The position numbers and the translations under genes were made by a program. From NCBI RefSeq assembly GCF_905120355.1, contig NZ_CAJHOB010000002.1, positions 62,001-126,000 of the forward strand: a DNA stretch of 64,000 nt, read 5' to 3'. The stretch is from Azonexus hydrophilus (GTDB lineage: Bacteria; Pseudomonadota; Gammaproteobacteria; Burkholderiales; Rhodocyclaceae). Shown one piece after another: positions 1 to 64,000 of this stretch. Numbering within the stretch: position 1 is the stretch's first letter; each line of letters begins with the position of its first letter. Under the pieces are notes generated by a model, which had not been told where the DNA came from, made no database searches, and worked only from the letters and a program-made list of their open reading frames with translations.

Positions 1-1166
1 CCGGTGGCGATTTCCATTGCCACCGCATCGCTGTGGCGTTTGCTGTCTTCCTGCAGCCAGTTGGTGATGGCTGCGAGCGCCTGGCCGAGGCGCTTGAGAT
101 CGGTGGTGCCGATGCTGGCGGTCAGTTCGGCACAGGCTTGGACCTGCTCGGCAAATGGTTTGAGGCTGGCGGCATGGCCTGCGCAATACTTGTTCCAGGC
201 TTCTTCGGCGAGCGTGAGGATGTCGCGCAGGCGGCGCAATTGCAGCTCCTGCCCGGGGAGGGACTCGTCCGGCTGATCCCGGCTGGGGATCTGTGCCGGG
301 AGATCGAAAATCTGCTGTGCCTGGGCTGCCAGAGAATCTGCTGCCGGCGTTGTTTGCGCCACGTAGTAGAGGGCTTCGCGCATGACGCGCTCGGCGAGCG
401 TGGAGGAGCCGTCGAGCAGACGGCGAATCTGCAGGTCGATGCGCGCACAGAGCTGGCGCGCCAACTGATCGGAGGAAATGCCAGGATCGTTCAGGGCTTC
501 CAGGAAGGCCTGGGAAATCCACCAGAAGGTGCGGGCGCCGGGAGTCGGCTGGATCGCCTCGATCGCCGCCAGCGCCTCTGCCATGGCGTGTCGGCCCGAT
601 TCCTGTTCGGCCGGGCGGGTCAGCCACTTGAGCAGGCCTTTCTGGAAATTCATGCGCTGGGTACGTAGTACGGCACGGATTTCGTCGGCGCTGAGTTCGG
701 GGGCGGCGATAGTCGAGCGCGGAGGGCGCAGGCTGAGATCGGGATAGAAGAAGTCACCCGGGTGTACCGGCGGTGCGCCGCGCAGTTCAGCCAGGCGGGC
801 ACATAGCGGCAGAATGCGCAGGGGCTGGTGTGGTTCGCCCGCGAGCAGGCCATCGAGATAGTTGCGCAGGCCGTGCAGCGCTTCGCGTACATCGGGCAGG
901 GCGGCAGCAGCGTTGGCGCCAGGGTCGCTTTCCAGCGTTTGCAGCAGGTTTTCGAGGGCTTCGGTGAGTTCGGTGACGCCGCTCAGGCCGACGATATCAA
1001 GTGCGCCATGCACCTGGTGAACGTGGGTGCGGCAGAACTTGAACTGGGTGACTTCGCCATTTTTTTCAAATTCATCGAGGGCAGCGCCAGCGCGCTCCAG
1101 GGCCTGATCGATTTCACCCTTGACCCAGGTGAGCGGGCCGACGTCGAATTCTGTTGCTGCGCTCAT
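1..1166 (-). CDS. chpA: ChpA/PilL-type hybrid histidine kinase, N-terminal part (partial)
   Basis: These are the first ~388 residues of a large CheA-like protein; the rest runs off the left edge. In the Pil-Chp system ChpA phosphorylates PilG and PilH to control type IV pilus motility and surface responses. The visible part is alpha-helical and looks like degenerate Hpt bundles: HVHQVHGALDIVGL (residues 48-61) sits where a phospho-accepting HxxKG would be but lacks the lysine. The kinase core and receiver domain are not in view, so the call rests on the preceding pilG-pilH-pilI-pilJ genes. The ATG at 1166 starts 8 bp after the pilJ stop. No pilK methyltransferase gene lies between them. Confidence 0.8.
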   Translation of the reverse strand, partial: MSAATEFDVGPLTWVKGEIDQALERAGAALDEFEKNGEVTQFKFCRTHVHQVHGALDIVGLSGVTELTEALENLLQTLESDPGANAAAALPDVREALHGLRNYLDGLLAGEPHQPLRILPLCARLAELRGAPPVHPGDFFYPDLSLRPPRSTIAAPELSADEIRAVLRTQRMNFQKGLLKWLTRPAEQESGRHAMAEALAAIEAIQPTPGARTFWWISQAFLEALNDPGISSDQLARQLCARIDLQIRRLLDGSSTLAERVMREALYYVAQTTPAADSLAAQAQQIFDLPAQIPSRDQPDESLPGQELQLRRLRDILTLAEEAWNKYCAGHAASLKPFAEQVQACAELTASIGTTDLKRLGQALAAITNWLQEDSKRHSDAVAMEIAT

Positions 1167-1174
1167 GTCCGCCC

Positions 1175-3289
1175 TCAATCCACCTTGAAGCCGGCGACCG
1201 AACCCTTCAGTTCGGAGGCCAGACCAGACAGTTCATCCACTGCTTCGGCAGTACGCTGCGTCCCGGCCGTCGTCTGCTCGGTGACGCGCAGGATGTCCTG
1301 CATCAGACGGGCGACGTGGGTGGCGGAGTTGGCCTGTTCCTGGGTGGCGCTGGAAATGCCCTGGATGAGGCTGGCCAGCCGGTTCGACACCTGGCCGATT
1401 TCTGCCAGTGCCTGGCCGGCGGCGTCAGAGCGCTTGGCGCCTTCGACCACGCCCTGGGTCGATTCTTCCATGGCGGAAACGGCATCCTGGGTGTCGGTCT
1501 GAATGGTCTTGACGATGGCGGAAATCTGTTTCGTGGCTTCGCCGGAACGCTCCGCCAGGCGCTGCACTTCTTCCGCCACCACCGTGAAACCGCGCCCGGC
1601 ATCGCCGGCGGACGCTGCCTGAATGGCGGCGTTCAAGGCGAGCACGTTGGTTTGTTCGGTAATGTCGGAAATCAGTTCGACGATTTCGCCGATTTCCTGC
1701 GAGCTTTCGCCCAGACGCTTGATTCGTTTGGAGGTTTCCTGGATCTGGTGGCGGATTTCGTTCATGCCCTTGATGGAATCCTCCACCGCCAGCGTCCCTT
1801 TTTCCGCAGCATGCAGCGACTGGTTCGCCACCTGGGCCGACTGGGTGGCCTCGTTCGAAACCTCGCTCATCGAGCGTGCCATGTTCAGGGCCGACTGGCC
1901 AGCTTCCTGAATTTCCTGCGATTGACGCTCGGCGGCCTCAAGCAATTCGGCAGACGTCTTGCGGGCAATTTCGGTGGAGCTGGTCACGCGGTTGGCTGCG
2001 TCGTTGATCCGTCCGACCAGCACCCGCAGTTCTTCAATGGTGTAGTTGATCGAATCGGCAATGGCGCCGGTAATGTTTTCGCTCACGGTTGCGGTGACGG
2101 TGAGGTCGCCGTCGGCCAGATCGCCCAGCTCGTTCATCAGGCGCAAGATGGCGTCCTGGTTCTCGCGGTTGGCTAGTTCCGAGGCCTGGCGTTGTTTTTC
2201 CACTTCCAGGGTGCGGCTTTCGACGTCGCTGCGATAGACCCGTACCAGCAGGACCAGTACGGCGATGGCGGCGGCGACCAGTACCAGCATGCTGACGATG
2301 AACAGGATCCGGTTGCTGAACGCGGCCTGATAGCCTTGTGCCAGATCGTCGGTGGCCTTGAGCAGGGTTTCGCTGCCACGGAAGATGCGGGAGCCGGCCT
2401 GCTTGGACAGCACCAGCGGCTGCATGTTGCCGAGAATGCCGGTGACGGCGGCTTCGTACTCCTTGAACCCGGCTGACAGGGCGTCGATCTTGCTGCGCGC
2501 GTCGGGATCGGTGACGTTGCGTGCCAGCGTCGCCAGTTGATCGCGGAAATTGTTGGTGTCCTTGCCCAGCAGGAAGGCGACTTCCGGGTTGATTTCGCTA
2601 CCGACCAGAAGTGCCGAGGCGTTCTTGGCAATACGTTGGGTCAGCATCACCAGCTGGTTGGCGGTGGCAATGTCGCGTGCCGAAGCACCGGTCTGCAATT
2701 TGAGGGCGGCAACCTGTTCGGCTAGTTCGAGGATGTCACCGTTCTTGTCGTCCACCAGGGCGACGTTCTTGCCCAGGGCCACCAGGTTCTTCTCCTGGCC
2801 AATCACGACGGTGGCGTCCTTGTCGGTCTGCACCCAGAGCTTTTCCAGGGCTTCAAGTTGTTCCTGCACGGCAGAGGGTGACTTGGGGACATCGGTGCCG
2901 CTGATGTCGCCGCCCAGGCGCAGTTTGTCCATCAGGTCGCTGAATGCGACACGCGACTCCTTGAGTTGGGTGAAAGCAATCGGGTCGCCCTGCAGCGCCA
3001 GTGAAGACGCTTTGGCCAGACGCTGGGACAGCATGCGCATCTCGCCGGCAGCAGCGACATAGGCTGTGGCGTGTGTCGCATTACGGCTATCTTGTACGAC
3101 GAAAATGGCGATGACAGCAAGCAGCAGGGCAAAAATCCCACCGAGCTTTTTCATCTGCTGGGTGGCAGATTTCTCGGCTGTGCTCGTGGCGGCACGGGGC
3201 TGCAGCAACGGAGCGTCTTCGGTAATGGTGAGGGGGGCTTCGTTACTGCGTGCCTTTCCCAGCTTGGGGAATTTGAAGCTCAAGGCCAT
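1175..3289 (-). CDS. pilJ: PilJ, type IV pilus chemoreceptor
   Basis: This 704-residue methyl-accepting protein feeds the Pil-Chp pathway. A cytoplasmic N-terminal stretch precedes TM1 (about 49-65). A periplasmic region (about 66-326) follows with two copies of the PilJ-type helix ([12 protein letters not shown] near 82 and [11 protein letters not shown] near 212). TM2 spans about 327-350, then a HAMP-like linker and the signalling hairpin with the tip [20 protein letters not shown]. The tip differs from the usual EAARAGE consensus, as is typical of PilJ. It lies between pilI and chpA, and the order matches the Pseudomonas pil-chp operon. It is the only intact receptor here besides the poly-HAMP one at 55.2-57.4 kb. 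Confidence 0.95.
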
Positions 3290-3335
3290 GCTAGTTCTCC
3301 TTGCTAGCCCGTAGCGGGCTGAATTGCAGGTTTTT

Positions 3336-3848
3336 TTAAATGCCGATATTCATGAAGGTGCGGTCAGCCAGCAGTTCGCGTACGGCCAGCTTGCGCCACA
3401 GGCGATCTTCGCCATCCGAGAAACGTTGCTTGCCCCAGTCCGGGAAGTTTTCGTCATCGGCCTGCGGCACGAAGTTTTCCGGTTTTTTCAGGCCCAGCAT
3501 GCGCGGGACGAGCAGGGCGGCGTTCGAACCATGGCGCACGCCGATCAGCAGCAGGCGGGCGTTGGCATTGTGCGGGGTGGGCTGGGTGCCGAGAAAGGCG
3601 CTGAAATCGCTGACGGCAAAGAGATTGCCGCGCACATTGGCCATGCCGGCAAACCAGGGCTGTACCAAGGGCACTGGAGCGATCTGTGGCGCCAGGATGA
3701 TTTCGCCGCTGTCGGCCAGATCAATCAGCCAGCCTTCGCCGCCGATTTCGATTCCCAGCCAGGAGGTGCCGGCCTGACCCTGTGCGGCATCGCTCAGGCG
3801 TCCGGCCAGATAGGCTTGAAAATCGCGCAGACTGTTTTTACGGGCCAT
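3336..3848 (-). CDS. pilI: PilI, CheW-like coupling protein
   Basis: This 170-residue single-domain CheW-family protein should link the receptor PilJ to the kinase ChpA at the inner membrane. The CheW core is recognisable from [20 protein letters not shown] (about 29-48) and the [20 protein letters not shown] region, which correspond to the first strands and the conserved G(V/M)xNxRGxxxxVxDL segment. The ATG at 3848 is 2 bp downstream of the pilH stop, implying translational coupling. The gap to pilJ is 46 bp. Length and position match PilI of other beta- and gammaproteobacteria. Confidence 0.93.
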
Positions 3849-3850
3849 GT

Positions 3851-4216
3851 TCAGGGCAGGGCAGCGATGCGTTGCAGGAGCTCCTGGCCGTTGAGGGGTT
3901 TCACCAGGTAGTCAATGGCACCCTGGCGCAATCCCCAGATCTTGTCCGTTTCCTGCCCTTTGGAGGTGCACACGATGATCGGGATGTGCTTGGTTTCCTC
4001 GTCCCGCGACAGGGTGCGGGTGGCCTGGTAACCATTGAGGCCGGGCATGACGACATCCATCAGGATCAGGTCGGGCTTGATGGCCTTGGCCTTGGCGATG
4101 CCTTCCTCGCCATTTTCTGCGGTGGTGACGACATAGCCGGCCTTGGTGAGCAGGTCGACGGAGAAGAAACGTTCGGTGGGTGAATCGTCAACGACGAGAA
4201 TGTTCTTGACGGGCAT
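3851..4216 (-). CDS. pilH: PilH, single-domain response regulator
   Basis: This 121-residue CheY-like receiver has the acidic pair D10-D11, the phospho-acceptor D54 in LILMDVVMPG, a switch Thr in IIVCTSKGQ and the conserved Lys in YLVKPL. In the Pil-Chp system PilH acts with PilG, probably as a phosphate sink or in pilus retraction control. The ATG at 4216 is preferred over longer readings because AGGAAG lies about 8 nt upstream and the protein aligns from its first strand (KNILVVDDS). The extra upstream open frame is antisense-like low-complexity sequence overlapping pilG. It lies between pilG and pilI. Confidence 0.93.
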   Translation of the reverse strand: MPVKNILVVDDSPTERFFSVDLLTKAGYVVTTAENGEEGIAKAKAIKPDLILMDVVMPGLNGYQATRTLSRDEETKHIPIIVCTSKGQETDKIWGLRQGAIDYLVKPLNGQELLQRIAALP

Positions 4217-4251
4217 GGGAGCTTCCTGGTGACTGATTGCAACGAAAGGGG

Positions 4252-4650
4252 TTAGGCGGGCGTGGCCAGGGCAAAAGTGGCGACGGTCTGCAGTAGGCTG
4301 TCTTTGGTGAAGGGTTTGGTCAGGTACTGGTCGGAGCCGACCATGCGGCCGCGGGCGCGGTCGAACAGGCCATCCTTGGATGACAGCATGATGACCGGCG
4401 TGGCCTTGAAGCGCGGATTCTTCTTGATCAGCGCGCAGGTCTGGTAACCATCCAGACGCGGCATCATGATGTCGCAGAAAATCACGGCAGGTTGATGGTC
4501 GGCAATCTTGGCGAGGGCATCGAAGCCGTCTTCGGCCAGGATGACCTGGCAACCCGCCTGGACGAGAAAGATTTCGGCGCTGCGGCGGATCGTGTTGCTA
4601 TCGTCGATCACCATTACCCGCACGCCCTGCAGTTGCGACAAATCTGACAA
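4252..4650 (-). CDS. pilG: PilG, single-domain response regulator
   Basis: This 132-residue receiver domain is the first gene of the pil-chp operon. It has D16-D17, the phospho-acceptor D60 in VIFCDIMMPRLDG, a Ser/Lys pair (MLSSKDG) and YLTKPF. PilG is the output regulator that promotes pilus extension. The start is a TTG at 4650 preceded by a GGGGG-type weak ribosome site; no ATG or GTG fits the frame without truncating strand 1. The 251 bp up to thiD (4651-4901) must hold the promoter of this operon and that of the divergent thiD. A TAAGAT -10-like hexamer can be seen about 50 nt upstream of the TTG, but no convincing -35. Confidence 0.92.
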   Translation of the reverse strand: MSDLSQLQGVRVMVIDDSNTIRRSAEIFLVQAGCQVILAEDGFDALAKIADHQPAVIFCDIMMPRLDGYQTCALIKKNPRFKATPVIMLSSKDGLFDRARGRMVGSDQYLTKPFTKDSLLQTVATFALATPA

Positions 4651-4901
4651 TTCACTGCCCCCTAGGTGTTTCCTGACGCACTTTTTTAATTACAGTGGGT
4701 TGGCATCTTACTACGGAACCCGGGGGCTGCGGCAAGCCCAAATTCATGAGACATAAGACCGATGGGTTGTGGTGAACTGCTTTGGTTTGCCGGTGACCTG
4801 CGTGGTTTGCGTTTTGTTCCGGCGTATTTTGGGGGGCGGGGTGAATCGGCTAGAATCGTGGTCCGCACATTTACATGCAACGTACTCGCTGCATTCTGCT
4901 G

Positions 4902-5750
4902 ATGCCCCCTTCTCCCCCGGTTTTTCCCCAGGTACTTGTATTTGCTGCCAGTGATCCGACTGGCGGTGCCGGTATCCAGGCGGATATTCTTACCCTGGCC
5001 AGCCTGGGGTGTCATCCTTTGACCGCCGTGACGGCGCTGACGGTGCAGGATACCGGCGGTGTGCATGCAGTGTCGGCGACGCCGGCGGATTTTCTCGAGG
5101 ATCAGGCGCGCGCCGTGCTTGAGGACATGCCGGTGGCAGCCTTCAAACTGGGGCTGTTGGGGAGCCTCGAGAACGTGCAGCGGGTGGCGGAAATCGTGGC
5201 CGATTATCCCGACATCCCACTGGTATTCGATCCGGTGCTCGCCTCCGGGCGCGGCGATCCGCTGGCAGACGAGGAAATCATCGACGCCATGCGCGAGATG
5301 CTGTTGCCGCAAACCACCATCATCACGCCCAATGCGCCTGAGGCGCGGCGTCTGGTCGAAAGCGACGACGATGCGCAGGAGCCGGATCTTGATACCTGCG
5401 CGCGCCGCCTGATCGAGCTGGGGGCGGAGTACGCCTTGATTACCGGGACGCATGAAAATACGCAGCAAGTCGTCATCAACACCCTGCATGGTGCCGTAGG
5501 GGCCTTGCAGCATGGTCGTTGGGAGCGTCTGCCGGGGAGTTATCACGGCTCCGGGTGCACGCTGGCCTCGGCCATTGCCGCTTGCCTGGCCGGCGGCGCC
5601 GGGATTGAAGAGGCCGTGCGTGACGCCCAGGAATACACCTGGAATAGCCTGCGCCATGGCTTCCGGGGGGGAATGGGGCAGTTCATTCCGGATCGTCTGT
5701 TCTGGGCGCGTAGCGAGCCGGACGCCACGGCGGAGCGTGGTAGTGACTGA
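4902..5750 (+). CDS. thiD: Hydroxymethylpyrimidine/phosphomethylpyrimidine kinase ThiD
   Basis: It phosphorylates HMP and HMP-phosphate to HMP-PP, the pyrimidine half of thiamine, in the cytoplasm. The ribokinase-fold N-terminus [18 protein letters not shown] is diagnostic, and the anion-hole/catalytic region [17 protein letters not shown] lies near the C-terminus. The protein is 282 residues from ATG 4902; an ATG at 4875 would add nine residues that do not look conserved, and neither has a strong ribosome site. It is followed by thiE with overlapping ends. No TPP riboswitch is visible upstream. The C-terminus (about 25 residues beyond the catalytic segment) is ordinary. Confidence 0.94.
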
Positions 5751-6372
5751 TCTCTCCGGGCTTTATGCAATTACCCCCGATGGCCTGCCCCGTGTCGATC
5801 TGCTGGCACGCGTCGAAGCCGCCCTGGCCGGCGGTTGCCGCTGGCTGCAGTTACGCGACAAGACGCAGCCGCCGGCTGAATTGCTGGTGCGGGCGCATGC
5901 CTTGCGTGCCTTGACGCGGCGTTATGGGGCGCGCCTGATCGTCAATGATGATCTGGTCCTGGCCTTGCTGGTTGACGCGGATGGCGTGCATCTGGGCAAG
6001 GACGACGGCGACTGGCGGCTGGCGCGTGCCATCCTCGGGTCGGAGCGGTTGCTGGGGGTGTCCTGCTACGCCGATCTGGCGCGCGCTCGGGCTGCGGTGG
6101 CGGCGGGGGCGGATTATGTTGCCTTCGGCGCTGTATTTCCCTCACTGACCAAGCCGCAGGCCGTGTTGTTGCCGCCGCACTTCATTGCGCAGGCAAAAGC
6201 GGCGCTGCCAGTGCCGTTGTGCGCGATCGGCGGCATCACCCTGGATAACGCATCCGCTGTGCTTGCCGATGGCGCCGACCTGCTGGCCGTCATCCACGAT
6301 CTCTTTGCGGCGCCGGATATTGCCGGACGTGCCGCGCATTACCAGCAACTTTTCACGAAAGCCACGTCATGA
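5743..6372 (+). CDS. thiE: Thiamine-phosphate synthase ThiE
   Basis: It condenses HMP-PP with the thiazole phosphate to give thiamine phosphate. The 209-residue TIM barrel shows LYAITPDG at the N-terminus, [26 protein letters not shown] (the usual HLGQxD motif with K for Q), [14 protein letters not shown] and the phosphate-binding CAIGGIT. The likely start is GTG 5743, 7 nt after GGAG at 5732-5735, inside the last codons of thiD. The other in-frame GTG, at 5737, is too close to that site. The stop overlaps the hemL start in ATGA. With thiD this gives two consecutive steps of the pathway from one message. Confidence 0.93.
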
Positions 6373-7658
6373 CCACGACCTCACGTAACGACATTCTTTT
6401 TGCCCGTGCCCAGAAACATATTCCCGGCGGCGTCAATTCGCCGGTGCGCGCCTTTCGGTCGGTCGGTGGCACGCCGCTGTTTTTCCAGAAGGGCGTCGGT
6501 AGCCAGGTACAGGATGCCGACGGCCGGTGGTATACCGATTACGTCGGCTCTTGGGGGCCGATGATTCTTGGTCATGCGCACCCGGAAGTGATCGAAGCGG
6601 TACAGAAAGCCGTGGTTGATGGGTTGTCCTTTGGCGCGCCCACCGAGCGCGAAGTCGATATTGCCGATCTGTTGTGCGAACTGGTGCCCTCGCTGGACAT
6701 GGTGCGGCTGGTGTCGTCCGGTACCGAGGCGACGATGAGCGCCATCCGCCTGGCGCGCGGTTTTACCGGTCGCGACATCCTGGTCAAGTTCGAAGGCTGC
6801 TATCACGGCCACGCCGACCATCTGCTGGTGAAGGCCGGGTCCGGCCTGCTCACCTTTGGCAACCCGTCTTCCGGCGGTGTGCCGGCGGGCATTGCCGAAA
6901 CGACGATGGTCCTGACCTATAACGATCCGCAAGGCCTGGCGGAAGCCTTCAAGACACATGGCGACAAGATTGCTGCCGTGATTCTGGAGCCGGTCGTCGG
7001 TAACATGAACCTGATCGCGCCGACGCCGGAGTTTCTCAAGGCCTTGCGTGAATTGACCACACAGTACGGCGCCGTGCTGATTTTCGACGAAGTGATGACG
7101 GGCTTCCGTGTCGGCCTGAAAAGCGCCCAGGGGCTGTTCGGCATTACCCCGGATCTGTCCACTTTCGGCAAGGTGGTCGGCGGCGGCATGCCGCTGGGGG
7201 CGTTTGGCGGCCGCCGCGAAATCATGGAGAAGATCGCTCCGTTGGGTCCGGTGTATCAGGCAGGGACCCTGTCCGGCAATCCGGTGGCTACGGCTGCCGG
7301 GCTGGCGACGCTGAAGCTGATCCAGGCGCCGGGTTTCTACGAGACACTGACAGCCAAGACCAAGGCGCTGTGCGATGGGCTGGTGGCGGCGGCAAAGAAG
7401 CATGGTGTTGCTTTTGCCGCGCAGAACATCGGTGGCATGTTCGGGCTTTACTTTGCTGCGCGTTGCCCGGGGTCCTACGATGAAGTCCTGGCGTGCGACA
7501 AGGAGGCCTTCAACCGTTTCTTCCACGCCATGATTGCGGCCGGGCATTATTTCGCCCCCTCGGCGTTCGAGGCGGGTTTCGTTTCTGCGGCCCACAGCGA
7601 TGCCGAGATCGCCGCGACCGTGGCAGCGGCCGACGCTTACTTCGCCGGTCAGAAATGA
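6369..7658 (+). CDS. hemL: Glutamate-1-semialdehyde 2,1-aminomutase HemL
   Basis: This 429-residue PLP enzyme makes 5-aminolevulinate from glutamate-1-semialdehyde in the C5 tetrapyrrole pathway. Class III aminotransferase features are clear: [13 protein letters not shown] at the N-terminus, [27 protein letters not shown], the cofactor Asp in [11 protein letters not shown] and the Schiff-base Lys in [17 protein letters not shown]. Length matches the family (about 426-430). It overlaps thiE by 4 bp upstream and the SugE-type gene by 4 bp downstream. The thiD-thiE-hemL linkage is common in betaproteobacteria. Confidence 0.97.
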
Positions 7659-7987
7659 GCAACGGACTGGCCTGGCTGGTTCTCTTCCTCGCCGGTTTGT
7701 GCGAGGTCGGCTGGGCCATCGGCCTCAAGTACGCGGCGGGTTTTTCCCGTTTCTGGCCCAGCGTGTGGACGCTGGTCATGATGGTGGTGAGCGTGCTGCT
7801 GCTCGGCTGGGCTTTGAAAACCCTGCCGCTCGGCACGGCCTATGCCGTCTGGACGGGGATCGGCGCGGTGGGGACGGCGCTGCTGGGGATGTATTTGTTT
7901 GGTGAAGCGCGCGATGCGGCACGGCTGGCCTGCATTGCGCTGATCGTGTCCGGCATCGTCGGCCTCAAGCTGGTCAGCCCGGAGTAA
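7655..7987 (+). CDS. sugE: SugE/Gdx-type small multidrug resistance transporter
   Basis: This 110-residue four-helix SMR protein of the inner membrane works as a dimer. The family's conserved Glu in TM1 is in [20 protein letters not shown]; the WAxGLKYxxGF signature and PSVWT, with [19 protein letters not shown] in TM3, fit the SugE (guanidinium exporter) subgroup better than EmrE. No guanidine riboswitch is visible because the ATG at 7655 sits in the hemL stop (ATGA), so it appears to be translated from the hemL message. Substrate is inferred from the family only; quaternary ammonium export is an alternative. Confidence 0.88.
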
Positions 7988-8006
7988 AAGAGGGCGGCGC
8001 CCGTCC

Positions 8007-9449
8007 TTACATCAGGAACAGGGTGGCCAGGCCGAGGAAGATGAAGAAGCCGCCGGAATCGGTCAGGGCGGTGATCATCACCGAGCCGCCGATGGCCGGG
8101 TCGGCCCCGAAACGCTGGCGCAGCAGGGGGATGCCGACACCGGCGAAGGCGGCGAGCAGCAGGTTCAAGGTCATGGCGGCGGTCATCACCACGCCCAGCA
8201 TGGTGCTGCCGTACATCCACCAGGCGGCGATGCCGAGCATGCCGCCCCAGATCAGGCCATTGACCGTGGCCACCCCCAGTTCCTTGCGCAGCAGGCGACG
8301 CATGGCGTCAGGCTGGACCTGCCCCATGGCAATGGCGCGCACGATCATGGTGATGGTCTGGTTGCCTGAATTGCCACCGATTCCGGCGACGATCGGCATC
8401 AGCGCAGCCAGGGCGACCAGTTTTTCGATCGAATCCTCGAACAGGCCAATGACCCGCGAGGCAATGAAAGCGGTGACGAGATTGACCGCCAGCCAGGCCC
8501 AGCGGTTTTTCACCGAGTCCCAGACGGAAGCAAAGATATCTTCCTCTTCTGCCAGACCGACCTTGGCCAGTTGTTCGTACTCCGCTTCCTCGCGGATGAA
8601 GTCGACCACGTCATTCACGGTGACCCGGCCGAGCAGGCGCCCTTCGGCGTCGGTGACGGGGGCCGACACCAGGTCGTAACGTTCGAATGCCTTGGCGGCA
8701 TCTTCGGCGTCGTCTTCCGGCTCGAAATCGAGGTACTCGGTCTGCATCAGCGTGCCGACCTCGGTTTCCGGATCATTGACCAGTAGGACATTCAGGGGCA
8801 AGACGCCCTTCAGGTGTTCGTCGCGGTCGACCACGAACAACTGGTCGGTGTGGTCGGGGAGTTCGTCGAAGCGGCGCAGGTAGCGGAGGACGACTTCCAG
8901 TGTCACGTCCTCACGCACGGTCACCATGTCGAAGTCCATGATCGAACCGACCGAATCCTCCGGGTAGGACATTGCCGCACGCAGGTGCTCGCGTTCTTCC
9001 GCCGGCAGACTGCGGAACACGTCGTCCACCACCGCCTGCGGCAGATCGGGGACTAGGTCGGCCAGTTCGTCGGTGTCGAGGGTTTCGGCGGCAGCGACGA
9101 GTTCACTCGGGGCCATCACCTCGATCAGGCTTTCGCGCACCGCGTCCGAGACTTCGAGCAGGATTTCGCCGTTGTATTCCGGCTTGACCAGGGTCCAGGT
9201 CAGCAGGCGTTCGTCCTGGGGCAGCGCTTCCAGCAGATAGGCGATATCCGCCGGGTGCATCGGTTCCAGCTTCTGCTGCAACTCGTTCAGGTGCTGCTTG
9301 TGGATCAGCTCTTCGACCAGTTCGTGGCGGGGCCCTTCCTGGCGATGCACGAGATCTTCGACTACCTTGTGGCGGGCGAGCAGGGTCTGCACCTCGGCCA
9401 GGCGCTCCTGCAATTCGTCGGCATCGGAGAGTTGGTTTTCTTCGCTCAT
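8007..9449 (-). CDS. mgtE: Magnesium transporter MgtE
   Basis: This 480-residue inner-membrane Mg2+ channel has the standard order: an N-terminal acidic superhelical MgtE-N domain (about 20-140), paired CBS domains (about 140-260, including SAPVTDAEGRLLGRVTVNDV), a connecting helix, and five membrane helices from about residue 290 with the pore signature MPIVAGIGGNSGNQT. The ATG at 9449 (MSEENQ) is preferred over one nine codons upstream (9476), which adds a basic stretch not expected for the family; neither has a clear ribosome site. It ends 19 bp from the convergent sugE and is the last gene of the minus-strand run that begins at hemW. Confidence 0.95.
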   Translation of the reverse strand: MSEENQLSDADELQERLAEVQTLLARHKVVEDLVHRQEGPRHELVEELIHKQHLNELQQKLEPMHPADIAYLLEALPQDERLLTWTLVKPEYNGEILLEVSDAVRESLIEVMAPSELVAAAETLDTDELADLVPDLPQAVVDDVFRSLPAEEREHLRAAMSYPEDSVGSIMDFDMVTVREDVTLEVVLRYLRRFDELPDHTDQLFVVDRDEHLKGVLPLNVLLVNDPETEVGTLMQTEYLDFEPEDDAEDAAKAFERYDLVSAPVTDAEGRLLGRVTVNDVVDFIREEAEYEQLAKVGLAEEEDIFASVWDSVKNRWAWLAVNLVTAFIASRVIGLFEDSIEKLVALAALMPIVAGIGGNSGNQTITMIVRAIAMGQVQPDAMRRLLRKELGVATVNGLIWGGMLGIAAWWMYGSTMLGVVMTAAMTLNLLLAAFAGVGIPLLRQRFGADPAIGGSVMITALTDSGGFFIFLGLATLFLM

Positions 9450-9535
9450 GGTGCAGCGCCGCAAAAGACGCTGCATTCTACCATCGGCCGTCGGCTGGCG
9501 GTTTTACCGATTGCGTCCGCTCTGTGCAGCGGGGG

Positions 9536-10234
9536 TTATTGCGGGAGTTTCGCCGCCTGCATGCGGGCCAGGATGATGGCCGTTTTGCGGGCAAGGCCGG
9601 GGGCGTTACGGTGGGTGTCGTAATAGCGCGGGTTGGGCACCATGCCGGCGAGGCGGGCGGCCTGTGCTGCTGTGAGTTGCTGGGCGCTGCGGTTGAAATA
9701 GTGGCGGGCGGCGGCTTCCGCGCCGAAGACCCCATTTCCCCACTCGATGACGTTGAGGTACACCTCGAAAATGCGCTGCTTGGACCACAGGTTTTCCAGC
9801 AGCAAGGTGATCACGGCTTCGTTGCCTTTGCGCCACAGACTGCGACTGGGGCTGAGAAACAGGTTCTTGGCCAGTTGCTGGCTGATGGTCGAGCCACCGG
9901 CGACGAAACGGCCCTTTTTCTGGTTTTTCTCGATGGCTAGTTGAATCCCCTGCCAGTCAAAGCCATCGTGGTCGACGAATTTGGCGTCTTCGGCGGCGAT
10001 CAGGGCGCGTTTGAGATGCGGAGAAATCCTGTTGTAGGCCACCCACTGATATTGCAGGCGGGCGTCGGGGTTTTTTTCACGCAACTCGGCCAGGCGGATG
10101 GCCATGAAACGGGTGGTGCCGGGATTGAAACTGCCCCAGTAAAGTACCCAGGCCAGAAGCCAGAGAAACCAGAGGCCGCCGGCGGCGATGAGGGCGAGTA
10201 GCCCCCATTTGATGATCCGGCCCAGGAAACTCAT
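9536..10234 (-). CDS. mtgA: Monofunctional peptidoglycan glycosyltransferase MtgA
   Basis: This 232-residue GT51 enzyme polymerises lipid II glycan chains at the periplasmic face. One N-terminal membrane anchor (about 6-32, WGLLALIAAGGLWFLWLLAW) precedes the GT51 domain. The first catalytic Glu is in ALIAAEDAKFVDHDG, followed by GGSTISQQLAKNLFLS and the KGNEAVITLLLE stretch with the second conserved Glu. There is no transpeptidase domain, so this is MtgA and not a class A PBP. Its ATG directly abuts the aroE stop (10235). The mtgA-aroE-tonB order recurs in betaproteobacteria. Confidence 0.96.
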   Translation of the reverse strand: MSFLGRIIKWGLLALIAAGGLWFLWLLAWVLYWGSFNPGTTRFMAIRLAELREKNPDARLQYQWVAYNRISPHLKRALIAAEDAKFVDHDGFDWQGIQLAIEKNQKKGRFVAGGSTISQQLAKNLFLSPSRSLWRKGNEAVITLLLENLWSKQRIFEVYLNVIEWGNGVFGAEAAARHYFNRSAQQLTAAQAARLAGMVPNPRYYDTHRNAPGLARKTAIILARMQAAKLPQ

Positions 10235-11056
10235 TTATGGCGCGTGCCGCAGTTGCGACAATACGGCCGCTGTTGCCGGGCGGATACCACGCCAGACGAA
10301 GAAGGCTTCCGCCGCCTGTTCCACTAGCATGCCCAGGCCGTCGGCGCAGCGGCTGGCGCCTTGAGCCTGTGCTTGCGCCAGGAAAGGGGTGCCGTCGCGG
10401 GCGTACATCATGTCGTAGGCCAGGGCGTCGGGGGCAAACAGGCCGGCGGGCAGGGGCAGCGGTTCACCGGCCAGACTGGCGGCGGTGGCGTTGATGACCA
10501 GATCGAACTGCTGCCCGGCCAATGCGGCGAAACTGCTGCCGTGCAGCGGGACGTCGCCGTGGAAACGGGCCGCCAGTTGATCGGCTTTGTCGGCGCTGCG
10601 GTTGGCAATGTACAGGCTGGCAGGGTGTGCTGCCAGCAGGGGAGCCACGGCGCCGCGTGCGGCACCGCCGGCACCGAGCAGGAGAATGCGCCGGCCGGCG
10701 AGGGTGCAGCCGAGATTGTCCTGCAGATCGGCGAGCAGACCCGCGCCGTCGGTGTTGTCGCCGTGGATGCTGCCGTCGGCGGCGAAGCTGAGGGTGTTCA
10801 CCGCGCCAGCCTGGCGGGCCCGGTCGCTGAGGTGGGTGCTCAGCCGGTAGGCCTCTTCCTTGAACGGAACGGTGACATTGGCGCCACGACCGCCTGCGGC
10901 CATGAAGCGGCGCACGCTGCCGGCAAAATCGTCGAGGGGCGCCAGAATGGCCCGGTAGTTGAGATTCTCGCCGGTGCTGGCGGCAAAGGCGCTATGGATG
11001 GCCGGCGAGCGGGAGTGGGCGATCGGGTTACCGAAAACGCAGTAGCTGTCCTGCAT
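10235..11056 (-). CDS. aroE: Shikimate dehydrogenase AroE
   Basis: This 273-residue NADP-dependent enzyme reduces 3-dehydroshikimate to shikimate in aromatic amino-acid synthesis. Shikimate-binding residues are in VFGNPIAHSRSPAIH, and the catalytic Lys is in NVTVPFKEEAY. An Asp-containing GDNTDGAGL and the nucleotide-binding LLLGAGGAARGAV follow. The ATG at 11056 (MQDSYCVFG) is chosen over an upstream in-frame Met because homology begins here and the longer form would run into tonB. It sits 5 bp after the tonB stop and abuts mtgA. Confidence 0.96.
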   Translation of the reverse strand: MQDSYCVFGNPIAHSRSPAIHSAFAASTGENLNYRAILAPLDDFAGSVRRFMAAGGRGANVTVPFKEEAYRLSTHLSDRARQAGAVNTLSFAADGSIHGDNTDGAGLLADLQDNLGCTLAGRRILLLGAGGAARGAVAPLLAAHPASLYIANRSADKADQLAARFHGDVPLHGSSFAALAGQQFDLVINATAASLAGEPLPLPAGLFAPDALAYDMMYARDGTPFLAQAQAQGASRCADGLGMLVEQAAEAFFVWRGIRPATAAVLSQLRHAP

Positions 11057-11061
11057 GGTGT

Positions 11062-11943
11062 TTACTGATTCTTGGTGGCCAGGGTATCGCCAGGTACGAA
11101 ATTCCATTCGCGGGCGAAAGAGAGGATGGTGGCATTGCCCATGCCGGCGCGAGGAATCGGGCCGAACGGTGCGGCCATGCGCAGGATGCGCAAGGCCGCC
11201 TGATCGAGAACCTTGTGTCCGGACGATTGCGAAATTTCGGCGCTGTAGAGGCTGCCGTCGTCGACGTTGAGTTCGACGAAGATGATGACGCGGCCATACA
11301 GCTTGCCGCGTGCTTCTTCCGGGTAGTTGAGCGTGCCGATGCGTTCGACCTTGTTTTTCCAGGCATCGAAGTAGGGGGCCAGGGCGTATTCGCGGGTACG
11401 CGGGCTGATGAATTTCTTGACCGGACGTTTGTTGTACTCATCGATCGACTTGGAAATTTCGCCTTCCAGACGGGCCATGGCCCGTGCGGCATCGGCGAGA
11501 TCCTGGCCACTCAGGGGTTTGGCCGGTACGGGTTGTTCGCTTTGCCGTTCCGCACTGCTCACGCGCGCCTGGCTCTGGGCCTGTGTCAGCATGCGCTGCT
11601 GGGCCGCTTCCAGTTCCTGCACCCGGCGCTGCATCTGTATCAGTTCGTCGCCCCGGGCGTCGCGGCTGGTCGACGGCAGCGGTGTTTTGGCCCGGCGGTT
11701 TTCATCGGTGTTGCCGCCGCCATCCAGATTGGCCTGGGCCAGCGCCTGCGCTTCTGCCGGGGCATTCTTGCTGCGGGCGTTGACGAGAATGATGTCGAGT
11801 GCCTTTTCGCGTACGGCCTGGGACGCATCGGGAAAAGTGAAGTGCAGGCTGAGGATCAGTGCGTGCAACAGCAGGGAAACGGCGATGGCCAGTCCCAGGC
11901 GGCGATCGCCGGTGGTGGTGGGCAGCGCGAGGGCGACACTCAT
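11062..11943 (-). CDS. TonB-family energy transducer
   Basis: This 293-residue protein has one N-terminal membrane helix (about 17-39, LAIAVSLLLHALILSLHF, with the His-in-TM typical of TonB), a periplasmic linker with a coiled-coil part (IQMQRRVQELEAAQQRM) and a C-terminal TonB domain (about 210-285: GRVIIFVELNVDDGSLYSAE, then SSGHKVLDQAALRILRMAAP). The linker is not the classical Pro-Lys/Glu-rich spacer. No exbB or exbD lies nearby, so it must use distant partners; a TolA/TonB-like envelope role is an alternative. ATG 11943 overlaps the stop of the RNase gene (ATGA). Confidence 0.88.
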   Translation of the reverse strand: MSVALALPTTTGDRRLGLAIAVSLLLHALILSLHFTFPDASQAVREKALDIILVNARSKNAPAEAQALAQANLDGGGNTDENRRAKTPLPSTSRDARGDELIQMQRRVQELEAAQQRMLTQAQSQARVSSAERQSEQPVPAKPLSGQDLADAARAMARLEGEISKSIDEYNKRPVKKFISPRTREYALAPYFDAWKNKVERIGTLNYPEEARGKLYGRVIIFVELNVDDGSLYSAEISQSSGHKVLDQAALRILRMAAPFGPIPRAGMGNATILSFAREWNFVPGDTLATKNQ

Positions 11944-13853
11944 GCCGGGCTTTCCTCCATATCTTCTTCCGTCGGACAGGCGGCGGGCGCAGTCAGTAGT
12001 TCGACGAAACGCAACTCGGCCTCCGGGCCGAGCAGGTCGATGTTTTCCAGCACCAGGCGCAGGCGCTGGCCGGGTTGCAGGTCGGCCGGTGCTGACGGGA
12101 TGCGGGCGAGGAAGGGTAGGTGGTCGAGTTTGACCAGCTGTTCGCGGCGCACCGTGGCATCGATTTCCTGGATGGCATTTTGCTGCAGCCAGCGCAGGCA
12201 CCAGTAGCGCTCCATCAGCCGCTGGAATTCACCGTAGGCACCATAGGTGAGTTCGAAGTCGCGCATCACGGCAAAGAGTTCGGCCGATTTCTGGGCGAAG
12301 GCCGGGGTTTTTTCCTGCAGGCAGGCAATCAGCTGCCACTGATTGACCAAGTCGCAGTAGCGGCGCAGTGGCGACGTCATCCAGGCGTACTGCGGTACGC
12401 CCAGGCCTTCGTGTGGCTGCGGGGCGGTCGTCATGCGCGCTTTGCCCATGGTTTGCGAGCGATACAGGCAGGCGATGCGTTTTTCGGCCAGCAGGCCGCC
12501 CCAGGTGGAGTTGGCGACGATCATCAGTTCCGCCACCAGCTTGTCGAGTGGACTGCCGCGCTTGCGCTCTTCAATGCGGACCGTGCAGTTTTCCGGATCG
12601 GCCAGGTCGCCGTCGATGGCGAAGTTGTAGTCGTTGACCCCTTGCGTGGCCGAGGGCTTGCCGCGCCGGCCTTCGCAGGCATTGGCAAAACGCCACAGAT
12701 GCTGCAGTTCGCGTGCGAAGGGGCGTTCCTCCGACAGCGGGCCATCTGCCGTGGTCTGGTTGAACCAGGGTTCGACGTCGTGGTGCCGCAGGTTGTCGGC
12801 AATATGTACGATTTCCAGACGCGACTCATGCGCGGTGATTTCGTACTGTTCGTTGACCGTCAGATAGAGCGATACCGCCGGGCAATCGACGCCGGCGGCA
12901 AGGGTGTAGCTGTCCACCACGTGTTCTGGCAGCATGGTGATCTTGTTGCCGGGCATGTACACGGTGGACAAGCGGCCGCGCGCCACGCCATCGAGCGGTG
13001 ATCCGTGCGTGATGGCCAGACCGGGGGCGGCAATGTGGATGCCGATGCGACTGCCAATGCCGGGGAGCCAGGTGACGGAAAAGGCATCATCGATTTCGGT
13101 GGTGTGCGCATCGTCGATGGAAAAGGCCCGGACGTCGCTGCGCGGCAGGTCATCGGGCAGTGCTGGCGCGGGCAGGTCGGGGAAGGCGGTGCCTTTGGGA
13201 AATTGCTCGTGCAGGAAGCGCTTGTAATGCAGCAGGTAGGCCGACGGGATGGCACCGCAGCGGTGCAGCAGCTGCGCCGGGGTGAGGCCCGTGGCGGTGC
13301 AGGCGGCTTCGAACGCCTTGGTTTCCGGTTTGTTGCGATCCGGTGCGTAGAGCAGGGTGTCGACCAGCGGGGCAAATTCTGCGGGCAGGCGGAACTCGCT
13401 CAGTTCGCGGGTCCAGCCTTCCATCGCTTGCGCTTGCTGGCGCTTTTTTTCAAGATTGGCCAGAGCAGCGGCCAGGATGTCAGCGGGCGCTTTCTTGAAA
13501 TGCCCCTTGCCTTTGCGATGGAAGTGGATGGGCGCGGCGTGGAGGGCAAGCAGCACCGCCGTCGCTTCGACCGGCGTGGGCTCGCGTCCGTGGTAATCAC
13601 GGGCAAAATCCAGAAACGAAAATTCGCCATCGCTGACACACTCCCACAAAAATTCCGCTTCGATGTCACTTGCCAGGGGGGCTGCCTGTTCCAGCAGCTG
13701 GCTGGCCGAAGGTGCGGCAAAACGCAGCAACACGCTGGCGGCCTTGATCTTGCTGCGCTTGCCGGAAGGCATCTCCACCTGCAGGGAGGTGTCGTTGTCG
13801 GCCAGGATGGTGGCCGCCTTGAAGCTGCCTTCTTCTTCGAAAAGTAAATTCAT
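11940..13853 (-). CDS. RNase II/R family 3'-5' exoribonuclease
   Basis: This 637-residue RNB-domain protein probably degrades RNA processively from the 3' end. The RNB catalytic Asp cluster is present in SIDDAHTTEIDDAFSV (near residue 250), and the C-terminal half has the conserved SPLRRYCDLVNQWQL. A C-terminal S1-like strand pattern is weak. It is shorter than RNase R (about 750-800) and lacks the canonical N-terminal cold-shock pair, so it is best called an RNase II-type enzyme. ATG 13853 (MNLLFEEEG) is chosen because upstream sequence overlaps the yqiA gene. It overlaps tonB by 4 bp. Confidence 0.88.
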   Translation of the reverse strand: MNLLFEEEGSFKAATILADNDTSLQVEMPSGKRSKIKAASVLLRFAAPSASQLLEQAAPLASDIEAEFLWECVSDGEFSFLDFARDYHGREPTPVEATAVLLALHAAPIHFHRKGKGHFKKAPADILAAALANLEKKRQQAQAMEGWTRELSEFRLPAEFAPLVDTLLYAPDRNKPETKAFEAACTATGLTPAQLLHRCGAIPSAYLLHYKRFLHEQFPKGTAFPDLPAPALPDDLPRSDVRAFSIDDAHTTEIDDAFSVTWLPGIGSRIGIHIAAPGLAITHGSPLDGVARGRLSTVYMPGNKITMLPEHVVDSYTLAAGVDCPAVSLYLTVNEQYEITAHESRLEIVHIADNLRHHDVEPWFNQTTADGPLSEERPFARELQHLWRFANACEGRRGKPSATQGVNDYNFAIDGDLADPENCTVRIEERKRGSPLDKLVAELMIVANSTWGGLLAEKRIACLYRSQTMGKARMTTAPQPHEGLGVPQYAWMTSPLRRYCDLVNQWQLIACLQEKTPAFAQKSAELFAVMRDFELTYGAYGEFQRLMERYWCLRWLQQNAIQEIDATVRREQLVKLDHLPFLARIPSAPADLQPGQRLRLVLENIDLLGPEAELRFVELLTAPAACPTEEDMEESPA

Positions 13854-13860
13854 TGCGAAA

Positions 13861-14427
13861 TTATAGCCCGGTAAATTCAATGAGTTGCGACAACATCTGA
13901 GGAAAACGGGTGAAGCTGTGGTCGCCGCCCTCGAAGACGCTTTGCCGGCAGCCGAACCAGTGTGCCTGGGCCGCGTGATAGTCCAGTGTCGTATCCCCGG
14001 TTTCGAGTAACAGCCAGGTTCGCCTAGGATCGGGCAGAGCGATCTGCTCGGCGAGTTGCTGTGCATGTACGGCGGTGAAGGTAAAACGCTCGCCGCTGTG
14101 GAAGTTTTCGTGTTCGCCGATGAAGCGGTCGGCCTCCAGTGCGCTGACCACGGCAGGATTGATCAGCACCGCCCGCAGGCGGTGGCGGGCCGCCAGGTAA
14201 CTGGCGTAGTGGCCCCCCAGTGAGGAGCCGATGATGGTCACCGGCTGTGCCTGTGTTGCCAGCCATGCTTCCATCGCTGCCATGGCGATGGCCGGCACGG
14301 GTGACAGCTGCGGGCAGAACAACTGCGCCGATAGGCCCCGGCGCTGCATTTCCTCACTGAGCAGGCGTGCCTTCCACGACGCCGGGGAAGAGCAGAAGCC
14401 GTGCAGGTAAAGGATTGTGCCGGCCAC
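13861..14427 (-). CDS. yqiA: YqiA-type alpha/beta hydrolase (esterase)
   Basis: This 188-residue single-domain hydrolase of the YqiA/UPF0227 esterase family has LYLHGFCSSPASWKA at the N-terminus (oxyanion-side HGF), the nucleophile Ser in IIGSSLGGHYASYLA and the likely catalytic His in FEGGDHSFTRF. The Asp between them (TGDTTLDY) completes a triad. YqiA has acyl-CoA/palmitoyl-ester activity in Escherichia coli; the cellular substrate here is unknown. The start is GTG 14427, which abuts the uppP stop (14428). It is 7 bp from the RNase gene. Confidence 0.88.
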   Translation of the reverse strand: MAGTILYLHGFCSSPASWKARLLSEEMQRRGLSAQLFCPQLSPVPAIAMAAMEAWLATQAQPVTIIGSSLGGHYASYLAARHRLRAVLINPAVVSALEADRFIGEHENFHSGERFTFTAVHAQQLAEQIALPDPRRTWLLLETGDTTLDYHAAQAHWFGCRQSVFEGGDHSFTRFPQMLSQLIEFTGL

Positions 14428-15249
14428 TCAATCGACCCAGTGAATCCAGCCGGTCTGGGCGGTGGCCAGGATGAAGAGGCCAAACACGATGCGGTACCAG
14501 GCGAAGAGGGTGAAATCGTGGTTCGAGACGTAGCGCAGCAAGGCCTGCACGGTGAGCATGGCGGCAATGAAGGAGGCCACGAAGCCGACCGCGAAGACCG
14601 GTAGATCTTCCAGCCGCAGCAATGCCCAGTTCTTGTACACGTCGTAAAGCGTGGCGGCGAACATGGTGGGAATGGCGAGGAAGAAGGAAAATTCCGTCGC
14701 CGCCTTGCGTGACAGGCCGAACATCAGGCCGCCCATGATCGTGGCGCCGGAGCGGGAGACGCCGGGGAACATGGCTGCTGCCTGGGCGAAGCCCACCTTC
14801 AGCGCGTCTGGCCAGCGCATGGCATCGATCTGCTCGATGCGCGGCGTTCGGGCGCGGCGCTCGATATACAGGATGAGCAGACCGCCGGCGATCAGGGCGC
14901 CGGCAACGGTCAGCGGATTGAACAGGTAGGCCTTGATGGTGCTGTGGAAGAGCAGGCCAAGGACCGCCGCCGGCAGGAAGCCGACGATGAGCAGGCCGGC
15001 AAAACGCTGTTGCACCGGATCGGAGCCGAGGCCGCCCAGGGCGACGCCGATCCGGCTGCGGAAATGCCAGCAGACAGCGAGAATGGCCGCCAGCTGGATG
15101 ACGATCTTGAATACCTTGCTCTGCTCATTGGTGTAGCCGAGCAGGCTGCCGGCGATGATCAGGTGGCCGGTGGAAGAAATCGGGAGGAATTCGGTCAGCC
15201 CTTCGATGACGCCAAGCAGCAGGGCTTTGAGAAGCAAGATGAGGTCCAT
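14428..15249 (-). CDS. uppP: Undecaprenyl-diphosphatase UppP (BacA)
   Basis: This 273-residue polytopic enzyme recycles undecaprenyl pyrophosphate to the monophosphate carrier for peptidoglycan and O-antigen synthesis. Both signature segments are present: [17 protein letters not shown] (residues 16-32) and [15 protein letters not shown] (about 165-180). About eight membrane helices are expected. ATG 15249 ([13 protein letters not shown]) is preferred to the in-frame Met nine codons earlier. The neighbouring mtgA in the same run also acts on the lipid II cycle. Confidence 0.96.
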
Positions 15250-15307
15250 GCGGGAGTGCCTGAATGCCGCAGACATGACAGCTGCGGCGCAATAAAAGGT
15301 GCGCAGT

Positions 15308-15559
15308 TTAGCATCCGGGGCGTGTCAGGTTTTCCAGATTTTCCAGCCAAGTAAGCGCTTGCTCCCGGTTTTCTCCACACATTTCCAGAGAAGGTTGCAG
15401 GCCGCTGCAGCAAGCGGGGCGTTCGGGCTGGCCGAACAGGCGGCAGCGTAGCGCTGCGTCCAGGTGCTGGCAGGGTACGCCGGCGGCTTTGTTCAGGCTG
15501 GAAATCGACGGCGCGATGCAGCAGGCAGCGCAACCGGAACGGCAGGTGAGGGCGCTCAC
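15308..15559 (-). CDS. YkgJ-family cysteine cluster protein
   Basis: This 83-residue protein carries the Cys pattern of the YkgJ/CxxCxxCC family (CRSGCAACC near the N-terminus, then VPCQHL, RCRLFG, PACC and EMCG), which is expected to bind zinc or an Fe-S cluster. It starts at GTG 15559, overlapping the hemW stop (GTGA). The 58-bp gap to uppP has no obvious terminator. Function is unknown; linkage to hemW, a radical-SAM heme chaperone, hints at metal or cofactor handling but this is only inference. Confidence 0.82.
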
Positions 15560-16749
15560 AGAAAGCGTTCGATGAGCAGGTTGAGAAAGCGGCGTCCGCG
15601 CAGGCTGGGCCGGATGGCGTGGGCGCTGAGTTCGAGCAGGCCATCGCGTTCCGCGTCCTTGAGCAGAGGCAGCAGCGTCTGCAGCGGCAGGCTGGTGCGC
15701 AGCGCGAACAGGTCGGGCGGAAATCCGGCGTGCAGGCGCAAGGCGTTCATCATGAATTCCCCGGCCAGTTCCTCCGGCGGGACGGCGCGCTCCTCCTGCA
15801 CGGCGCGACCTGCTGCAGCGTGTTCCAGATAGGCGGTCGGATGCTTGTGCCGCATCTGGCGCAGTACCCGGTCGTGCAGCGTCAGTTTGCTGTGGGCGCC
15901 GGCGCCGATGCCGAGGTAGTCGCCGAATTGCCAGTAATTCAGGTTGTGCTGGCAGTGCCGCCCGGGCTGGGCAAAGGCCGAGGTTTCGTAGTTGCTGTAG
16001 CCAGCATCTGCCAGACGTGTCTCGATGGCATCCTGCATGTCGGCGCAGCTGTCACTGTCAGGAACTTCAGGCGGAAATGCCGCGAACGGGGTGTTCGGCT
16101 CCAGGGTCAGTTGGTAACAGGAGATATGCGGCGGGGCGAAAGCCTGCGCCTGCGCCACATCGTCCAGCGCTTCGGCGAAGGTCTGCCCGGGCAGGCCGTA
16201 CATCAGGTCGAGGTTGAAGGTGGGGAAGTGCTGCGCTGCCAGTTCGCTTGCCCGGCGCGCTTCGCGGGCATCGTGGATACGTCCCAGGGCCTGCAGGTGG
16301 CGGTCGTTGAAACTCTGGATGCCGAGCGACAGGCGATTGACGCCAGCGGCGCGAAAGCCGGCGAATTTCTCCGCCTCCACCGTGCCGGGGTTGGCTTCGA
16401 GGGTGATTTCCGCGTCTGGCTGCAGGCGGGTCAGGGTACGTACGGCGGTGAGGATGTCGTCGATGGCAGCGGCCGAGAACAGGCTGGGGGTGCCGCCGCC
16501 GAAGAAGATGGTGTGGATCGGGCGACCCCAGATCAGAGGCAGGGCAGCCTGCAGATCGGCAATCAGCGCGGCAACGTAAGCCGCTTCCGGGACGCCCGCG
16601 GCGCGCGCGTGCGAGTTGAAATCGCAGTAGGGACATTTTTGCACGCACCAGGGCAGATGGATGTACAGCGCGAGCGGGGGCGAAACCTTGAATTCCAGCC
16701 CGGAAACGGCATGGGCGGGGACGGGCTGGATCGGGATGGTGCGTGCCAT
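15556..16749 (-). CDS. hemW: HemW, radical SAM heme chaperone
   Basis: This 397-residue radical SAM protein of the HemN-like family shows the 4Fe-4S motif in WCVQKCPYCDFNSHA (CxxxCxxC, near 33-47), the SAM-binding GGGTPSLF and the substrate-side LSLGIQSFNDRHLQALGR. It lacks the N-terminal extension and extra substrate residues of coproporphyrinogen dehydrogenase HemN, so HemW (heme insertion into respiratory enzymes) is the better call. It is the first gene of the minus-strand run. The 113-bp gap to the divergent MFS gene should hold both promoters. Confidence 0.93.
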   Translation of the reverse strand: MARTIPIQPVPAHAVSGLEFKVSPPLALYIHLPWCVQKCPYCDFNSHARAAGVPEAAYVAALIADLQAALPLIWGRPIHTIFFGGGTPSLFSAAAIDDILTAVRTLTRLQPDAEITLEANPGTVEAEKFAGFRAAGVNRLSLGIQSFNDRHLQALGRIHDAREARRASELAAQHFPTFNLDLMYGLPGQTFAEALDDVAQAQAFAPPHISCYQLTLEPNTPFAAFPPEVPDSDSCADMQDAIETRLADAGYSNYETSAFAQPGRHCQHNLNYWQFGDYLGIGAGAHSKLTLHDRVLRQMRHKHPTAYLEHAAAGRAVQEERAVPPEELAGEFMMNALRLHAGFPPDLFALRTSLPLQTLLPLLKDAERDGLLELSAHAIRPSLRGRRFLNLLIERFL

Positions 16750-16862
16750 GGCTGCGAGCGGAAGTGGCGTGAGGCGGCACTATACCGAAGCCGGCGCATT
16801 TTCCGGAAGGGCTGGGCAAACCTGTTAAGATGCCGCCTCCCCACAGCAGAACATCACTCGTC

Positions 16863-18053
16863 ATGGCCTCCCCTTCTGACCGGATGACGCCGCAAGAGCG
16901 TCGCATCGGCGCATCGCTGGCGTCCATCTTTGCCTTGCGCATGCTTGGCCTCTTCCTGATCCTGCCGGTGTTCGCCGTCTATGCCGCGACCTTGCCGGGG
17001 GGCGACGACCGGACCTTGATCGGTCTGGCGCTGGGCGCCTACGGCCTGACCCAGGCGGTGCTGCAGATTCCTTTCGGGATGGCTTCCGACCGTTTCGGGC
17101 GCAAGCCGGTCATCGTTTTCGGTTTGTTGTTGTTCGCGCTGGGCAGCTTCGTTGCCGCCTGGGCGCCGGACATGCACTGGATGATCGTGGGGCGCGTGCT
17201 GCAGGGCACGGGGGCGATTTCGGCGGCGGTGACAGCGCTGGCGGCCGATCTCACGCGTGAGGAACAGCGGACCAAGGTGATGGCCATGATCGGCTCGTCG
17301 ATCGGCCTGGTCTTTGCCCTGTCGTTGGTCGGGGCGCCGTTGCTCTACGGCTGGATCGGCATGGGCGGCTTGTTCGTGCTGACCGGCCTGCTGGCGCTGG
17401 GGGCGCTGGGTTTGCTGGCACGCCTTCCGTCGCCGCCGCGTCCCGATACGCAGGCGCGCCTGCCGCTACGTGAGGTGCTGACCAACGGCGCCCTGCTCAA
17501 GCTGAATCTTGGCATCGGCGTGTTGCACGTCATTCAGATGGCGATGTTCGTGGTACTGCCGCACGCCCTGGTCGTGCGCGGTGCCCTGCCGGCGCCGGAG
17601 CACTGGAAGGTCTATCTGCCGGCGGTGCTGGCTTCATTTGTCGTCATGGTGCCGGCCATCATCGCGGCTGAAAAACGCGACAAGATGCGCCCGGTATTCC
17701 TGTCGGCGATTGCGCTGGCGGCGCTGGTGCAGGGGGGGTTGTATTTCCTGGGGGACAGCCTGTGGTGGCTGGGCCTGTGGCTGTTGCTGTTCTTCGTCGC
17801 CTTCAACATCCTGGAGGCTACCCTGCCCTCTCTGGTGTCGCGCACCGCGCCGCCGGCTGCCAAGGGCGCGGCGCTGGGGGTGTACAACACGACGCAGGCG
17901 GTGGGACTTTTCATCGGCGGTGCGATGGGTGGCGTTATCGCCCAGCATTTCGGCGATAATGCGGTGTTTTCCGCTTGCGCCCTGCTCGCGGTATGCTGGA
18001 TGATTGTTGCGTTCAGCATGACTTTTCCCCGGCGGGCGCAGCCGGCAACTTGA
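16863..18053 (+). CDS. MFS transporter (YajR/DHA1-like)
   Basis: This 396-residue major facilitator has twelve predicted helices and two sequence halves. The motif-A loop between TM2 and TM3 is intact (GMASDRFGRKPVIVFG), and motif B-like GRVLQGTGAISAA follows in TM4. A drug:proton antiporter is the likely class, but the substrate cannot be read from sequence. The C-terminal ferredoxin-like YAM domain of E. coli YajR is missing. ATG 16863 (MASPSDRMTPQERR) is preferred over 16830, which has no ribosome site. ssb follows after 15 bp and may be cotranscribed. Confidence 0.88.
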   Translation: MASPSDRMTPQERRIGASLASIFALRMLGLFLILPVFAVYAATLPGGDDRTLIGLALGAYGLTQAVLQIPFGMASDRFGRKPVIVFGLLLFALGSFVAAWAPDMHWMIVGRVLQGTGAISAAVTALAADLTREEQRTKVMAMIGSSIGLVFALSLVGAPLLYGWIGMGGLFVLTGLLALGALGLLARLPSPPRPDTQARLPLREVLTNGALLKLNLGIGVLHVIQMAMFVVLPHALVVRGALPAPEHWKVYLPAVLASFVVMVPAIIAAEKRDKMRPVFLSAIALAALVQGGLYFLGDSLWWLGLWLLLFFVAFNILEATLPSLVSRTAPPAAKGAALGVYNTTQAVGLFIGGAMGGVIAQHFGDNAVFSACALLAVCWMIVAFSMTFPRRAQPAT

Positions 18054-18068
18054 TCTCAGGAGACGAGA

Positions 18069-18533
18069 ATGGCTTCGGTTAATAAGGTGATTCTGGTAGG
18101 TAATCTCGGGCGTGATCCGGAAGTGCGCTATACGGCGACCGGTGATGCCATGTGCAATCTGAGCATCGCGACGACCGACAACTGGCGCGACAAGGCCAGC
18201 GGTGAGCGTAAGGAACATACCGAATGGCACCGCGTGTCCTTCTTCGGCAAGACGGCGGAAGTGTGCGGCCAGTACCTGAAGAAAGGCTCGCAGATTTACG
18301 TTGAGGGCAGCCTGCGCACGCGCAAGTGGACCGACAAGGACGGGCAGGAAAAATACACCACCGAAATCCGTGGCGACGCCATGCAGATGCTGGGCTCGCG
18401 CCAGGGCATGGGGGCTCCGGCAGGTGGTGGTGGCGACAGCTACGGCCAGCCACCGGTCGATTACCAACCGGCGCCGGCGCAAAACCGGCCAAAACCGGCT
18501 TTTGACGATCTGGGCGACGACATTCCGTTCTAA
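18069..18533 (+). CDS. ssb: Single-stranded DNA-binding protein SSB
   Basis: This 154-residue SSB coats ssDNA as a tetramer in replication and repair. An OB fold covers about 1-110 ([20 protein letters not shown] at the start, [25 protein letters not shown]). A short Gly/Pro/Gln-rich linker follows, then the acidic tip DDLGDDIPF that docks partner proteins. A good ribosome site (CAGGAGACGAG) precedes the ATG. It lies behind an MFS gene; many betaproteobacteria have this MFS-ssb pair, with uvrA on the other side of it, whereas uvrA here is 20 kb away. Confidence 0.97.
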
Positions 18534-18573
18534 TGCGTTCCATCCTGGCCCCGATTAACAGCGAGACCCCGCC

Positions 18574-19425
18574 ATGAGCAAGCCGATTACCTTCAAGATT
18601 CTGGAAGATATTGCCAAGGATTTGTCCGGCTCGGAAATCACCTTTCCGACCTTCCTCGACATTACCTTCCAGGTACGCACGGCGCTCAAGGATCCCAATC
18701 TGAGTGTCGAGCAGCTGGCCAAGCTGGTCGGGGCTGAACCCCTGATGAGTACCAAGATCATCCGCATGGCCAATTCGGCGGCGCTCAATCCGTCGGGCAA
18801 GGAAGTTGCGGACGTCAAGAATGGCATCATCCGTGTCGGCATGGAGGCGGTACGCAGCGTGTCCTTCGCCGTGGCCATGGAGCAGCTGCTGAAATCGAAG
18901 CAGATGCAGCCGTTCGAGGGCATCTCCAAGAAGCTTTGGGAACACACCGCCCATGTGGCCTCGCTGGCACGCGTGCTGGCGCGCAAGGTAGCCCGAATCA
19001 ATGGCGACGAAGCGATGTTCACCGGGCTGGTGCACGATATCGGCGTGTTCTACCTGATGTCGCGCGCTGCCGGTTTTCCCGAACTGATTGCCGACAAAGC
19101 GGAGCTGCATTCCCTGCTGGTCGGCTGGCACGACAATATCGGTCACGCGCTGCTGACGGCACTGGGTTCGCCGGAGTCCGTGTGTACGGCCGTGCTGGAG
19201 CACGAGAACGAGCGGCAGATAGCGGAAATCAAGACCCTTTCCGATGTGCTTTACGTTGCCAACAAGATTGCCAACCGTACCGCCAGTTGGCGCGATCCGG
19301 AGTTTGGTGGCAGTGCGGTCGATACCTCCGTGCTGGACAGCCTGTTCGATGCCGCCACCCTGAAGGAGATCGTGGATGAATCGGAAGAGGAAGTGGCTTC
19401 GCTGAAGGCGGCGTTGGGCGCCTGA
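18574..19425 (+). CDS. HDOD-domain protein
   Basis: This 283-residue protein consists mainly of an HDOD domain, a catalytically dead relative of HD phosphohydrolases used in signalling. Seen are FPTFLDITFQVRTALKDPN at the N-terminus, the helix-rich core, LWEHTAHVASLARVLAR, and GLVHDIGVFYLMS, where the HD pair is partly kept. HDOD proteins of this kind often act with chemotaxis, pilus or c-di-GMP systems, but no output domain is attached. It is related in architecture to the protein at 61873-62712. It follows ssb after 40 bp. Confidence 0.87.
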   Translation: MSKPITFKILEDIAKDLSGSEITFPTFLDITFQVRTALKDPNLSVEQLAKLVGAEPLMSTKIIRMANSAALNPSGKEVADVKNGIIRVGMEAVRSVSFAVAMEQLLKSKQMQPFEGISKKLWEHTAHVASLARVLARKVARINGDEAMFTGLVHDIGVFYLMSRAAGFPELIADKAELHSLLVGWHDNIGHALLTALGSPESVCTAVLEHENERQIAEIKTLSDVLYVANKIANRTASWRDPEFGGSAVDTSVLDSLFDAATLKEIVDESEEEVASLKAALGA

Positions 19426-19472
19426 TGCGCTGGCGGCCGACCAGAGACAGATAACCCTAGATCTGCCGCGTC

Positions 19473-19489
19473 ACCCTGGCGGCCAGGGT
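19473..19489. repeat. Perfect 7-bp inverted repeat upstream of kup
   Basis: ACCCTGG-CGG-CCAGGGT forms a perfect palindrome with a 3-nt centre, 30 bp before the kup ATG. It could be an operator for a dimeric repressor or an mRNA leader hairpin that affects kup translation. It lacks a T-run, so it is not a simple terminator. No known operator consensus was recognised. Confidence 0.4.
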
Positions 19490-19518
19490 AGGTGGCAGCA
19501 GCTAACGCAGGGCACAGC

Positions 19519-21408
19519 ATGAGCCATTCAGCTTCTTCCCCCGATGCCGGCAAACGCCTGGCGGCGCTGGCCCTGGCTGCGCTCGGCGTCGTTTATGGCG
19601 ATATCGGTACCAGCCCGCTGTATTCCTTCAAGGAAGTTTTTGCCGGCAATCACCCGATTCCGGTCACCCCGCAAAACATTTACGGCAGTCTGTCGCTGTT
19701 TTTCTGGGCACTGATCATCGTGGTTTCGGTGAAGTACGTGATCTTCATCATGCGCGCCGACAACCGTGGTGAAGGCGGCATCATGGCGCTGATCGCACTG
19801 GCCCTGCACACGGTGCAGGACAAGCCCCGCCAGGCACGCTGGATCATGATTTTCGGCGTGCTTGGCGCGGCCATGTTTTACGGCGATGGCATGGTGACGC
19901 CAGCGATGTCGGTGCTGTCCGCGGTGGAGGGGCTGGAAGTCGGTGCGCCGGCACTGCATCCGTTCGTGCTGCCGTTGACCTTGCTGGTCCTGTTCGGATT
20001 GTTCTTCGTGCAGAAGAACGGCTCGGCCGTGGTCGGGCGTTTGTTTGGTCCGGTCATGTTGTGCTGGTTCAGCGTGCTGGCCTTGATCGGTGTGCGCAAT
20101 ATCCTGCTGCATCCGGAAATACTGGCTGCCTTCAATCCCTGGTATGGCATCGATTTCCTGCTTGCCAATCGCGCCATGGGTTTGCTGGCCATGGGCAATG
20201 TCGTACTCGCCGTCACCGGGGCCGAGGCGCTCTATGCCGACATGGGGCATTTTGGTCGCAAACCGATCTCGCGTGCCTGGTTTGCCTTCGTTCTGCCCGC
20301 GCTGGTGCTCAATTACGCCGGCCAGGGCGCCGCACTGCTGGCCGATGCGCGGGTGGCGGACAATCCCTTTTTCCGCTCGGCACCGGAGTGGGCGCTGTAT
20401 CCCCTGATCGGACTGGCCACGCTGGCGACCGTGATTGCTTCGCAATCGGTGATCTCCGGGGCTTTTTCGGTGACACGCCAGGCCATGCAACTGGGCTTCC
20501 TGCCCCGGATGGAGGTGTTGCATACCAACGAGAAGGCGCAGGGGCAGATTTATCTGCCAGCGGTGAATTGGGGGTTGATGGTTGCGGTGATGGTGCTGGT
20601 ACTCGGCTTTCAGTCGTCGAACAACCTGGCGGCGGCCTATGGCATTGCAGTGACGGGTGACATGGTGATCACCTCCATCCTGGCCACCGTCGTGGTGGCC
20701 AAAGTCTGGGGCTGGGGTTGGTGGCGGGCCGGTCTGCTGTTTTCCTGTTTTCTCTCGGTGGAGCTGGTGTTTCTCGCCGCCAACATCCTCAAGATTCCCG
20801 ATGGTGGCTGGTTCCCGCTGGTGGCCGGGATGGTGATCTTCATCCTGATGACGACCTGGAAACGGGGGCGGCAATTGCTCGATGAGCGCTTGCGTGGCGA
20901 GCGCCTTGAACTGCAGCCGTTTCTGGCCGCCTTGCAAGCCTCACCGCCGCACCGGGTGGCGGGCACGGCGGTGTTCTTCAACGCCGATCCGAATGGCGTG
21001 CCGCATGCGCTGCTGCATAACCTGATGCATAACAAGGTGTTGCATGAGCGTGTGGTTCTCCTTTCGGTACAGTTCTTCGACGTGCCGTATGTGCCGGACA
21101 TTGACCGGGTCGAGGTCAGGGCGCTGACGGGTAATTTCTGGCGTGTCATCGTTCAGTACGGCTTCAAGGACGAACCGGATGTGCCGCAGGCGCTGACGAT
21201 GTGCGCTGAAGCCGGACTGCATTTCACGGCGCTGGAAACGAGCTATTTCATTGGCCGTGCCACCCTGATTCCACGCTTGGGATCAGACATGGCGTTCTGG
21301 CGCGAAAAAATCTTCGTTGCCATGTTCCGGAATGCCGGTTCGGCGACTTCCTTCTTCCGGGTGCCGAGCAACCGCGTGGTTGAGTTGGGGACGCAGGTGG
21401 TGCTGTAG
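19519..21408 (+). CDS. kup: Low-affinity K+ uptake protein Kup
   Basis: This 629-residue K+/H+ symporter of the inner membrane has the family hallmark VVYGDIGTSPLYSFKEVFAG at the N-terminus. GDGMVTPAMSVLSAVEGLEV, the QSVISGAFSVTRQA loop and about twelve membrane helices follow up to residue 455, then a cytoplasmic C-terminal domain of about 170 residues. ATG 19519 (MSHSASS) gives the standard family length; an in-frame GTG at 19492 would add nine residues over the palindrome region. It ends 15 bp before the convergent membrane-protein gene with no clear terminator between them. Confidence 0.95.
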   Translation: MSHSASSPDAGKRLAALALAALGVVYGDIGTSPLYSFKEVFAGNHPIPVTPQNIYGSLSLFFWALIIVVSVKYVIFIMRADNRGEGGIMALIALALHTVQDKPRQARWIMIFGVLGAAMFYGDGMVTPAMSVLSAVEGLEVGAPALHPFVLPLTLLVLFGLFFVQKNGSAVVGRLFGPVMLCWFSVLALIGVRNILLHPEILAAFNPWYGIDFLLANRAMGLLAMGNVVLAVTGAEALYADMGHFGRKPISRAWFAFVLPALVLNYAGQGAALLADARVADNPFFRSAPEWALYPLIGLATLATVIASQSVISGAFSVTRQAMQLGFLPRMEVLHTNEKAQGQIYLPAVNWGLMVAVMVLVLGFQSSNNLAAAYGIAVTGDMVITSILATVVVAKVWGWGWWRAGLLFSCFLSVELVFLAANILKIPDGGWFPLVAGMVIFILMTTWKRGRQLLDERLRGERLELQPFLAALQASPPHRVAGTAVFFNADPNGVPHALLHNLMHNKVLHERVVLLSVQFFDVPYVPDIDRVEVRALTGNFWRVIVQYGFKDEPDVPQALTMCAEAGLHFTALETSYFIGRATLIPRLGSDMAFWREKIFVAMFRNAGSATSFFRVPSNRVVELGTQVVL

Positions 21409-21422
21409 CCAGCGCAGAAATA

Positions 21423-21950
21423 TTAGCGGTGTACCTGCGCTGTCGTTGCGGGGGGCTGCCGGCGGGCAAAAAAATGAACCAGCAAACCACAGCCGAGGCC
21501 GATGCTCAGCGTGGGGAGGTAATAGGGGGCGAGCAGCACGCTGGCAATGCCGATGACAGCAAGCGCGGCGCCGGTATCGGGGACGATCGCAACGGTCAGC
21601 AGTACGGTGGTGCCGAAGGCAGCGAGGATCGCAATAGTCATGCCGGCGATTGCGGCGCGTAGCCGGGAAGGACTGCTGAGGAAACGCTGGCCGGCTGCAC
21701 TCAGTGCGGCGGCCAGGAGGGCTGCCGGGAGGCCGATGATGAGAAAGGTGCCGCCTGTGCCGGCAAAAAGCCAGGCGCTCCAGAGCAAGGCGCTGACGCC
21801 GAACACGCATGCAGCGAACCATCTTCTGTTTTGCCAGGCCGAGCCGCAGTCTTCTGGCCTGGTCGCGATGGCGGTGAATACGACAATGGCGAGGGGAATG
21901 GCTGCTGCCAGCAGAACAATGGCGAGAAAGGCGGCCAGGGTGCCCAGCAT
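21423..21950 (-). CDS. Small membrane protein of unknown function
   Basis: This 175-residue, strongly hydrophobic protein has about five predicted membrane helices (around 3-28, 45-65, 67-90, 98-125, 128-160) and a short basic C-terminus (RRQPPATTAQVHR). No family was recognised. It is believed to be real because it fills the space between kup and rfaE2, its third codon positions are GC-rich like its neighbours, and its hydrophobic pattern is regular. It is 26 bp downstream of rfaE2 on the same strand and so probably the last gene of the yraN-gmhA-BON-rfaE2 unit. Confidence 0.65.
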   Translation of the reverse strand: MLGTLAAFLAIVLLAAAIPLAIVVFTAIATRPEDCGSAWQNRRWFAACVFGVSALLWSAWLFAGTGGTFLIIGLPAALLAAALSAAGQRFLSSPSRLRAAIAGMTIAILAAFGTTVLLTVAIVPDTGAALAVIGIASVLLAPYYLPTLSIGLGCGLLVHFFARRQPPATTAQVHR

Positions 21951-21976
21951 GCGGCAGAGTGTATTCGCCGCCGGGC

Positions 21977-22465
21977 CTACAGGCGGCGGATCTTGTCCAG
22001 CAGCGCGGTGGTCGAGGTCTGGTGCAGGAAGGGAATGGAGTGCACGCTGCCGCCCCAGGTGCGAACTTCCCGGGCGCCGACGATTTTATCCACTGGCCAG
22101 TCACCGCCTTTGACGAGAATGTCCGGGTGGCAGGCAAGTATCGGCGCCAGTGGCGTGTCCTCCTCGAACCAGGTGACCAAGCTGACGCAGCCGAGCGCGG
22201 CCATCACAGCTAGACGATCACTGAGACGATTCACCGGCCGGTCAGCCCCTTTACCCAGACGCTGCACCGAGGCGTCGCTGTTCAGTGCGACGACCAGACT
22301 GCTGCCCAGTGCAGCGGCTTGCGCCAGGTAGGTGGTGTGGCCGCGATGCAGGATATCGAAGCAGCCATTGGTGAAGACCAGGGGGCGCGGCAGGCCGGCC
22401 ACGGCAGCGGCGAGTTGTTCAGGGGGGCAGATTTTCTGCTCGTGGGCGGGGCAGGGGTAGTCCAT
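21977..22465 (-). CDS. rfaE2: D-glycero-beta-D-manno-heptose 1-phosphate adenylyltransferase
   Basis: This 162-residue nucleotidyltransferase corresponds to the C-terminal half of E. coli HldE. It activates heptose-1-phosphate to ADP-heptose for the lipopolysaccharide inner core. The cytidylyltransferase-like signature is clear: VFTNGCFDILHRGHTTYL (HxGH) and the C-terminal LVKGGDW. The kinase half (RfaE1) is not in the window. It lies 6 bp after the BON-lipoprotein gene and in the same strand run as the SIS-domain gmhA-like gene, which would supply the first step of the same pathway. Confidence 0.93.
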   Translation of the reverse strand: MDYPCPAHEQKICPPEQLAAAVAGLPRPLVFTNGCFDILHRGHTTYLAQAAALGSSLVVALNSDASVQRLGKGADRPVNRLSDRLAVMAALGCVSLVTWFEEDTPLAPILACHPDILVKGGDWPVDKIVGAREVRTWGGSVHSIPFLHQTSTTALLDKIRRL

Positions 22466-22471
22466 GCGGGC

Positions 22472-23134
22472 TCAGCGATTTTCGCTCGGTGCGGGTGTGG
22501 CGGGCGCCGGTTTCTTTGTGGCGAGCAGCGCCTGTTCGTTGAGGCGGTTGATGTCGGCGTCGGAGAGGATTTCCATGACGTTGATGACTTTACGGACGCC
22601 GGCGGTGGTGCGGGCAACGGTGATGGCGACCTTGGCTTCCTTCTCGTTCACCACCCCCAGCAGGTAGACCTGGCCGCGTTCTGCCACGACCTTGATGTGG
22701 TTGGCTGAAATCTGCCGGCTATCGACCAGACGTGCCTTGACCTTGGATTCGAGGAAGGCATCGCTGCTGCGCATGGAGAGTGTGGCAGGGGTGCCGAGGG
22801 TGAGTTCATTGTAGATTTCACGTACCCCTTCGATGCTGCGGGTCTGTCGCTCAATCGCCTGGCTGGCTTCCTCGGAGGGGACTTCGCCGGTGATCAGCAC
22901 GCGCCGGTTGTAGGAGACAAAACTGACGCGCGACTTGTCCTTGAATTCCTTGGGGATGCGCCCGGCGGCTTTCCATTCGGTGGTTTCATCGTCGGTCTGC
23001 GTGCCGGTGGTGCGGCGGTCGTGCAGGCTGATGACGCCGGCCGCCGTACCGGCTACGAGAGCGGGAAAACAGCCACTCAGGGCAGGGGCCAGCAGGGCGG
23101 TCAGGAGAAGGGCAAGAGGCAGGCGGGTTTTCAT
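22472..23134 (-). CDS. BON-domain outer-membrane lipoprotein
   Basis: This 220-residue precursor has a lipoprotein signal peptide (about 1-21) ending in LSGC, so mature Cys21 would be acylated. Two BON domains follow (about 68-135 and 144-210), resembling DolP/OsmY-type periplasmic proteins that bind anionic phospholipid at the outer membrane. A yraN-SIS-BON lipoprotein order is conserved in proteobacteria (yraN-diaA-dolP), which supports the call. The C-terminus is Pro/Ala-rich (KKPAPATPAPSE). It starts at ATG 23134, one base after the gmhA-like stop. Confidence 0.9.
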   Translation of the reverse strand: MKTRLPLALLLTALLAPALSGCFPALVAGTAAGVISLHDRRTTGTQTDDETTEWKAAGRIPKEFKDKSRVSFVSYNRRVLITGEVPSEEASQAIERQTRSIEGVREIYNELTLGTPATLSMRSSDAFLESKVKARLVDSRQISANHIKVVAERGQVYLLGVVNEKEAKVAITVARTTAGVRKVINVMEILSDADINRLNEQALLATKKPAPATPAPSENR

Positions 23135-23135
23135 G

Positions 23136-23726
23136 TCAGTCAACTCCAAGCAGTAGTGCGTCGATGCCATCGCACAAGCAGTGGATGGTGAGCAGGTGGG
23201 TTTCCTGGATGCGTGCGGTGCGTTCGGCCGGTACGCAAAGATGCAGATCGTGGTCGCTGAGCAGTTCGCCGATTTCCCCGCCACCTTTGCCGGTCAGGGC
23301 GATGACGTGCATACCGAGTTCGTGGGCGGCGCTGATCGCCTCGATGACGTTGGGCGAATTGCCCGAAGTGGAGATGGCGAGCAGGACATCGCCGGCATGG
23401 CCGAGCGCACGGACCTGGCGGGCAAAAATCTGGGTGAAGCCGTAGTCATTGCCGACAGCGGTCAGGATGGAACTGTCGGTAGACAGGGCGATGGCTGCCA
23501 GCTCTTGGCGTTCGGCCTCGAAACGGCCGACCAGCTCGGCGGCAAAGTGCTGGGCATCGGCAGCCGAGCCGCCATTGCCGCAGGCCAGGATCTTGCCGCC
23601 ATTGAGCAGGGCGCCGGTCAGCATTTCGATGGCGGCGGCGATCGGTGCGGCCATCGCTTCAACGCTGTCGAGCTTGGTACGGGCACTGTCTTCGAAATGT
23701 TGCGAGACGCGGGCAATCAAATCCAT
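23136..23726 (-). CDS. gmhA: SIS-domain protein, GmhA/DiaA family
   Basis: This 196-residue sugar-isomerase-fold protein shows the sugar-phosphate loop LACGNGGSAADAQHFAAELV and AISTSGNSPNVIEA. Two roles are possible: sedoheptulose-7-phosphate isomerase (first step of ADP-heptose synthesis) or the DnaA-binding initiator DiaA. The neighbours split the evidence: rfaE2 nearby favours GmhA, while the yraN-SIS-BON order is that of diaA. ATG 23726 (MDLIARVSQHFED) is preferred to the Met 11 codons upstream. It is followed by the BON gene with 1 bp between them. Confidence 0.85.
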   Translation of the reverse strand: MDLIARVSQHFEDSARTKLDSVEAMAAPIAAAIEMLTGALLNGGKILACGNGGSAADAQHFAAELVGRFEAERQELAAIALSTDSSILTAVGNDYGFTQIFARQVRALGHAGDVLLAISTSGNSPNVIEAISAAHELGMHVIALTGKGGGEIGELLSDHDLHLCVPAERTARIQETHLLTIHCLCDGIDALLLGVD

Positions 23727-23798
23727 GCTGTGAAATCCAGAAACGATGCAGGCGGGCATTCTACCTCAGGCGGTCGCGGCCCCCGCTTTGCCGCGGGG

Positions 23799-24161
23799 TC
23801 AAAAATTGCTCGTGAAGGCATTGTGCAGCCACTCGATGCGTTCCCCTTCGAGCAGGACGCAATCGAAGCGGCACGGGCATTCGCCGTGGCGGGCGAGGTA
23901 ATGGCGGGCGGCGAGCAGGATACGCTCTTGCTTCTGGCGCGTGATGCTGGCGGCTGCGCCGCCGAAGGCCGCATTTTTGCGCTGCCGTACTTCAACGAAG
24001 ACGAGACAGTCGCCGTGCTGCATGATGAGATCGAGTTCGCCACCACGGACGCGAAAATTACGGGTCAATAGTCGCAAGCCCTGTCGTTCCAGATACGCCA
24101 GCGCCAGAGATTCGGCAGCTTGGCCCTGGGCGACGGTGGTATCTTTGGCTTTTGCAAACAT
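23799..24161 (-). CDS. yraN: YraN/UPF0102 family nuclease-like protein
   Basis: This 120-residue small PD-(D/E)xK-like protein has the predicted active-site residues in GELDLIMQHGDCLVFVEVRQRK (E..D...E.K-like, with VRxRK). YraN is conserved across bacteria beside rsmI, but its function is not well established; endonuclease-like activity is suggested by the fold. ATG 24161 gives the family length. Its start lies only 10 bp from that of the divergent rsmI, so the two promoters must lie inside or across each other's 5' ends. Confidence 0.9.
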   Translation of the reverse strand: MFAKAKDTTVAQGQAAESLALAYLERQGLRLLTRNFRVRGGELDLIMQHGDCLVFVEVRQRKNAAFGGAAASITRQKQERILLAARHYLARHGECPCRFDCVLLEGERIEWLHNAFTSNF

Positions 24162-24171
24162 GCGCGCGAAA

Positions 24172-25020
24172 ATGACAATTGAATTAAAGGCGGCATTGTA
24201 TGTCGTACCGACACCGATCGGCAATCTGGCGGATCTGACCCGCCGCGCGGCAGACGTGCTGGCAGCCGTACCCTGGATTGCGGCGGAAGATACCCGGCAC
24301 AGTGGGCCGTTGCTCAAGCAGTTGGGAGCCACCGGGCGCTTGTTGCCGGCACATCAGCACAACGAACAGGCGGCGGCGCAGCGCATTGTGGACATCGTGC
24401 GGGCGGGTGAAGCCGTGGCGCTGATTTCCGATGCCGGGACCCCGGGTATTTCCGATCCCGGCGCCCGTGTGGTGGCAGCGATGCATGCGGCCGGCTTGCC
24501 GGTGGTGCCGCTACCCGGCGCTTGCGCGGCAGTCACGGCCTTGTCGGCCGCGGGTTTTCTGGCAGAGCAGTTCCTCTTTCATGGCTTCCTGCCCAGCAAG
24601 TCGGGGCAGCGGCGGCAGGTGCTGGCAGGGCTGCGCGGACAGCGCGCGGCGCTGGTGTTTTACGAAGCGCCGCACCGCATCCTGGAAACAGTCGCCGATC
24701 TAGCCGCTGAATTGGGTGAGCGTACCCTGCTCGTGGCGCGTGAGTTGAGCAAACTGTACGAAAGTATCGTGCGCCTGCCCCTGCAGGAGGCGCATGCCTG
24801 GTTGTCCGCGGACAGTAATCGTCAGCGCGGCGAGTTCGTGCTGGTGGTTTCCGGGGCCGAAGTGACGGCGGATGCGGCTGAAGGTGAGCGGGTGCTGCGT
24901 CTGCTGCTGGCCGAAGGGCTCGGCAGCAAACAGGCCGCACGTCTGGCGGCAGGGATCAGTGGCGGGGCGCAGAAAAATCTTTACGAATTGGCTGTGCGCC
25001 TGAAAAATGGCGAAGAATGA
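24172..25020 (+). CDS. rsmI: 16S rRNA (cytidine-2'-O)-methyltransferase RsmI
   Basis: This 282-residue SAM-dependent methyltransferase (tetrapyrrole-methylase fold) 2'-O-methylates C1402 of 16S rRNA. Diagnostic segments are LYVVPTPIGNLADLT at the N-terminus, AAEDTRHSGPLLKQLG, LISDAGTPGISDPGARVV and LVFYEAPHRI. ATG 24172 is the first sensible start; it has no strong ribosome site. The classical yraN/rsmI divergent pair is preserved, with an unusually small intergenic space of 10 bp. ppk2 follows 64 bp downstream. Confidence 0.96.
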   Translation: MTIELKAALYVVPTPIGNLADLTRRAADVLAAVPWIAAEDTRHSGPLLKQLGATGRLLPAHQHNEQAAAQRIVDIVRAGEAVALISDAGTPGISDPGARVVAAMHAAGLPVVPLPGACAAVTALSAAGFLAEQFLFHGFLPSKSGQRRQVLAGLRGQRAALVFYEAPHRILETVADLAAELGERTLLVARELSKLYESIVRLPLQEAHAWLSADSNRQRGEFVLVVSGAEVTADAAEGERVLRLLLAEGLGSKQAARLAAGISGGAQKNLYELAVRLKNGEE

Positions 25021-25084
25021 CGCGATCCCGGCCGTATCGGGCACCCGCCACCCGGCCGTTACAACAGTGAATCAGGAGAACACC

Positions 25085-26227
25085 ATGGATGCACCAGGCA
25101 AGAACGCACAGAGCAAGGCCGTGGCAGACGCTACAACGCTGAACAAGCCGCAGCCCACCCCCGCGCTCAAGGCGAAAGCCGCCGCCAAGCCCCGCACGCC
25201 GCGAGCCCGTCAGGTGGCGGCGGGCGATGTGCCGCCGCAGCAGACCATTGCCGGGATCGAGAATTTCACCATCCACAATGCCAGCAGTGCGGCAGAAGAA
25301 AAAAAGATGGCTGCCATCAGCGACATCATCGCCAATTCGCCCAGCGAAGAAGCCCTGGTCATGCTCAAACGACTGTTGCGTCAGCAGCAGATCCGTTTCG
25401 ACGACCAGCATGCGAATCCCGACGAAGAACTGGTGGCCGACTGGCGTTCCGGGGTCTATCCCTACAAGAACCTGATGCAGCGGCGCAATTACGAGCGGCA
25501 GAAATACCGGCTGCAGGTGGAGTTGCTCAAGTTGCAGGCCTGGGTCAAGGAGACCGGGCAGAAGGTGGTGATCCTGTTCGAAGGCCGTGACGCGGCGGGC
25601 AAGGGCGGCACCATCAAGCGTTTCATGGAGCATCTCAATCCACGTGGCGCGCGCGTCGTCGCACTGGAAAAACCGTCCGAGCTCGAACGTGGGCAGTGGT
25701 ATTTCCAGCGCTATGTGCAACACCTGCCGACCAATGGCGAAATCGTGCTGTTTGACCGTTCCTGGTATAACCGGGCCGGTGTGGAGCGTGTCATGGGCTT
25801 TTGCTCGGATCAGGAATACAACGAATTCGTGCGCCAGTGCCCGGAGTTCGAGCGCATGCTGGTCAGGAACGGCATCCACCTGATCAAGTTCTGGTTTTCG
25901 GTCAGCCGCGAGGAGCAGCGCCGCCGTTTCCGCGAGCGCAAGGTGCATCCGCTCAAACAGTGGAAGCTGTCGCCGATCGACATGGCCTCGCTCGATAAAT
26001 GGGATGACTACGGCAAGGCCAAGGAAGCGATGTTCTTTCACACCGATACGGCGGATGCGCCGTGGACGGTGATCAAGTCGAACTGCAAGAAACGGGCGCG
26101 GCTCAATGCCATGCGCTATGTCCTGCATAAGCTGCCGTATGCCAACAAGGATGCCGGTCTGATTGGTAACCTCGACCCGCTCATCGTGGGCCGGGCCAAT
26201 CTGGTCTACGAGCGGGGCGAGCAGTAA
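25085..26227 (+). CDS. ppk2: Polyphosphate kinase 2 (PPK2)
   Basis: This 380-residue class I-type single-domain PPK2 transfers phosphate between polyphosphate and nucleoside diphosphates. The Walker A loop is FEGRDAAGKGG (about 165-175), Walker B and lid are FDRSWYNRAGVERVMGF, and IKFWFSVSREEQRRRF follows. The first ~100 residues are a low-complexity Ala/Lys/Pro extension plus a helical region (EEALVMLKRLLRQQQ) before the core. ATG 25085 follows CAGGAGAACACC, a strong ribosome site. No ppk1 or ppx is adjacent. Polyphosphate metabolism fits a Rhodocyclales-like host. Confidence 0.94.
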   Translation: MDAPGKNAQSKAVADATTLNKPQPTPALKAKAAAKPRTPRARQVAAGDVPPQQTIAGIENFTIHNASSAAEEKKMAAISDIIANSPSEEALVMLKRLLRQQQIRFDDQHANPDEELVADWRSGVYPYKNLMQRRNYERQKYRLQVELLKLQAWVKETGQKVVILFEGRDAAGKGGTIKRFMEHLNPRGARVVALEKPSELERGQWYFQRYVQHLPTNGEIVLFDRSWYNRAGVERVMGFCSDQEYNEFVRQCPEFERMLVRNGIHLIKFWFSVSREEQRRRFRERKVHPLKQWKLSPIDMASLDKWDDYGKAKEAMFFHTDTADAPWTVIKSNCKKRARLNAMRYVLHKLPYANKDAGLIGNLDPLIVGRANLVYERGEQ

Positions 26228-26239
26228 GCGGCCGCGCTG

Positions 26240-26734
26240 TCAGCTGACGACGTACGCCGCGGCAGCGGTGGCGATCAGCAGCTGACTTTCGTTTTCCAGG
26301 CGCATCTGCACCGAGGCAATGCGCCCGCCCAGGCGGGTGATGGTGCCGGTCGCGGTGAATTCGCGACCGATCCCCTGGTGCAGGAAGTCGGTGCGTAAGT
26401 CGATGGTGCCGATCCGCCCAAAACGGTGTGCGACCTGCTCGGCGGTTTCGTTGGCGTACTTTTCGGCAATGCCCACCACGGCAGCAAAACCACCCACCGT
26501 ATCGAGCGCCGCGGCAATCACGCCCCCATGCAGACGGCCGTACAGGTAATGGCCGACCAGTTCCGGGCGCATGGCAAAACGCAGTTGCGCCGCCTGCGGA
26601 TCGAAGGAAGCGACTTTCAGCCCCAGGACTTCATTGAAGCTGATGCGGTGCTCGAACATGTCGCGCAGGGTGGCTTCCAGGCGCTGTTGTTCAGCGCTGG
26701 AGCGGCGTGGGAGGTGGGCGGAAGGAGGTGTCAT
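26240..26734 (-). CDS. YigI-like hotdog-fold thioesterase
   Basis: This 164-residue PaaI/YigI-type acyl-CoA thioesterase has the hotdog helix region LVGHYLYGRLHGGVIAAALD (HGG with the usual catalytic Asp following), then IGTIDLRTDFLHQG and GRIASVQMRLENES. The extended LVGHYLYGRLHGG form is typical of the YigI subgroup. Substrate is unknown. It lies between the convergent ppk2 (12 bp) and the GGDEF gene on its own strand (79 bp). An overlap with ppk2 transcription termination seems unavoidable. Confidence 0.85.
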   Translation of the reverse strand: MTPPSAHLPRRSSAEQQRLEATLRDMFEHRISFNEVLGLKVASFDPQAAQLRFAMRPELVGHYLYGRLHGGVIAAALDTVGGFAAVVGIAEKYANETAEQVAHRFGRIGTIDLRTDFLHQGIGREFTATGTITRLGGRIASVQMRLENESQLLIATAAAAYVVS

Positions 26735-26813
26735 GGCTGAGTGCTGGAGTAAAAGGCAAGTGCTGGCGAGGCCAGATTCGAGTGCGGGTGAGTGGGGAGC
26801 TGTTGGCCGGGCG

Positions 26814-28103
26814 CTAAGCGGCGACGCACACGCAGTTGCGGCCCGCCGCCTTGGCTTGATAGAGCGCTTTGTCGGCGCGGGAGAAAAATTCGTCGCAGGT
26901 CATCTCTTCATCAAGGCAGGTGACCAAGCCGAAACTGGCCGAGATGGGGCCCAGATCAGGCAGGTCCTTGAAGCGAAGGTGACTGATGGCAAGGCGTAAG
27001 CGCTCCGCAATGCGCTGGGCATCGGCCAGTCCGGTTCTGGGGAGGAGCACGGCAAATTCTTCGCCGCCGATGCGGCCAAACAGGTTCTGTTTGCGTAGCC
27101 CTTTTTGACAGGCTGCGGCGATGGCCTGGAGTACCCGGTCACCGACTGGATGGCCCCAGGTGTCATTGATGCGCTTGAACCAGTCGACATCGAATACGGC
27201 CAGCGAGAGAGGCGTCAGCAAGGCTTTGCTGCGCGCCAGTTCATGCGCAGTCGTGTCGTGGAAAAAACGCCGGTTTGCGGCGCCGGTGAGGGCATCCGTA
27301 TTGGCAAGGTTCTTCAGCTCTTCCTGCAGGTTGTGCAGTTCGGTGATGTCGCTGCTGAAACCGATCAAACCTGCTTCGCCATTGAACACGATGGGCATCT
27401 TGATCGACCAGTAATGCCTTTGCTTGCCATCCGGGCTGAGAAAGGATTCCTTGAGGGCGATTTTTTTCTGTTCGGCAAACACGACACGGTCAGCTTGCGA
27501 GAACAGATCGGAAAGCTCCTGCCCGACCAGATCGGTTTCCAGTTGGCCGACCACTTCGTCCACCGTCTTGCCGTAGGCGACTGCAATATGCTTGTTGGCA
27601 TAGAGGTAGCGTCGCTCCCGGTTCTTCACGTAAACGGTGGCATCCAGGTTGTCGAGCACGACCCTGAGCTGCTCCTTTTCCCGACGCAACTCCCATTCCA
27701 GTTGTTTCGCGGCCGTGATGTCGGTCGATACGCCGTACATGCCACACACCTGACCTTGCTGGTCGAACAGGGGTTTCTTGATGCTCAGGAAAGTGCGCAC
27801 CGTGGCGCTGCCCTGGACCTGGTTGGTTTCCTCTCGGGCGATGGTACAGGCCTGTTCGATGGCTTCCTGGTCATTACGTGCGATGTCGGCGGCGGTATCG
27901 GCGGCAAAGAAATCGCTGTCCGTTTTGCCAATGATCTGGTCCACATGTTCCAGCGCCAGTAGTTCCAGGCTGGCCCGATTGGCGAAGGTGTAACGCCCGT
28001 GCAGATCCTTGGCGTAGATGAAGGTACCCACATCGTCCAGCAGGGTACGCAGCTGCGTCGCATCGAGTGCGAGAGCGGGCGAGGCGCTGTGGTCTGCCGT
28101 CAT
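26814..28103 (-). CDS. PAS-PAS-GGDEF diguanylate cyclase
   Basis: This 429-residue cytoplasmic protein is predicted to make c-di-GMP. Two PAS domains are visible (about 15-125, GTFIYAKDLHGRYTFANRA; and about 145-265, VLDNLDATVYVKNRERRY), then a GGDEF domain (about 275-425) with the active-site loop FGRIGGEEFAVLLPRTG. The usual allosteric I-site RxxD is RKQN, so product inhibition may be lost. Transmembrane segments are absent. PAS ligands are unknown. It is followed by the thioesterase gene and preceded by the DUF4124-like gene, with no clear operon logic. Confidence 0.92.
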   Translation of the reverse strand: MTADHSASPALALDATQLRTLLDDVGTFIYAKDLHGRYTFANRASLELLALEHVDQIIGKTDSDFFAADTAADIARNDQEAIEQACTIAREETNQVQGSATVRTFLSIKKPLFDQQGQVCGMYGVSTDITAAKQLEWELRREKEQLRVVLDNLDATVYVKNRERRYLYANKHIAVAYGKTVDEVVGQLETDLVGQELSDLFSQADRVVFAEQKKIALKESFLSPDGKQRHYWSIKMPIVFNGEAGLIGFSSDITELHNLQEELKNLANTDALTGAANRRFFHDTTAHELARSKALLTPLSLAVFDVDWFKRINDTWGHPVGDRVLQAIAAACQKGLRKQNLFGRIGGEEFAVLLPRTGLADAQRIAERLRLAISHLRFKDLPDLGPISASFGLVTCLDEEMTCDEFFSRADKALYQAKAAGRNCVCVAA

Positions 28104-28121
28104 GGCGCGCTTCTCCGGGGG

Positions 28122-28592
28122 CTATTTGCCGGATTTGGGATAGCCCGCCAGATCGAGCATCTGCTCGTAGAGACTGGCGTTGAAGCCGCGCTGATGCTGG
28201 CGGCCGACTTGCAGACTGGGAACAAAGAGATCGCCCACCAGCGCCTTGAGGGCGGCCTGTTCAGCCTCCGTCTGCACGACTTTCTCGGTGAATGGGACAC
28301 CGCGCGTCTTGAGCAGATCGCGGGCGGGCTGACATTCTTCGCCGCAGTCAGAGGTGGTGTATAGCGTCACCGGAAATCTGGCTGCCGCCTGCCGGGTGGT
28401 GAAGGGCAAGCCGTCGTCCGGCTGGGCTTTGCCGCCCACGCGTGCCGCCTGGCGGGCCTGGCCGGGGGGCGGTGTGTCCGAGATGATGGTATGGCCGCTG
28501 CTGTCGGTCCAGCGATAGGTCTGGGCATGCGCGGTGCACATGCTGGCGGCAAGCAGGCAGGCCGTGAAGGCGGTGGCAAGATGAAGGCGCAC
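28122..28592 (-). CDS. DUF4124/glutaredoxin-like periplasmic protein
   Basis: This 156-residue exported protein has a signal peptide (about 1-24, ending AHAQ) and a DUF4124-type start (TYRWTDSSGHTIISDTPPP). A glutaredoxin/thioredoxin-like domain (about 75-145) follows with TTSDCGEECQPARDLL, where CGEEC replaces the usual CxxC spacing with three residues between the cysteines. Redox activity is therefore uncertain. The GTG at 28592 follows GGAGGAA at ideal spacing and is preferred to an ATG 11 codons upstream. The ATG extension would overlap the prlC end at 28615. Confidence 0.82.
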   Translation of the reverse strand: MRLHLATAFTACLLAASMCTAHAQTYRWTDSSGHTIISDTPPPGQARQAARVGGKAQPDDGLPFTTRQAAARFPVTLYTTSDCGEECQPARDLLKTRGVPFTEKVVQTEAEQAALKALVGDLFVPSLQVGRQHQRGFNASLYEQMLDLAGYPKSGK

Positions 28593-28614
28593 GGGTTCCT
28601 CCGGGGGAGTGAGT

Positions 28615-30669
28615 TTACGCGGCAATCATACCGCTATGGCGCAGGAGTGCGTCGGGGCTGGGTTCGCGGCCGCGGAAGGCCTTGAAGTTCTCCAGCGCCG
28701 GGCGCTCGCCGCCGCGCGACAGGATTTCTTCCAGGAAGCGCTTGCCGACCACCGGGTCGAACGGGTCGCCAGCTTCCTCGAAGGCCGCGTAGCAGTCGGC
28801 CGACAGCACTTCCGCCCACTTGTAGCTGTAGTAGCCGGCCGCGTAGCCGCCGCCGAAGATGTGCGAGAAACTGTTCGGGAAACGGTGCCACTCGGGCGGA
28901 ATCAGCACGGCGACTTCGCGGCGGACTTCGTCGAGCACATCCATCACCGTCTTCTCACCCTTGGGGTCGAATTCATAATGCAGGCGCATGTCGAAGATCG
29001 AGAATTCGAGCTGGCGCACGGTCATCATCCCGCTCTGGAAGTTCTTTGCCGCCAGCATCTTGTCGTAGAGCGCGCGCGGCAGCGGCTCGCCGGTTTCCAC
29101 ATGGGCGGTCATGCCCTGCAGCACGTCCCATTCCCAGCAGTAGTTCTCCATGAACTGCGACGGCAGCTCGACCGCGTCCCACTCGACGCCGTGGATGCCG
29201 GAAACGCCTAGTTCCTCGCCGCGCGCCAGCAGGTGGTGCAGGCCGTGGCCGGTTTCGTGGAACAGGGTGATGACTTCGTCGTGGGTGAAGGTTGCGGGTT
29301 TTCCGCCGACCGGGCGGGCAAAGTTGCAGTTGAGGTAGGCAATCGGCTTCTGAATGCCGCCGGTCGTCCGCCGGCGCGAGCGTGCCTCGTCCATCCAGGC
29401 GCCGCCGCGCTTGGTCTCGCGGGCGTAGAGGTCGAGGTAGAACTGGCCGACCAGGTCGCCGGCCAGCGTCTCGATGCGGTAGAAGCGCACGTCCTCGTGC
29501 CACACCGGCGCCTTGTCTTCCTTGACCTTGACGGTGAACAGGCTCTCGATGACCTTGAACAGGCCGGCGATCACCTTCGGTTCGGTGAAGTACTGCTTCA
29601 CTTCCTGCTCGGAGAAGGCGTAGCGTGCCTGCATCAGCTTTTCGGAAGCGTAGGCGGCGTCCCAGGGCTGGAAGTCGGTCAGGCCGAGTTCGTCCTTGGC
29701 GAAGGCCTTCAGTTCGGCGATGTCCTTCTCGGCGAAGGGCTTGGCCTTCTTCGCCATGTCGCGCAGGAAGTCGAGCACCTGTGCCGGCGTGTCGGCCATC
29801 TTGGTGTACAACGAGACTTCGGCGTAGTTGTTGAAGCCGAGCATGGCCGCTTCCTCGGCCTTGAGTTCGAGGATGCGCTTGATCAGCGGGCCGTTGTCCC
29901 ATTCCGGTTTCGAGTAGCCGTTGTCGATTTCGGCGGCGCGTGTTGCGTAGGCGCGGTACATGCGCGCGCGCAACTCGCGGTTCTCGGCGTATTGCATGAC
30001 TGGGCCGTAGGACGGCGCGTGCAGCGTGAACTTCCAGCCGTCAACGCCCGCTTTTTCAGCGGCTTCGCGGGCGGCGTCCCTGGCGTAGTCAGGCAGGCCG
30101 GCGAGCAGGCTTTCGTCGGTGACGATCTCGGCGAAGGCGTTGGTCGCGTCGAGGATGTTTTCCGAGAACTTGGCGGAAAGCTGCGACAGCTCTTCCATGA
30201 TCGCCTGGAAGCGCGGTTTCTGGTCTTCCGGCAGTTCAGCGCCGCCGAGGCGGAAATCGCGGATCTCGTTGTCGACGATCTTCCGGCGTTCGGTGGAGAG
30301 CGTGGCGTATTCCGGGCTCTGCTTGAGCGCCCGGTACTTGTCGAACAGCTTCAGGTTCTGGCCGAGCTCGGTGTAGAAGCGCGAAACCTCCGGCAGCATC
30401 TCGTTGTAGGCCTCGCGCCAGGCGGGCACGTCGTTGACCGAATGCAGGTGGCCGACGACACCCCAGGCGCGGCCGAACCCTTCCAGGCCTTCGCTCAGGG
30501 CGCCGGCGAAGTCGGCCCAGGTGGCCGGCGTGCTGTCGGCGGTCAGGCGGTCGACCAGGGCGCGGCCATCGGCCAGCAATTGGGTGATCGCCGGTTTGAC
30601 GTGTTCCGGCTGGATCAGGTCGAAGCGGGGCAGGTCGGAGAAATCGAGCAGGGGATTGGTGGGTGTCAT
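28615..30669 (-). CDS. prlC: Oligopeptidase A (M3 metallopeptidase)
   Basis: This 684-residue cytosolic zinc peptidase of the M3 family degrades signal peptides and short oligopeptides. The HExxH zinc motif is present near residue 470 in FHETGHGLHHLLARG, with the third ligand Glu expected in the downstream GVEWDAVELPSQFMEN. The N-terminal helical domain (NPLLDFSDLPRFDLIQPEHV) is typical of OpdA/PrlC. Length equals the family average (about 680). It lies just after the purC terminator, so it should have its own promoter in the short gap or rely on readthrough. Confidence 0.96.
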   Translation of the reverse strand: MTPTNPLLDFSDLPRFDLIQPEHVKPAITQLLADGRALVDRLTADSTPATWADFAGALSEGLEGFGRAWGVVGHLHSVNDVPAWREAYNEMLPEVSRFYTELGQNLKLFDKYRALKQSPEYATLSTERRKIVDNEIRDFRLGGAELPEDQKPRFQAIMEELSQLSAKFSENILDATNAFAEIVTDESLLAGLPDYARDAAREAAEKAGVDGWKFTLHAPSYGPVMQYAENRELRARMYRAYATRAAEIDNGYSKPEWDNGPLIKRILELKAEEAAMLGFNNYAEVSLYTKMADTPAQVLDFLRDMAKKAKPFAEKDIAELKAFAKDELGLTDFQPWDAAYASEKLMQARYAFSEQEVKQYFTEPKVIAGLFKVIESLFTVKVKEDKAPVWHEDVRFYRIETLAGDLVGQFYLDLYARETKRGGAWMDEARSRRRTTGGIQKPIAYLNCNFARPVGGKPATFTHDEVITLFHETGHGLHHLLARGEELGVSGIHGVEWDAVELPSQFMENYCWEWDVLQGMTAHVETGEPLPRALYDKMLAAKNFQSGMMTVRQLEFSIFDMRLHYEFDPKGEKTVMDVLDEVRREVAVLIPPEWHRFPNSFSHIFGGGYAAGYYSYKWAEVLSADCYAAFEEAGDPFDPVVGKRFLEEILSRGGERPALENFKAFRGREPSPDALLRHSGMIAA

Positions 30670-30683
30670 GGTCGTCGGGGATG

Positions 30684-30705
30684 AAAAAGGGCGGTCATGC
30701 CGCCC
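30684..30705 (-). terminator. Intrinsic terminator after purC
   Basis: Read on the minus strand, a perfect 6-bp GC stem (GGGCGG / CCGCCC, 30689-30705) with a 5-nt loop is followed directly by five T residues (30684-30688). It lies 8 bp after the purC stop and 15 bp before the prlC start, so it should separate the two transcripts. Confidence 0.75.
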
Positions 30706-30713
30706 TGTTTTTG

Positions 30714-31646
30714 TCAGAGAGTTTTGCCGGTAAGGCGTTCATAGGCCTCGATGTATTTGGCGCTGGTGCGGGCGATGACCTCGGCGGGTAGCTTCGGTCC
30801 GGGCGCAACCTTGCCCCAGTCGAGGGTTTCCAGGTAATCGCGGACGTATTGCTTGTCGTAGGACGGCGGGTTGCTGCCTTCGGCGTACTGGTCGGCCGGC
30901 CAGAAGCGCGACGAATCCGGCGTCAGGGCTTCGTCGATCAGATGCAGCGTGCCGGCGGCGTCGATGCCGAACTCGAACTTGGTGTCGGCAATGATGATGC
31001 CGCGCGTCGCCGCGTAGTCGGAGGCTTCCTGGTAGAGGCGGATGGCGGCGTCGCGGGCTTCGGCACAGAGTTGCGCGCCGGTTTTGCCGGTGCCCTTGAG
31101 CAGGTCGTTGAGGGTCGCGTCGCAATTGGCGGCGGCCTGTTCGAAGGAGACGTTCTCGTCGTGGTCGCCGACTTCGGCCTTGGTCGCCGGGGTGAAGATC
31201 GGCTGCGGCAGCTTCTGCGCCATCTTCAGGCCGGCCGGCAGGGCGATGCCGCAGATGGCGCCGGTCTGCTGGTAATCCTTCCAGCCGGAACCGATGACGT
31301 AGCCGCGGACCACGGCTTCGATCGGCAGGGGCTTCAGGCGCTTGACGACGACAGCACGGCCACGCACCTGCTCACGCTCGTTGTCGGCGACGACCGATTC
31401 AGGGTCGATGCCGGTGAGCTGGTTGGGCACGATGTGACCGAGCTTGTCGAACCAGAAATTGGCGACGGCCTGCAGGACTTCGCCCTTCTTCGGAATCGGG
31501 TCCGGCAGGATGACGTCGAAGGCCGACAGGCGGTCGGTGGTGACGATCAGCAGCGTGTCGGCGTCGACCGCGTAGATGTCGCGGACCTTGCCTTTGGATA
31601 GGAGCGGCAGGCTGGTGATGGAGGATTCGAAAAGGGGCTGGCTCAC
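30714..31646 (-). CDS. purC: SAICAR synthase PurC
   Basis: This 310-residue ligase joins aspartate to CAIR in purine biosynthesis. ATP-grasp-like motifs are visible: [19 protein letters not shown] at the N-terminus, [19 protein letters not shown], the [19 protein letters not shown] loop and the C-terminal [15 protein letters not shown]. Length fits the longer SAICAR synthases of betaproteobacteria. It starts at GTG 31646 with GGAG just upstream, and has a strong promoter (31682-31710) and an intrinsic terminator, so it is likely monocistronic. Confidence 0.97.
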
Positions 31647-31681
31647 GGCAGGCTCCGCAATGTGGAGTTTGAAAGGCGCAA

Positions 31682-31710
31682 ATTATACAGGGGCAGGGGG
31701 CATTGTCTGG
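31682..31710 (-). promoter_or_regulatory. Sigma-70 promoter of purC
   Basis: On the minus strand a perfect TATAAT -10 occupies 31687-31682. A weak -35 (CAGACA or CCAGAC) lies 16-17 nt upstream at about 31704-31710. It sits 36 bp upstream of the purC GTG. No PurR-like palindrome was recognised. The chemoreceptor fragment on the other strand begins at this promoter. Confidence 0.6.
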
Positions 31711-32931
31711 TGTTGCCCAGGCGAGCGTGAAGCGGCGGTCGAGATTTCTCGCAATGCCGCTGCTGCGGTGAATGGTCTGTCCGATGCGCTGACCGAGCAT
31801 GCGCACTACGTCAAGAGTCGTGCGGAAGGCGTCGCACAGGAAGCCTACGCCACCCATGCCAGTGCGGTGCGTTGGGTGATCGGCGCCAATATCGTGCTCG
31901 GCCTGCTGGTGGCGCTCATCGGTTTTTTCATTTATCGCCACGTTTCTGGTGGGCTGGACCGTATGGTGGGTATGTTTTCCGCCACCGAGCGCAATCTCGA
32001 CTTTACTGGTCGCCTGCAGATTGTCGGCAACGACGAGTTGAGCCAGGTCGGGCAGGCCTTCAATAATCTGCTGGAGCGGCTGCAGGGCAGTCTCCGCCAG
32101 ATTTTTGAACACGCGGAGTCGGTTAGCCACGCTGCCCACCGCGTCTCGGCGGCATCCCGTCAGATGTCGGTGGCTTCGCAATACCAGAGCGAAGCGGCGT
32201 CGAGCATGGCGGCGGCAGTTGAGGAAATGACGGTGAGTGTCAATCACGTCGCCGACCGCGCCGAAGAAACCCGCCGTCTGGCAACAGGTGCCGGAGAGGT
32301 GGCGGTCCGAGGTGAGGCCATCATTGGCGAGACCGTGCAGTCGATCAACGGCATTGCCCATACGGTGCACAGTGCTTCGACACAATTGACGGCGCTTGAG
32401 CAGCAGAGCGAGAAAATCAGCAGCATCGTTTCCGTCATCAAGGAAATCGCCGACCAAACCAACCTGTTGGCGCTCAATGCGGCCATCGAGGCCGCCCGGG
32501 CCGGAGAGCAGGGGCGCGGTTTTGCGGTGGTTGCCGATGAAGTGCGCAAGTTGGCCGAGCGTACCGGCCAATCGACGCAGGAAATTGCCGCCACCATTTC
32601 CCAGATGCTGAGCGGTGCCCAGGGGGCGGTGCAGAGCATCCAGAGCGTCGAGGGGGTGGTGGCCGCCGGCGTCAGTTATGCCGGCGAGGCCAGTGAGGCG
32701 ATGCGGGAAATCGGCAGCGGTTCGGCGGAAACGGTCGGGATGGTCAGCGACATTACCGGCGCCATCCGCGAACAGGGCGCAGCCAGTACCGACATTGCCC
32801 AGCAGGTCGAGAAGATCGCCCAGATGGCCGAGGAAAACAGTGCCGCAGCGCAATCGACGTCGGAGACTTCGGGAGAAATGGAAAAGCTGGCGCAGGAGTT
32901 ACACGACATCGTTGTCCAGTATCGCGTCTGA
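31690..32931 (+). pseudogene. 5'-truncated methyl-accepting chemotaxis protein
   Basis: The open frame encodes the back part of a chemoreceptor: the end of a periplasmic helix ([15 protein letters not shown]), TM2 (about 31878-31938, [19 protein letters not shown]), HAMP ([25 protein letters not shown]) and a full signalling hairpin with tip [20 protein letters not shown] and C-terminal VVQYRV. TM1 and most of the sensor domain are missing: upstream the frame runs straight into the purC promoter and antisense purC. No ATG and no ribosome site start it; the first in-frame candidate is GTG 31768, without a Shine-Dalgarno. The start given is approximate. A short, sensor-less receptor is the alternative to a pseudogene. 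Confidence 0.7.
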
Positions 32932-32967
32932 GTCCTTCGTGGCGGCGGGCTGGTGCTCGCGCCACGC

Positions 32968-34272
32968 TCACTCCGTGTTGACGTGCAGCCTGCGGCGCAG
33001 GCGGCGTGAGCCCCAGGCGACGAGTAGGGCAATGACGGGGATGGCGCAAGCGGTGATGAGGTCGCTGTCCAGATGGTGCAGCGACTTGGTGCCTTTGGCC
33101 AGGTAATGCACCAGTTGCGAGCCGTAGTAGGTGAGCACCACTACGGACAGTCCTTCCACCGTTTCCTGCAGGCGCAGCTGCAGTTTGGCGCGCTGGTTCA
33201 TCTGCGACAGCAGTTCCTGATTCTGGCGTTCCAGTTCGATGTCTACCCGCGTGCGCAGCAGCTGGCTGTTGCGGGCGATACGGGCGGACAACTCTTCCTG
33301 CCGGCGGCTGATGGCTTCACAGGTTTTCATCGCGGGCAGGAGGCGCCGCTGCATGAATTCGTCCAGTGTTGGCAGTCCCGGAACGCGGCTTTCGCGCAGT
33401 TCCTGGATGCGTTGCCGGACCATGCCGTGGTAGGCCGCAGAGGCACCGAAGCGGAAGGTGGCGCGGGCTAGGGAATTTTCCACTTCTGCCGCCAGCTGGG
33501 TCAGGGCGGCCAGTACGCTGCGCTCGTCCTCCGGGTTGCGGGCCTGGCCGATCCGCGTCATCAACTCTGCCAGCTGCTGTTCGCAGCGGTACAGCCAGCC
33601 GCTGACTTCCTTGGCGACGGGCAGGCCAAGCAAGGCCATCATTCGGTAGGTCTCGATTTCCACCAGCCGCTGTACGGTGGCGCCGGCCTGGCGCGGGTTG
33701 AGGCTGTCGTTCAGTACCAGGATGCGGGAAAAGCCATTGTCGAGCTTGAAATCGGTGAACACCCAAGCTGCCTGGTCGGCAATCTGTGCCCCACCCAGGG
33801 TCCGGCCATTGGGGGCGATGCCGGCGAGGATGCTGTCGGGGTGCGTGTCGCGGGTGGAACGCAGCTCGACATGACAGGCGACCACCAGTTTGCCGGGAAT
33901 GTCGTGTAGGAGCTCCGGGCGTAGCGCGTCGAAGGCGGTATCGTCGGCTGCCGCGGCGACACCGTTGTCCAGCTTGCGATAAAAGGTGTAGGAGGAAAAT
34001 TCAGTGTGCAGTTCCCAGCGTAGCCGGAACGCGGCGGTTTCGAGCGACAGGTGGGCGTCCGAACTGTCGACCGTCAGGCATGTCTGGCTCTGGCAGATTT
34101 TTTCCAGATTGGCCCGCTCGGCTTCAATTTCGCTCGGTTTGTGCTTGAACACCAGGTGCGACACCAGATAGGGGCCGGCCAGAGAGGTTGACGGGCGGGC
34201 GTGGAACTCGTTGTTCAGACGCTGGCGCAGTGGGTGTTCCTGCAGATCGGCAACAAGCAGACGCGGGTGCAT
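32968..34272 (-). CDS. DUF3422 family membrane protein
   Basis: This 434-residue protein has a conserved N-terminal region (HPLRQRLNNEFHARPS, a DUF3422 hallmark), a long middle part with a helical coiled-coil stretch (about 290-375) and two C-terminal membrane helices (about 377-395 and 405-424) followed by a basic tail RRLRRRLHVNTE. Function is unknown; the family is frequent in beta- and alphaproteobacteria. ATG 34272 (MHPRLLVAD) is chosen because upstream sequence overlaps the divergent helicase promoter. It is convergent with the chemoreceptor fragment, 36 bp away. Confidence 0.85.
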   Translation of the reverse strand: MHPRLLVADLQEHPLRQRLNNEFHARPSTSLAGPYLVSHLVFKHKPSEIEAERANLEKICQSQTCLTVDSSDAHLSLETAAFRLRWELHTEFSSYTFYRKLDNGVAAAADDTAFDALRPELLHDIPGKLVVACHVELRSTRDTHPDSILAGIAPNGRTLGGAQIADQAAWVFTDFKLDNGFSRILVLNDSLNPRQAGATVQRLVEIETYRMMALLGLPVAKEVSGWLYRCEQQLAELMTRIGQARNPEDERSVLAALTQLAAEVENSLARATFRFGASAAYHGMVRQRIQELRESRVPGLPTLDEFMQRRLLPAMKTCEAISRRQEELSARIARNSQLLRTRVDIELERQNQELLSQMNQRAKLQLRLQETVEGLSVVVLTYYGSQLVHYLAKGTKSLHHLDSDLITACAIPVIALLVAWGSRRLRRRLHVNTE

Positions 34273-34366
34273 GAGGGCGGAGGGGGGTGAATGTTGCAGT
34301 GCAAAAGATTGTAGCACCGTGTCAGCATAGAATAGCGCGCTGAAAATCCGGAACGGGGAGTGGAGA

Positions 34367-37300
34367 GTGCAGGGGATTGACGAAGTCCAGGCGCAGCGTT
34401 TGGCGGACGATACGGCGGCGCGGCAGCGCGCCCTGGCGCTCGCCTCTTTCATCGTTGAAGCCCCGGCGGGCGCGGGCAAGACGGAACTGCTGACGCAGCG
34501 CGTGCTGCGTCTGCTGGCCGTGGTTAATGAGCCGGAAGAGGTGCTGGCACTCACGTTCACCAACAAAGCTGCCAGTGAGATGCGTGATCGCATTCTGGGC
34601 AGTCTGGCGTCCGCCGCGCACACGGCGGACGACCTGCCGCCGCACAAGCAGGAAACCCGGCGCTGGGCACTGGCCGTACGGGCGCGTGACGCGGAACGCA
34701 ACTGGGGCTTGAGCGCCCACCCCGGACGCTTGCGCATCATGACGCTGGATGCCCTGGCGGCCAGCCTGGGCCGGCAGATGCCGCTGTTGTCGCGTTTCGG
34801 CGCACAGCCGCAGGTGACGGAACGCGCCGCCGAACACTACGCGGCAGCAGCGCGGCAGACTTTCGCCCTGCTGGAAGCCGGGGGCGAGATCGGGGACACG
34901 GTGGCTGCCGCATTGCGGTTCATGGACAACGATGCCGTGCGTCTGGAGCGGCTGCTGGTTGCCATGCTCGGGCGCCGCGAGCAGTGGTTGCCGCAAGCCG
35001 GGCGGGTGGATGGCGGCATGGCGACGCGGGCGGAGGTGGAAGCTGGTTTCACCGCACTCATCGCGGCCGACGTGCGCCACCTGTCCAGTTGTTTCCCAGC
35101 CGGCCTGCAGCAGTCCCTGATGCCGTTGGCTCGTTTTGCGGCCAGTTGGCTACCGGAGCGTTTTCCGTTGTTACTTGATTGGCAGCTGGTGCTGACGGAC
35201 GCGATGAGCGATCTTCCGGTCTGGCAGCAGTTGACCGATCTGTTGCTGACCAGCGACGGCAACTGGCGCAAACAGCTCAACAAGAACATCGGCTTTCCGG
35301 CGGACAAGCAATATGCCGCAGAAAAGGCAGCGATGCAGGCGCAGCTGGCGACCTTGTCCGACGTGCCGGGGCTGGCGGCGGCGCTGGCTGCCGTGCGCGA
35401 ACTGCCAGCGCCGCAATTCAGCGATGCACAGTGGGCGGCGGTGGAGACTTTTTCCCGCCTGCTGCGGCTGGCGGCCGGGCAGTTGTGGCTGATTTTTCAG
35501 ACCGCCGGCGAAGTCGATTTCATCGAAATCGCCAGCCGTGCCGGCCTGGCGCTGGGGGATGAGGAGGCGCCCACCGACCTGGCGCAGGCGCTGGATTACC
35601 GCATTCAGCATCTGCTGGTCGATGAATTCCAGGATACCAGTCCGGGCCAGGTGGCGTTGCTGGAAAAACTGATGCGCGGCTGGACGCCGGACGACGGGCG
35701 CACCGTGTTCGTGGTCGGCGATCCGATGCAGTCCATCTACCGCTTTCGCAAGGCCGATGTCGGTCTTTTCCTCAAGGTACGTGCCGCCGGTATGGGGGGC
35801 GTGCAGCTCGAACACCTGCGCCTGTTCCGCAACAACCGTTCCTGTCCGGCGGTGGTGGCGTGGGTGAACCGGACTTTCCCCAGTATTTTTGCCGCTGCCG
35901 ATGAGCCGCTCGCCGGTGCGGTGCGCTTTGCCGATGCCGTGGCGACGCGGGCAGAGGAGGCGCAGAGCGGTGTGTTCGTACATACGGTGCCGGCGGCCGA
36001 GGGTACGGATGGCTCCGCCCAGGAAGCACAGCAGGTACTGCAGCTGATCCGTGCCGCCCGGGCACAAGACCCGGCAGGGCGTATCGCCATCCTGGTTCGC
36101 GCCCGTCGGCATCTCGACGAGCTGGTCAGCGCCCTGCGCCGGCAGGCGGACGGATTGCGCTTCCAGGCTGTGGAGATCGAAGCTTTGGCCGAGCGCCAGC
36201 ACGTGCAGGATGTGCTCATTCTTTATCGCGCCCTCAGCCACCGTGCTGATCGGGTGAATTGGCTGGCCTTGCTGCGGTCGCCGTGTTGTGGCCTGCTGCT
36301 GGCGGATCTGCATGCACTGGTGGCGAACGATACGCAGCGTACGGTCTGGCAGTTGATGCACGATGAAGAGCGGTTGGCGGCGCTCAGCGAAGATGGGCGC
36401 GCGCGTCTGCTGCATGTGCGCGGCGTGCTGGCCCTAGCGCTGGCCGAGCGCCAGCGGCAGACACCCCGGCGCTGGCTGGAGGGAACCTGGTTGTTGCTGG
36501 GCGGTGCCGATGCCTTGCCGCAGGCCGCGGATCTGGCCGATGTCGAGCATCTGTTCGACCTGATCGACCGCCTGCACGCCAGTGGCCGCCTGACGCCGCA
36601 GGTGCTGGAAGCGGAGGCGGCCGAACTGTATGCGCCGGCGGACCCTCTCGGTGGCGCCATCCAGTTGATGACCATCCACAAGGCCAAGGGCCTGGAGTTT
36701 GAAACCGTGATCGTGCCCGGGCTGGCGCGTATTCCCAATCGCGGCGATAGCCCCTTGCTGCTCTGGGACGAAGCATTGGGACAGGATGGGCAGGCGCATC
36801 TCCTGGTGGCGCCCATGGCGGCGCGTGGAGAAAAAGCGACCGGGGGGAGTCTTTACGATGTCCTGCGGCAGCTGGAAAAAACCCGCTCGGCGCACGAAAG
36901 TGAGCGCCTGCTTTATGTGGCGGCGACACGCGCCATCCGGCAGCTGCATCTGCTGGCGGTGGTGCAGCGCGCGGAATCGGCAGAGAGTGGCGAAGCCTCG
37001 TTCAAGGCGCCGCCAGCCGGCAGCTTCCTCGCCCTGCTCTGGCCGCAGGTGAACGCCTTGTGCGCTGCCGCAGCGATGTCAGGCGAGGTGCCGGCAAGCG
37101 CTGACCCCGTTTGTGCTCTGGAAGATTTCGTGCCGCCGCTCCTGCGCCTGCAACAACTGCAGGTGCCGGCAGAACTGGCGGCGCTGCCGCCGGATGTGGC
37201 GACTAACAGCAGCGTAGTGCACGCCAGCGGCAGCCCGCAGGAGACGCGCGAAACGCTGACCGGAACGCTCATTCACCGTTGCCTCGAATTGATCGTACGC

Positions 37301-37753
37301 CAGGGGCTGACGGCTTGGCCGCTGGAACGCCTCGATATCTGCCGCGCGGGCTGGCAGCAATGGCTGCAGGCGCAAGGGCTGGCGGCCGCGGATGTTGAAC
37401 TGGCACTGGCGGACACCCGCCTCGCCCTCGGCAATACGTTGCAATCGCCACGCGGCCGCTGGCTGCTGGCCGATCATCCGGAAAGCGATGTCGAGCAGGG
37501 ATGGACGACCCGCACGGCAGGCGGTTGTGCACAGCACATCATCGACCGGGTCTTTGTCGCGGACGGGGAGCGCTGGATCATCGATTACAAGAACGTGCGG
37601 CTGGCCTCGGCTGAGCTGCCGGCGAAAGCGGAAGAGTACCGGGCGCAGCTCGAACGCTATGCGGCGCTCTTCGCGAGCGACCCCCGCCCGGTTCGTCTGG
37701 CGATCTGGTTTGCCTTGCAGGGCGAACTGGTGGAATTGACCGTGTCTGCTTAG
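34367..37753 (+). CDS. UvrD/AddA-like helicase-nuclease
   Basis: This 1128-residue superfamily 1A DNA helicase has a C-terminal RecB-type nuclease, probably for double-strand break end processing. Motif I is APAGAGKTELL (about 26-36); motif II LLVDEFQDTSPGQ; motif III VVGDPMQSIYRFRKAD; motif V MTIHKAKGLEF; motif VI YVAATRA. The nuclease core is at the end, with an Asp in IIDRVFV and the DYK triad in WIIDYKNV. It starts at GTG 34367. In AddAB systems an addB gene lies just upstream, but here the upstream gene is DUF3422, so the partner is not in the window. RecB-like alone is an alternative. Confidence 0.9.
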   Translation: MQGIDEVQAQRLADDTAARQRALALASFIVEAPAGAGKTELLTQRVLRLLAVVNEPEEVLALTFTNKAASEMRDRILGSLASAAHTADDLPPHKQETRRWALAVRARDAERNWGLSAHPGRLRIMTLDALAASLGRQMPLLSRFGAQPQVTERAAEHYAAAARQTFALLEAGGEIGDTVAAALRFMDNDAVRLERLLVAMLGRREQWLPQAGRVDGGMATRAEVEAGFTALIAADVRHLSSCFPAGLQQSLMPLARFAASWLPERFPLLLDWQLVLTDAMSDLPVWQQLTDLLLTSDGNWRKQLNKNIGFPADKQYAAEKAAMQAQLATLSDVPGLAAALAAVRELPAPQFSDAQWAAVETFSRLLRLAAGQLWLIFQTAGEVDFIEIASRAGLALGDEEAPTDLAQALDYRIQHLLVDEFQDTSPGQVALLEKLMRGWTPDDGRTVFVVGDPMQSIYRFRKADVGLFLKVRAAGMGGVQLEHLRLFRNNRSCPAVVAWVNRTFPSIFAAADEPLAGAVRFADAVATRAEEAQSGVFVHTVPAAEGTDGSAQEAQQVLQLIRAARAQDPAGRIAILVRARRHLDELVSALRRQADGLRFQAVEIEALAERQHVQDVLILYRALSHRADRVNWLALLRSPCCGLLLADLHALVANDTQRTVWQLMHDEERLAALSEDGRARLLHVRGVLALALAERQRQTPRRWLEGTWLLLGGADALPQAADLADVEHLFDLIDRLHASGRLTPQVLEAEAAELYAPADPLGGAIQLMTIHKAKGLEFETVIVPGLARIPNRGDSPLLLWDEALGQDGQAHLLVAPMAARGEKATGGSLYDVLRQLEKTRSAHESERLLYVAATRAIRQLHLLAVVQRAESAESGEASFKAPPAGSFLALLWPQVNALCAAAAMSGEVPASADPVCALEDFVPPLLRLQQLQVPAELAALPPDVATNSSVVHASGSPQETRETLTGTLIHRCLELIVRQGLTAWPLERLDICRAGWQQWLQAQGLAAADVELALADTRLALGNTLQSPRGRWLLADHPESDVEQGWTTRTAGGCAQHIIDRVFVADGERWIIDYKNVRLASAELPAKAEEYRAQLERYAALFASDPRPVRLAIWFALQGELVELTVSA

Positions 37754-37769
37754 TGGAGGCTGGTCGGCG

Positions 37770-38243
37770 TTAGAAGGCGCGCGGCAAGAGGGCGGCCATC
37801 TGCGCTTTGGCGATGGGGTGGTCTTGGCCTGCAGCCTTGCTGATCCATTCTGCCGCCAGCGTATCGTCTTGCTCGATGCCGTTGCCTTCGGCGAGCAGCG
37901 TGCCCAGCCAGTGCATGGCATCGGCCTGACCTTGCTGGGCGGCCTTGGCGAACCAGCTGGCGGCAGCTTCCGGGCGTTCTCGGCGCAGGAAGAGCAGCGC
38001 CAGCGTCAGCTGGGCATCGGCATCGCCCTGGTCGGCACGCAGCAAGGTTTGCTGCTCGTTTTCGCTCAATTCCAGTTTACCCAGTTGCAACAAGTCTTCC
38101 ACCACCAGGCGTGACTCCTCCTCCGGTCGGTCGGTGGCAATCTTGCGCAGTAGGCCGTCGGCAATGCGCCGCCACAAGGTGCGCTTGCTCAGGCCGGTGA
38201 GAACGACAGCCGTGCTGATGGCGACGTGCGGTTTATGTTGCAT
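37770..38243 (-). CDS. HTH plus Sel1-repeat protein
   Basis: This 157-residue protein combines an N-terminal MerR/excisionase-like helix-turn-helix (about 7-35, TAVVLTGLSKRTLWRRIADG) with Sel1/TPR-like repeats (about 67-150: GDADAQLTLALLFLR, GQADAMHWLGTLLAEGNGI, AAEWISKAAGQ). The combination suggests a small DNA-binding regulator with a protein-interaction scaffold, but no characterised homologue is recalled. ATG 38243 begins MQHKPHVAIST. It lies 22 bp downstream of dgkA on the same strand and so may be the third gene of a uvrA-dgkA transcript. Confidence 0.75.
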   Translation of the reverse strand: MQHKPHVAISTAVVLTGLSKRTLWRRIADGLLRKIATDRPEEESRLVVEDLLQLGKLELSENEQQTLLRADQGDADAQLTLALLFLRRERPEAAASWFAKAAQQGQADAMHWLGTLLAEGNGIEQDDTLAAEWISKAAGQDHPIAKAQMAALLPRAF

Positions 38244-38265
38244 GGCGGGAAAGACAGTCAAAACG

Positions 38266-38651
38266 TCAGGATGCCGTGCCCGGCCACAGTACGCAAGCCC
38301 AGACCACGGCCGCATTGATCAGCGCCAGCAGGACGGCGGCACTGCCCATGTCCTTGGCGCGCTTGGCCAGCTCGTGTTTTTCCGGCGACGCCTTGTCGAC
38401 GATGGCTTCCAGTCCGGAATTGAGGATTTCGACGATGAGCACGAGCAGGATGCTGCCGATCAGTAGCGCCCGCGCCAGGCCGTCCTGCCCGAAATACAGC
38501 GCCAGCGGCACGGCCAGCAGCAGGAGCAGCACCTCTTCGCGAAAGGCGGCTTCGTGCTTCCAGGCGGCCGCCAGCCCGTCGCGGGAGTAGCCCAGAGCGT
38601 TGAACAGTCGGGTCAGCCCCTGTTTGCCTTTGAATTCCAGGTAATCGCTCA

Positions 38652-38652
<1 letters not shown>
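38266..38652 (-). CDS. dgkA: Diacylglycerol kinase DgkA
   Basis: This 128-residue integral inner-membrane kinase phosphorylates diacylglycerol, recycling lipid from membrane-derived oligosaccharide or LPS modification. Three membrane helices are visible (about 40-57, 60-78, 105-125). The active-site segment EILNSGLEAIVDKASPEKHELAK carries the conserved E-x-N-S-x-x-E. The N-terminal amphipathic helix (GLTRLFNALGYSRDGLAAAW) is typical. Its ATG overlaps the uvrA stop (TAATG), implying coupled translation. Confidence 0.95.
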
Positions 38653-41474
<2,822 letters not shown>

Positions 41475-41606
41475 GAATCTGGGGAAAAATGGCGAAGGCG
41501 AAACTATACGCAAAAGCGGCCGGGAGCGGGTTTTATGCTGGTCGCACGGGACTTTATGCTAAGTTCGCTCGCTGTACCCCAAAACAGTTGTAGCAAAGGA
41601 GAGGAT

Positions 41607-43225
41607 ATGCGTTTCAAGACCCGCATCATGGCTGCGTTTCTGGCGGTTTTCGGTGTTTTTCTACTGGCCACCGGCTTCGCCATGTACGGTTTGAATCAGG
41701 CCAAGCACAGCTTCATCCAGCACGTCGAGCACGATATGGCTTTCGAGCGTGCAGTCGTCGGCATGTACGCACAGGGGCTGCAGAGTGGGCAGGCGCTGCG
41801 TAACGTCACGCTCGATCCCGCTAACAAGACGGGGCATGGCAATCTCGCCAAGGCACTGGAAGAGTTCGATGGCTATTTGCAGAAAGCGCAGAGCCTGGCG
41901 GCGGGGAAACCAGCGCAAGCCGAACTGTTGCAGCAGGTGCAGAAACTGGCCAACGAGCGCCGGCAGTTGATCGGCGACATCGTCAAGCGGGCAGTGGAGG
42001 GGGATCAGGCGGGGGCGGTTGAACTGATCACCAGCAAGGAAACACCGCTCTGGCGGCAGAACCGCACCTTGCTCATGGATGAAATGAAGCGCCTGCAGGA
42101 AGCCTTGGCCTCAGCCAAACAAGTCACCCTGAGCACGATCGAGCGCTCTGAACGCTTTACCCTGTTGCTGGTGCTGGGCAGTGTGGTGGTGGCCATCGTG
42201 CTGCTGACACGGGTGTTGCGTACCTTGAGCCAGCAACTGGGCGCCGATCCGGCGCCGATCCGGCGCAGGTACGCGAAGTGGCGGAAGCGGTGGCCGCTGG
42301 CAACCTCGGCGCGGCCATCCCGGCCGCCGAGCCAGGCAGTGTGATGGCGGCCATGGCCAGCATGCGTGATCGTCTGGCGGATATGGTGGGGAATATCAGC
42401 GATAACGCCGAGCGCTTGCTGCAGGCTGCGAGCAACCTGCAGTCGGAGGCGGAACAGGCGGCCGAGCGCTCCAGCGAGCAAAGTGAATCGGTGTCGGCCG
42501 TAGCGGCAGCGATGCAGGAAATGACGGTCGGTATCGGGCAGGTCACCGAGCATGCGAGCGAGGCGCGCAATTGTGCGGAAGAGTCCGGCAACCTGTCGCG
42601 GCAGGGAGGTACGGTGGTCAATCGTGTGGTGAACGGGATGGTGCAGGTGGCGGAGTCGGTGACGCAGTCGGCGCAGGTGGTTTCTGCGCTGGAGCGGGAG
42701 TCGGAAAAGATCGCCGCCATCGTCGGCGTCATCAAGGAAATTGCGGATCAGACCAATCTGCTAGCGCTGAATGCGGCCATCGAAGCGGCCCGGGCCGGCG
42801 AGCAGGGGCGCGGTTTTGCCGTGGTGGCCGACGAAGTGCGCAAATTGGCGGAGCGAACGGCACAGTCGACGGTGGAAATCGCCAGTACGGTGGATGTGGT
42901 GCGCAATGGCATCCAGAGCGGTGTGAGCCGCATGGAAACCGGGGTGCAGCTGGTCAATACCGAATCTGCAGACGTTGCCGAGGCCGGTGAAACAATCGCG
43001 ACGCTGCAAAATTACGCCGAGCAGGTGGTTAGTGCGGTCAATCAGATCGGTGACGCACTGGGCGAGCAGAATGCCGCCAGCAGCGAGATCGCCCGGCGGG
43101 TGGAAGTCATTGCCCAGATCAGTGAACAGAATGCCAATGCGATCCAGCACAGTGCCAGCGCTGCCAGCGAACTGCAGCGCCTGGCGCAGGGTTTGAGCGA
43201 GGCGGTGCGGCATTTCCGGGTGTAA
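41607..43225 (+). pseudogene. Methyl-accepting chemotaxis protein, frameshifted
   Basis: This would be a 535-residue-class transmembrane chemoreceptor. TM1 is about 10-30, a four-helix-bundle-like periplasmic domain about 31-180 and TM2 about 183-200. After TM2 the frame is broken: the 5' part stops at 42342-42344 with nonsense after QLGADPAPI. From about 42263 a second frame continues with [18 protein letters not shown] (HAMP) and an intact hairpin with tip [20 protein letters not shown] to the terminal HFRV at 43225. The cause is an exact 11-bp duplication (42241-42262). ATG 41607 has a good ribosome site (AAAGGAGAGG). Sequence error is an alternative. Confidence 0.88.
42241..42262. repeat. 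Tandem 11-bp direct repeat (GCGCCGATCCG x2)
   Basis: Two identical, adjacent 11-mers lie in the HAMP segment of the chemoreceptor gene. Deleting one copy restores a single frame reading [18 protein letters not shown], which is a normal HAMP sequence. It is therefore a recent slippage-type duplication, a reversible switch or an assembly error. Confidence 0.95.
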
Positions 43226-43533
43226 GGGAAAGGCCGGGGGCGGGCAGCCTCCGGCTCCGTGGCTTGTTGACGGTTTTGTCTTGGCGCTGCGCTGTATTCG
43301 GCGCTGTGGCGCGAGCGTACTTTCTTTTGCTTTGCCAAAAGTAGCCAAAGAAAAGGCGACCCCGGGTCGGTGACCCCCGCGGGGCTACCCTGCGCGCTTT
43401 GGCTTGCGCAGGGGCTGCGCAAACTCGGGGCTACGTCCCTCCGGCATGCTTGCATCAATGCGAGCACCACTGTGCCTCGCAGGGAATTCCATCCCCGTTG
43501 CTATCTTTTCAGCTGACCTTCCTGCAGCATGGG
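43226..43533. repeat. Non-coding spacer with repeat-like palindromes
   Basis: This 308-bp stretch between the broken chemoreceptor and rdgB holds no convincing gene. At about 43317-43362 a T/A-rich imperfect inverted sequence (TACTTTCTTTTGC ... CCAAAAGTAG, then CCAAAGAAAAGG) stands out in GC-rich DNA. It is followed by a GGGTC-GGT-GACCC hairpin (43364-43376) and TGCGCA-GGGGC-TGCGCA. The first part resembles a short interspersed sequence seen in many proteobacterial genomes, often mistranslated as small proteins containing LLAKQKKV. Family assignment is from memory and needs a genome-wide search. Confidence 0.5.
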
Positions 43534-44121
43534 TCACTCTCCCGCCAACCGCGCCAGCAGTTGCTGCATCGCCTGGCCGCGATGTGAGAGGCGGTTTTTC
43601 AGGGCGCTATCCATTTCTGCTGCCGTTTGCTCGAGTGCCGGGATGTAGAACAGCGGATCGTAGCCAAAGCCGGCGCTGCCGCGTTGTGCGTGCAGGATTT
43701 CACCGTGCCACTCGCCTTCGGCAATCAGCGGTTGCGGGTCTTCGGCGTGGCGGCACAGCACCAGAAGGCTGACGAAGTGGGCGCGGCGGTCGCTGTGGGG
43801 GGCAAGGTCGGCCAGCAGTTTAGCGTTGTTGCGGGCATCGGATTTGGGGTCGCCGGCGTAGCGGGCGGAGAGGACGCCCGGGGCGCCCCCGAGTGCGCGC
43901 ACGCATAGGCCGGAGTCGTCGGCGAGTGCCGGCAGGCCGCTCAGGTGGGAGGCATGGCGGGCTTTGGCGAGCGCGTTTTCGATGAAGGTGGGGTGCGGCT
44001 CTTCGGCTTCCGGGATGGAGAGTTCGCCCTGGGGAATCAGGGTGTAGCCCAGCGGCGCCAGCAGGGCGTCGAGTTCCTTGAGCTTTTTCGCGTTGTTCGA
44101 GGCCAGGACGAGTTGCTTCAT
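43534..44121 (-). CDS. rdgB: Non-canonical purine NTP pyrophosphatase RdgB
   Basis: This 195-residue Ham1/RdgB enzyme hydrolyses dITP, XTP and ITP to monophosphates, keeping deaminated purines out of DNA. Family motifs are [18 protein letters not shown] at the N-terminus, [34 protein letters not shown] and [11 protein letters not shown]. Length is standard. Its ATG overlaps the rph stop by 4 bp; the rph-rdgB pair is conserved across proteobacteria. Confidence 0.96.
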
Positions 44122-44834
44122 GCTGCGAGCGCCTGTTCCTGGGCGGCGATCAGCTGGCGGATGCCGAGTTGGGCCAGATCGAGCAGGGTGTTCATTTCGT
44201 TGCGGCTGAATGGCGCGCCCTCTGCGGTGCCCTGCACTTCGACCAGGCCGCCGCTGCCGGTCATGATGACATTCATGTCGGTGTCGCAGGCGGAGTCTTC
44301 CGGGTAGTCGAGGTCGAGTACCGGGTTGCCGTTATAGATGCCGACCGAGACAGCGGCGATGTGATCGGTGAGCGGATTGGCAGCGAGCTTGCCACTGCGG
44401 ACCAGGCTTTCGCAGGCGTCGTGCAGGGCCACCCAGGCGCCGGTGATGGCTGCGCAGCGGGTGCCGCCGTCGGCTTGCAGTACGTCGCAGTCGAGGGTGA
44501 TCTGGCGCTCGCCGAGCGCCTTCAGGTCGGTGACGGCGCGTAGCGAACGGCCGATCAGGCGCTGGATTTCCTGGGTGCGTCCGCTCTGCTTGCCCTTGGC
44601 GGCTTCGCGCGCGCTGCGGGTGTGGGTGGAGCGCGGCAGCATGCCGTATTCGGCGGTGACCCAGCCCTGGCCTTTGCCACGCAGGAAGGGTGGCAGGCTT
44701 TCTTCGACGGACGCGGTACACAAGACCCGGGTGTGGCCCATTTCGATGAGCACCGAGCCTTCAGCGTGGCAGGTGAAAGCGCGGGTGATTTTGAGCGGGC
44801 GCAACTGATCCGCAAGGCGCTGGCTGGGACGCAT
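44118..44834 (-). CDS. rph: Ribonuclease PH
   Basis: This 238-residue phosphorolytic 3'-5' exoribonuclease trims tRNA 3' ends. It shows [23 protein letters not shown] at the start, [20 protein letters not shown], the phosphate-site Arg region [32 protein letters not shown] and [16 protein letters not shown]. It is full length with no sign of the frameshift known from E. coli K-12. It lies 8 bp downstream of the PP2C phosphatase gene on the same strand and overlaps rdgB. Confidence 0.97.
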
Positions 44835-44842
44835 GGTTTTCC

Positions 44843-45763
44843 TTAGATTTTGCCGGGTTTGAATTTGTCGATGGCGGTGCGGATTTCTTCAATCGCCGCT
44901 TCAATCTCGTCTTCTGAGAGGTCGCTCTTGTAGTTGGGGTTGCGGCCGAATTCGTCGAGGCGGGTGGTGACCTCGCTCAGTCCCATGGTGTGGGTTGAAA
45001 TCAGGCTGCTTTCCGGTTCGACGTAGCCATCTTCCCAGCGCACGACAACCAGGGACAGGTTGTCGCCGCGCGGGCCACCGAGCTTTTCGGCATGTGTCAT
45101 GAGTTTGGGCAGGGCGGCAAGGAGGTTGGTGTCTTTCAACCTGCCGGCGATGAGGTCGCCCGGAATTACGCCCCACAGGCCGTCGGTGCACAGCAGCAGG
45201 ATGTCGTCGCGTTCCAGCGGGGTTTTACGGGACAGGTCGATTTCCGGCGACGACGGGCTGCCCAGGCAGCTGTAGATTTTGTTGCGATCCGGGTGGCTGA
45301 TGGCCTGCTGTTCGGTAATCAGCCCTTCTTCCACCAGCAGGCGGATGCGGGAGTGGTCCTTGGTCTGCACCATGACCCGGCCGTTACGCATGAGATACAG
45401 GCGCGAATCGCCTACGTGCGCCCAGTAGGCGATGCTGTCCTGCACCAGACAGGCCACGCAGGTGGTGCGCGGGGATTCGCTCATCTGGTGGCGTTCGACG
45501 TAGTCGAGGATCGCCAGGTGCGCCCGGTTCATGTTCTGTTGCAGGAAGCTGAATGGGTCCGCCAGCCTCGGCTGGGCTGCTTCCTGGAACGCATCGACAA
45601 AGGTCTGCACGGCAATCTGGGCAGCAATTTCACCGTAGTGGTGGCCGCCCATGCCATCGGCGACCACCATCAGCAGCGCATCGCGCGAATAGCAATAGGT
45701 GGTGCGGTCCTCGTTGTTGGCGCGCCCACCTTGGCGGTTGTCCTGGTAAATGGTGAATTTCAT
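44843..45763 (-). CDS. PP2C-family Ser/Thr protein phosphatase
   Basis: This 306-residue cytosolic metallophosphatase has the PP2C metal-binding motifs NEDRTTY (near 17-23), [16 protein letters not shown] (about 34-49), [28 protein letters not shown] and [15 protein letters not shown]-terminal tail of about 60 residues is acidic ([16 protein letters not shown]) and may be regulatory. It overlaps the kinase gene upstream by 4 bp, so it should dephosphorylate that kinase or its targets. The following rph and rdgB may be on the same transcript. Confidence 0.93.
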
Positions 45764-46704
45764 CGGGCGCTGGTCCGGAAGCGGTTGACGAAACGCCCCA
45801 TCCAGCCTTCCTTGCGCACATTAGGCGGGTGCACTTCGGCAACCAGGGCCTTTTGCAGGGAAAAGACGCTTTGCGGGCGATAGAGATGATTGAGGCTCAT
45901 GCACCAGTCGATGATTTCCAGCAGGCGGTCGGAGTATTTGCCCTCCCAGCGCACCATGGCGGGAACCAGCTGGTCCTTCTTCAGACGTTCATCCGCCGGC
46001 TGCGGCGCGGCTCCGGCGAGGCAGGCGTACATCGAGGCGCCGACGCTGTAGATGTCACTCCAGGGGCCGAGATGCCTGCGGTCGCCATAGTGTTCCGGCG
46101 ACGCGAAGCCCGGGGTGTACATCGGTTTGAGCATGGGCTGGTCGCTGGTCAGGGTCTGGCGGGCAGCACCAAAATCGATGAGCACCGGGGTCAGGTCGCT
46201 GCGCAGGTAAATATTGGCCGGTTTGAGGTCCAGGTGCAGCAGTTTGTTGGTATGCACCTCGCGCAGACCGTTCAGCATGCGGGTGAAGACGCCGCGCATG
46301 AACCGCTCGGACAGCTTGCCATGGTGGCGCCGGATATGCTCCTGCAAGGTACAGCCATGTTCGTATTCCATCACCATGTATACCGTATCGTTGGCGCGGA
46401 AAAAATTCTTCACCCGCACGACGTTCGGGTGAGACAGCATGGCCAGGGCCCGGCCCTCCTCGAAAAAGCATTTCATGCCGTAGCGGAAGGCGCCCAGGTG
46501 GTCTTCGGTGATGACCGGGCGGGTCTCGCCATGGGCACGCAGGGCGAGGGTGTTGGGCAGGTATTCCTTGATGGCGACTTCCTTGCCGTCCGGGTCGCTA
46601 GCCAGGTAGACGATGGAAAAGCCGCCGAGCGAGAGCTGGCGCTTGATGGTGTACTCTTCCAGCGCAAAGCCGCTGGGCAAGGGAGCGTTGGCTTGTTCCG
46701 CCAT
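45760..46704 (-). CDS. Eukaryotic-type Ser/Thr protein kinase
   Basis: This 314-residue Hanks-type kinase has the glycine loop LSLGGFSIVYLA, Lys in EVAIKEYLP, catalytic loop LLHLDLKPANIYL (HLD in place of HRD, so a non-RD kinase) and metal-binding VLIDFGAAR. The activation/APE-like region TPGFASPEHYGD follows. No membrane segment or PASTA repeats are present, so it is soluble. It is paired with a PP2C phosphatase in a 4-bp overlap, a common proteobacterial module whose targets are unknown. It is divergent from yicC. Confidence 0.93.
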   Translation of the reverse strand: MAEQANAPLPSGFALEEYTIKRQLSLGGFSIVYLASDPDGKEVAIKEYLPNTLALRAHGETRPVITEDHLGAFRYGMKCFFEEGRALAMLSHPNVVRVKNFFRANDTVYMVMEYEHGCTLQEHIRRHHGKLSERFMRGVFTRMLNGLREVHTNKLLHLDLKPANIYLRSDLTPVLIDFGAARQTLTSDQPMLKPMYTPGFASPEHYGDRRHLGPWSDIYSVGASMYACLAGAAPQPADERLKKDQLVPAMVRWEGKYSDRLLEIIDWCMSLNHLYRPQSVFSLQKALVAEVHPPNVRKEGWMGRFVNRFRTSAR

Positions 46705-46737
46705 GAGTCTCGCGGTTATGATGCAATCAAGCGGCCA

Positions 46738-46765
46738 TTGTCGGTCGTGTTGCCCGCCCTGTAAA
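46738..46765 (+). promoter_or_regulatory. Candidate sigma-70 promoter of yicC
   Basis: TTGTCG (46738-46743) and TGTAAA (46760-46765) are separated by 16 nt, 17 bp before the yicC ATG. The spacing is acceptable but both hexamers are imperfect, and the resulting leader would be very short, so this is tentative. Confidence 0.3.
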
Positions 46766-46782
46766 GCAAAGAGGTAGTTTCA

Positions 46783-47649
46783 ATGATCTGCAGCATGACC
46801 GGATACGCTGCCTGCACCCGCCACGTCGATGGCGGTACCCTGCAGCTGGAAATAAAAAGCGTCAATTCCCGCTATCTTGATTTTCATTTTCGCGTTGGCG
46901 AGGAGTTGCGTGCCAGCGAAATCCCCCTGCGCGAACTTTTTTCCAGCCATATCAAGCGGGGCAAGGTCGAATGTCGGCTGTCCTTCCAGGCGCAGGCACA
47001 GCGCAGCGACACCCTGCAGTTGAACGAGGAATTGCTGGCCGCCCTGAGCAAGCTTGGTGACGAAGTGCGCCAGCGCCAGCCGGGGGCTGCACCGCTGTCA
47101 GTGAACGAAATCCTGCGCTGGCCCGGCATGTTCGGTGAACAACGGGTCGATTTCGCGGCGCTGGTGCCCGAAGTGCTGGCCGCTGCACGCGAGGCGCTGG
47201 CTGAATTCACCGCCAGCCGTGCCCGCGAAGGCGAAAAATTGGCCAATGTGCTGCGTGATCGGGTGGCCGGCATGCGTGCCATCGTTGCTGCCGTGGCGCC
47301 CCGCATTCCGCAGGCACAGGCGGCGTTTACCGAAAAGCTGCGGCAGCGCCTGGAAGAAGCGCTGGGGGCGGCCAATGATGAGCGCATTCTGCAGGAAGTG
47401 GCCGTGTTTGCCACGCGGATCGATGTGGCCGAAGAGCTGGCCCGCCTCGAGGCTCACCTGAGTGAAGTCGAGCGTGTCCTCAAGGCCGGCGGTGCGACTG
47501 GTAAACGTCTCGATTTCCTGATGCAGGAACTGAACCGCGAAGCTAACACCCTGGCCTCCAAATCCGCTGTCACCGAAGTGTCGCAAGCAGCGATGGAATT
47601 GAAGCTGGCAATCGAACAAATGCGGGAGCAGGTGCAGAACCTGGAGTGA
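46783..47649 (+). CDS. yicC: YicC/YloC-family endoribonuclease
   Basis: This 288-residue protein of the YicC family has shown endoribonuclease activity in some members. Family hallmarks are SMTGYAACTRHVDGGTLQLE at the N-terminus, KSVNSRYLDFHFR, LFSSHIKRGKVECRLSF and, in the C-terminal DUF1732 part, GKRLDFLMQELNREANTLAS. ATG 46783 has an AAAGAGG ribosome site. In many genomes gmk follows yicC; here the riboflavin gene ribB follows 38 bp after the stop. Confidence 0.94.
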   Translation: MICSMTGYAACTRHVDGGTLQLEIKSVNSRYLDFHFRVGEELRASEIPLRELFSSHIKRGKVECRLSFQAQAQRSDTLQLNEELLAALSKLGDEVRQRQPGAAPLSVNEILRWPGMFGEQRVDFAALVPEVLAAAREALAEFTASRAREGEKLANVLRDRVAGMRAIVAAVAPRIPQAQAAFTEKLRQRLEEALGAANDERILQEVAVFATRIDVAEELARLEAHLSEVERVLKAGGATGKRLDFLMQELNREANTLASKSAVTEVSQAAMELKLAIEQMREQVQNLE

Positions 47650-47687
47650 TCTGCGAAAATGGCATCTTTGCTTTCTGCCGAGTCGCC

Positions 47688-48809
47688 ATGTCGCCGCAAC
47701 AAATTCAAGCTATCGCCCCTGTTGAAACCATCGTCGCCGAGCTGAAAGCGGGGCGGATGGTGATTCTGGTCGATGAAGAGGATCGTGAGAACGAGGGCGA
47801 TCTGGTCATGGCCGCCGAGCACGTGACGCCGGAAGCGATCAATTTCATGGCGAAACATGGGCGTGGCCTGATCTGTCTGACCTTGACCGAGGCCCGCTGT
47901 CGCCATCTCGGCTTGAGCCAGATGGCACGTAGCAATGGCACCCAGTTCGGTACCGCGTTCACCGTGTCCATTGAGGCGGCAGAGGGCGTGACCACCGGCA
48001 TTTCGGCCGCCGATCGGGCACATACCATCCGTACGGCCGTGGCGCGGACGGCGGTGGCGGCCGACATCGTCCAGCCGGGCCACGTATTTCCGATTACTGC
48101 GCGTGATGGCGGTGTGCTGGTGCGTGCTGGCCATACCGAGGCCGGTTGTGACCTGGCCGGGATGGCCGGGCTGGAACCGTCGGCTGTGATCTGCGAGATC
48201 ATGAACGACGATGGCAGCATGGCGCGCTTGCCGGAACTGATTGAATTTGCCCGTCAGCACGAGCTGAAAATTGGGACCATTGCCGACCTGATCCATTATC
48301 GGGCTGCGTCCGAAACCTTGGTTGAATGTGTCAGCAGCAAGACCATTACCACCGCGCACGGAGATTTCGTGTTGCACGCCTTCGTTGATCGTGCCGGCAG
48401 TGCGACCCACCTGGCGCTGGTGAAGGGGGAGATTCCCGCGTCCGGCGAGACCCTGGTGCGGGTCCATGAACCGTTGTCGGTGCTGGACTTTCTTGATCCG
48501 GCCAGCGGCCGGCAGTCTTTTTCCATTGATCAGGCGATGGCAGCGATGGCAGCGAACGGCCATGGCGTGATCGTCCTCATGCATCGTCCGGAAGACGGTG
48601 CGGCGCTGCGGCAACGCCTGCAGAAACCTCTGGATGCCCCGCGTACTCAGCGCAAATGGGATCCGCGTACCTATGGCATTGGCGCCCAGATCCTGCGTGA
48701 TCTCGGTGTGCGCCAGATGCGGCTGCTTTCCAGTCCGCGCAAGATGCCCTCCATGACCGGCTTCGGCCTGGAAGTCACCGGTTTTGTATCCACCCCTGCG
48801 GAGCTTTGA
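47688..48809 (+). CDS. ribB: 3,4-dihydroxy-2-butanone-4-phosphate synthase (RibB with degenerate RibA domain)
   Basis: This 373-residue RibBA-type protein has an intact N-terminal DHBP synthase (about 1-205). It shows MVILVDEEDRENEGDLVMAA (catalytic acidic loop), HGRGLICLTL, TGISAADRAHTI and RAGHTEAGCDLA. The C-terminal half aligns with GTP cyclohydrolase II but where the zinc site CxxGDxxxSxxCxC should lie it reads RVHEPLSVLDFLDPASG, with no cysteines. GTP cyclohydrolase activity is therefore unlikely and a separate ribA is expected elsewhere. No FMN riboswitch fits in the 38-bp gap after yicC. ATG 47688 is the family start. Confidence 0.92.
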   Translation: MSPQQIQAIAPVETIVAELKAGRMVILVDEEDRENEGDLVMAAEHVTPEAINFMAKHGRGLICLTLTEARCRHLGLSQMARSNGTQFGTAFTVSIEAAEGVTTGISAADRAHTIRTAVARTAVAADIVQPGHVFPITARDGGVLVRAGHTEAGCDLAGMAGLEPSAVICEIMNDDGSMARLPELIEFARQHELKIGTIADLIHYRAASETLVECVSSKTITTAHGDFVLHAFVDRAGSATHLALVKGEIPASGETLVRVHEPLSVLDFLDPASGRQSFSIDQAMAAMAANGHGVIVLMHRPEDGAALRQRLQKPLDAPRTQRKWDPRTYGIGAQILRDLGVRQMRLLSSPRKMPSMTGFGLEVTGFVSTPAEL

Positions 48810-48812
48810 GCC

Positions 48813-49292
48813 ATGTCCCGTTTTGACAACATTTTTGAATTCGATAGCAACCTCGATGGCCGTGAATTGTCCGTCGGCATCGTCATGAGCCGCTTCAACC
48901 GGCCGGTCTGCGAAGGGCTGCTGTCGTCCTGTGTGGCCGAATTGAAACGTCTGGGCGTGGCCGACGAGGACATGGCGATTGCCACCGTGCCGGGGGCGCT
49001 GGAAATTCCTTTGGTGCTGCAGACGATGGCACAGAGCGGCCAGTACGATGCGCTGATCGCTCTGGGCGCGGTGATCCGTGGCGATACCTATCATTTTGAA
49101 GTGGTTTCCAACGACGCCTGCCGCGCCATCATGGAACTGCAATTGCATACGGGTACGCCGATCGCCAACGGCATCCTGACCTGCGACACCGATGAGCAGG
49201 CCGAGGTGCGCATGCAGCCCAAGGGTGCGGAATGCGCGCAGGCGGCGGTGGAAATGGCCAACCTGCAGGGAGCATTGAGCAATGACGACTAA
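48813..49292 (+). CDS. ribH: 6,7-dimethyl-8-ribityllumazine synthase RibH
   Basis: This 159-residue lumazine synthase assembles into a large shell or decamer and joins the DHBP made by RibB with the pyrimidine intermediate. It shows [48 protein letters not shown] and [16 protein letters not shown]. It lies 3 bp after ribB and overlaps nusB by 11 bp, the conserved ribBA-ribH-nusB order. Confidence 0.97.
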
Positions 49293-49749
49293 GCCGCACG
49301 CGGCTGCCAAGCCGAAATCCGCCCGTCGCCGGGCCCGCGAGTTCATCCTGCAGGGCCTGTATCAGTGGCGTGTCGGCGGTGCCGACGAAGCGGCGATTGA
49401 AGCCTACGCGCCGGAAATGGAAGGGTTCGACAAGGCCGACCGCACCTTCTTCGTCGGCACCCTGCGGGGCGTGCTGGCCCAGCGCGATGATCTGGTGGCG
49501 CGGATTGCGGCGCATATCGACCGGCCGTACGAAGAGTTGTCGCCGATCGAAGCGGGTGTTCTGCTGCTCGGCAGTTTCGAGTTGATCCATCATCCGGAAA
49601 CGCCGTATCGGGTCATCATCAACGAAGCCATCGAGCTGGCCAAGGCCTTTGGCGGTACCGATGGTCACAAATACGTCAATGGCGTGCTCGACAAGATTGC
49701 CGCGCAGGTGCGTGCGCAGGAAGTCAATGCACGTCAGAACGGGCGCTGA
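49282..49749 (+). CDS. nusB: Transcription antitermination factor NusB
   Basis: This 155-residue all-helical NusB binds boxA RNA with NusE to support rRNA antitermination. The N-terminal [18 protein letters not shown] helix, [17 protein letters not shown] and the C-terminal [18 protein letters not shown] are characteristic. The start ([10 protein letters not shown]) overlaps the end of ribH by 11 bp. thiL follows 3 bp later. Confidence 0.97.
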
Positions 49750-49752
49750 ACG

Positions 49753-50775
49753 GTGGCTGACGCAGGTGAATTCGGGCTGATTGCCCGTTACTTCACCCGG
49801 CCGACACCGTCGGCCCTGCTCGGTCCAGGCGATGATTGCGCGCTGCTGGCGCCGACGCCGGGCAAGGTGTTGGCGGTGACCACGGATATGCTGGTGGCGG
49901 GCGTGCATTTTCTGCCGGATACCGACCCGGAACGTCTGGGCTGGAAATCTCTGGCAGTGAATCTGTCCGATCTGGCAGCGATGGGGGCGACGGCGCGCTG
50001 GGTGACGCTTGCCGGCGCCTTGCCAGCCGCCGATGAAGCCTGGTTGGCGGCTTTTGCCCGCGGTTTTTTTGCCTGCGCCGAGGCGCATGGGGTTGAATTG
50101 GTTGGCGGCGATACCACGGCCGGCCCGCTCAATTTATGTGTGACTGCGTTGGGCGAAATCGAGCCGGATCAGGCCCTACGCCGTTCCGGCGCGCAGGTGG
50201 GGGATGAGGTCTGGGTGTCCGGCCGTCCCGGGCTGGCGGCGCTGGGGCTGGCCCATCTGCAGGGGCGGGTCAGCCTGCCTGAACCCTGGCCGCGTTTATG
50301 TCTGGCGGCCCTGGAAAAACCCCGGCCCCGGCTGGCGCTGGGGGCGGCCTTGCGTAGCGTGGCACACGCCGCAATCGATATCTCGGACGGCATGCTGGCT
50401 GATCTTGGCCACTTGGCGCGCGCTTCTGGTCTGGCGGCGACCCTGCACCTGGTGCAGTTGCCACAGTTGCGCGAACTGGCCGGCAGTGGCGCTCGCTACG
50501 ATGCCGATTTGCGGCGCCTGGCTCTGGAATGCCAGTTGAGCGGCGGCGATGATTACGAATTGTTATTTACCGCTGCTCGCGGGCAGCACAACCGCATTGC
50601 CGAGATTGCCGCCGAATTGGAGCTACCGTTGTGGTGCATCGGCGAAATGAGCGCCGGGACGCCCGGTGCCGTGCAGGTGCTGGACCCGGATGGCGAGCCG
50701 GTTGAATTTGCCCGGCGCGGTTACGAGCATTTCCAGGCGGCTGTCCCTGACCAGGCGCCACACGCCCATGGCTAA
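49753..50775 (+). CDS. thiL: Thiamine-monophosphate kinase ThiL
   Basis: This 340-residue PurM-like ATP-dependent kinase makes thiamine pyrophosphate, the last step of the pathway begun by thiD/thiE in this window. It has the Asp-rich metal site in LGPGDDCALLA, a second at TTDMLVAGVHF, KSLAVNLSDLAAMGA, VGGDTTAGPL, AAIDISDGMLADL and SGGDDYELLF. It begins at GTG 49753, 3 bp after nusB. The stop overlaps the pgpA start by 8 bp. Confidence 0.96.
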   Translation: MADAGEFGLIARYFTRPTPSALLGPGDDCALLAPTPGKVLAVTTDMLVAGVHFLPDTDPERLGWKSLAVNLSDLAAMGATARWVTLAGALPAADEAWLAAFARGFFACAEAHGVELVGGDTTAGPLNLCVTALGEIEPDQALRRSGAQVGDEVWVSGRPGLAALGLAHLQGRVSLPEPWPRLCLAALEKPRPRLALGAALRSVAHAAIDISDGMLADLGHLARASGLAATLHLVQLPQLRELAGSGARYDADLRRLALECQLSGGDDYELLFTAARGQHNRIAEIAAELELPLWCIGEMSAGTPGAVQVLDPDGEPVEFARRGYEHFQAAVPDQAPHAHG

Positions 50776-51259
50776 ACACCGACCTGGCCTGCGGTTTCTG
50801 CTGGCGCATCCAGCGCATTTCTTCGCTTGCGGCTGTGGTAGTGGTCTGGCCCCGTGGGCGCCGGGGACTTTTGGCACCCTGTTTGCCTGGATCAGCTTCG
50901 TGCTGTTCCGTCCCTGGTTCGATGAAAGCGCCTTGCTGTTCCTGTTGGCCGTGGCCTATCTGGCCGGCATCTGGTTCATCGATCTGACAGGGCGAGCCTT
51001 GGGCGACCCGGATCACGGCAGCATCGTCTGGGACGAAATCGTTCCCTTCTGGCTGGTGCTGCTGCTGACCCCATCCGGTTTCTGGTGGCAGCTTGCGGCT
51101 TTTGTCCTGTTCCGTTTTTTCGACATTACCAAACCGCAGCCAGCGCGCTATTTCGACACGCACGTGAAAAACGGCTTCGGGGTCATGGCCGATGATCTGA
51201 TCGCCGCCGGGTATACGCTGTTTTGCCTGGCGTTGCTGAAGGTGGCGTTGGCGCCCTGA
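50768..51259 (+). CDS. pgpA: Phosphatidylglycerophosphatase A
   Basis: This 163-residue membrane phosphatase makes phosphatidylglycerol from PGP. The family start SGLAPWAPGTFGTLFAW contains the conserved APGTxGS/T region. SIVWDEIVPFWLVLLL carries the essential DE pair, and RFFDITKPQPARYFD is diagnostic. Three membrane segments are expected. It overlaps thiL by 8 bp, the usual thiL-pgpA arrangement, and is the last gene of the plus-strand unit. Confidence 0.96.
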   Translation: MAKHRPGLRFLLAHPAHFFACGCGSGLAPWAPGTFGTLFAWISFVLFRPWFDESALLFLLAVAYLAGIWFIDLTGRALGDPDHGSIVWDEIVPFWLVLLLTPSGFWWQLAAFVLFRFFDITKPQPARYFDTHVKNGFGVMADDLIAAGYTLFCLALLKVALAP

Positions 51260-51301
51260 TGACTACCACTGCCTGCTTTCGGTCGGCAGGGGGCGGGGGG
51301 C

Positions 51302-52108
51302 TCATTTTTTTGTCTTGCGCCGCATTTTTCCGGGTGAGGTCGAGGCGGTGGGTGTGGCCAGCGCTTCGGGGCGGCACAGCCAGCGGGCCAGGGGGAGCTG
51401 GCGTCGTTGCTCCTGGATGGCTGCCAGGGGGAAGCGGCTGAAGCGCAGGCCGTGCTGGCGCTCGTACTTTCTGAGCTGCCAGAGCTGGGTAATTTCGGCG
51501 CCGAACGAGAACATGGCGAAGGCGGCAATCGCCAGCAGGAATGGAAGCAGCAGAAACAGTAGGGAAAAACGCCCGAAGCCCAAGGCCTCGAGTACCGGTG
51601 CACTGCCAATTCCCAGGGGAATGAGCAGTTTTTTCCAGGGGCTTACGGGAGGAGGTGGGGCGTGCTTCAGCAACTGCTGCTTCAGATCCACCCTCTGCTG
51701 GAGCCAGGCTTCCGGATCAGCACGTATGGCGCGACGCCCGTTCCGGACCCCGATCAGACCCGCCAGCGCCATGCCCACGAGGCTGTACAGGGCCACCCGG
51801 ACGGCCAGTTCTGCTGCCCCCATGAGGATGGAGAAACAAGCGCCGATGCAGCCCAGGACAATGGAAAGCACGAGCAGGGTGCCCCATATGTTCCCGCCCA
51901 TGGAGCTCAGGGTGCCCTGGTGCGAACGGTATTGTTCCCAGACCCCGAACATCCCAGCAGCTGCAGCAAAGGCAGTGTAAGTCCAGATTCCCGGCTCAAT
52001 TCCGTAGGGGACGAGGGCAGCAAAGGGAATCGCGATGCCCATCCCGAGGTAGTACGGCGCCACATACCTGAGCTGAAAGGGGAGGGAGGTATTAGTCCCT
52101 GTTTTCAT
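51302..52108 (-). CDS. Membrane protein of unknown function after cheB
   Basis: This 268-residue protein has about six predicted membrane helices (about 15-35, 40-55, 73-95, 97-117, 158-175 and 178-205). A cytoplasmic-looking loop rich in charged residues separates the fourth and fifth (RNGRRAIRADPEAWLQQRVD), and the C-terminus is very basic (SPGKMRRKTKK). No family was recognised. It lies 40 bp beyond the cheB stop on the same strand and could be cotranscribed with the chemotaxis operon, though nothing in it suggests a chemotaxis role. The GC pattern is like its neighbours. Confidence 0.65.
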   Translation of the reverse strand: MKTGTNTSLPFQLRYVAPYYLGMGIAIPFAALVPYGIEPGIWTYTAFAAAAGMFGVWEQYRSHQGTLSSMGGNIWGTLLVLSIVLGCIGACFSILMGAAELAVRVALYSLVGMALAGLIGVRNGRRAIRADPEAWLQQRVDLKQQLLKHAPPPPVSPWKKLLIPLGIGSAPVLEALGFGRFSLLFLLLPFLLAIAAFAMFSFGAEITQLWQLRKYERQHGLRFSRFPLAAIQEQRRQLPLARWLCRPEALATPTASTSPGKMRRKTKK

Positions 52109-52148
52109 GGGAAAAGTCGGCAGATGACCGTGCGAATTTCTCGGCCGA

Positions 52149-53240
52149 CTACATGCTGGCGCGGGTATAGCTGATCATCGCCTCGGGGATGCGGCTGAGC
52201 GGCATGATTTCGTCCGCTGCGCCCAGCTTGATCGCCTCGCGCGGCATCCCGAACACGACACAGCTGGCTTCGTCCTGGGCGATGGTGCGGGCGCCGGCAT
52301 CATGTAATTCCTTCAGACCGCGGGCACCGTCGTCGCCCATGCCGGTCATGATGATGCCCAGGGCGTTGCTGCCGGCAAATTTGGCGACTGAGCGAAAGAG
52401 CACGTCCACCGAGGGCTTGTGGCGGTTGATGAGCGGACCATCGGTGACTTCCACGATGTATTGCGCGCCGCTGCGCTTGAGCAGCATGTGTCGGCCCCCC
52501 GGGGCGATCAGGGCGCGCCCTGGTACCACACGGTCGCCGTCGCGCGCCTCGCGGACTTCGATCTCGCACAGGCTGTTGAGTCGTTCGGCAAACATGGCGG
52601 TGAACTTCTCCGGCATGTGTTGCACGATGACGATGCCCAGACAGGTGGCGGGCAGGCGGGTGAGGACGGTTTCCAGTGCCTGTGTGCCGCCGGTCGAGGT
52701 GCCGATGGCGATCAGTTGATCGGTCGTGCGGGCCATGGCGCCCGGGGTGCCCGGCGCGAGCATGGCGTCCACGCTGATTTTCGGGCGGTGCTGCGGCGCG
52801 CTGGCGGCTGCCTGGGCGCGGGGCAGGGCGCGCAGGTTGGCGCGGGCAGCGGTGCGCACGGCTTGGACGATGTCGTTGGCTGAATCCTCCAGGAAGCCCT
52901 TGAGGCCGGCCTTGGGTTTGGTGATGATGGTCACGGCGCCAGCCGCCATGGCATCGAAGGTGGCCTGGGCTCCGGTTTCAGCCAGCGAGGAGCAGATGAT
53001 GACCGGGGTCGGGCGTTCGCTCATGACCTTGCGCAGAAAGGAAATGCCGTCCATGCGCGGCATTTCGATGTCGAGAACGATGACATCGGGCCAGGCGGCG
53101 CGCAGCTTGTCGATGGCGAAGACAGGATCGGAGGCGGTGGCGATGACCTCGATGCCCGCATCGCGGGAGAGCGCCTTGGAAACCACCTGGCGCACGAGGG
53201 CCGAGTCGTCCACGATCATGACCTTGATCTTGCTTGTCAT
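52149..53240 (-). CDS. cheB: CheB, chemoreceptor glutamate methylesterase/deamidase
   Basis: This 363-residue response-regulator enzyme removes receptor methyl groups after phosphorylation by CheA. The receiver domain (about 5-125) has D11-D12 and the acceptor D57 in [13 protein letters not shown]. The methylesterase domain (about 172-360) has the catalytic Ser182 in AIGTSTGG, His208 in VQHMPEKF and Asp304 in MTGMGDDG. All catalytic residues are present. It lies 2 bp after cheR and is the last che gene of the operon. Confidence 0.97.
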
Positions 53241-53242
53241 GC

Positions 53243-54052
53243 TTATTCCTTGCGATAAATGGTGGGACTGACCTGGCGGAGGCTGGAGACGATGCCGTTC
53301 AGCGTTTCCGAATGGCCAATGATGAAATGTCCGCCTGGCCGCAGGTGGGGAAGAAGATGCGAAACCACCCGGCGCTTGGTGTCATTGTCGAAGTAAATCA
53401 TGACGTTGCGCAGGAAAATGACGTCGAACAGGCCGACGTCGGCGGTGACTGGCTGAGTCAGGTTCACCTGCAGGAAATTCACGCGTGCCCGCAACTCGGC
53501 GTTGATCAGGAAGGTGCCTTCCTGGCTACGCACGCCCTTGCGGCAGAATTTGCTCAGGAAAGGACGCGGGATACCGTCGATGCGGGTCATCGGGTAATGC
53601 CCCTGGCGGGCCTTGTCGAGAACCTGGGTGCTGATGTCCGAGCCCACGATCTCCCATGCCTTGCTGGCGAGCGTGTCGGCCAGCACCATGGCGATGGTGT
53701 AGGCTTCCTCGCCGCTCGAACTGGCGGCACTCCACACCCGGAACGGTCGTTCGCCGCGCCAGCCGCGCAGGATGTGCTGACGCAGGAAGTCAAAATGCTT
53801 GGGTTCGCGGAAAAAGTAGGTTTCGTTGGTGGTGAGCAGGTCAACCATGACCTGCAGTTCCTCCGGATGTTCGCCATTGGCGAGCATCCGGTAGTACTGG
53901 CTGTAGCTGTCCAACTGGTAATGGCGCAGGCGTTTTTGCAGGCGGCCGACGAGGAGGACTTTTTTGCTGTCGCTCAGACTGATGCCGGCGATCTTGTAAA
54001 TGAGTCGCTGGAAAAGGGCGAATTCCTGATCGCTGATTGCGCTTTCGCTCAT
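53243..54052 (-). CDS. cheR: CheR, chemoreceptor methyltransferase
   Basis: This 269-residue SAM-dependent methyltransferase adds methyl groups to receptor glutamates. The N-terminal helical domain ([20 protein letters not shown]) precedes a Rossmann domain with the SAM site in [18 protein letters not shown] and [24 protein letters not shown] is the family signature. No TPR tail is present. It shares one base with the cheD stop (TGATG). Substrate receptors are probably the two MCPs of this operon. Confidence 0.96.
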
Positions 54053-54648
54053 CAGAACAGCTCGATTTTCTTGCTGATGCTGGCCGCGCGACTGGCCTGA
54101 AAGTCAGCATAGGCCTGTTCTTCCCGGCGCATGGTTTCCTGGCTGACCAAGCGGGAAGTGACTCGCTTGCAGTAGGCGTCACCGGTGGCAGGTACAAACA
54201 GGATCTTGCGTGACCATGGGCCGAGGAAATCCGATGCCACGATGGGTATTCCTTCCTGATCAAGCCACTGGTGCGCAAAGTCGACGTTACGCTTGCCGAC
54301 GTTGAGCGCGCCAGGAACGGTTGTATCGATGACCGCCCCACCGCCAAAGGCTTTGGCGCACAAGCGATGCTTGGTCGCGCCGCGTGCCAGCATGCCGTTA
54401 TAGAGGGCGGTCATGCTGGCATCACCGGCCAGCAGGCTGTCTTCGTCAATTTTCGTGCTTTTCATCTTGGGCAGCATGAAGTGATTCATGCCGGCTAGGC
54501 GCAAGACGGGGTCATAGAGACAGACTGCAACGCAAGAGCCCAGCAGTGTGGAAATTGGTCGCTCAGCCTCCACTACCCATTCGCCGGGGCGGATGTTGCG
54601 GGACATGCGTTCAATTTCATTCGTCGGCAAGGCCGCGTAGTCGATCAT
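54052..54648 (-). CDS. cheD: CheD, receptor glutamine deamidase
   Basis: This 198-residue CheD deamidates specific receptor glutamines and in some systems binds CheC or CheY. The catalytic Cys and His are in LGSCVAVCLYDPVLRLAGMN (residues 38-57, with His58 next), and the Thr/Gly segment is AFGGGAVID. About 25 residues beyond the core end in SKKIELF, a tail shared with the operon's first receptor (see findings). It lies between cheW and cheR. No cheC is present in the window. Confidence 0.95.
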   Translation of the reverse strand: MIDYAALPTNEIERMSRNIRPGEWVVEAERPISTLLGSCVAVCLYDPVLRLAGMNHFMLPKMKSTKIDEDSLLAGDASMTALYNGMLARGATKHRLCAKAFGGGAVIDTTVPGALNVGKRNVDFAHQWLDQEGIPIVASDFLGPWSRKILFVPATGDAYCKRVTSRLVSQETMRREEQAYADFQASRAASISKKIELF

Positions 54649-54670
54649 GCTGGTAGCTTGCCGATGTTGT

Positions 54671-55219
54671 TCAGGTTGTTTCGATCGGGTTGCTTTCGGC
54701 GACCTGCGTCAGCATGGAAATTTCCTCCACCGAGAGGACCCGGCCCACGTCAAGAATGATGACGAAACGGCCATTCACTTTGCCCATTCCGGAGATGAAG
54801 TCGGTGCGGATCTTGGCGCCGAAAGCGGGCGGCGGCTCGATCTCGCTGCGTGCAATTTCGAGTACTTCGGATACGGCATCGACCATGACGCCAATATCGT
54901 GCTTTTGCTCGTCCTGCTCCAGTTCGATGATGATGATGCAGGTCCGCCGCGCCACGCTGGTCGATTTGCCACCAAAACGGCAGGACAGATCTATGACCGG
55001 CACCACGGCGCCGCGCAGGTTGATCACGCCACGAATGAAGGGGGGCATCATGGGAATCTCGGTGACGCTGCCGTACTCGATGATTTCCTTGACGTTGAGG
55101 ATGGCGACAGCAAACATCTCGCCGCCCAGGGTGAAGGTCAGATATTGCTGCGGGGCATTGTCGGTTGCGACAAGTACCCCGCCCCGGGCGGGCCCGGGGG
55201 TGGGGACTAGCTGGCTCAT
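54671..55219 (-). CDS. cheW: CheW coupling protein
   Basis: This 182-residue adaptor links receptors to CheA. It shows the CheW core YLTFTLGGEMFAVAILNVKEI (about 24-44), PPFIRGVINLRGAVVPVIDLS, DIGVMVDAVSEVLEI and the C-terminal IRTDFISGMGKVN...FVIILDVGRVLS. The N-terminal 20 residues are Pro/Gly-rich and variable. It lies between the poly-HAMP receptor gene (13 bp) and cheD (22 bp). Confidence 0.96.
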   Translation of the reverse strand: MSQLVPTPGPARGGVLVATDNAPQQYLTFTLGGEMFAVAILNVKEIIEYGSVTEIPMMPPFIRGVINLRGAVVPVIDLSCRFGGKSTSVARRTCIIIIELEQDEQKHDIGVMVDAVSEVLEIARSEIEPPPAFGAKIRTDFISGMGKVNGRFVIILDVGRVLSVEEISMLTQVAESNPIETT

Positions 55220-55232
55220 CGTCCGTCTCCGC

Positions 55233-57410
55233 TCAGAATTTCTCGAAATCCGTGTCGTCGATCAGCGAGGCTACCGAGCGTGCAGGGGCACGGGCCGGTG
55301 TGCTGGATTGACGCGGGGGGGTGGCGCGAGCCACCGGCGAGCCGTGACTGCGACTGCCTTGTGCCCCATCGACCGAGAAGAATTCCATCAGCTGCTGCAA
55401 CTGACCCGCCTGGCCGCCCAGTTCTTCGGCGGTGGCTGCCAGTTCTTCGGAGGCAGAAGCGTTCTGCTGCGTGGCTTTGTTGAGCTGACCCATGGCACTG
55501 TTGATCTGCGCCACGCCGGTTGATTGCTCTTGACTGGCCGAGGCGATTTCCTGCACCAGGTCAGATGTCTTCTGGATGCTTGGCACCATTTCGTCGAGCA
55601 GGTTACCTGCCCGTTCTGCCATCTTGACGCTGGACCCGGCCAGTTCGCCAATTTCCTGCGCCGCCACCTGGCTGCGTTCAGCAAGTTTGCGCACTTCTGC
55701 GGCAACTACGGCGAAGCCCTTGCCGTGTTCGCCAGCACGAGCGGCTTCGATGGCTGCGTTCAGCGCCAGCAGGTTGGTCTGATAGGCAATATCGTCGATG
55801 ATGCCGATTTTGTCGGCAATCGACTTCATCGCGTCGACCGTCTTGCCAACGGCCTCACCGCCTTCACCGGCTTCCTTGGCCGACTTGGTGGCCATGTTGT
55901 CGGTGATCTTGGCATTTTCGGTGTTCTGGTTGACCGAGGCTGTCATCTGTTCCAGGCTGGCAGTGGTTTCTTCCACGCTGGCAGCTTGTTCCGATGATGC
56001 CTGGCTCAGCGACTGAGCCGTGGCAGAAACCTGGCCGGAGGCGTTGGACAGTGCATCGGCGGCCGTGATGATCTGCGCAATCGTTTCCGACAGCTTGCCG
56101 ATGGTGTCGTTGATGGCGTCCTTGAGGACTGCAAAGTCCCCTTGGTAGGCCTGGGTGATGGTCTGTGTCATATCGCCTTGCGACATGGCCCCCATGACGC
56201 GCTGAACGTCCTGGATTGGCGAAACGACTGCGTCAAGAGTCTCATTGACGTCCTCGACGATGCGGCGGAAGTCCCCTTGGTGCTGGGCTGTATCAGCGCG
56301 GGTTTCGAGCTTGCCGGCTACAGCGGCGGCGCTCAGCATGTTGGCGTCTTCAACCAGCTTATTGACGGCGGTGATACAGGTGTTGAGGTTGTTCTTGATG
56401 GTGTTGAAATCACCGTTGTAGGTATCGGTGATTTTTTCAGGGATGTCGCCCTTGGAGATGCGGTCGACGTAGTTGGCGGCGACGTTCAAGGGGCCGATCA
56501 CGGCGTCGAGGGTCTCATTGACGCCTTCGACGACACGGCGGAAGTCGCCCTGATGCTGGGTGGCGTCAGCTCGGGTGGCGAGGCGGCCTTCGATGGCAGC
56601 AGTACTCAGGGTGTTGGCGTCAGCAATGAGTGCTTGTATCGATGCCTGGGCAGCAGTCACCGAACGCATGACTTCAGCGACTTCATCCTTGGCGGTGCTT
56701 TTCAGTTCGAAATTCATGTCGCCGGCAGCCATCTTGCGGACGGCATCGACCACCTGGTTGATCGGGCGGGTCAGGCTGCGCGTGATGAGGGTGGCGAACA
56801 GCAGGGCGAGGAGAATGGCTGCAGCGGACAGCGTGAGCACCAGAGTGCGTGCCGACTGTGCTTGTTCAACGGAGGCGGCGCCATTTTTTGCAGTGAGTTC
56901 AGTGAGATACTTGATGAGCTCATCGACCGATGCAACATAGGCATTCTGCTGGCGGCGGATCTCGGTTAGCATGAATTCGGTAGCATCGTCGCGTCGGCCA
57001 GCCTTGACCATTTCAATGAATTTTTCCTGGGCTGGTACGTAGGCGGTGCGGGCGTCGATCAGCTTTTGCAGCATGGCGCGGCCTTCGGCCGTATTGAAGG
57101 TTGTGCTCATCTGGTCGATGCGCTCACCAATGATCTTGCGGGCAGCGACGAGCCGGGTGAACTCCTGCTCGACTTCTTCCGGTGTCTTGACCAGTAGGGA
57201 GTTGCGCATGGTGCGGGCGATGATGTTGAGAGAGTCGATAATATCGTTGGCGGCTGTCAGTTTGGGCAGGCGGTCATTCACCACCAGTTCGATGTCGTCA
57301 CTCAGCGCCTGGAAGCGCATCACGCTGAGAACAGCAATGACGATCAGCAGGATCAATGTGATGGCAAAACCCAATGCAAGCTTGGTTCCGACTTTTAAAT
57401 TGTTTAGCAC
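55233..57410 (-). CDS. Methyl-accepting chemotaxis protein with extra HAMP-like repeats
   Basis: This 725-residue receptor has TM1 about 11-30, a periplasmic four-helix-bundle domain about 31-188 and TM2 about 189-211. A HAMP domain follows (about 212-262), then two 91-residue tandem HAMP-like units beginning at [10 protein letters not shown] (263) and [10 protein letters not shown] (354). The signalling hairpin has tip [20 protein letters not shown] near 541-560. A Gln/Pro-rich linker ends in DDTDFEKF, where the last five residues fit the aromatic-x-x-aromatic tether for CheR/CheB. The gene is intact, between cheA and cheW. Ligand is unknown. Confidence 0.93.
56076..56621 (-). repeat. Tandem 273-bp coding repeat (HAMP-like units)
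   Basis: Residues 264-354 and 355-445 of the receptor are tandem copies. [21 protein letters not shown] in the first matches [21 protein letters not shown] in the second, and [15 protein letters not shown] matches [15 protein letters not shown]. The offset is exactly 91 residues (273 bp). This indicates an internal duplication that lengthened the signalling stalk. Confidence 0.85.
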
Positions 57411-57468
57411 GGTGGACTCCTCGTTTCCGCTTGGAAGGTCAGTTTCAAAAATTTAGTTCTGTTTGGTT

Positions 57469-59643
57469 CTAGGCTCCCTGGCGGGGAGCCGCCAGGCTGC
57501 TGTTCATGTCACGTTCTTCGCGTCGGTTGTTGCGTTGAACCAGGGATTGCACATCCAGGATGAGGGAAACCTCGCCGGTGCCCAGGATGGTCGAGCCGCC
57601 TATGCCGCGCAAGTGCCGGAAGATACCGGAGAGTGGTTTGATCACCGTCTGGAATTCACCATGCAGCTGATCCACCACGATACCTGCTTTTTGCCCGGCA
57701 AATTGCACGACGACAATGTTTTCGCGTGCAGGATATTCATCCTCGATCTCGAACATCTCACGCAGGCGTACAAAGGGAAGCACTTCGCCGCGCAGATTGA
57801 GGAAGTTGCGATCGTTCGATTGTCCATTGAGTTCGATGCACTCGATCACCATGTCTAGCGGAATGACGTAAGAGGCTTTGCCGACGCCGACCAGGAAGCC
57901 ATCGATGATGGCCAGTGTCAGCGGCAAGCGGATGGTGAAGGTGCAGCCCTGGCCTTCGACCGAGGATACTTCGCAGCTGCCGCGCAGGCTCTGGATGTTA
58001 CGGCGGACCACGTCCATGCCGACGCCACGCCCGGACAGGTTGGTGACCTGTTCGACGGTGGAGAAGCCGGGTTCCCAGATCAGGTTGATGATTTCCTGAT
58101 CGGTCAGCGTCTGGGTTGGCTGCACCAGCCCCTTGTCGATGGCTTTCTGCAGGATCTTGTCGCGGGGTAGACCTCGGCCATCGTCTACGACCTCGATGAC
58201 GATGCTGCCGGAGTCGTGGTAAGCATTCAATTCCACCCGGCCGCGCCGCGACTTGCCCGCCGCTTCGCGGGCGTCACCGGCTTCAATGCCGTGATCCATG
58301 CTGTTGCGCACCAGGTGCATGAGCGGATCGCCGATCTTTTCCACCACCGACTTGTCGAGCTCGGTTTCGGCGCCCGAGATGACGAGATCGATTTCCTTGC
58401 CCAGCTCTTTGGACACATCGCGTACGACGCGGTTGAAGCGGGTGAAGGTTTCGCCGATCTGTACCATGCGCAATTGCAGGGCGGCATCGCGGATGTTTTC
58501 GACCAGGCGGGAGAGGATGGAAGTCGACTCCACCAGCTCGCCCTGGCCGCTGCGCTGCGCCAGCAGGTTGGCGGAAGCGCCGGCGATGACGAGTTCGCCG
58601 ACCAGATCGATGAGCTGATCGAGTTTGTCGGCCTGGACGCGGATGGAGCGGGCTTCGACCGCTTTCTTTTCCTGGACGCGGGTCTGTTTGCTGGCGGCGG
58701 CTTCGACGACTTCCTTCTGCACCACCTTCTGTTCGATGAGGATTTCACCGATCGGCGAAGTAGGTTCGTCACTGGTGCCGCTTTGCTGTGACGACAGGCC
58801 GTCGTCGAGTTCGTGCTGGGTCAGCGCGCCGCAGCGGACCAGCATTTCACCCAGACGCATTTCGTCTTCCGGCAGTTCCTGGATCAGTTTCAGGTATTCG
58901 GTGAGTTTGCTGTTGGGCGGCAGGATGCGTAGTTCGCAATCGTCACGGCAGAAATCGAAGACGCGTTCAATGTCGGCTTTGGTGGCGCGGGTCTGCAAAC
59001 GGATTTCGAAGCCGAGGTAGCAGGCCTCCGGGTCCATCTCGTCAGCGGCTGGCAGCGCATCCGGAATGGTTTCCAGTGCCAGGATCTCGCCCAGCGAGGT
59101 GAGATAGCGCAGGAAGGAGAGGGGATCCATGCCGCCGCGCAGCATGTGCGGGCCAAAACGTACGGAAATGTGCCAGCTGTCGGTGTTGACGACGCCACCA
59201 CCTGAGGTTTCCACTTCCGACTCGGCTTCCACCATGCCGCCGGCACTGGGTTCCGGTGTGACCATGTAGGCGGAGAGTTCTTCCAGCAAGGTATTGCCGG
59301 CCGCACTGACCTCGGCCGGTGGCTCAGCCTGACCTGCCTCCAGCACGTCCATGAGGCGGCCGAGATGGTCGCAGCAGCGCAGCAACAGGCCGGTGAGTTC
59401 GCTGGAAACCTGGATTTCCCCGTTGCGCAGTCGGTCGAGGACATTTTCCGCCTTGTGCGTGAAGGCCTCGATGAAATGGCATTCGATGACGCCGGAGGCG
59501 CCTTTGACCGTGTGGGCGGCGCGAAAGATGCTGTTGATGTTGTCGTGGTTGTCGGGTTGCTGCTCCAGTTGCAGCAAGCCGTCTTCCATGGCCTGCAATT
59601 GTTCGCGGCCTTCCTGGATGAAAACGCTGGTGAGTTCGTCCAT
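57469..59643 (-). CDS. cheA: CheA, chemotaxis histidine kinase
   Basis: This 724-residue kinase has an Hpt domain (about 1-105) with phospho-accepting His44 in RAAHTVKGASGV. A middle region of about 200 residues (about 155-240, ferredoxin-like, in the P2 position) follows, then the P3 dimer helices (about 340-400), the ATPase domain with N-box LVRNSMDHGIEAG and glycine boxes VDDGRGLP and GRGVGMDVVR, and a CheW-like P5 domain. It is complete and should phosphorylate the CheY at 61263-61628 and CheB. It lies between the STAS gene (9 bp) and the poly-HAMP receptor gene. Confidence 0.97.
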   Translation of the reverse strand: MDELTSVFIQEGREQLQAMEDGLLQLEQQPDNHDNINSIFRAAHTVKGASGVIECHFIEAFTHKAENVLDRLRNGEIQVSSELTGLLLRCCDHLGRLMDVLEAGQAEPPAEVSAAGNTLLEELSAYMVTPEPSAGGMVEAESEVETSGGGVVNTDSWHISVRFGPHMLRGGMDPLSFLRYLTSLGEILALETIPDALPAADEMDPEACYLGFEIRLQTRATKADIERVFDFCRDDCELRILPPNSKLTEYLKLIQELPEDEMRLGEMLVRCGALTQHELDDGLSSQQSGTSDEPTSPIGEILIEQKVVQKEVVEAAASKQTRVQEKKAVEARSIRVQADKLDQLIDLVGELVIAGASANLLAQRSGQGELVESTSILSRLVENIRDAALQLRMVQIGETFTRFNRVVRDVSKELGKEIDLVISGAETELDKSVVEKIGDPLMHLVRNSMDHGIEAGDAREAAGKSRRGRVELNAYHDSGSIVIEVVDDGRGLPRDKILQKAIDKGLVQPTQTLTDQEIINLIWEPGFSTVEQVTNLSGRGVGMDVVRRNIQSLRGSCEVSSVEGQGCTFTIRLPLTLAIIDGFLVGVGKASYVIPLDMVIECIELNGQSNDRNFLNLRGEVLPFVRLREMFEIEDEYPARENIVVVQFAGQKAGIVVDQLHGEFQTVIKPLSGIFRHLRGIGGSTILGTGEVSLILDVQSLVQRNNRREERDMNSSLAAPRQGA

Positions 59644-59652
59644 GTGCTTGCC

Positions 59653-59958
59653 TCAGGATTGTTCGCGGGCGGTAATCACCACCGGGTCGCCAAAAAAAGC
59701 GGTCAGGTTGCAGAAATCGAGCGTTTCGCGGACTGCCGGGCTGTGGGCGACGATGGCCATGGATTTCTCTTTGCGCGCAGCTTCCTGTTTGGCGAGGATG
59801 AGCAATTGCAGGCCGGCAGTATCGATTTCGCCCACTTGCGACAGGTCGAGCTCCAGCCCGCTGCCCGCGTCAAGTGCGGCAAGCAGGCGCTCCTTGTGTT
59901 CCTGGGCGTGGTAGATGGTGAGATTTTCGACCCAGTTCAGACGCTGTTTTCCGCCCAT
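59653..59958 (-). CDS. STAS-domain protein (anti-anti-sigma-like)
   Basis: This 101-residue single STAS domain has the pattern of anti-sigma-factor antagonists, with the phosphorylatable position in VGEIDTAGLQLLILAK (Thr in place of the usual Ser). The N-terminal LTIYHAQEHKERLLAALDAG fits the family's first strand and helix. A dedicated anti-sigma kinase is not nearby. In chemotaxis operons such genes recur between receptor and cheA, and their role is not settled; a scaffold or input to the pathway is possible. It lies 9 bp from both neighbours. Confidence 0.88.
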   Translation of the reverse strand: MGGKQRLNWVENLTIYHAQEHKERLLAALDAGSGLELDLSQVGEIDTAGLQLLILAKQEAARKEKSMAIVAHSPAVRETLDFCNLTAFFGDPVVITAREQS

Positions 59959-59967
59959 GGCGCCTCC

Positions 59968-61260
59968 TTAAAATAATTCAATTTTGGCCGAGCCGGTATT
60001 GGCTTGGGGCGTTTCCGTCTTGCCTACCTGACCCAGAGCGCGTTGATGGCTGGTTCGTTGTGTTTCCATGACGTACTTGTCGTACAGGTCATCGAGACGG
60101 GCGGTGAGCGGGGTGTACTGGAAATCGGGGTCATCGACCGACTTGATGCGCTGGGCCAGTGTGGCCGCGTGTTCATCGAGCTGGTTGAGCGCATTGGCGA
60201 CGATTTCGATCTGCTGCCGGGTGATGTCCTGGAATTGCACGGCAGCCATGACGTCCATGAACATCCGTGCCAGTTCGTGGCTGGTTTCGCGAACGGTGTT
60301 GAGCACGTTGAGGTCGTGCTCCAGCAGTGCCTGATAGCCGTCTCCCAGTTTGCTCAGCTGGTCGGAAAACTCGGTGAGGGCTGCCTTTTCGGCATCCACG
60401 TTACTGGTTTCGAGCTTGTCCTGGAATTGCTGGCGGATGGAATCGGTCACGTTGTTGATGCCAGCATTGATCTTGCTCACAGCGGTATCGGTTTCCGTCG
60501 AGAGTTTGCGTACTTCGTCCGCCACCACGGCGAAGCCGCGGCCGGCCTCGCCCGCCCGTGCCGCCTCGATGGCGGCATTCAGTGCCAGCAGGTTGGTCTG
60601 TCCGGAAATATCCTTGACCAGTTGCACCAGTGTGCCCAGTCCGCGCGCCTCTTCGACGATCTGGGCGATGCGCTCCTAGTCCTTGCGTGCTTCTTCGATT
60701 CGCTTGCGGATGTAGTTGCCCATCTTGCTGATCAGGGCCTGGTTGTCCTTGATTTCATGTTCCGAGTCGCTCGCCAGCTCGCTGGAAGCGGCCACGGTCT
60801 GGGTGACGAAACTGTCCAGGCGGGTGATGACGTTATCGACTGCTTGCAGGCGTTCAGTGATGTCGAACGCTGCTTTTTCGGTGGCATCGACAATGCCATC
60901 CAGCTGTTTGCGCAAAACGTCGTTGAAGCGTGAGAAATTTTCCAGTTCCCGGGCCACTTCCTCGGCCAGGGCGGTGGCGGCGGCGAATTTGCTGACGGCA
61001 CTGCTCTGCACGTTTTCCAGGCCGTAGGTCATGTCCCGGAACACGGCCAGCGATACCAGACTCAGGGCAATGCCGGTGGTAATGACGATCAGGGTCGAAC
61101 CCACGGCGTCGCCGACAGGGGAGGACAGACCGAGCTGGGGCAGGAGGCTCTCGTGAAACCAGTCGTTGAGCAGATAGACGATGAAAAAACTTCCCCCCGC
61201 AACACTCAGCAAGACCAGGGCGCTGCGTGCGAAGAGGTTGTTGATTTTGAACGGGGACAT
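59968..61260 (-). pseudogene. Chemoreceptor with CheZ-like C-terminus, interrupted by amber codon
   Basis: A single frame of 430 codons runs from ATG 61260, interrupted by TAG at codon 195 (60676-60678). Before the stop: TM1 about 12-31, a periplasmic loop of about 24 residues, TM2 about 55-75, no HAMP, and long helices. After it: the receptor tip [20 protein letters not shown], then a helix with [19 protein letters not shown] (D345 and Q349 match the catalytic Asp and Gln of CheZ) and a C-terminal KIELF. It would be a receptor-phosphatase hybrid. GTG 60627 could re-start the second half, but without a strong ribosome site. Recent mutation or sequence error is the simplest explanation. Confidence 0.85.
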
Positions 61261-61262
61261 GG

Positions 61263-61628
61263 TCAGCGCAGTACCAGCTTGATGGTATTCAGCAATTCGT
61301 CTGCCGTTGCGGGTTTGACGATCCAGCCGGAAGCGCCGGCCGCCTTGGCTTCCATTTTTTTCGATTGCTGCGATTCGGTGGTGAGGAAGAGGATGGGCAT
61401 GAATTTGTAGGCGGGCAGCTTGCGCACCTGCTTGATCAACTCGATGCCATTCATGCCGGGCATGTTGAGGTCGGTAATCAGCAGGTCGACCTTGACGCCG
61501 GCGTTGAATTTTTTCATTGCCTCTTCGCCGCTGGCCGCTTTTTCCGTGGCGTAGCCGGCTTTGCCGAGAATGTTGGAGATGCTGAGCAGAATGGTTGCGG
61601 AATCGTCGACGAGAAAAATGGTTTTCAT
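61263..61628 (-). CDS. cheY: CheY response regulator
   Basis: This 121-residue receiver is the first gene of the operon. It shows D8-D9 in FLVDDSATI, the acceptor D53 in LLITDLNMPGMNG, Thr in LFLTTESQQ and Lys in IVKPATAD. A single-domain CheY is expected to carry the signal to the flagellar motor or another output; no flagellar genes are in the window. It has a good AAGG ribosome site, an upstream sigma-70-like promoter and a 2-bp gap to the next gene. Confidence 0.96.
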   Translation of the reverse strand: MKTIFLVDDSATILLSISNILGKAGYATEKAASGEEAMKKFNAGVKVDLLITDLNMPGMNGIELIKQVRKLPAYKFMPILFLTTESQQSKKMEAKAAGASGWIVKPATADELLNTIKLVLR

Positions 61629-61727
61629 GATGCCTTGGTTTTGTTTTTGCGGATATGTTGCACGATCTTAGCCTAAGCCGGAAGTGAAAGTGTTTCCCCA
61701 GTATTAACAAATGAAGAGGGGGTGACT

Positions 61728-61756
61728 AATTTAGGCAGAAATCACAATTATGACAA
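61728..61756 (-). promoter_or_regulatory. Sigma-70-type promoter of the che operon
   Basis: On the minus strand, TTGTCA (61756-61751, one mismatch to TTGACA) and TAAATT (61733-61728) are separated by exactly 17 nt. This gives a leader of about 90 nt before cheY. The rest of the 61629-61872 gap is AT-richer than the genes and contains no coding frame of note. No sigma-28 or sigma-54 motif was found. Confidence 0.5.
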
Positions 61757-61872
61757 ATGTAGTATCCGGCGGTTTTGTTATGCTGATCGGTTTGACTGGC
61801 CCTGGCCGGTGTTCGTGGCGCGGGGGTGAGGTGCTTTTCTCGTGCGGGTGAAAGCGTGCTCCGTCGGGGCGT

Positions 61873-62712
61873 TCAGAACACCAGGGCCTGGTGCAGGGAT
61901 GTGACTTCTTCGGCGGCTTCCGCGAGTATATCGCTGAGCATCTGGTCGCCAACCAGGCAATCGAGTTGGGCCGGATTGCTGGGTAATTTGTAGGTGCTGT
62001 CGTCCAGGTGCAGGGGGGAGGCGATCGGGGCGATCTGCTCGGCCAGTAACAGGGTATCACCGAGACTGCAGGGCGGCATGGTGAGGTAGCCTTGCCAATA
62101 GAGTGCCATCGCTTCGCGCACGCCCGCCGGTAGATCCAGCGCTGCAAGGAGTGCCGTGCCGACCAGTGATTCCCCTTCTTCGTGCCAGACCGACACATCT
62201 CCCGCCAGGATGCCCGGGTGACGGGGCGCCCTGTTCAACAGGTAAAACCCGGCAACTTCGTGCAATACCCCGGCAAACAGGGCAGCTTCCGGGTCGACGT
62301 GGGTGACGCGGCGGGCGATGACCCGCGCCAGTGCGGCGACCTGAGTGGTGTGTTGCCACAGTTGATCTGCCATCTGCTGAATGTCCAGCGGCAGGGAGGG
62401 ATCGGTCAGGCGTTTGGTGAAGAGCGCCATGCACAGGCTGCGCAAGGTGGCGAAACCGAGCCGGGCGACAGCCGTCGGCAGGTCGTGGATTTCGCGTTGC
62501 TGCGGGTTGTAGGCCAGCGAATTGGCCATGGCAACAACGCGTGCGGCTAGTACGGGTTCGGCGGCGATCAGTTGCGCCGCCTTGCTGGTGTGGCAGCTGG
62601 GGTCGGCCAGTGCGCTACGCAATCCCAGTGCCTGGCGCGCGCCGCTGGAAAATTCCACCGGCCCGCGCGCGATGTCTGTTGCCATTGCCTGAAATATTTG
62701 CAGCTTGTCCAT
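61873..62712 (-). CDS. HDOD-domain protein
   Basis: This 279-residue HDOD protein is similar in size and layout to the one at 18574-19425. It shows VEFSSGARQALGLRSALADP at the N-terminus, VVAMANSLAYNPQQREIHDL and LWQHTTQVAALARVIARR, then LFAGVLHEVAGFYLLN, where the HD pair is replaced by HE. It is predicted to be a non-catalytic signalling protein. It lies between the che operon (its transcription runs towards cheY, 244 bp away) and terC, and a link to chemotaxis or motility is plausible but not shown. Confidence 0.87.
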   Translation of the reverse strand: MDKLQIFQAMATDIARGPVEFSSGARQALGLRSALADPSCHTSKAAQLIAAEPVLAARVVAMANSLAYNPQQREIHDLPTAVARLGFATLRSLCMALFTKRLTDPSLPLDIQQMADQLWQHTTQVAALARVIARRVTHVDPEAALFAGVLHEVAGFYLLNRAPRHPGILAGDVSVWHEEGESLVGTALLAALDLPAGVREAMALYWQGYLTMPPCSLGDTLLLAEQIAPIASPLHLDDSTYKLPSNPAQLDCLVGDQMLSDILAEAAEEVTSLHQALVF

Positions 62713-62787
62713 GCCTGGCCCCCTGTCTCGTGCGCCGGATCATAGCAAGCTGTCCGGAGTTGCGGCAAGGAAGTCGCAGATGCGGTT

Positions 62788-63549
62788 TCAGCCCTGGTGG
62801 GGGGCTTTCTCCGGCACGTAGGCTTCGCGCAGATCCACCGGGTTGCGGGTACCTTTGCGTAGGCGGATGTTGAGCATTTCGACAATGACCGAGAACGCCA
62901 TGGCGAAGTAGATGTAACCCTTCGGTACATGGTGGCCGAAACCATCGGCCAGCAGCACCACGCCAACTACCACCAGGAAGGACAGGGCCAGCATCTTGAT
63001 GGTCGGGTGCTGCGAGACGAATTCGCCGATGGCGCGGGCGAACAGCATCATCAGGCCAACCGAGACGATGACCGCGGCGATCATGACTTCCACCTCGCGC
63101 ACCATGCCGACGGCGGTGATGATCGAATCGAGCGAGAAGATGAGGTCGATCAGGATGATCTGCATGATGACGCCGGCGAAGCTGTTGGCCACCTTGCGCG
63201 AGGCTTCGCCTTCTTCTCCTTCCAGCAGCTGGTGCACCTCCATGGTGCTTTTCCAGACCAGGAACAGGCCGCCACTGATGAGAATGACGTCGCGTCCGGA
63301 GAAGCCAGCCTCGAAAAGGGTGAACAGCGGCTCGGTCATGCCGACGATGTGTGACAGCACCAGCAGCAGGCCGATACGCATGAACATCGCCAGGAACAGC
63401 CCCACCTTGCGGGCGAATTCACGCTGTTCTTTAGGCAGCTTGTCGACGACGATCGAGATGAAGATGATGTTGTCGATCCCCAGCACCAGTTCCAGCGCGG
63501 TCAGGGTGAAGAAAGCGATCCAGATTTCCGGATTGAGGAGGAGGTCCAT
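62788..63549 (-). CDS. TerC-family membrane protein
   Basis: This 253-residue integral membrane protein of the TerC/YgjT-YoaE family has about seven helices. Family residues are EIWIAFFTLTALELVLGIDN near the N-terminus (the GIDN motif) and IILIDLIFSLDSIITAVGMV (the second DS motif); these acidic membrane residues are thought to carry manganese or other cations. It has no CBS or CorC domain, unlike YoaE. Mn2+ export to protect exported metalloproteins is a proposed role of the family. It lies downstream of tyrS on the same strand. Confidence 0.9.
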   Translation of the reverse strand: MDLLLNPEIWIAFFTLTALELVLGIDNIIFISIVVDKLPKEQREFARKVGLFLAMFMRIGLLLVLSHIVGMTEPLFTLFEAGFSGRDVILISGGLFLVWKSTMEVHQLLEGEEGEASRKVANSFAGVIMQIILIDLIFSLDSIITAVGMVREVEVMIAAVIVSVGLMMLFARAIGEFVSQHPTIKMLALSFLVVVGVVLLADGFGHHVPKGYIYFAMAFSVIVEMLNIRLRKGTRNPVDLREAYVPEKAPHQG

Positions 63550-63580
63550 GATGGGCTATGCGAAAAGGGAATAAGAGGGC

Positions 63581-63609
63581 GCTGACGCGACCGGTTGCGG
63601 CGCGTCAGC
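63581..63609 (-). terminator. Candidate terminator after tyrS
   Basis: GCTGACGCG (63581-63589) pairs perfectly with CGCGTCAGC (63601-63609), a 9-bp stem with an 11-nt loop. On the minus strand it is followed by a pyrimidine-rich but not pure T stretch (CCCTCTTATTCCCTTTT). It lies 18 bp after the tyrS stop, so it probably ends that transcript. Confidence 0.5.
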
Positions 63610-63627
63610 CTGCAGAATGCCCCGGCG

Positions 63628-64000
63628 TTACTGCCAGGCCACCAGTGCGTATTGCTTCTTGCCCCGGCGCAGCAGCGTATAGCGGTCGTAGAGTCGTTCT
63701 GCGCTAGCGATGCGGTGTTCCAGCGCGTCGACCTTGTGGCCGTTGATGCTGACGCTGCCGCCCTGGATGAAGGTGCGGGCTTCGGATTTCGATTTGGCCA
63801 GGCCGGTTGCCGCCAGGATGTCGATCAGGCCATCCGTGCTGCGTTCCAGCGCCACGCAGGGCAGGCCATCCTGCGCCAGTTGCGCCAGGTCGTTTTCGGT
63901 GAGGCTGGCCAGATCGCCGGAAAACAGGCTGTCGGTGATCCGGCGTGCCGCCAGCAGGGCTGACTCGCCATGCACCAGGCGGGTGGCTTCGTCGGCCAGG
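63628..64000 (-). CDS. tyrS: Tyrosyl-tRNA synthetase, C-terminal part (partial)
   Basis: These are the last ~123 residues of TyrS; the catalytic part is off the right edge. The visible part begins LADEATRLVHGESALLAARR, typical of the class I TyrS connector, and ends with an S4 RNA-binding domain (about 60 residues: ATGLAKSKSEARTFIQGGSV, SINGHKVD, YTLLRRGKKQYALV). The S4 domain contacts the tRNA-Tyr anticodon arm. The call is supported by this C-terminal layout alone. Confidence 0.93.
   Translation of the reverse strand, partial: LADEATRLVHGESALLAARRITDSLFSGDLASLTENDLAQLAQDGLPCVALERSTDGLIDILAATGLAKSKSEARTFIQGGSVSINGHKVDALEHRIASAERLYDRYTLLRRGKKQYALVAWQ

Follow-up and report, generated by a model that had tools for sequence, protein, structure and literature searches.

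A chemoreceptor tail remotely related to CheZ in Azonexus hydrophilus and its relatives: a predicted phosphatase module for the CheY of its own operon

A chemotaxis operon of Azonexus hydrophilus raises the question of what ends the signal of its CheY. A preliminary description of the locus held that the operon lacks cheZ, cheC and cheX, and our scan of ten operon proteins bears this out, the only CheZ match being a weak one in the receptor encoded next to cheY. The same description proposed that a phosphatase fused to this receptor fills the gap. We ask whether the receptor tail is a CheZ-type module, and which CheY it would serve. The stretch of DNA analysed, hereafter the window, comprises 64,000 nucleotides of contig NZ_CAJHOB010000002.1 (positions 62,001 to 126,000). 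From sequence comparisons we consider it probable that intact relatives of the receptor carry a predicted CheZ-type phosphatase for their own CheY, equipped with a C-terminal docking peptide. This explanation draws on the motif, its conservation, a remote sequence kinship with CheZ, the pairing of the cheY and receptor genes, and the C-terminal peptide.

The operon, its short receptor and an in-frame stop

The operon lies on the minus strand in the order cheY, receptor gene, STAS-domain gene, cheA, second MCP gene, cheW, cheD, cheR and cheB (Table 1), with the receptor ATG (61260) two bases past the stop codon of cheY. The receptor is short and has two membrane helices, read by eye. Its MCP signalling domain scores above the Pfam cut-off and identifies it as a chemoreceptor. 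Pfam scans found no sensor family over cut-off in its N-terminal piece or in the intact relative L063; sensor domains are common in chemoreceptors and not universal.

Table 1 Features of the che operon and of its tailed receptor in the window
Feature	Position	Strand	Evidence or remark
Receptor gene with CheZ-like tail	59968..61260	-	pieces 60679-61260 and 59968-60675
In-frame TAG splitting the receptor	60676..60678	-	related loci open at the same place
MCP signalling domain, post-stop part with conserved tip	60247..60624	-	PF00015, E 1.5e-24, 87.2 bits (cut-off 34.6)
Pfam CheZ match, PF04344 positions 64-152	60157..60429	-	E 7.1e-5, 23.2 bits, below cut-off 30.7
QFQDITRQ	60214..60237	-	Asp345 60226-60228 (GAC), Gln349 60214-60216 (CAG)
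Second conserved tail block, [10 protein letters not shown]	60046..60075	-	Y, V, M, Q, H invariant in tail alignments A1 and A3
KIELF C-terminal peptide, candidate docking peptide	59971..59985	-	[IV]ELF conserved in relatives
cheY of the operon	61263..61628	-	PF00072, E 6e-27
STAS-domain protein	59653..59958	-	PF13466, E 8.6e-16
cheA	57469..59643	-	Pfam scan
Second MCP, C-terminus DFEKF	55233..57410	-	Pfam scan
cheW	54671..55219	-	Pfam scan
cheD, C-terminus KIELF as in the receptor	54052..54648	-	Pfam scan
cheR	53243..54052	-	Pfam scan
cheB	52149..53240	-	Pfam scan

The C-terminal residues of the second MCP, DFEKF (55236-55250), form an end that we take to resemble the CheR/CheB pentapeptide. 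Of its 63 closest ORFs in related loci, drawn from the best 80 of at least 354 that encode relatives of the tailed receptor, 46 end in FEKF, FERF or FERY.

An in-frame TAG, missed by the preliminary description, divides the receptor into 194 and 235 residues and lies about 147 residues ahead of the CheZ-like motif. Of 99 related loci examined (83 distinct tails), every one has an uninterrupted reading frame of 172 residues or more ahead of the motif, and in 96 it extends to 310 or more. There is a serious possibility, although not the outcome we lean towards, that the gene is dead in the window strain, translation stopping at the TAG after 194 residues and the tail not being made; the stop itself speaks for this, as does the open frame at its position in all 99 related loci. 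Against it, no further stop interrupts the 235 codons that follow, and these are well conserved, the last 219 residues being 78% identical to the nearest relative; for that reason we regard the stop as recent or as a sequencing error in a draft of 59 contigs. Because a dead gene would concern only the window copy, it does not exclude the explanation offered for the family.

Motif and sequence kinship of the tail with CheZ

Relatives were gathered by scanning named genomes with the patterns QFQD[IV][TS]RQ and Y[SGD]xYVM[ED]xQR, which returned at least 354 stretches encoding relatives. The best 80 were used and are, by their titles, mostly from Rhodocyclales (Azonexus, Dechloromonas, Azoarcus, Thauera, Azospira, Rhodocyclus and others). 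Neighbours, C-terminus and motif were counted in all 80 loci; a table built by regular expressions took 74 of them, the other six (L123, L124, L128, L135, L138 and L141) failing only the hairpin pattern. Tail alignment A2 comprises 42 of the 80 loci, and A3 comprises 46 together with the window.

Past the MCP hairpin the receptor continues for 177 residues on the minus strand. Within this tail lies [19 protein letters not shown], and VQFQDITRQ (60214-60240) sets Asp345 and Gln349 in the DxxxQ pattern of CheZ, numbered from the ATG with the internal stop counted as one position; the three-residue spacing given in the preliminary description is exact. The catalytic DxxxQ pair of CheZ is present, and a protein search that used no motif pattern recovered 20 tails, every one of which retains the Asp and Gln. 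They are also kept in 33 of 33 distant profile hits, and QFQDxxRQ occurs in each of the best 80 of at least 354 loci; these two counts are not independent evidence, because the loci were partly picked by the motif and the profile itself contains it. In CheZ, AxxFQ adjoins DxxxQ, according to the accessible part of PMC7750401. The window reads AVQFQ, and across the 20 aligned tails the Ala is replaced by Ser in 16, by Thr in two and by Glu in one.

The preliminary description had judged the likeness to CheZ by eye and proposed a profile search. On the 219-residue ORF, CheZ is the top Pfam family after MCPsignal and the NCBIfam CheZ model matches at E 9.9e-6, so that a match exists by E-value, but both scores fall below the curated cut-offs (Table 1 for Pfam; 25.2 against 350 bits for NCBIfam). 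PF04344 reaches E 0.003 in the intact relative L063, gives no match at E 0.1 in the intact relative L088, and had no match in a Pfam scan of two stand-alone modules (L201 and L202, see below). Beside L063 and L088, the window copy scores favourably for CheZ, and profiles of CheZ and of the tail were therefore built and run reciprocally.

The CheZ profile was made from 30 proteins and the tail profile from 90 tails, 74 of them distinct (the set also used for hhalign and for the shuffles), and 5522 ORFs were searched at E 10. The CheZ profile matched 12 of 79 tail-bearing receptors, ten of them below E 0.1 and two, the window's own and L010, below E 1e-3, together with three of 15 other receptors that have a QF[QE]DxxxQ tail. 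It matched none of 67 ordinary MCPs and one of 5331 other ORFs, which is L123, itself such a receptor missed by the labelling. Conversely, the tail profile matched nine of the 30 CheZ (four below E 1e-3), all 15 QF[QE]D receptors, one of the 67 ordinary MCPs at E 6.5, and six further ORFs, all of them receptors missed by the labelling. Below E 6, no ordinary MCP was matched by either profile. With filters off, 58 of the 74 distinct tails (73 of 90 with duplicates) reached E 0.1 against the CheZ profile; none of the 74, nor of the 90, did so when the motif was masked, when the motif was kept and the flanks shuffled, when everything was shuffled, or when the tails were reversed. Since every such control loses the match, both the motif and its flanks carry CheZ signal.

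Whole genomes were also searched with A3, the window genome being counted in each set. Matches were found in 16 of 370 genomes of the class at E 1e-6 and in 21 of 397 genomes of the phylum at E 1e-4. Leaving the window genome aside, the phylum search gave 20 hits, two of which are CheZ scoring above the Pfam cut-off, one in genome G742 (L198/L203; 57.0 bits, and E 5.9e-5 to the tail profile) and one in genome G622 (L199; 45.7 bits, and E 8.9e-5). The remaining whole-genome matches are receptors and a few other proteins. The tail profile also matched L194 and L196, larger proteins with LQIGDITRQR and the C-terminus ALF.

Long helices look alike, and the FQD segment might instead be a structural helix, or one contacting CheD or CheA, that has grown CheZ-like. 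The sub-threshold scores would fit such a helix, as would an hhalign probability of 15.5% between the tail family and local CheZ (CheZ alignment untrimmed), in which the register is nonetheless correct, with [11 protein letters not shown] falling on DFQDLTGQVIK. So would the searches of known structures: a PDB profile search with A1 returned seven chains, four of them designed proteins and CheZ not among them, and Foldseek returned no matches for the tail model, which has a low pTM. CheZ itself forms a long dimer with a four-helix bundle; AlphaFold models of the tail alone and of the full-length protein are all-helical (pTM 0.31 and 0.32) and disagree at the motif, where the helix is broken in the former and continuous in the latter. 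We nevertheless judge a mere resemblance of helices quite improbable, given that none of the 67 ordinary MCPs matches either profile below E 6, that the masked, shuffled and reversed controls lose the CheZ match, and that the tail profile retrieves true CheZ from whole genomes. The resemblance first noted by eye has thus survived the profiles, their reciprocal use, the controls and the survey of relatives, but it stays below curated cut-offs and has no fold match. Judged from its sequence, the tail is CheZ-like and not CheZ, having the catalytic pair and lacking the curated score.

Gene neighbourhood, C-terminal peptide and other phosphatases

In those of the best 80 of at least 354 loci whose flanks suffice, the receptor is preceded by cheY in 65 of 68 and followed by the STAS gene in 72 of 75 and by cheA in 65 of 66, the misses being L072, L102 and L123. 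We sampled 60 genomes, comprising the window's own, 35 of its genus and 24 of its order. The receptor is present in the window genome, in 18 of the 35 congeners and in one other genome (G036), and a CheY of at least 84% identity is present in the window genome and in exactly the same 18 congeners; in G036, no CheY was found within the E limit of the search, 1e-40. The receptor belongs to its own operon and its own CheY.

The pattern [IV]ELF, which was not used in any search, ends all 80 receptor ORFs (best 80 of at least 354) and 19 of 19 receptors from the congeneric set and G036. The 81 loci surveyed, the best 80 of at least 354 among them, contain 4429 ORFs; 101 of these end in such a peptide, namely 80 receptors, 20 CheD and one other. 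A related peptide, [IVL]x[LF]F, ends 29 of the 33 distant hits. The CheD of the window ends in KIELF (54055-54069) and that of the flagellar cluster (L003, 14078-14815) in VELFI. All 30 CheZ fetched end in [DE]LLxSLGF, and the CheZ L199, from another lineage, ends in DIDKLFG. The C-terminus of CheZ binds CheY (Blat and Eisenbach 1996, as reported in the accessible part of PMC7750401), and by analogy [IV]ELF may serve for docking in a similar way. Because CheD carries the same peptide, [IV]ELF need not bind CheY, and its partner could be another protein.

Both the peptide and the cheY pairing would fit binding alone, with the tail holding phospho-CheY without hydrolysing it, either to retain CheY at the array, as an anchor or sink, or to allow feedback from CheY-P on the receptor; CheD, which is no phosphatase, carries the same peptide. 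We think such a role unlikely, as it would not need the Asp and Gln that all 20 tails gathered without the motif pattern retain.

CheC, CheX and FliY phosphatases catalyse the same reaction as CheZ with an unrelated fold. No CheC was found in the window genome. A dedicated cheZ, which the preliminary description had marked as something to look for, is present in the flagellar cluster, where it adjoins another cheY, a cheA and two CheW-receiver genes by Pfam, and flhB, flhA and flhF by eye. The genome also encodes a CheX-like protein (L212, 1204-1932) that scores over the CheX cut-off and ends in DELLKSLGM, a CheZ-like C-terminus; the 3.2-kb stretch examined around it has no che gene. We rejected its assignment as a plain CheX, its best Pfam family being DUF3334 and CheX only the second. 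Loss of all other phosphatases is ruled out by these two genes, and because of them the proposed filling of a gap can hold for this operon only. The preliminary description also proposed counting genomes in which the receptor gene occurs without cheZ. Of the 20 genomes with the receptor, 19 have a CheZ over cut-off, and the one that does not (G012) is 85% complete. Hence CheZ is not supplanted by the receptor in the cell.

It might be the dedicated CheZ or the CheX-like protein that dephosphorylates the CheY of this operon, leaving the tail with another role, and the presence of both genes agrees with this, as does the co-occurrence with CheZ in 19 of 20 genomes. Yet this CheZ adjoins another cheY, the CheX-like gene has no che neighbours in the 3.2-kb stretch examined and belongs best to DUF3334, and CheZ was found within the flanking DNA in none of the best 80 of at least 354 related loci. 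We consider that division of labour rather unlikely and retain a receptor-borne phosphatase as the probable explanation.

The tail module moves, for it stands alone in two other genomes. In L202 it is a protein of 157 aa whose che operon also has cheY, cheA and a ParA-like gene; in L201 it is a protein of 176 aa on a contig of 3.8 kb that carries part of cheA as well. Searches of plasmids found no stand-alone module, and with the window tail they found two records of one Methylosinus plasmid, annotated as MCP. Other short receptors of the same genus have variant tails, MQFEDIVTQ...DIELF and LQFQDRVGQ...ITFF. Short receptors with LQFQDR or MQFQDR and an ITFF tail stand upstream of a second cheA in L213 (4865-8936), L214 (4692-8962) and L216 (9218-13388), the second cheA of these paralogous operons showing 53-59% identity. 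The short receptor adjoins cheY in L213 and L215 (the L215 stretch has no cheA match), and in L213 it also adjoins cheA. In the distant che operons of L202 (9429-10491) and L208 (8539-9548), a ParA-like gene and a small gene lie between cheA and the tail module or receptor; the small gene has a sub-threshold STAS match in L202 and no Pfam match in L208.

Predicted function and comparison with known systems

We propose that the intact relatives are membrane-anchored, chemoreceptor-like proteins whose C-terminal tail would act as a CheZ-type phosphatase module. The MCP hairpin would seat the receptor in the CheA/CheW array of its own operon, and [IV]ELF, borne on a flexible linker, would capture phospho-CheY in the manner of the CheZ C-terminal peptide. 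Next, the FQD helix would present Gln349, with Asp345, to the active site of CheY and so speed hydrolysis of the aspartyl-phosphate. Signalling by the CheY whose gene lies immediately upstream would thereby be terminated at the array itself. If this is true, the onset of the signal, through kinase control, and its end, through CheY dephosphorylation, would reside in one array protein dedicated to one CheY. This would help to explain how a cell that runs several chemosensory systems avoids mixing up their CheYs, and receptors annotated so far only as methyl-accepting chemotaxis proteins would gain a function.

In Bacillus, the CheC-CheD loop is a feedback from CheY-P to receptor modification. 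A bolder conjecture, which we regard as unlikely, is that the proteins described here belong to a large class, so far undescribed, that comprises chemoreceptors and stand-alone che-operon proteins of proteobacteria with a CheZ-type module and an [IV]xLF end. With the same peptide on CheD, one docking site, probably on CheY-P, would be contested by CheD and the receptor phosphatase, and a feedback to receptor modification like that of CheC-CheD would arise in proteobacteria that have no CheC. Among the matches listed from titles and abstract starts of open-licence PMC papers, we found none describing a chemoreceptor with a tail of this kind, and this is weak evidence that no such description exists; the motif strings and the CheD tail had no match in open-licence PMC papers.

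Compared with CheZ (PF04344; PDB 1KMI), the tail differs in being fused to a receptor, in giving no full-length match, in having Arg rather than the Gly of local CheZ ahead of the catalytic Gln, in ending in [IV]ELF where CheZ ends in SLGF, and in that its relatives do not keep the Ala of AxxFQ. It shares with CheZ the DxxxQ pair (FQDITRQ in the tail, FQDLTGQ in CheZ), a linker followed by a hydrophobic C-terminus, and the remote profile kinship. By analogy, precedents exist for parts of the arrangement in two proteins, CheT of Sinorhizobium meliloti, reportedly that of Agbekudzi et al. 2024, and CheA3 of Rhodobacter sphaeroides. CheT, likened to the tail by description only, differs in being a stand-alone, alphaproteobacterial protein. 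In the accessible parts of PMC12654446 and PMC8429497 it is described as a protein outside known families that has DxxxQ, as the tail does, and a CheZ-like predicted structure, that prefers one CheY, as predicted for the tail, and that is coded in a che cluster which, like the present operon, includes cheD; it acts as a phosphatase on only one of two CheYs (PMC12654446). CheA3 is likewise compared by description only, and its host protein is a CheA rather than a receptor. According to the accessible parts of PMC2829493 and PMC2924250, it is a bifunctional kinase-phosphatase, a kinase-family protein with a phosphatase specific for CheY6, and so offers a case in which, as predicted for the receptor tail, a phosphatase for one CheY is built into a core chemotaxis protein.
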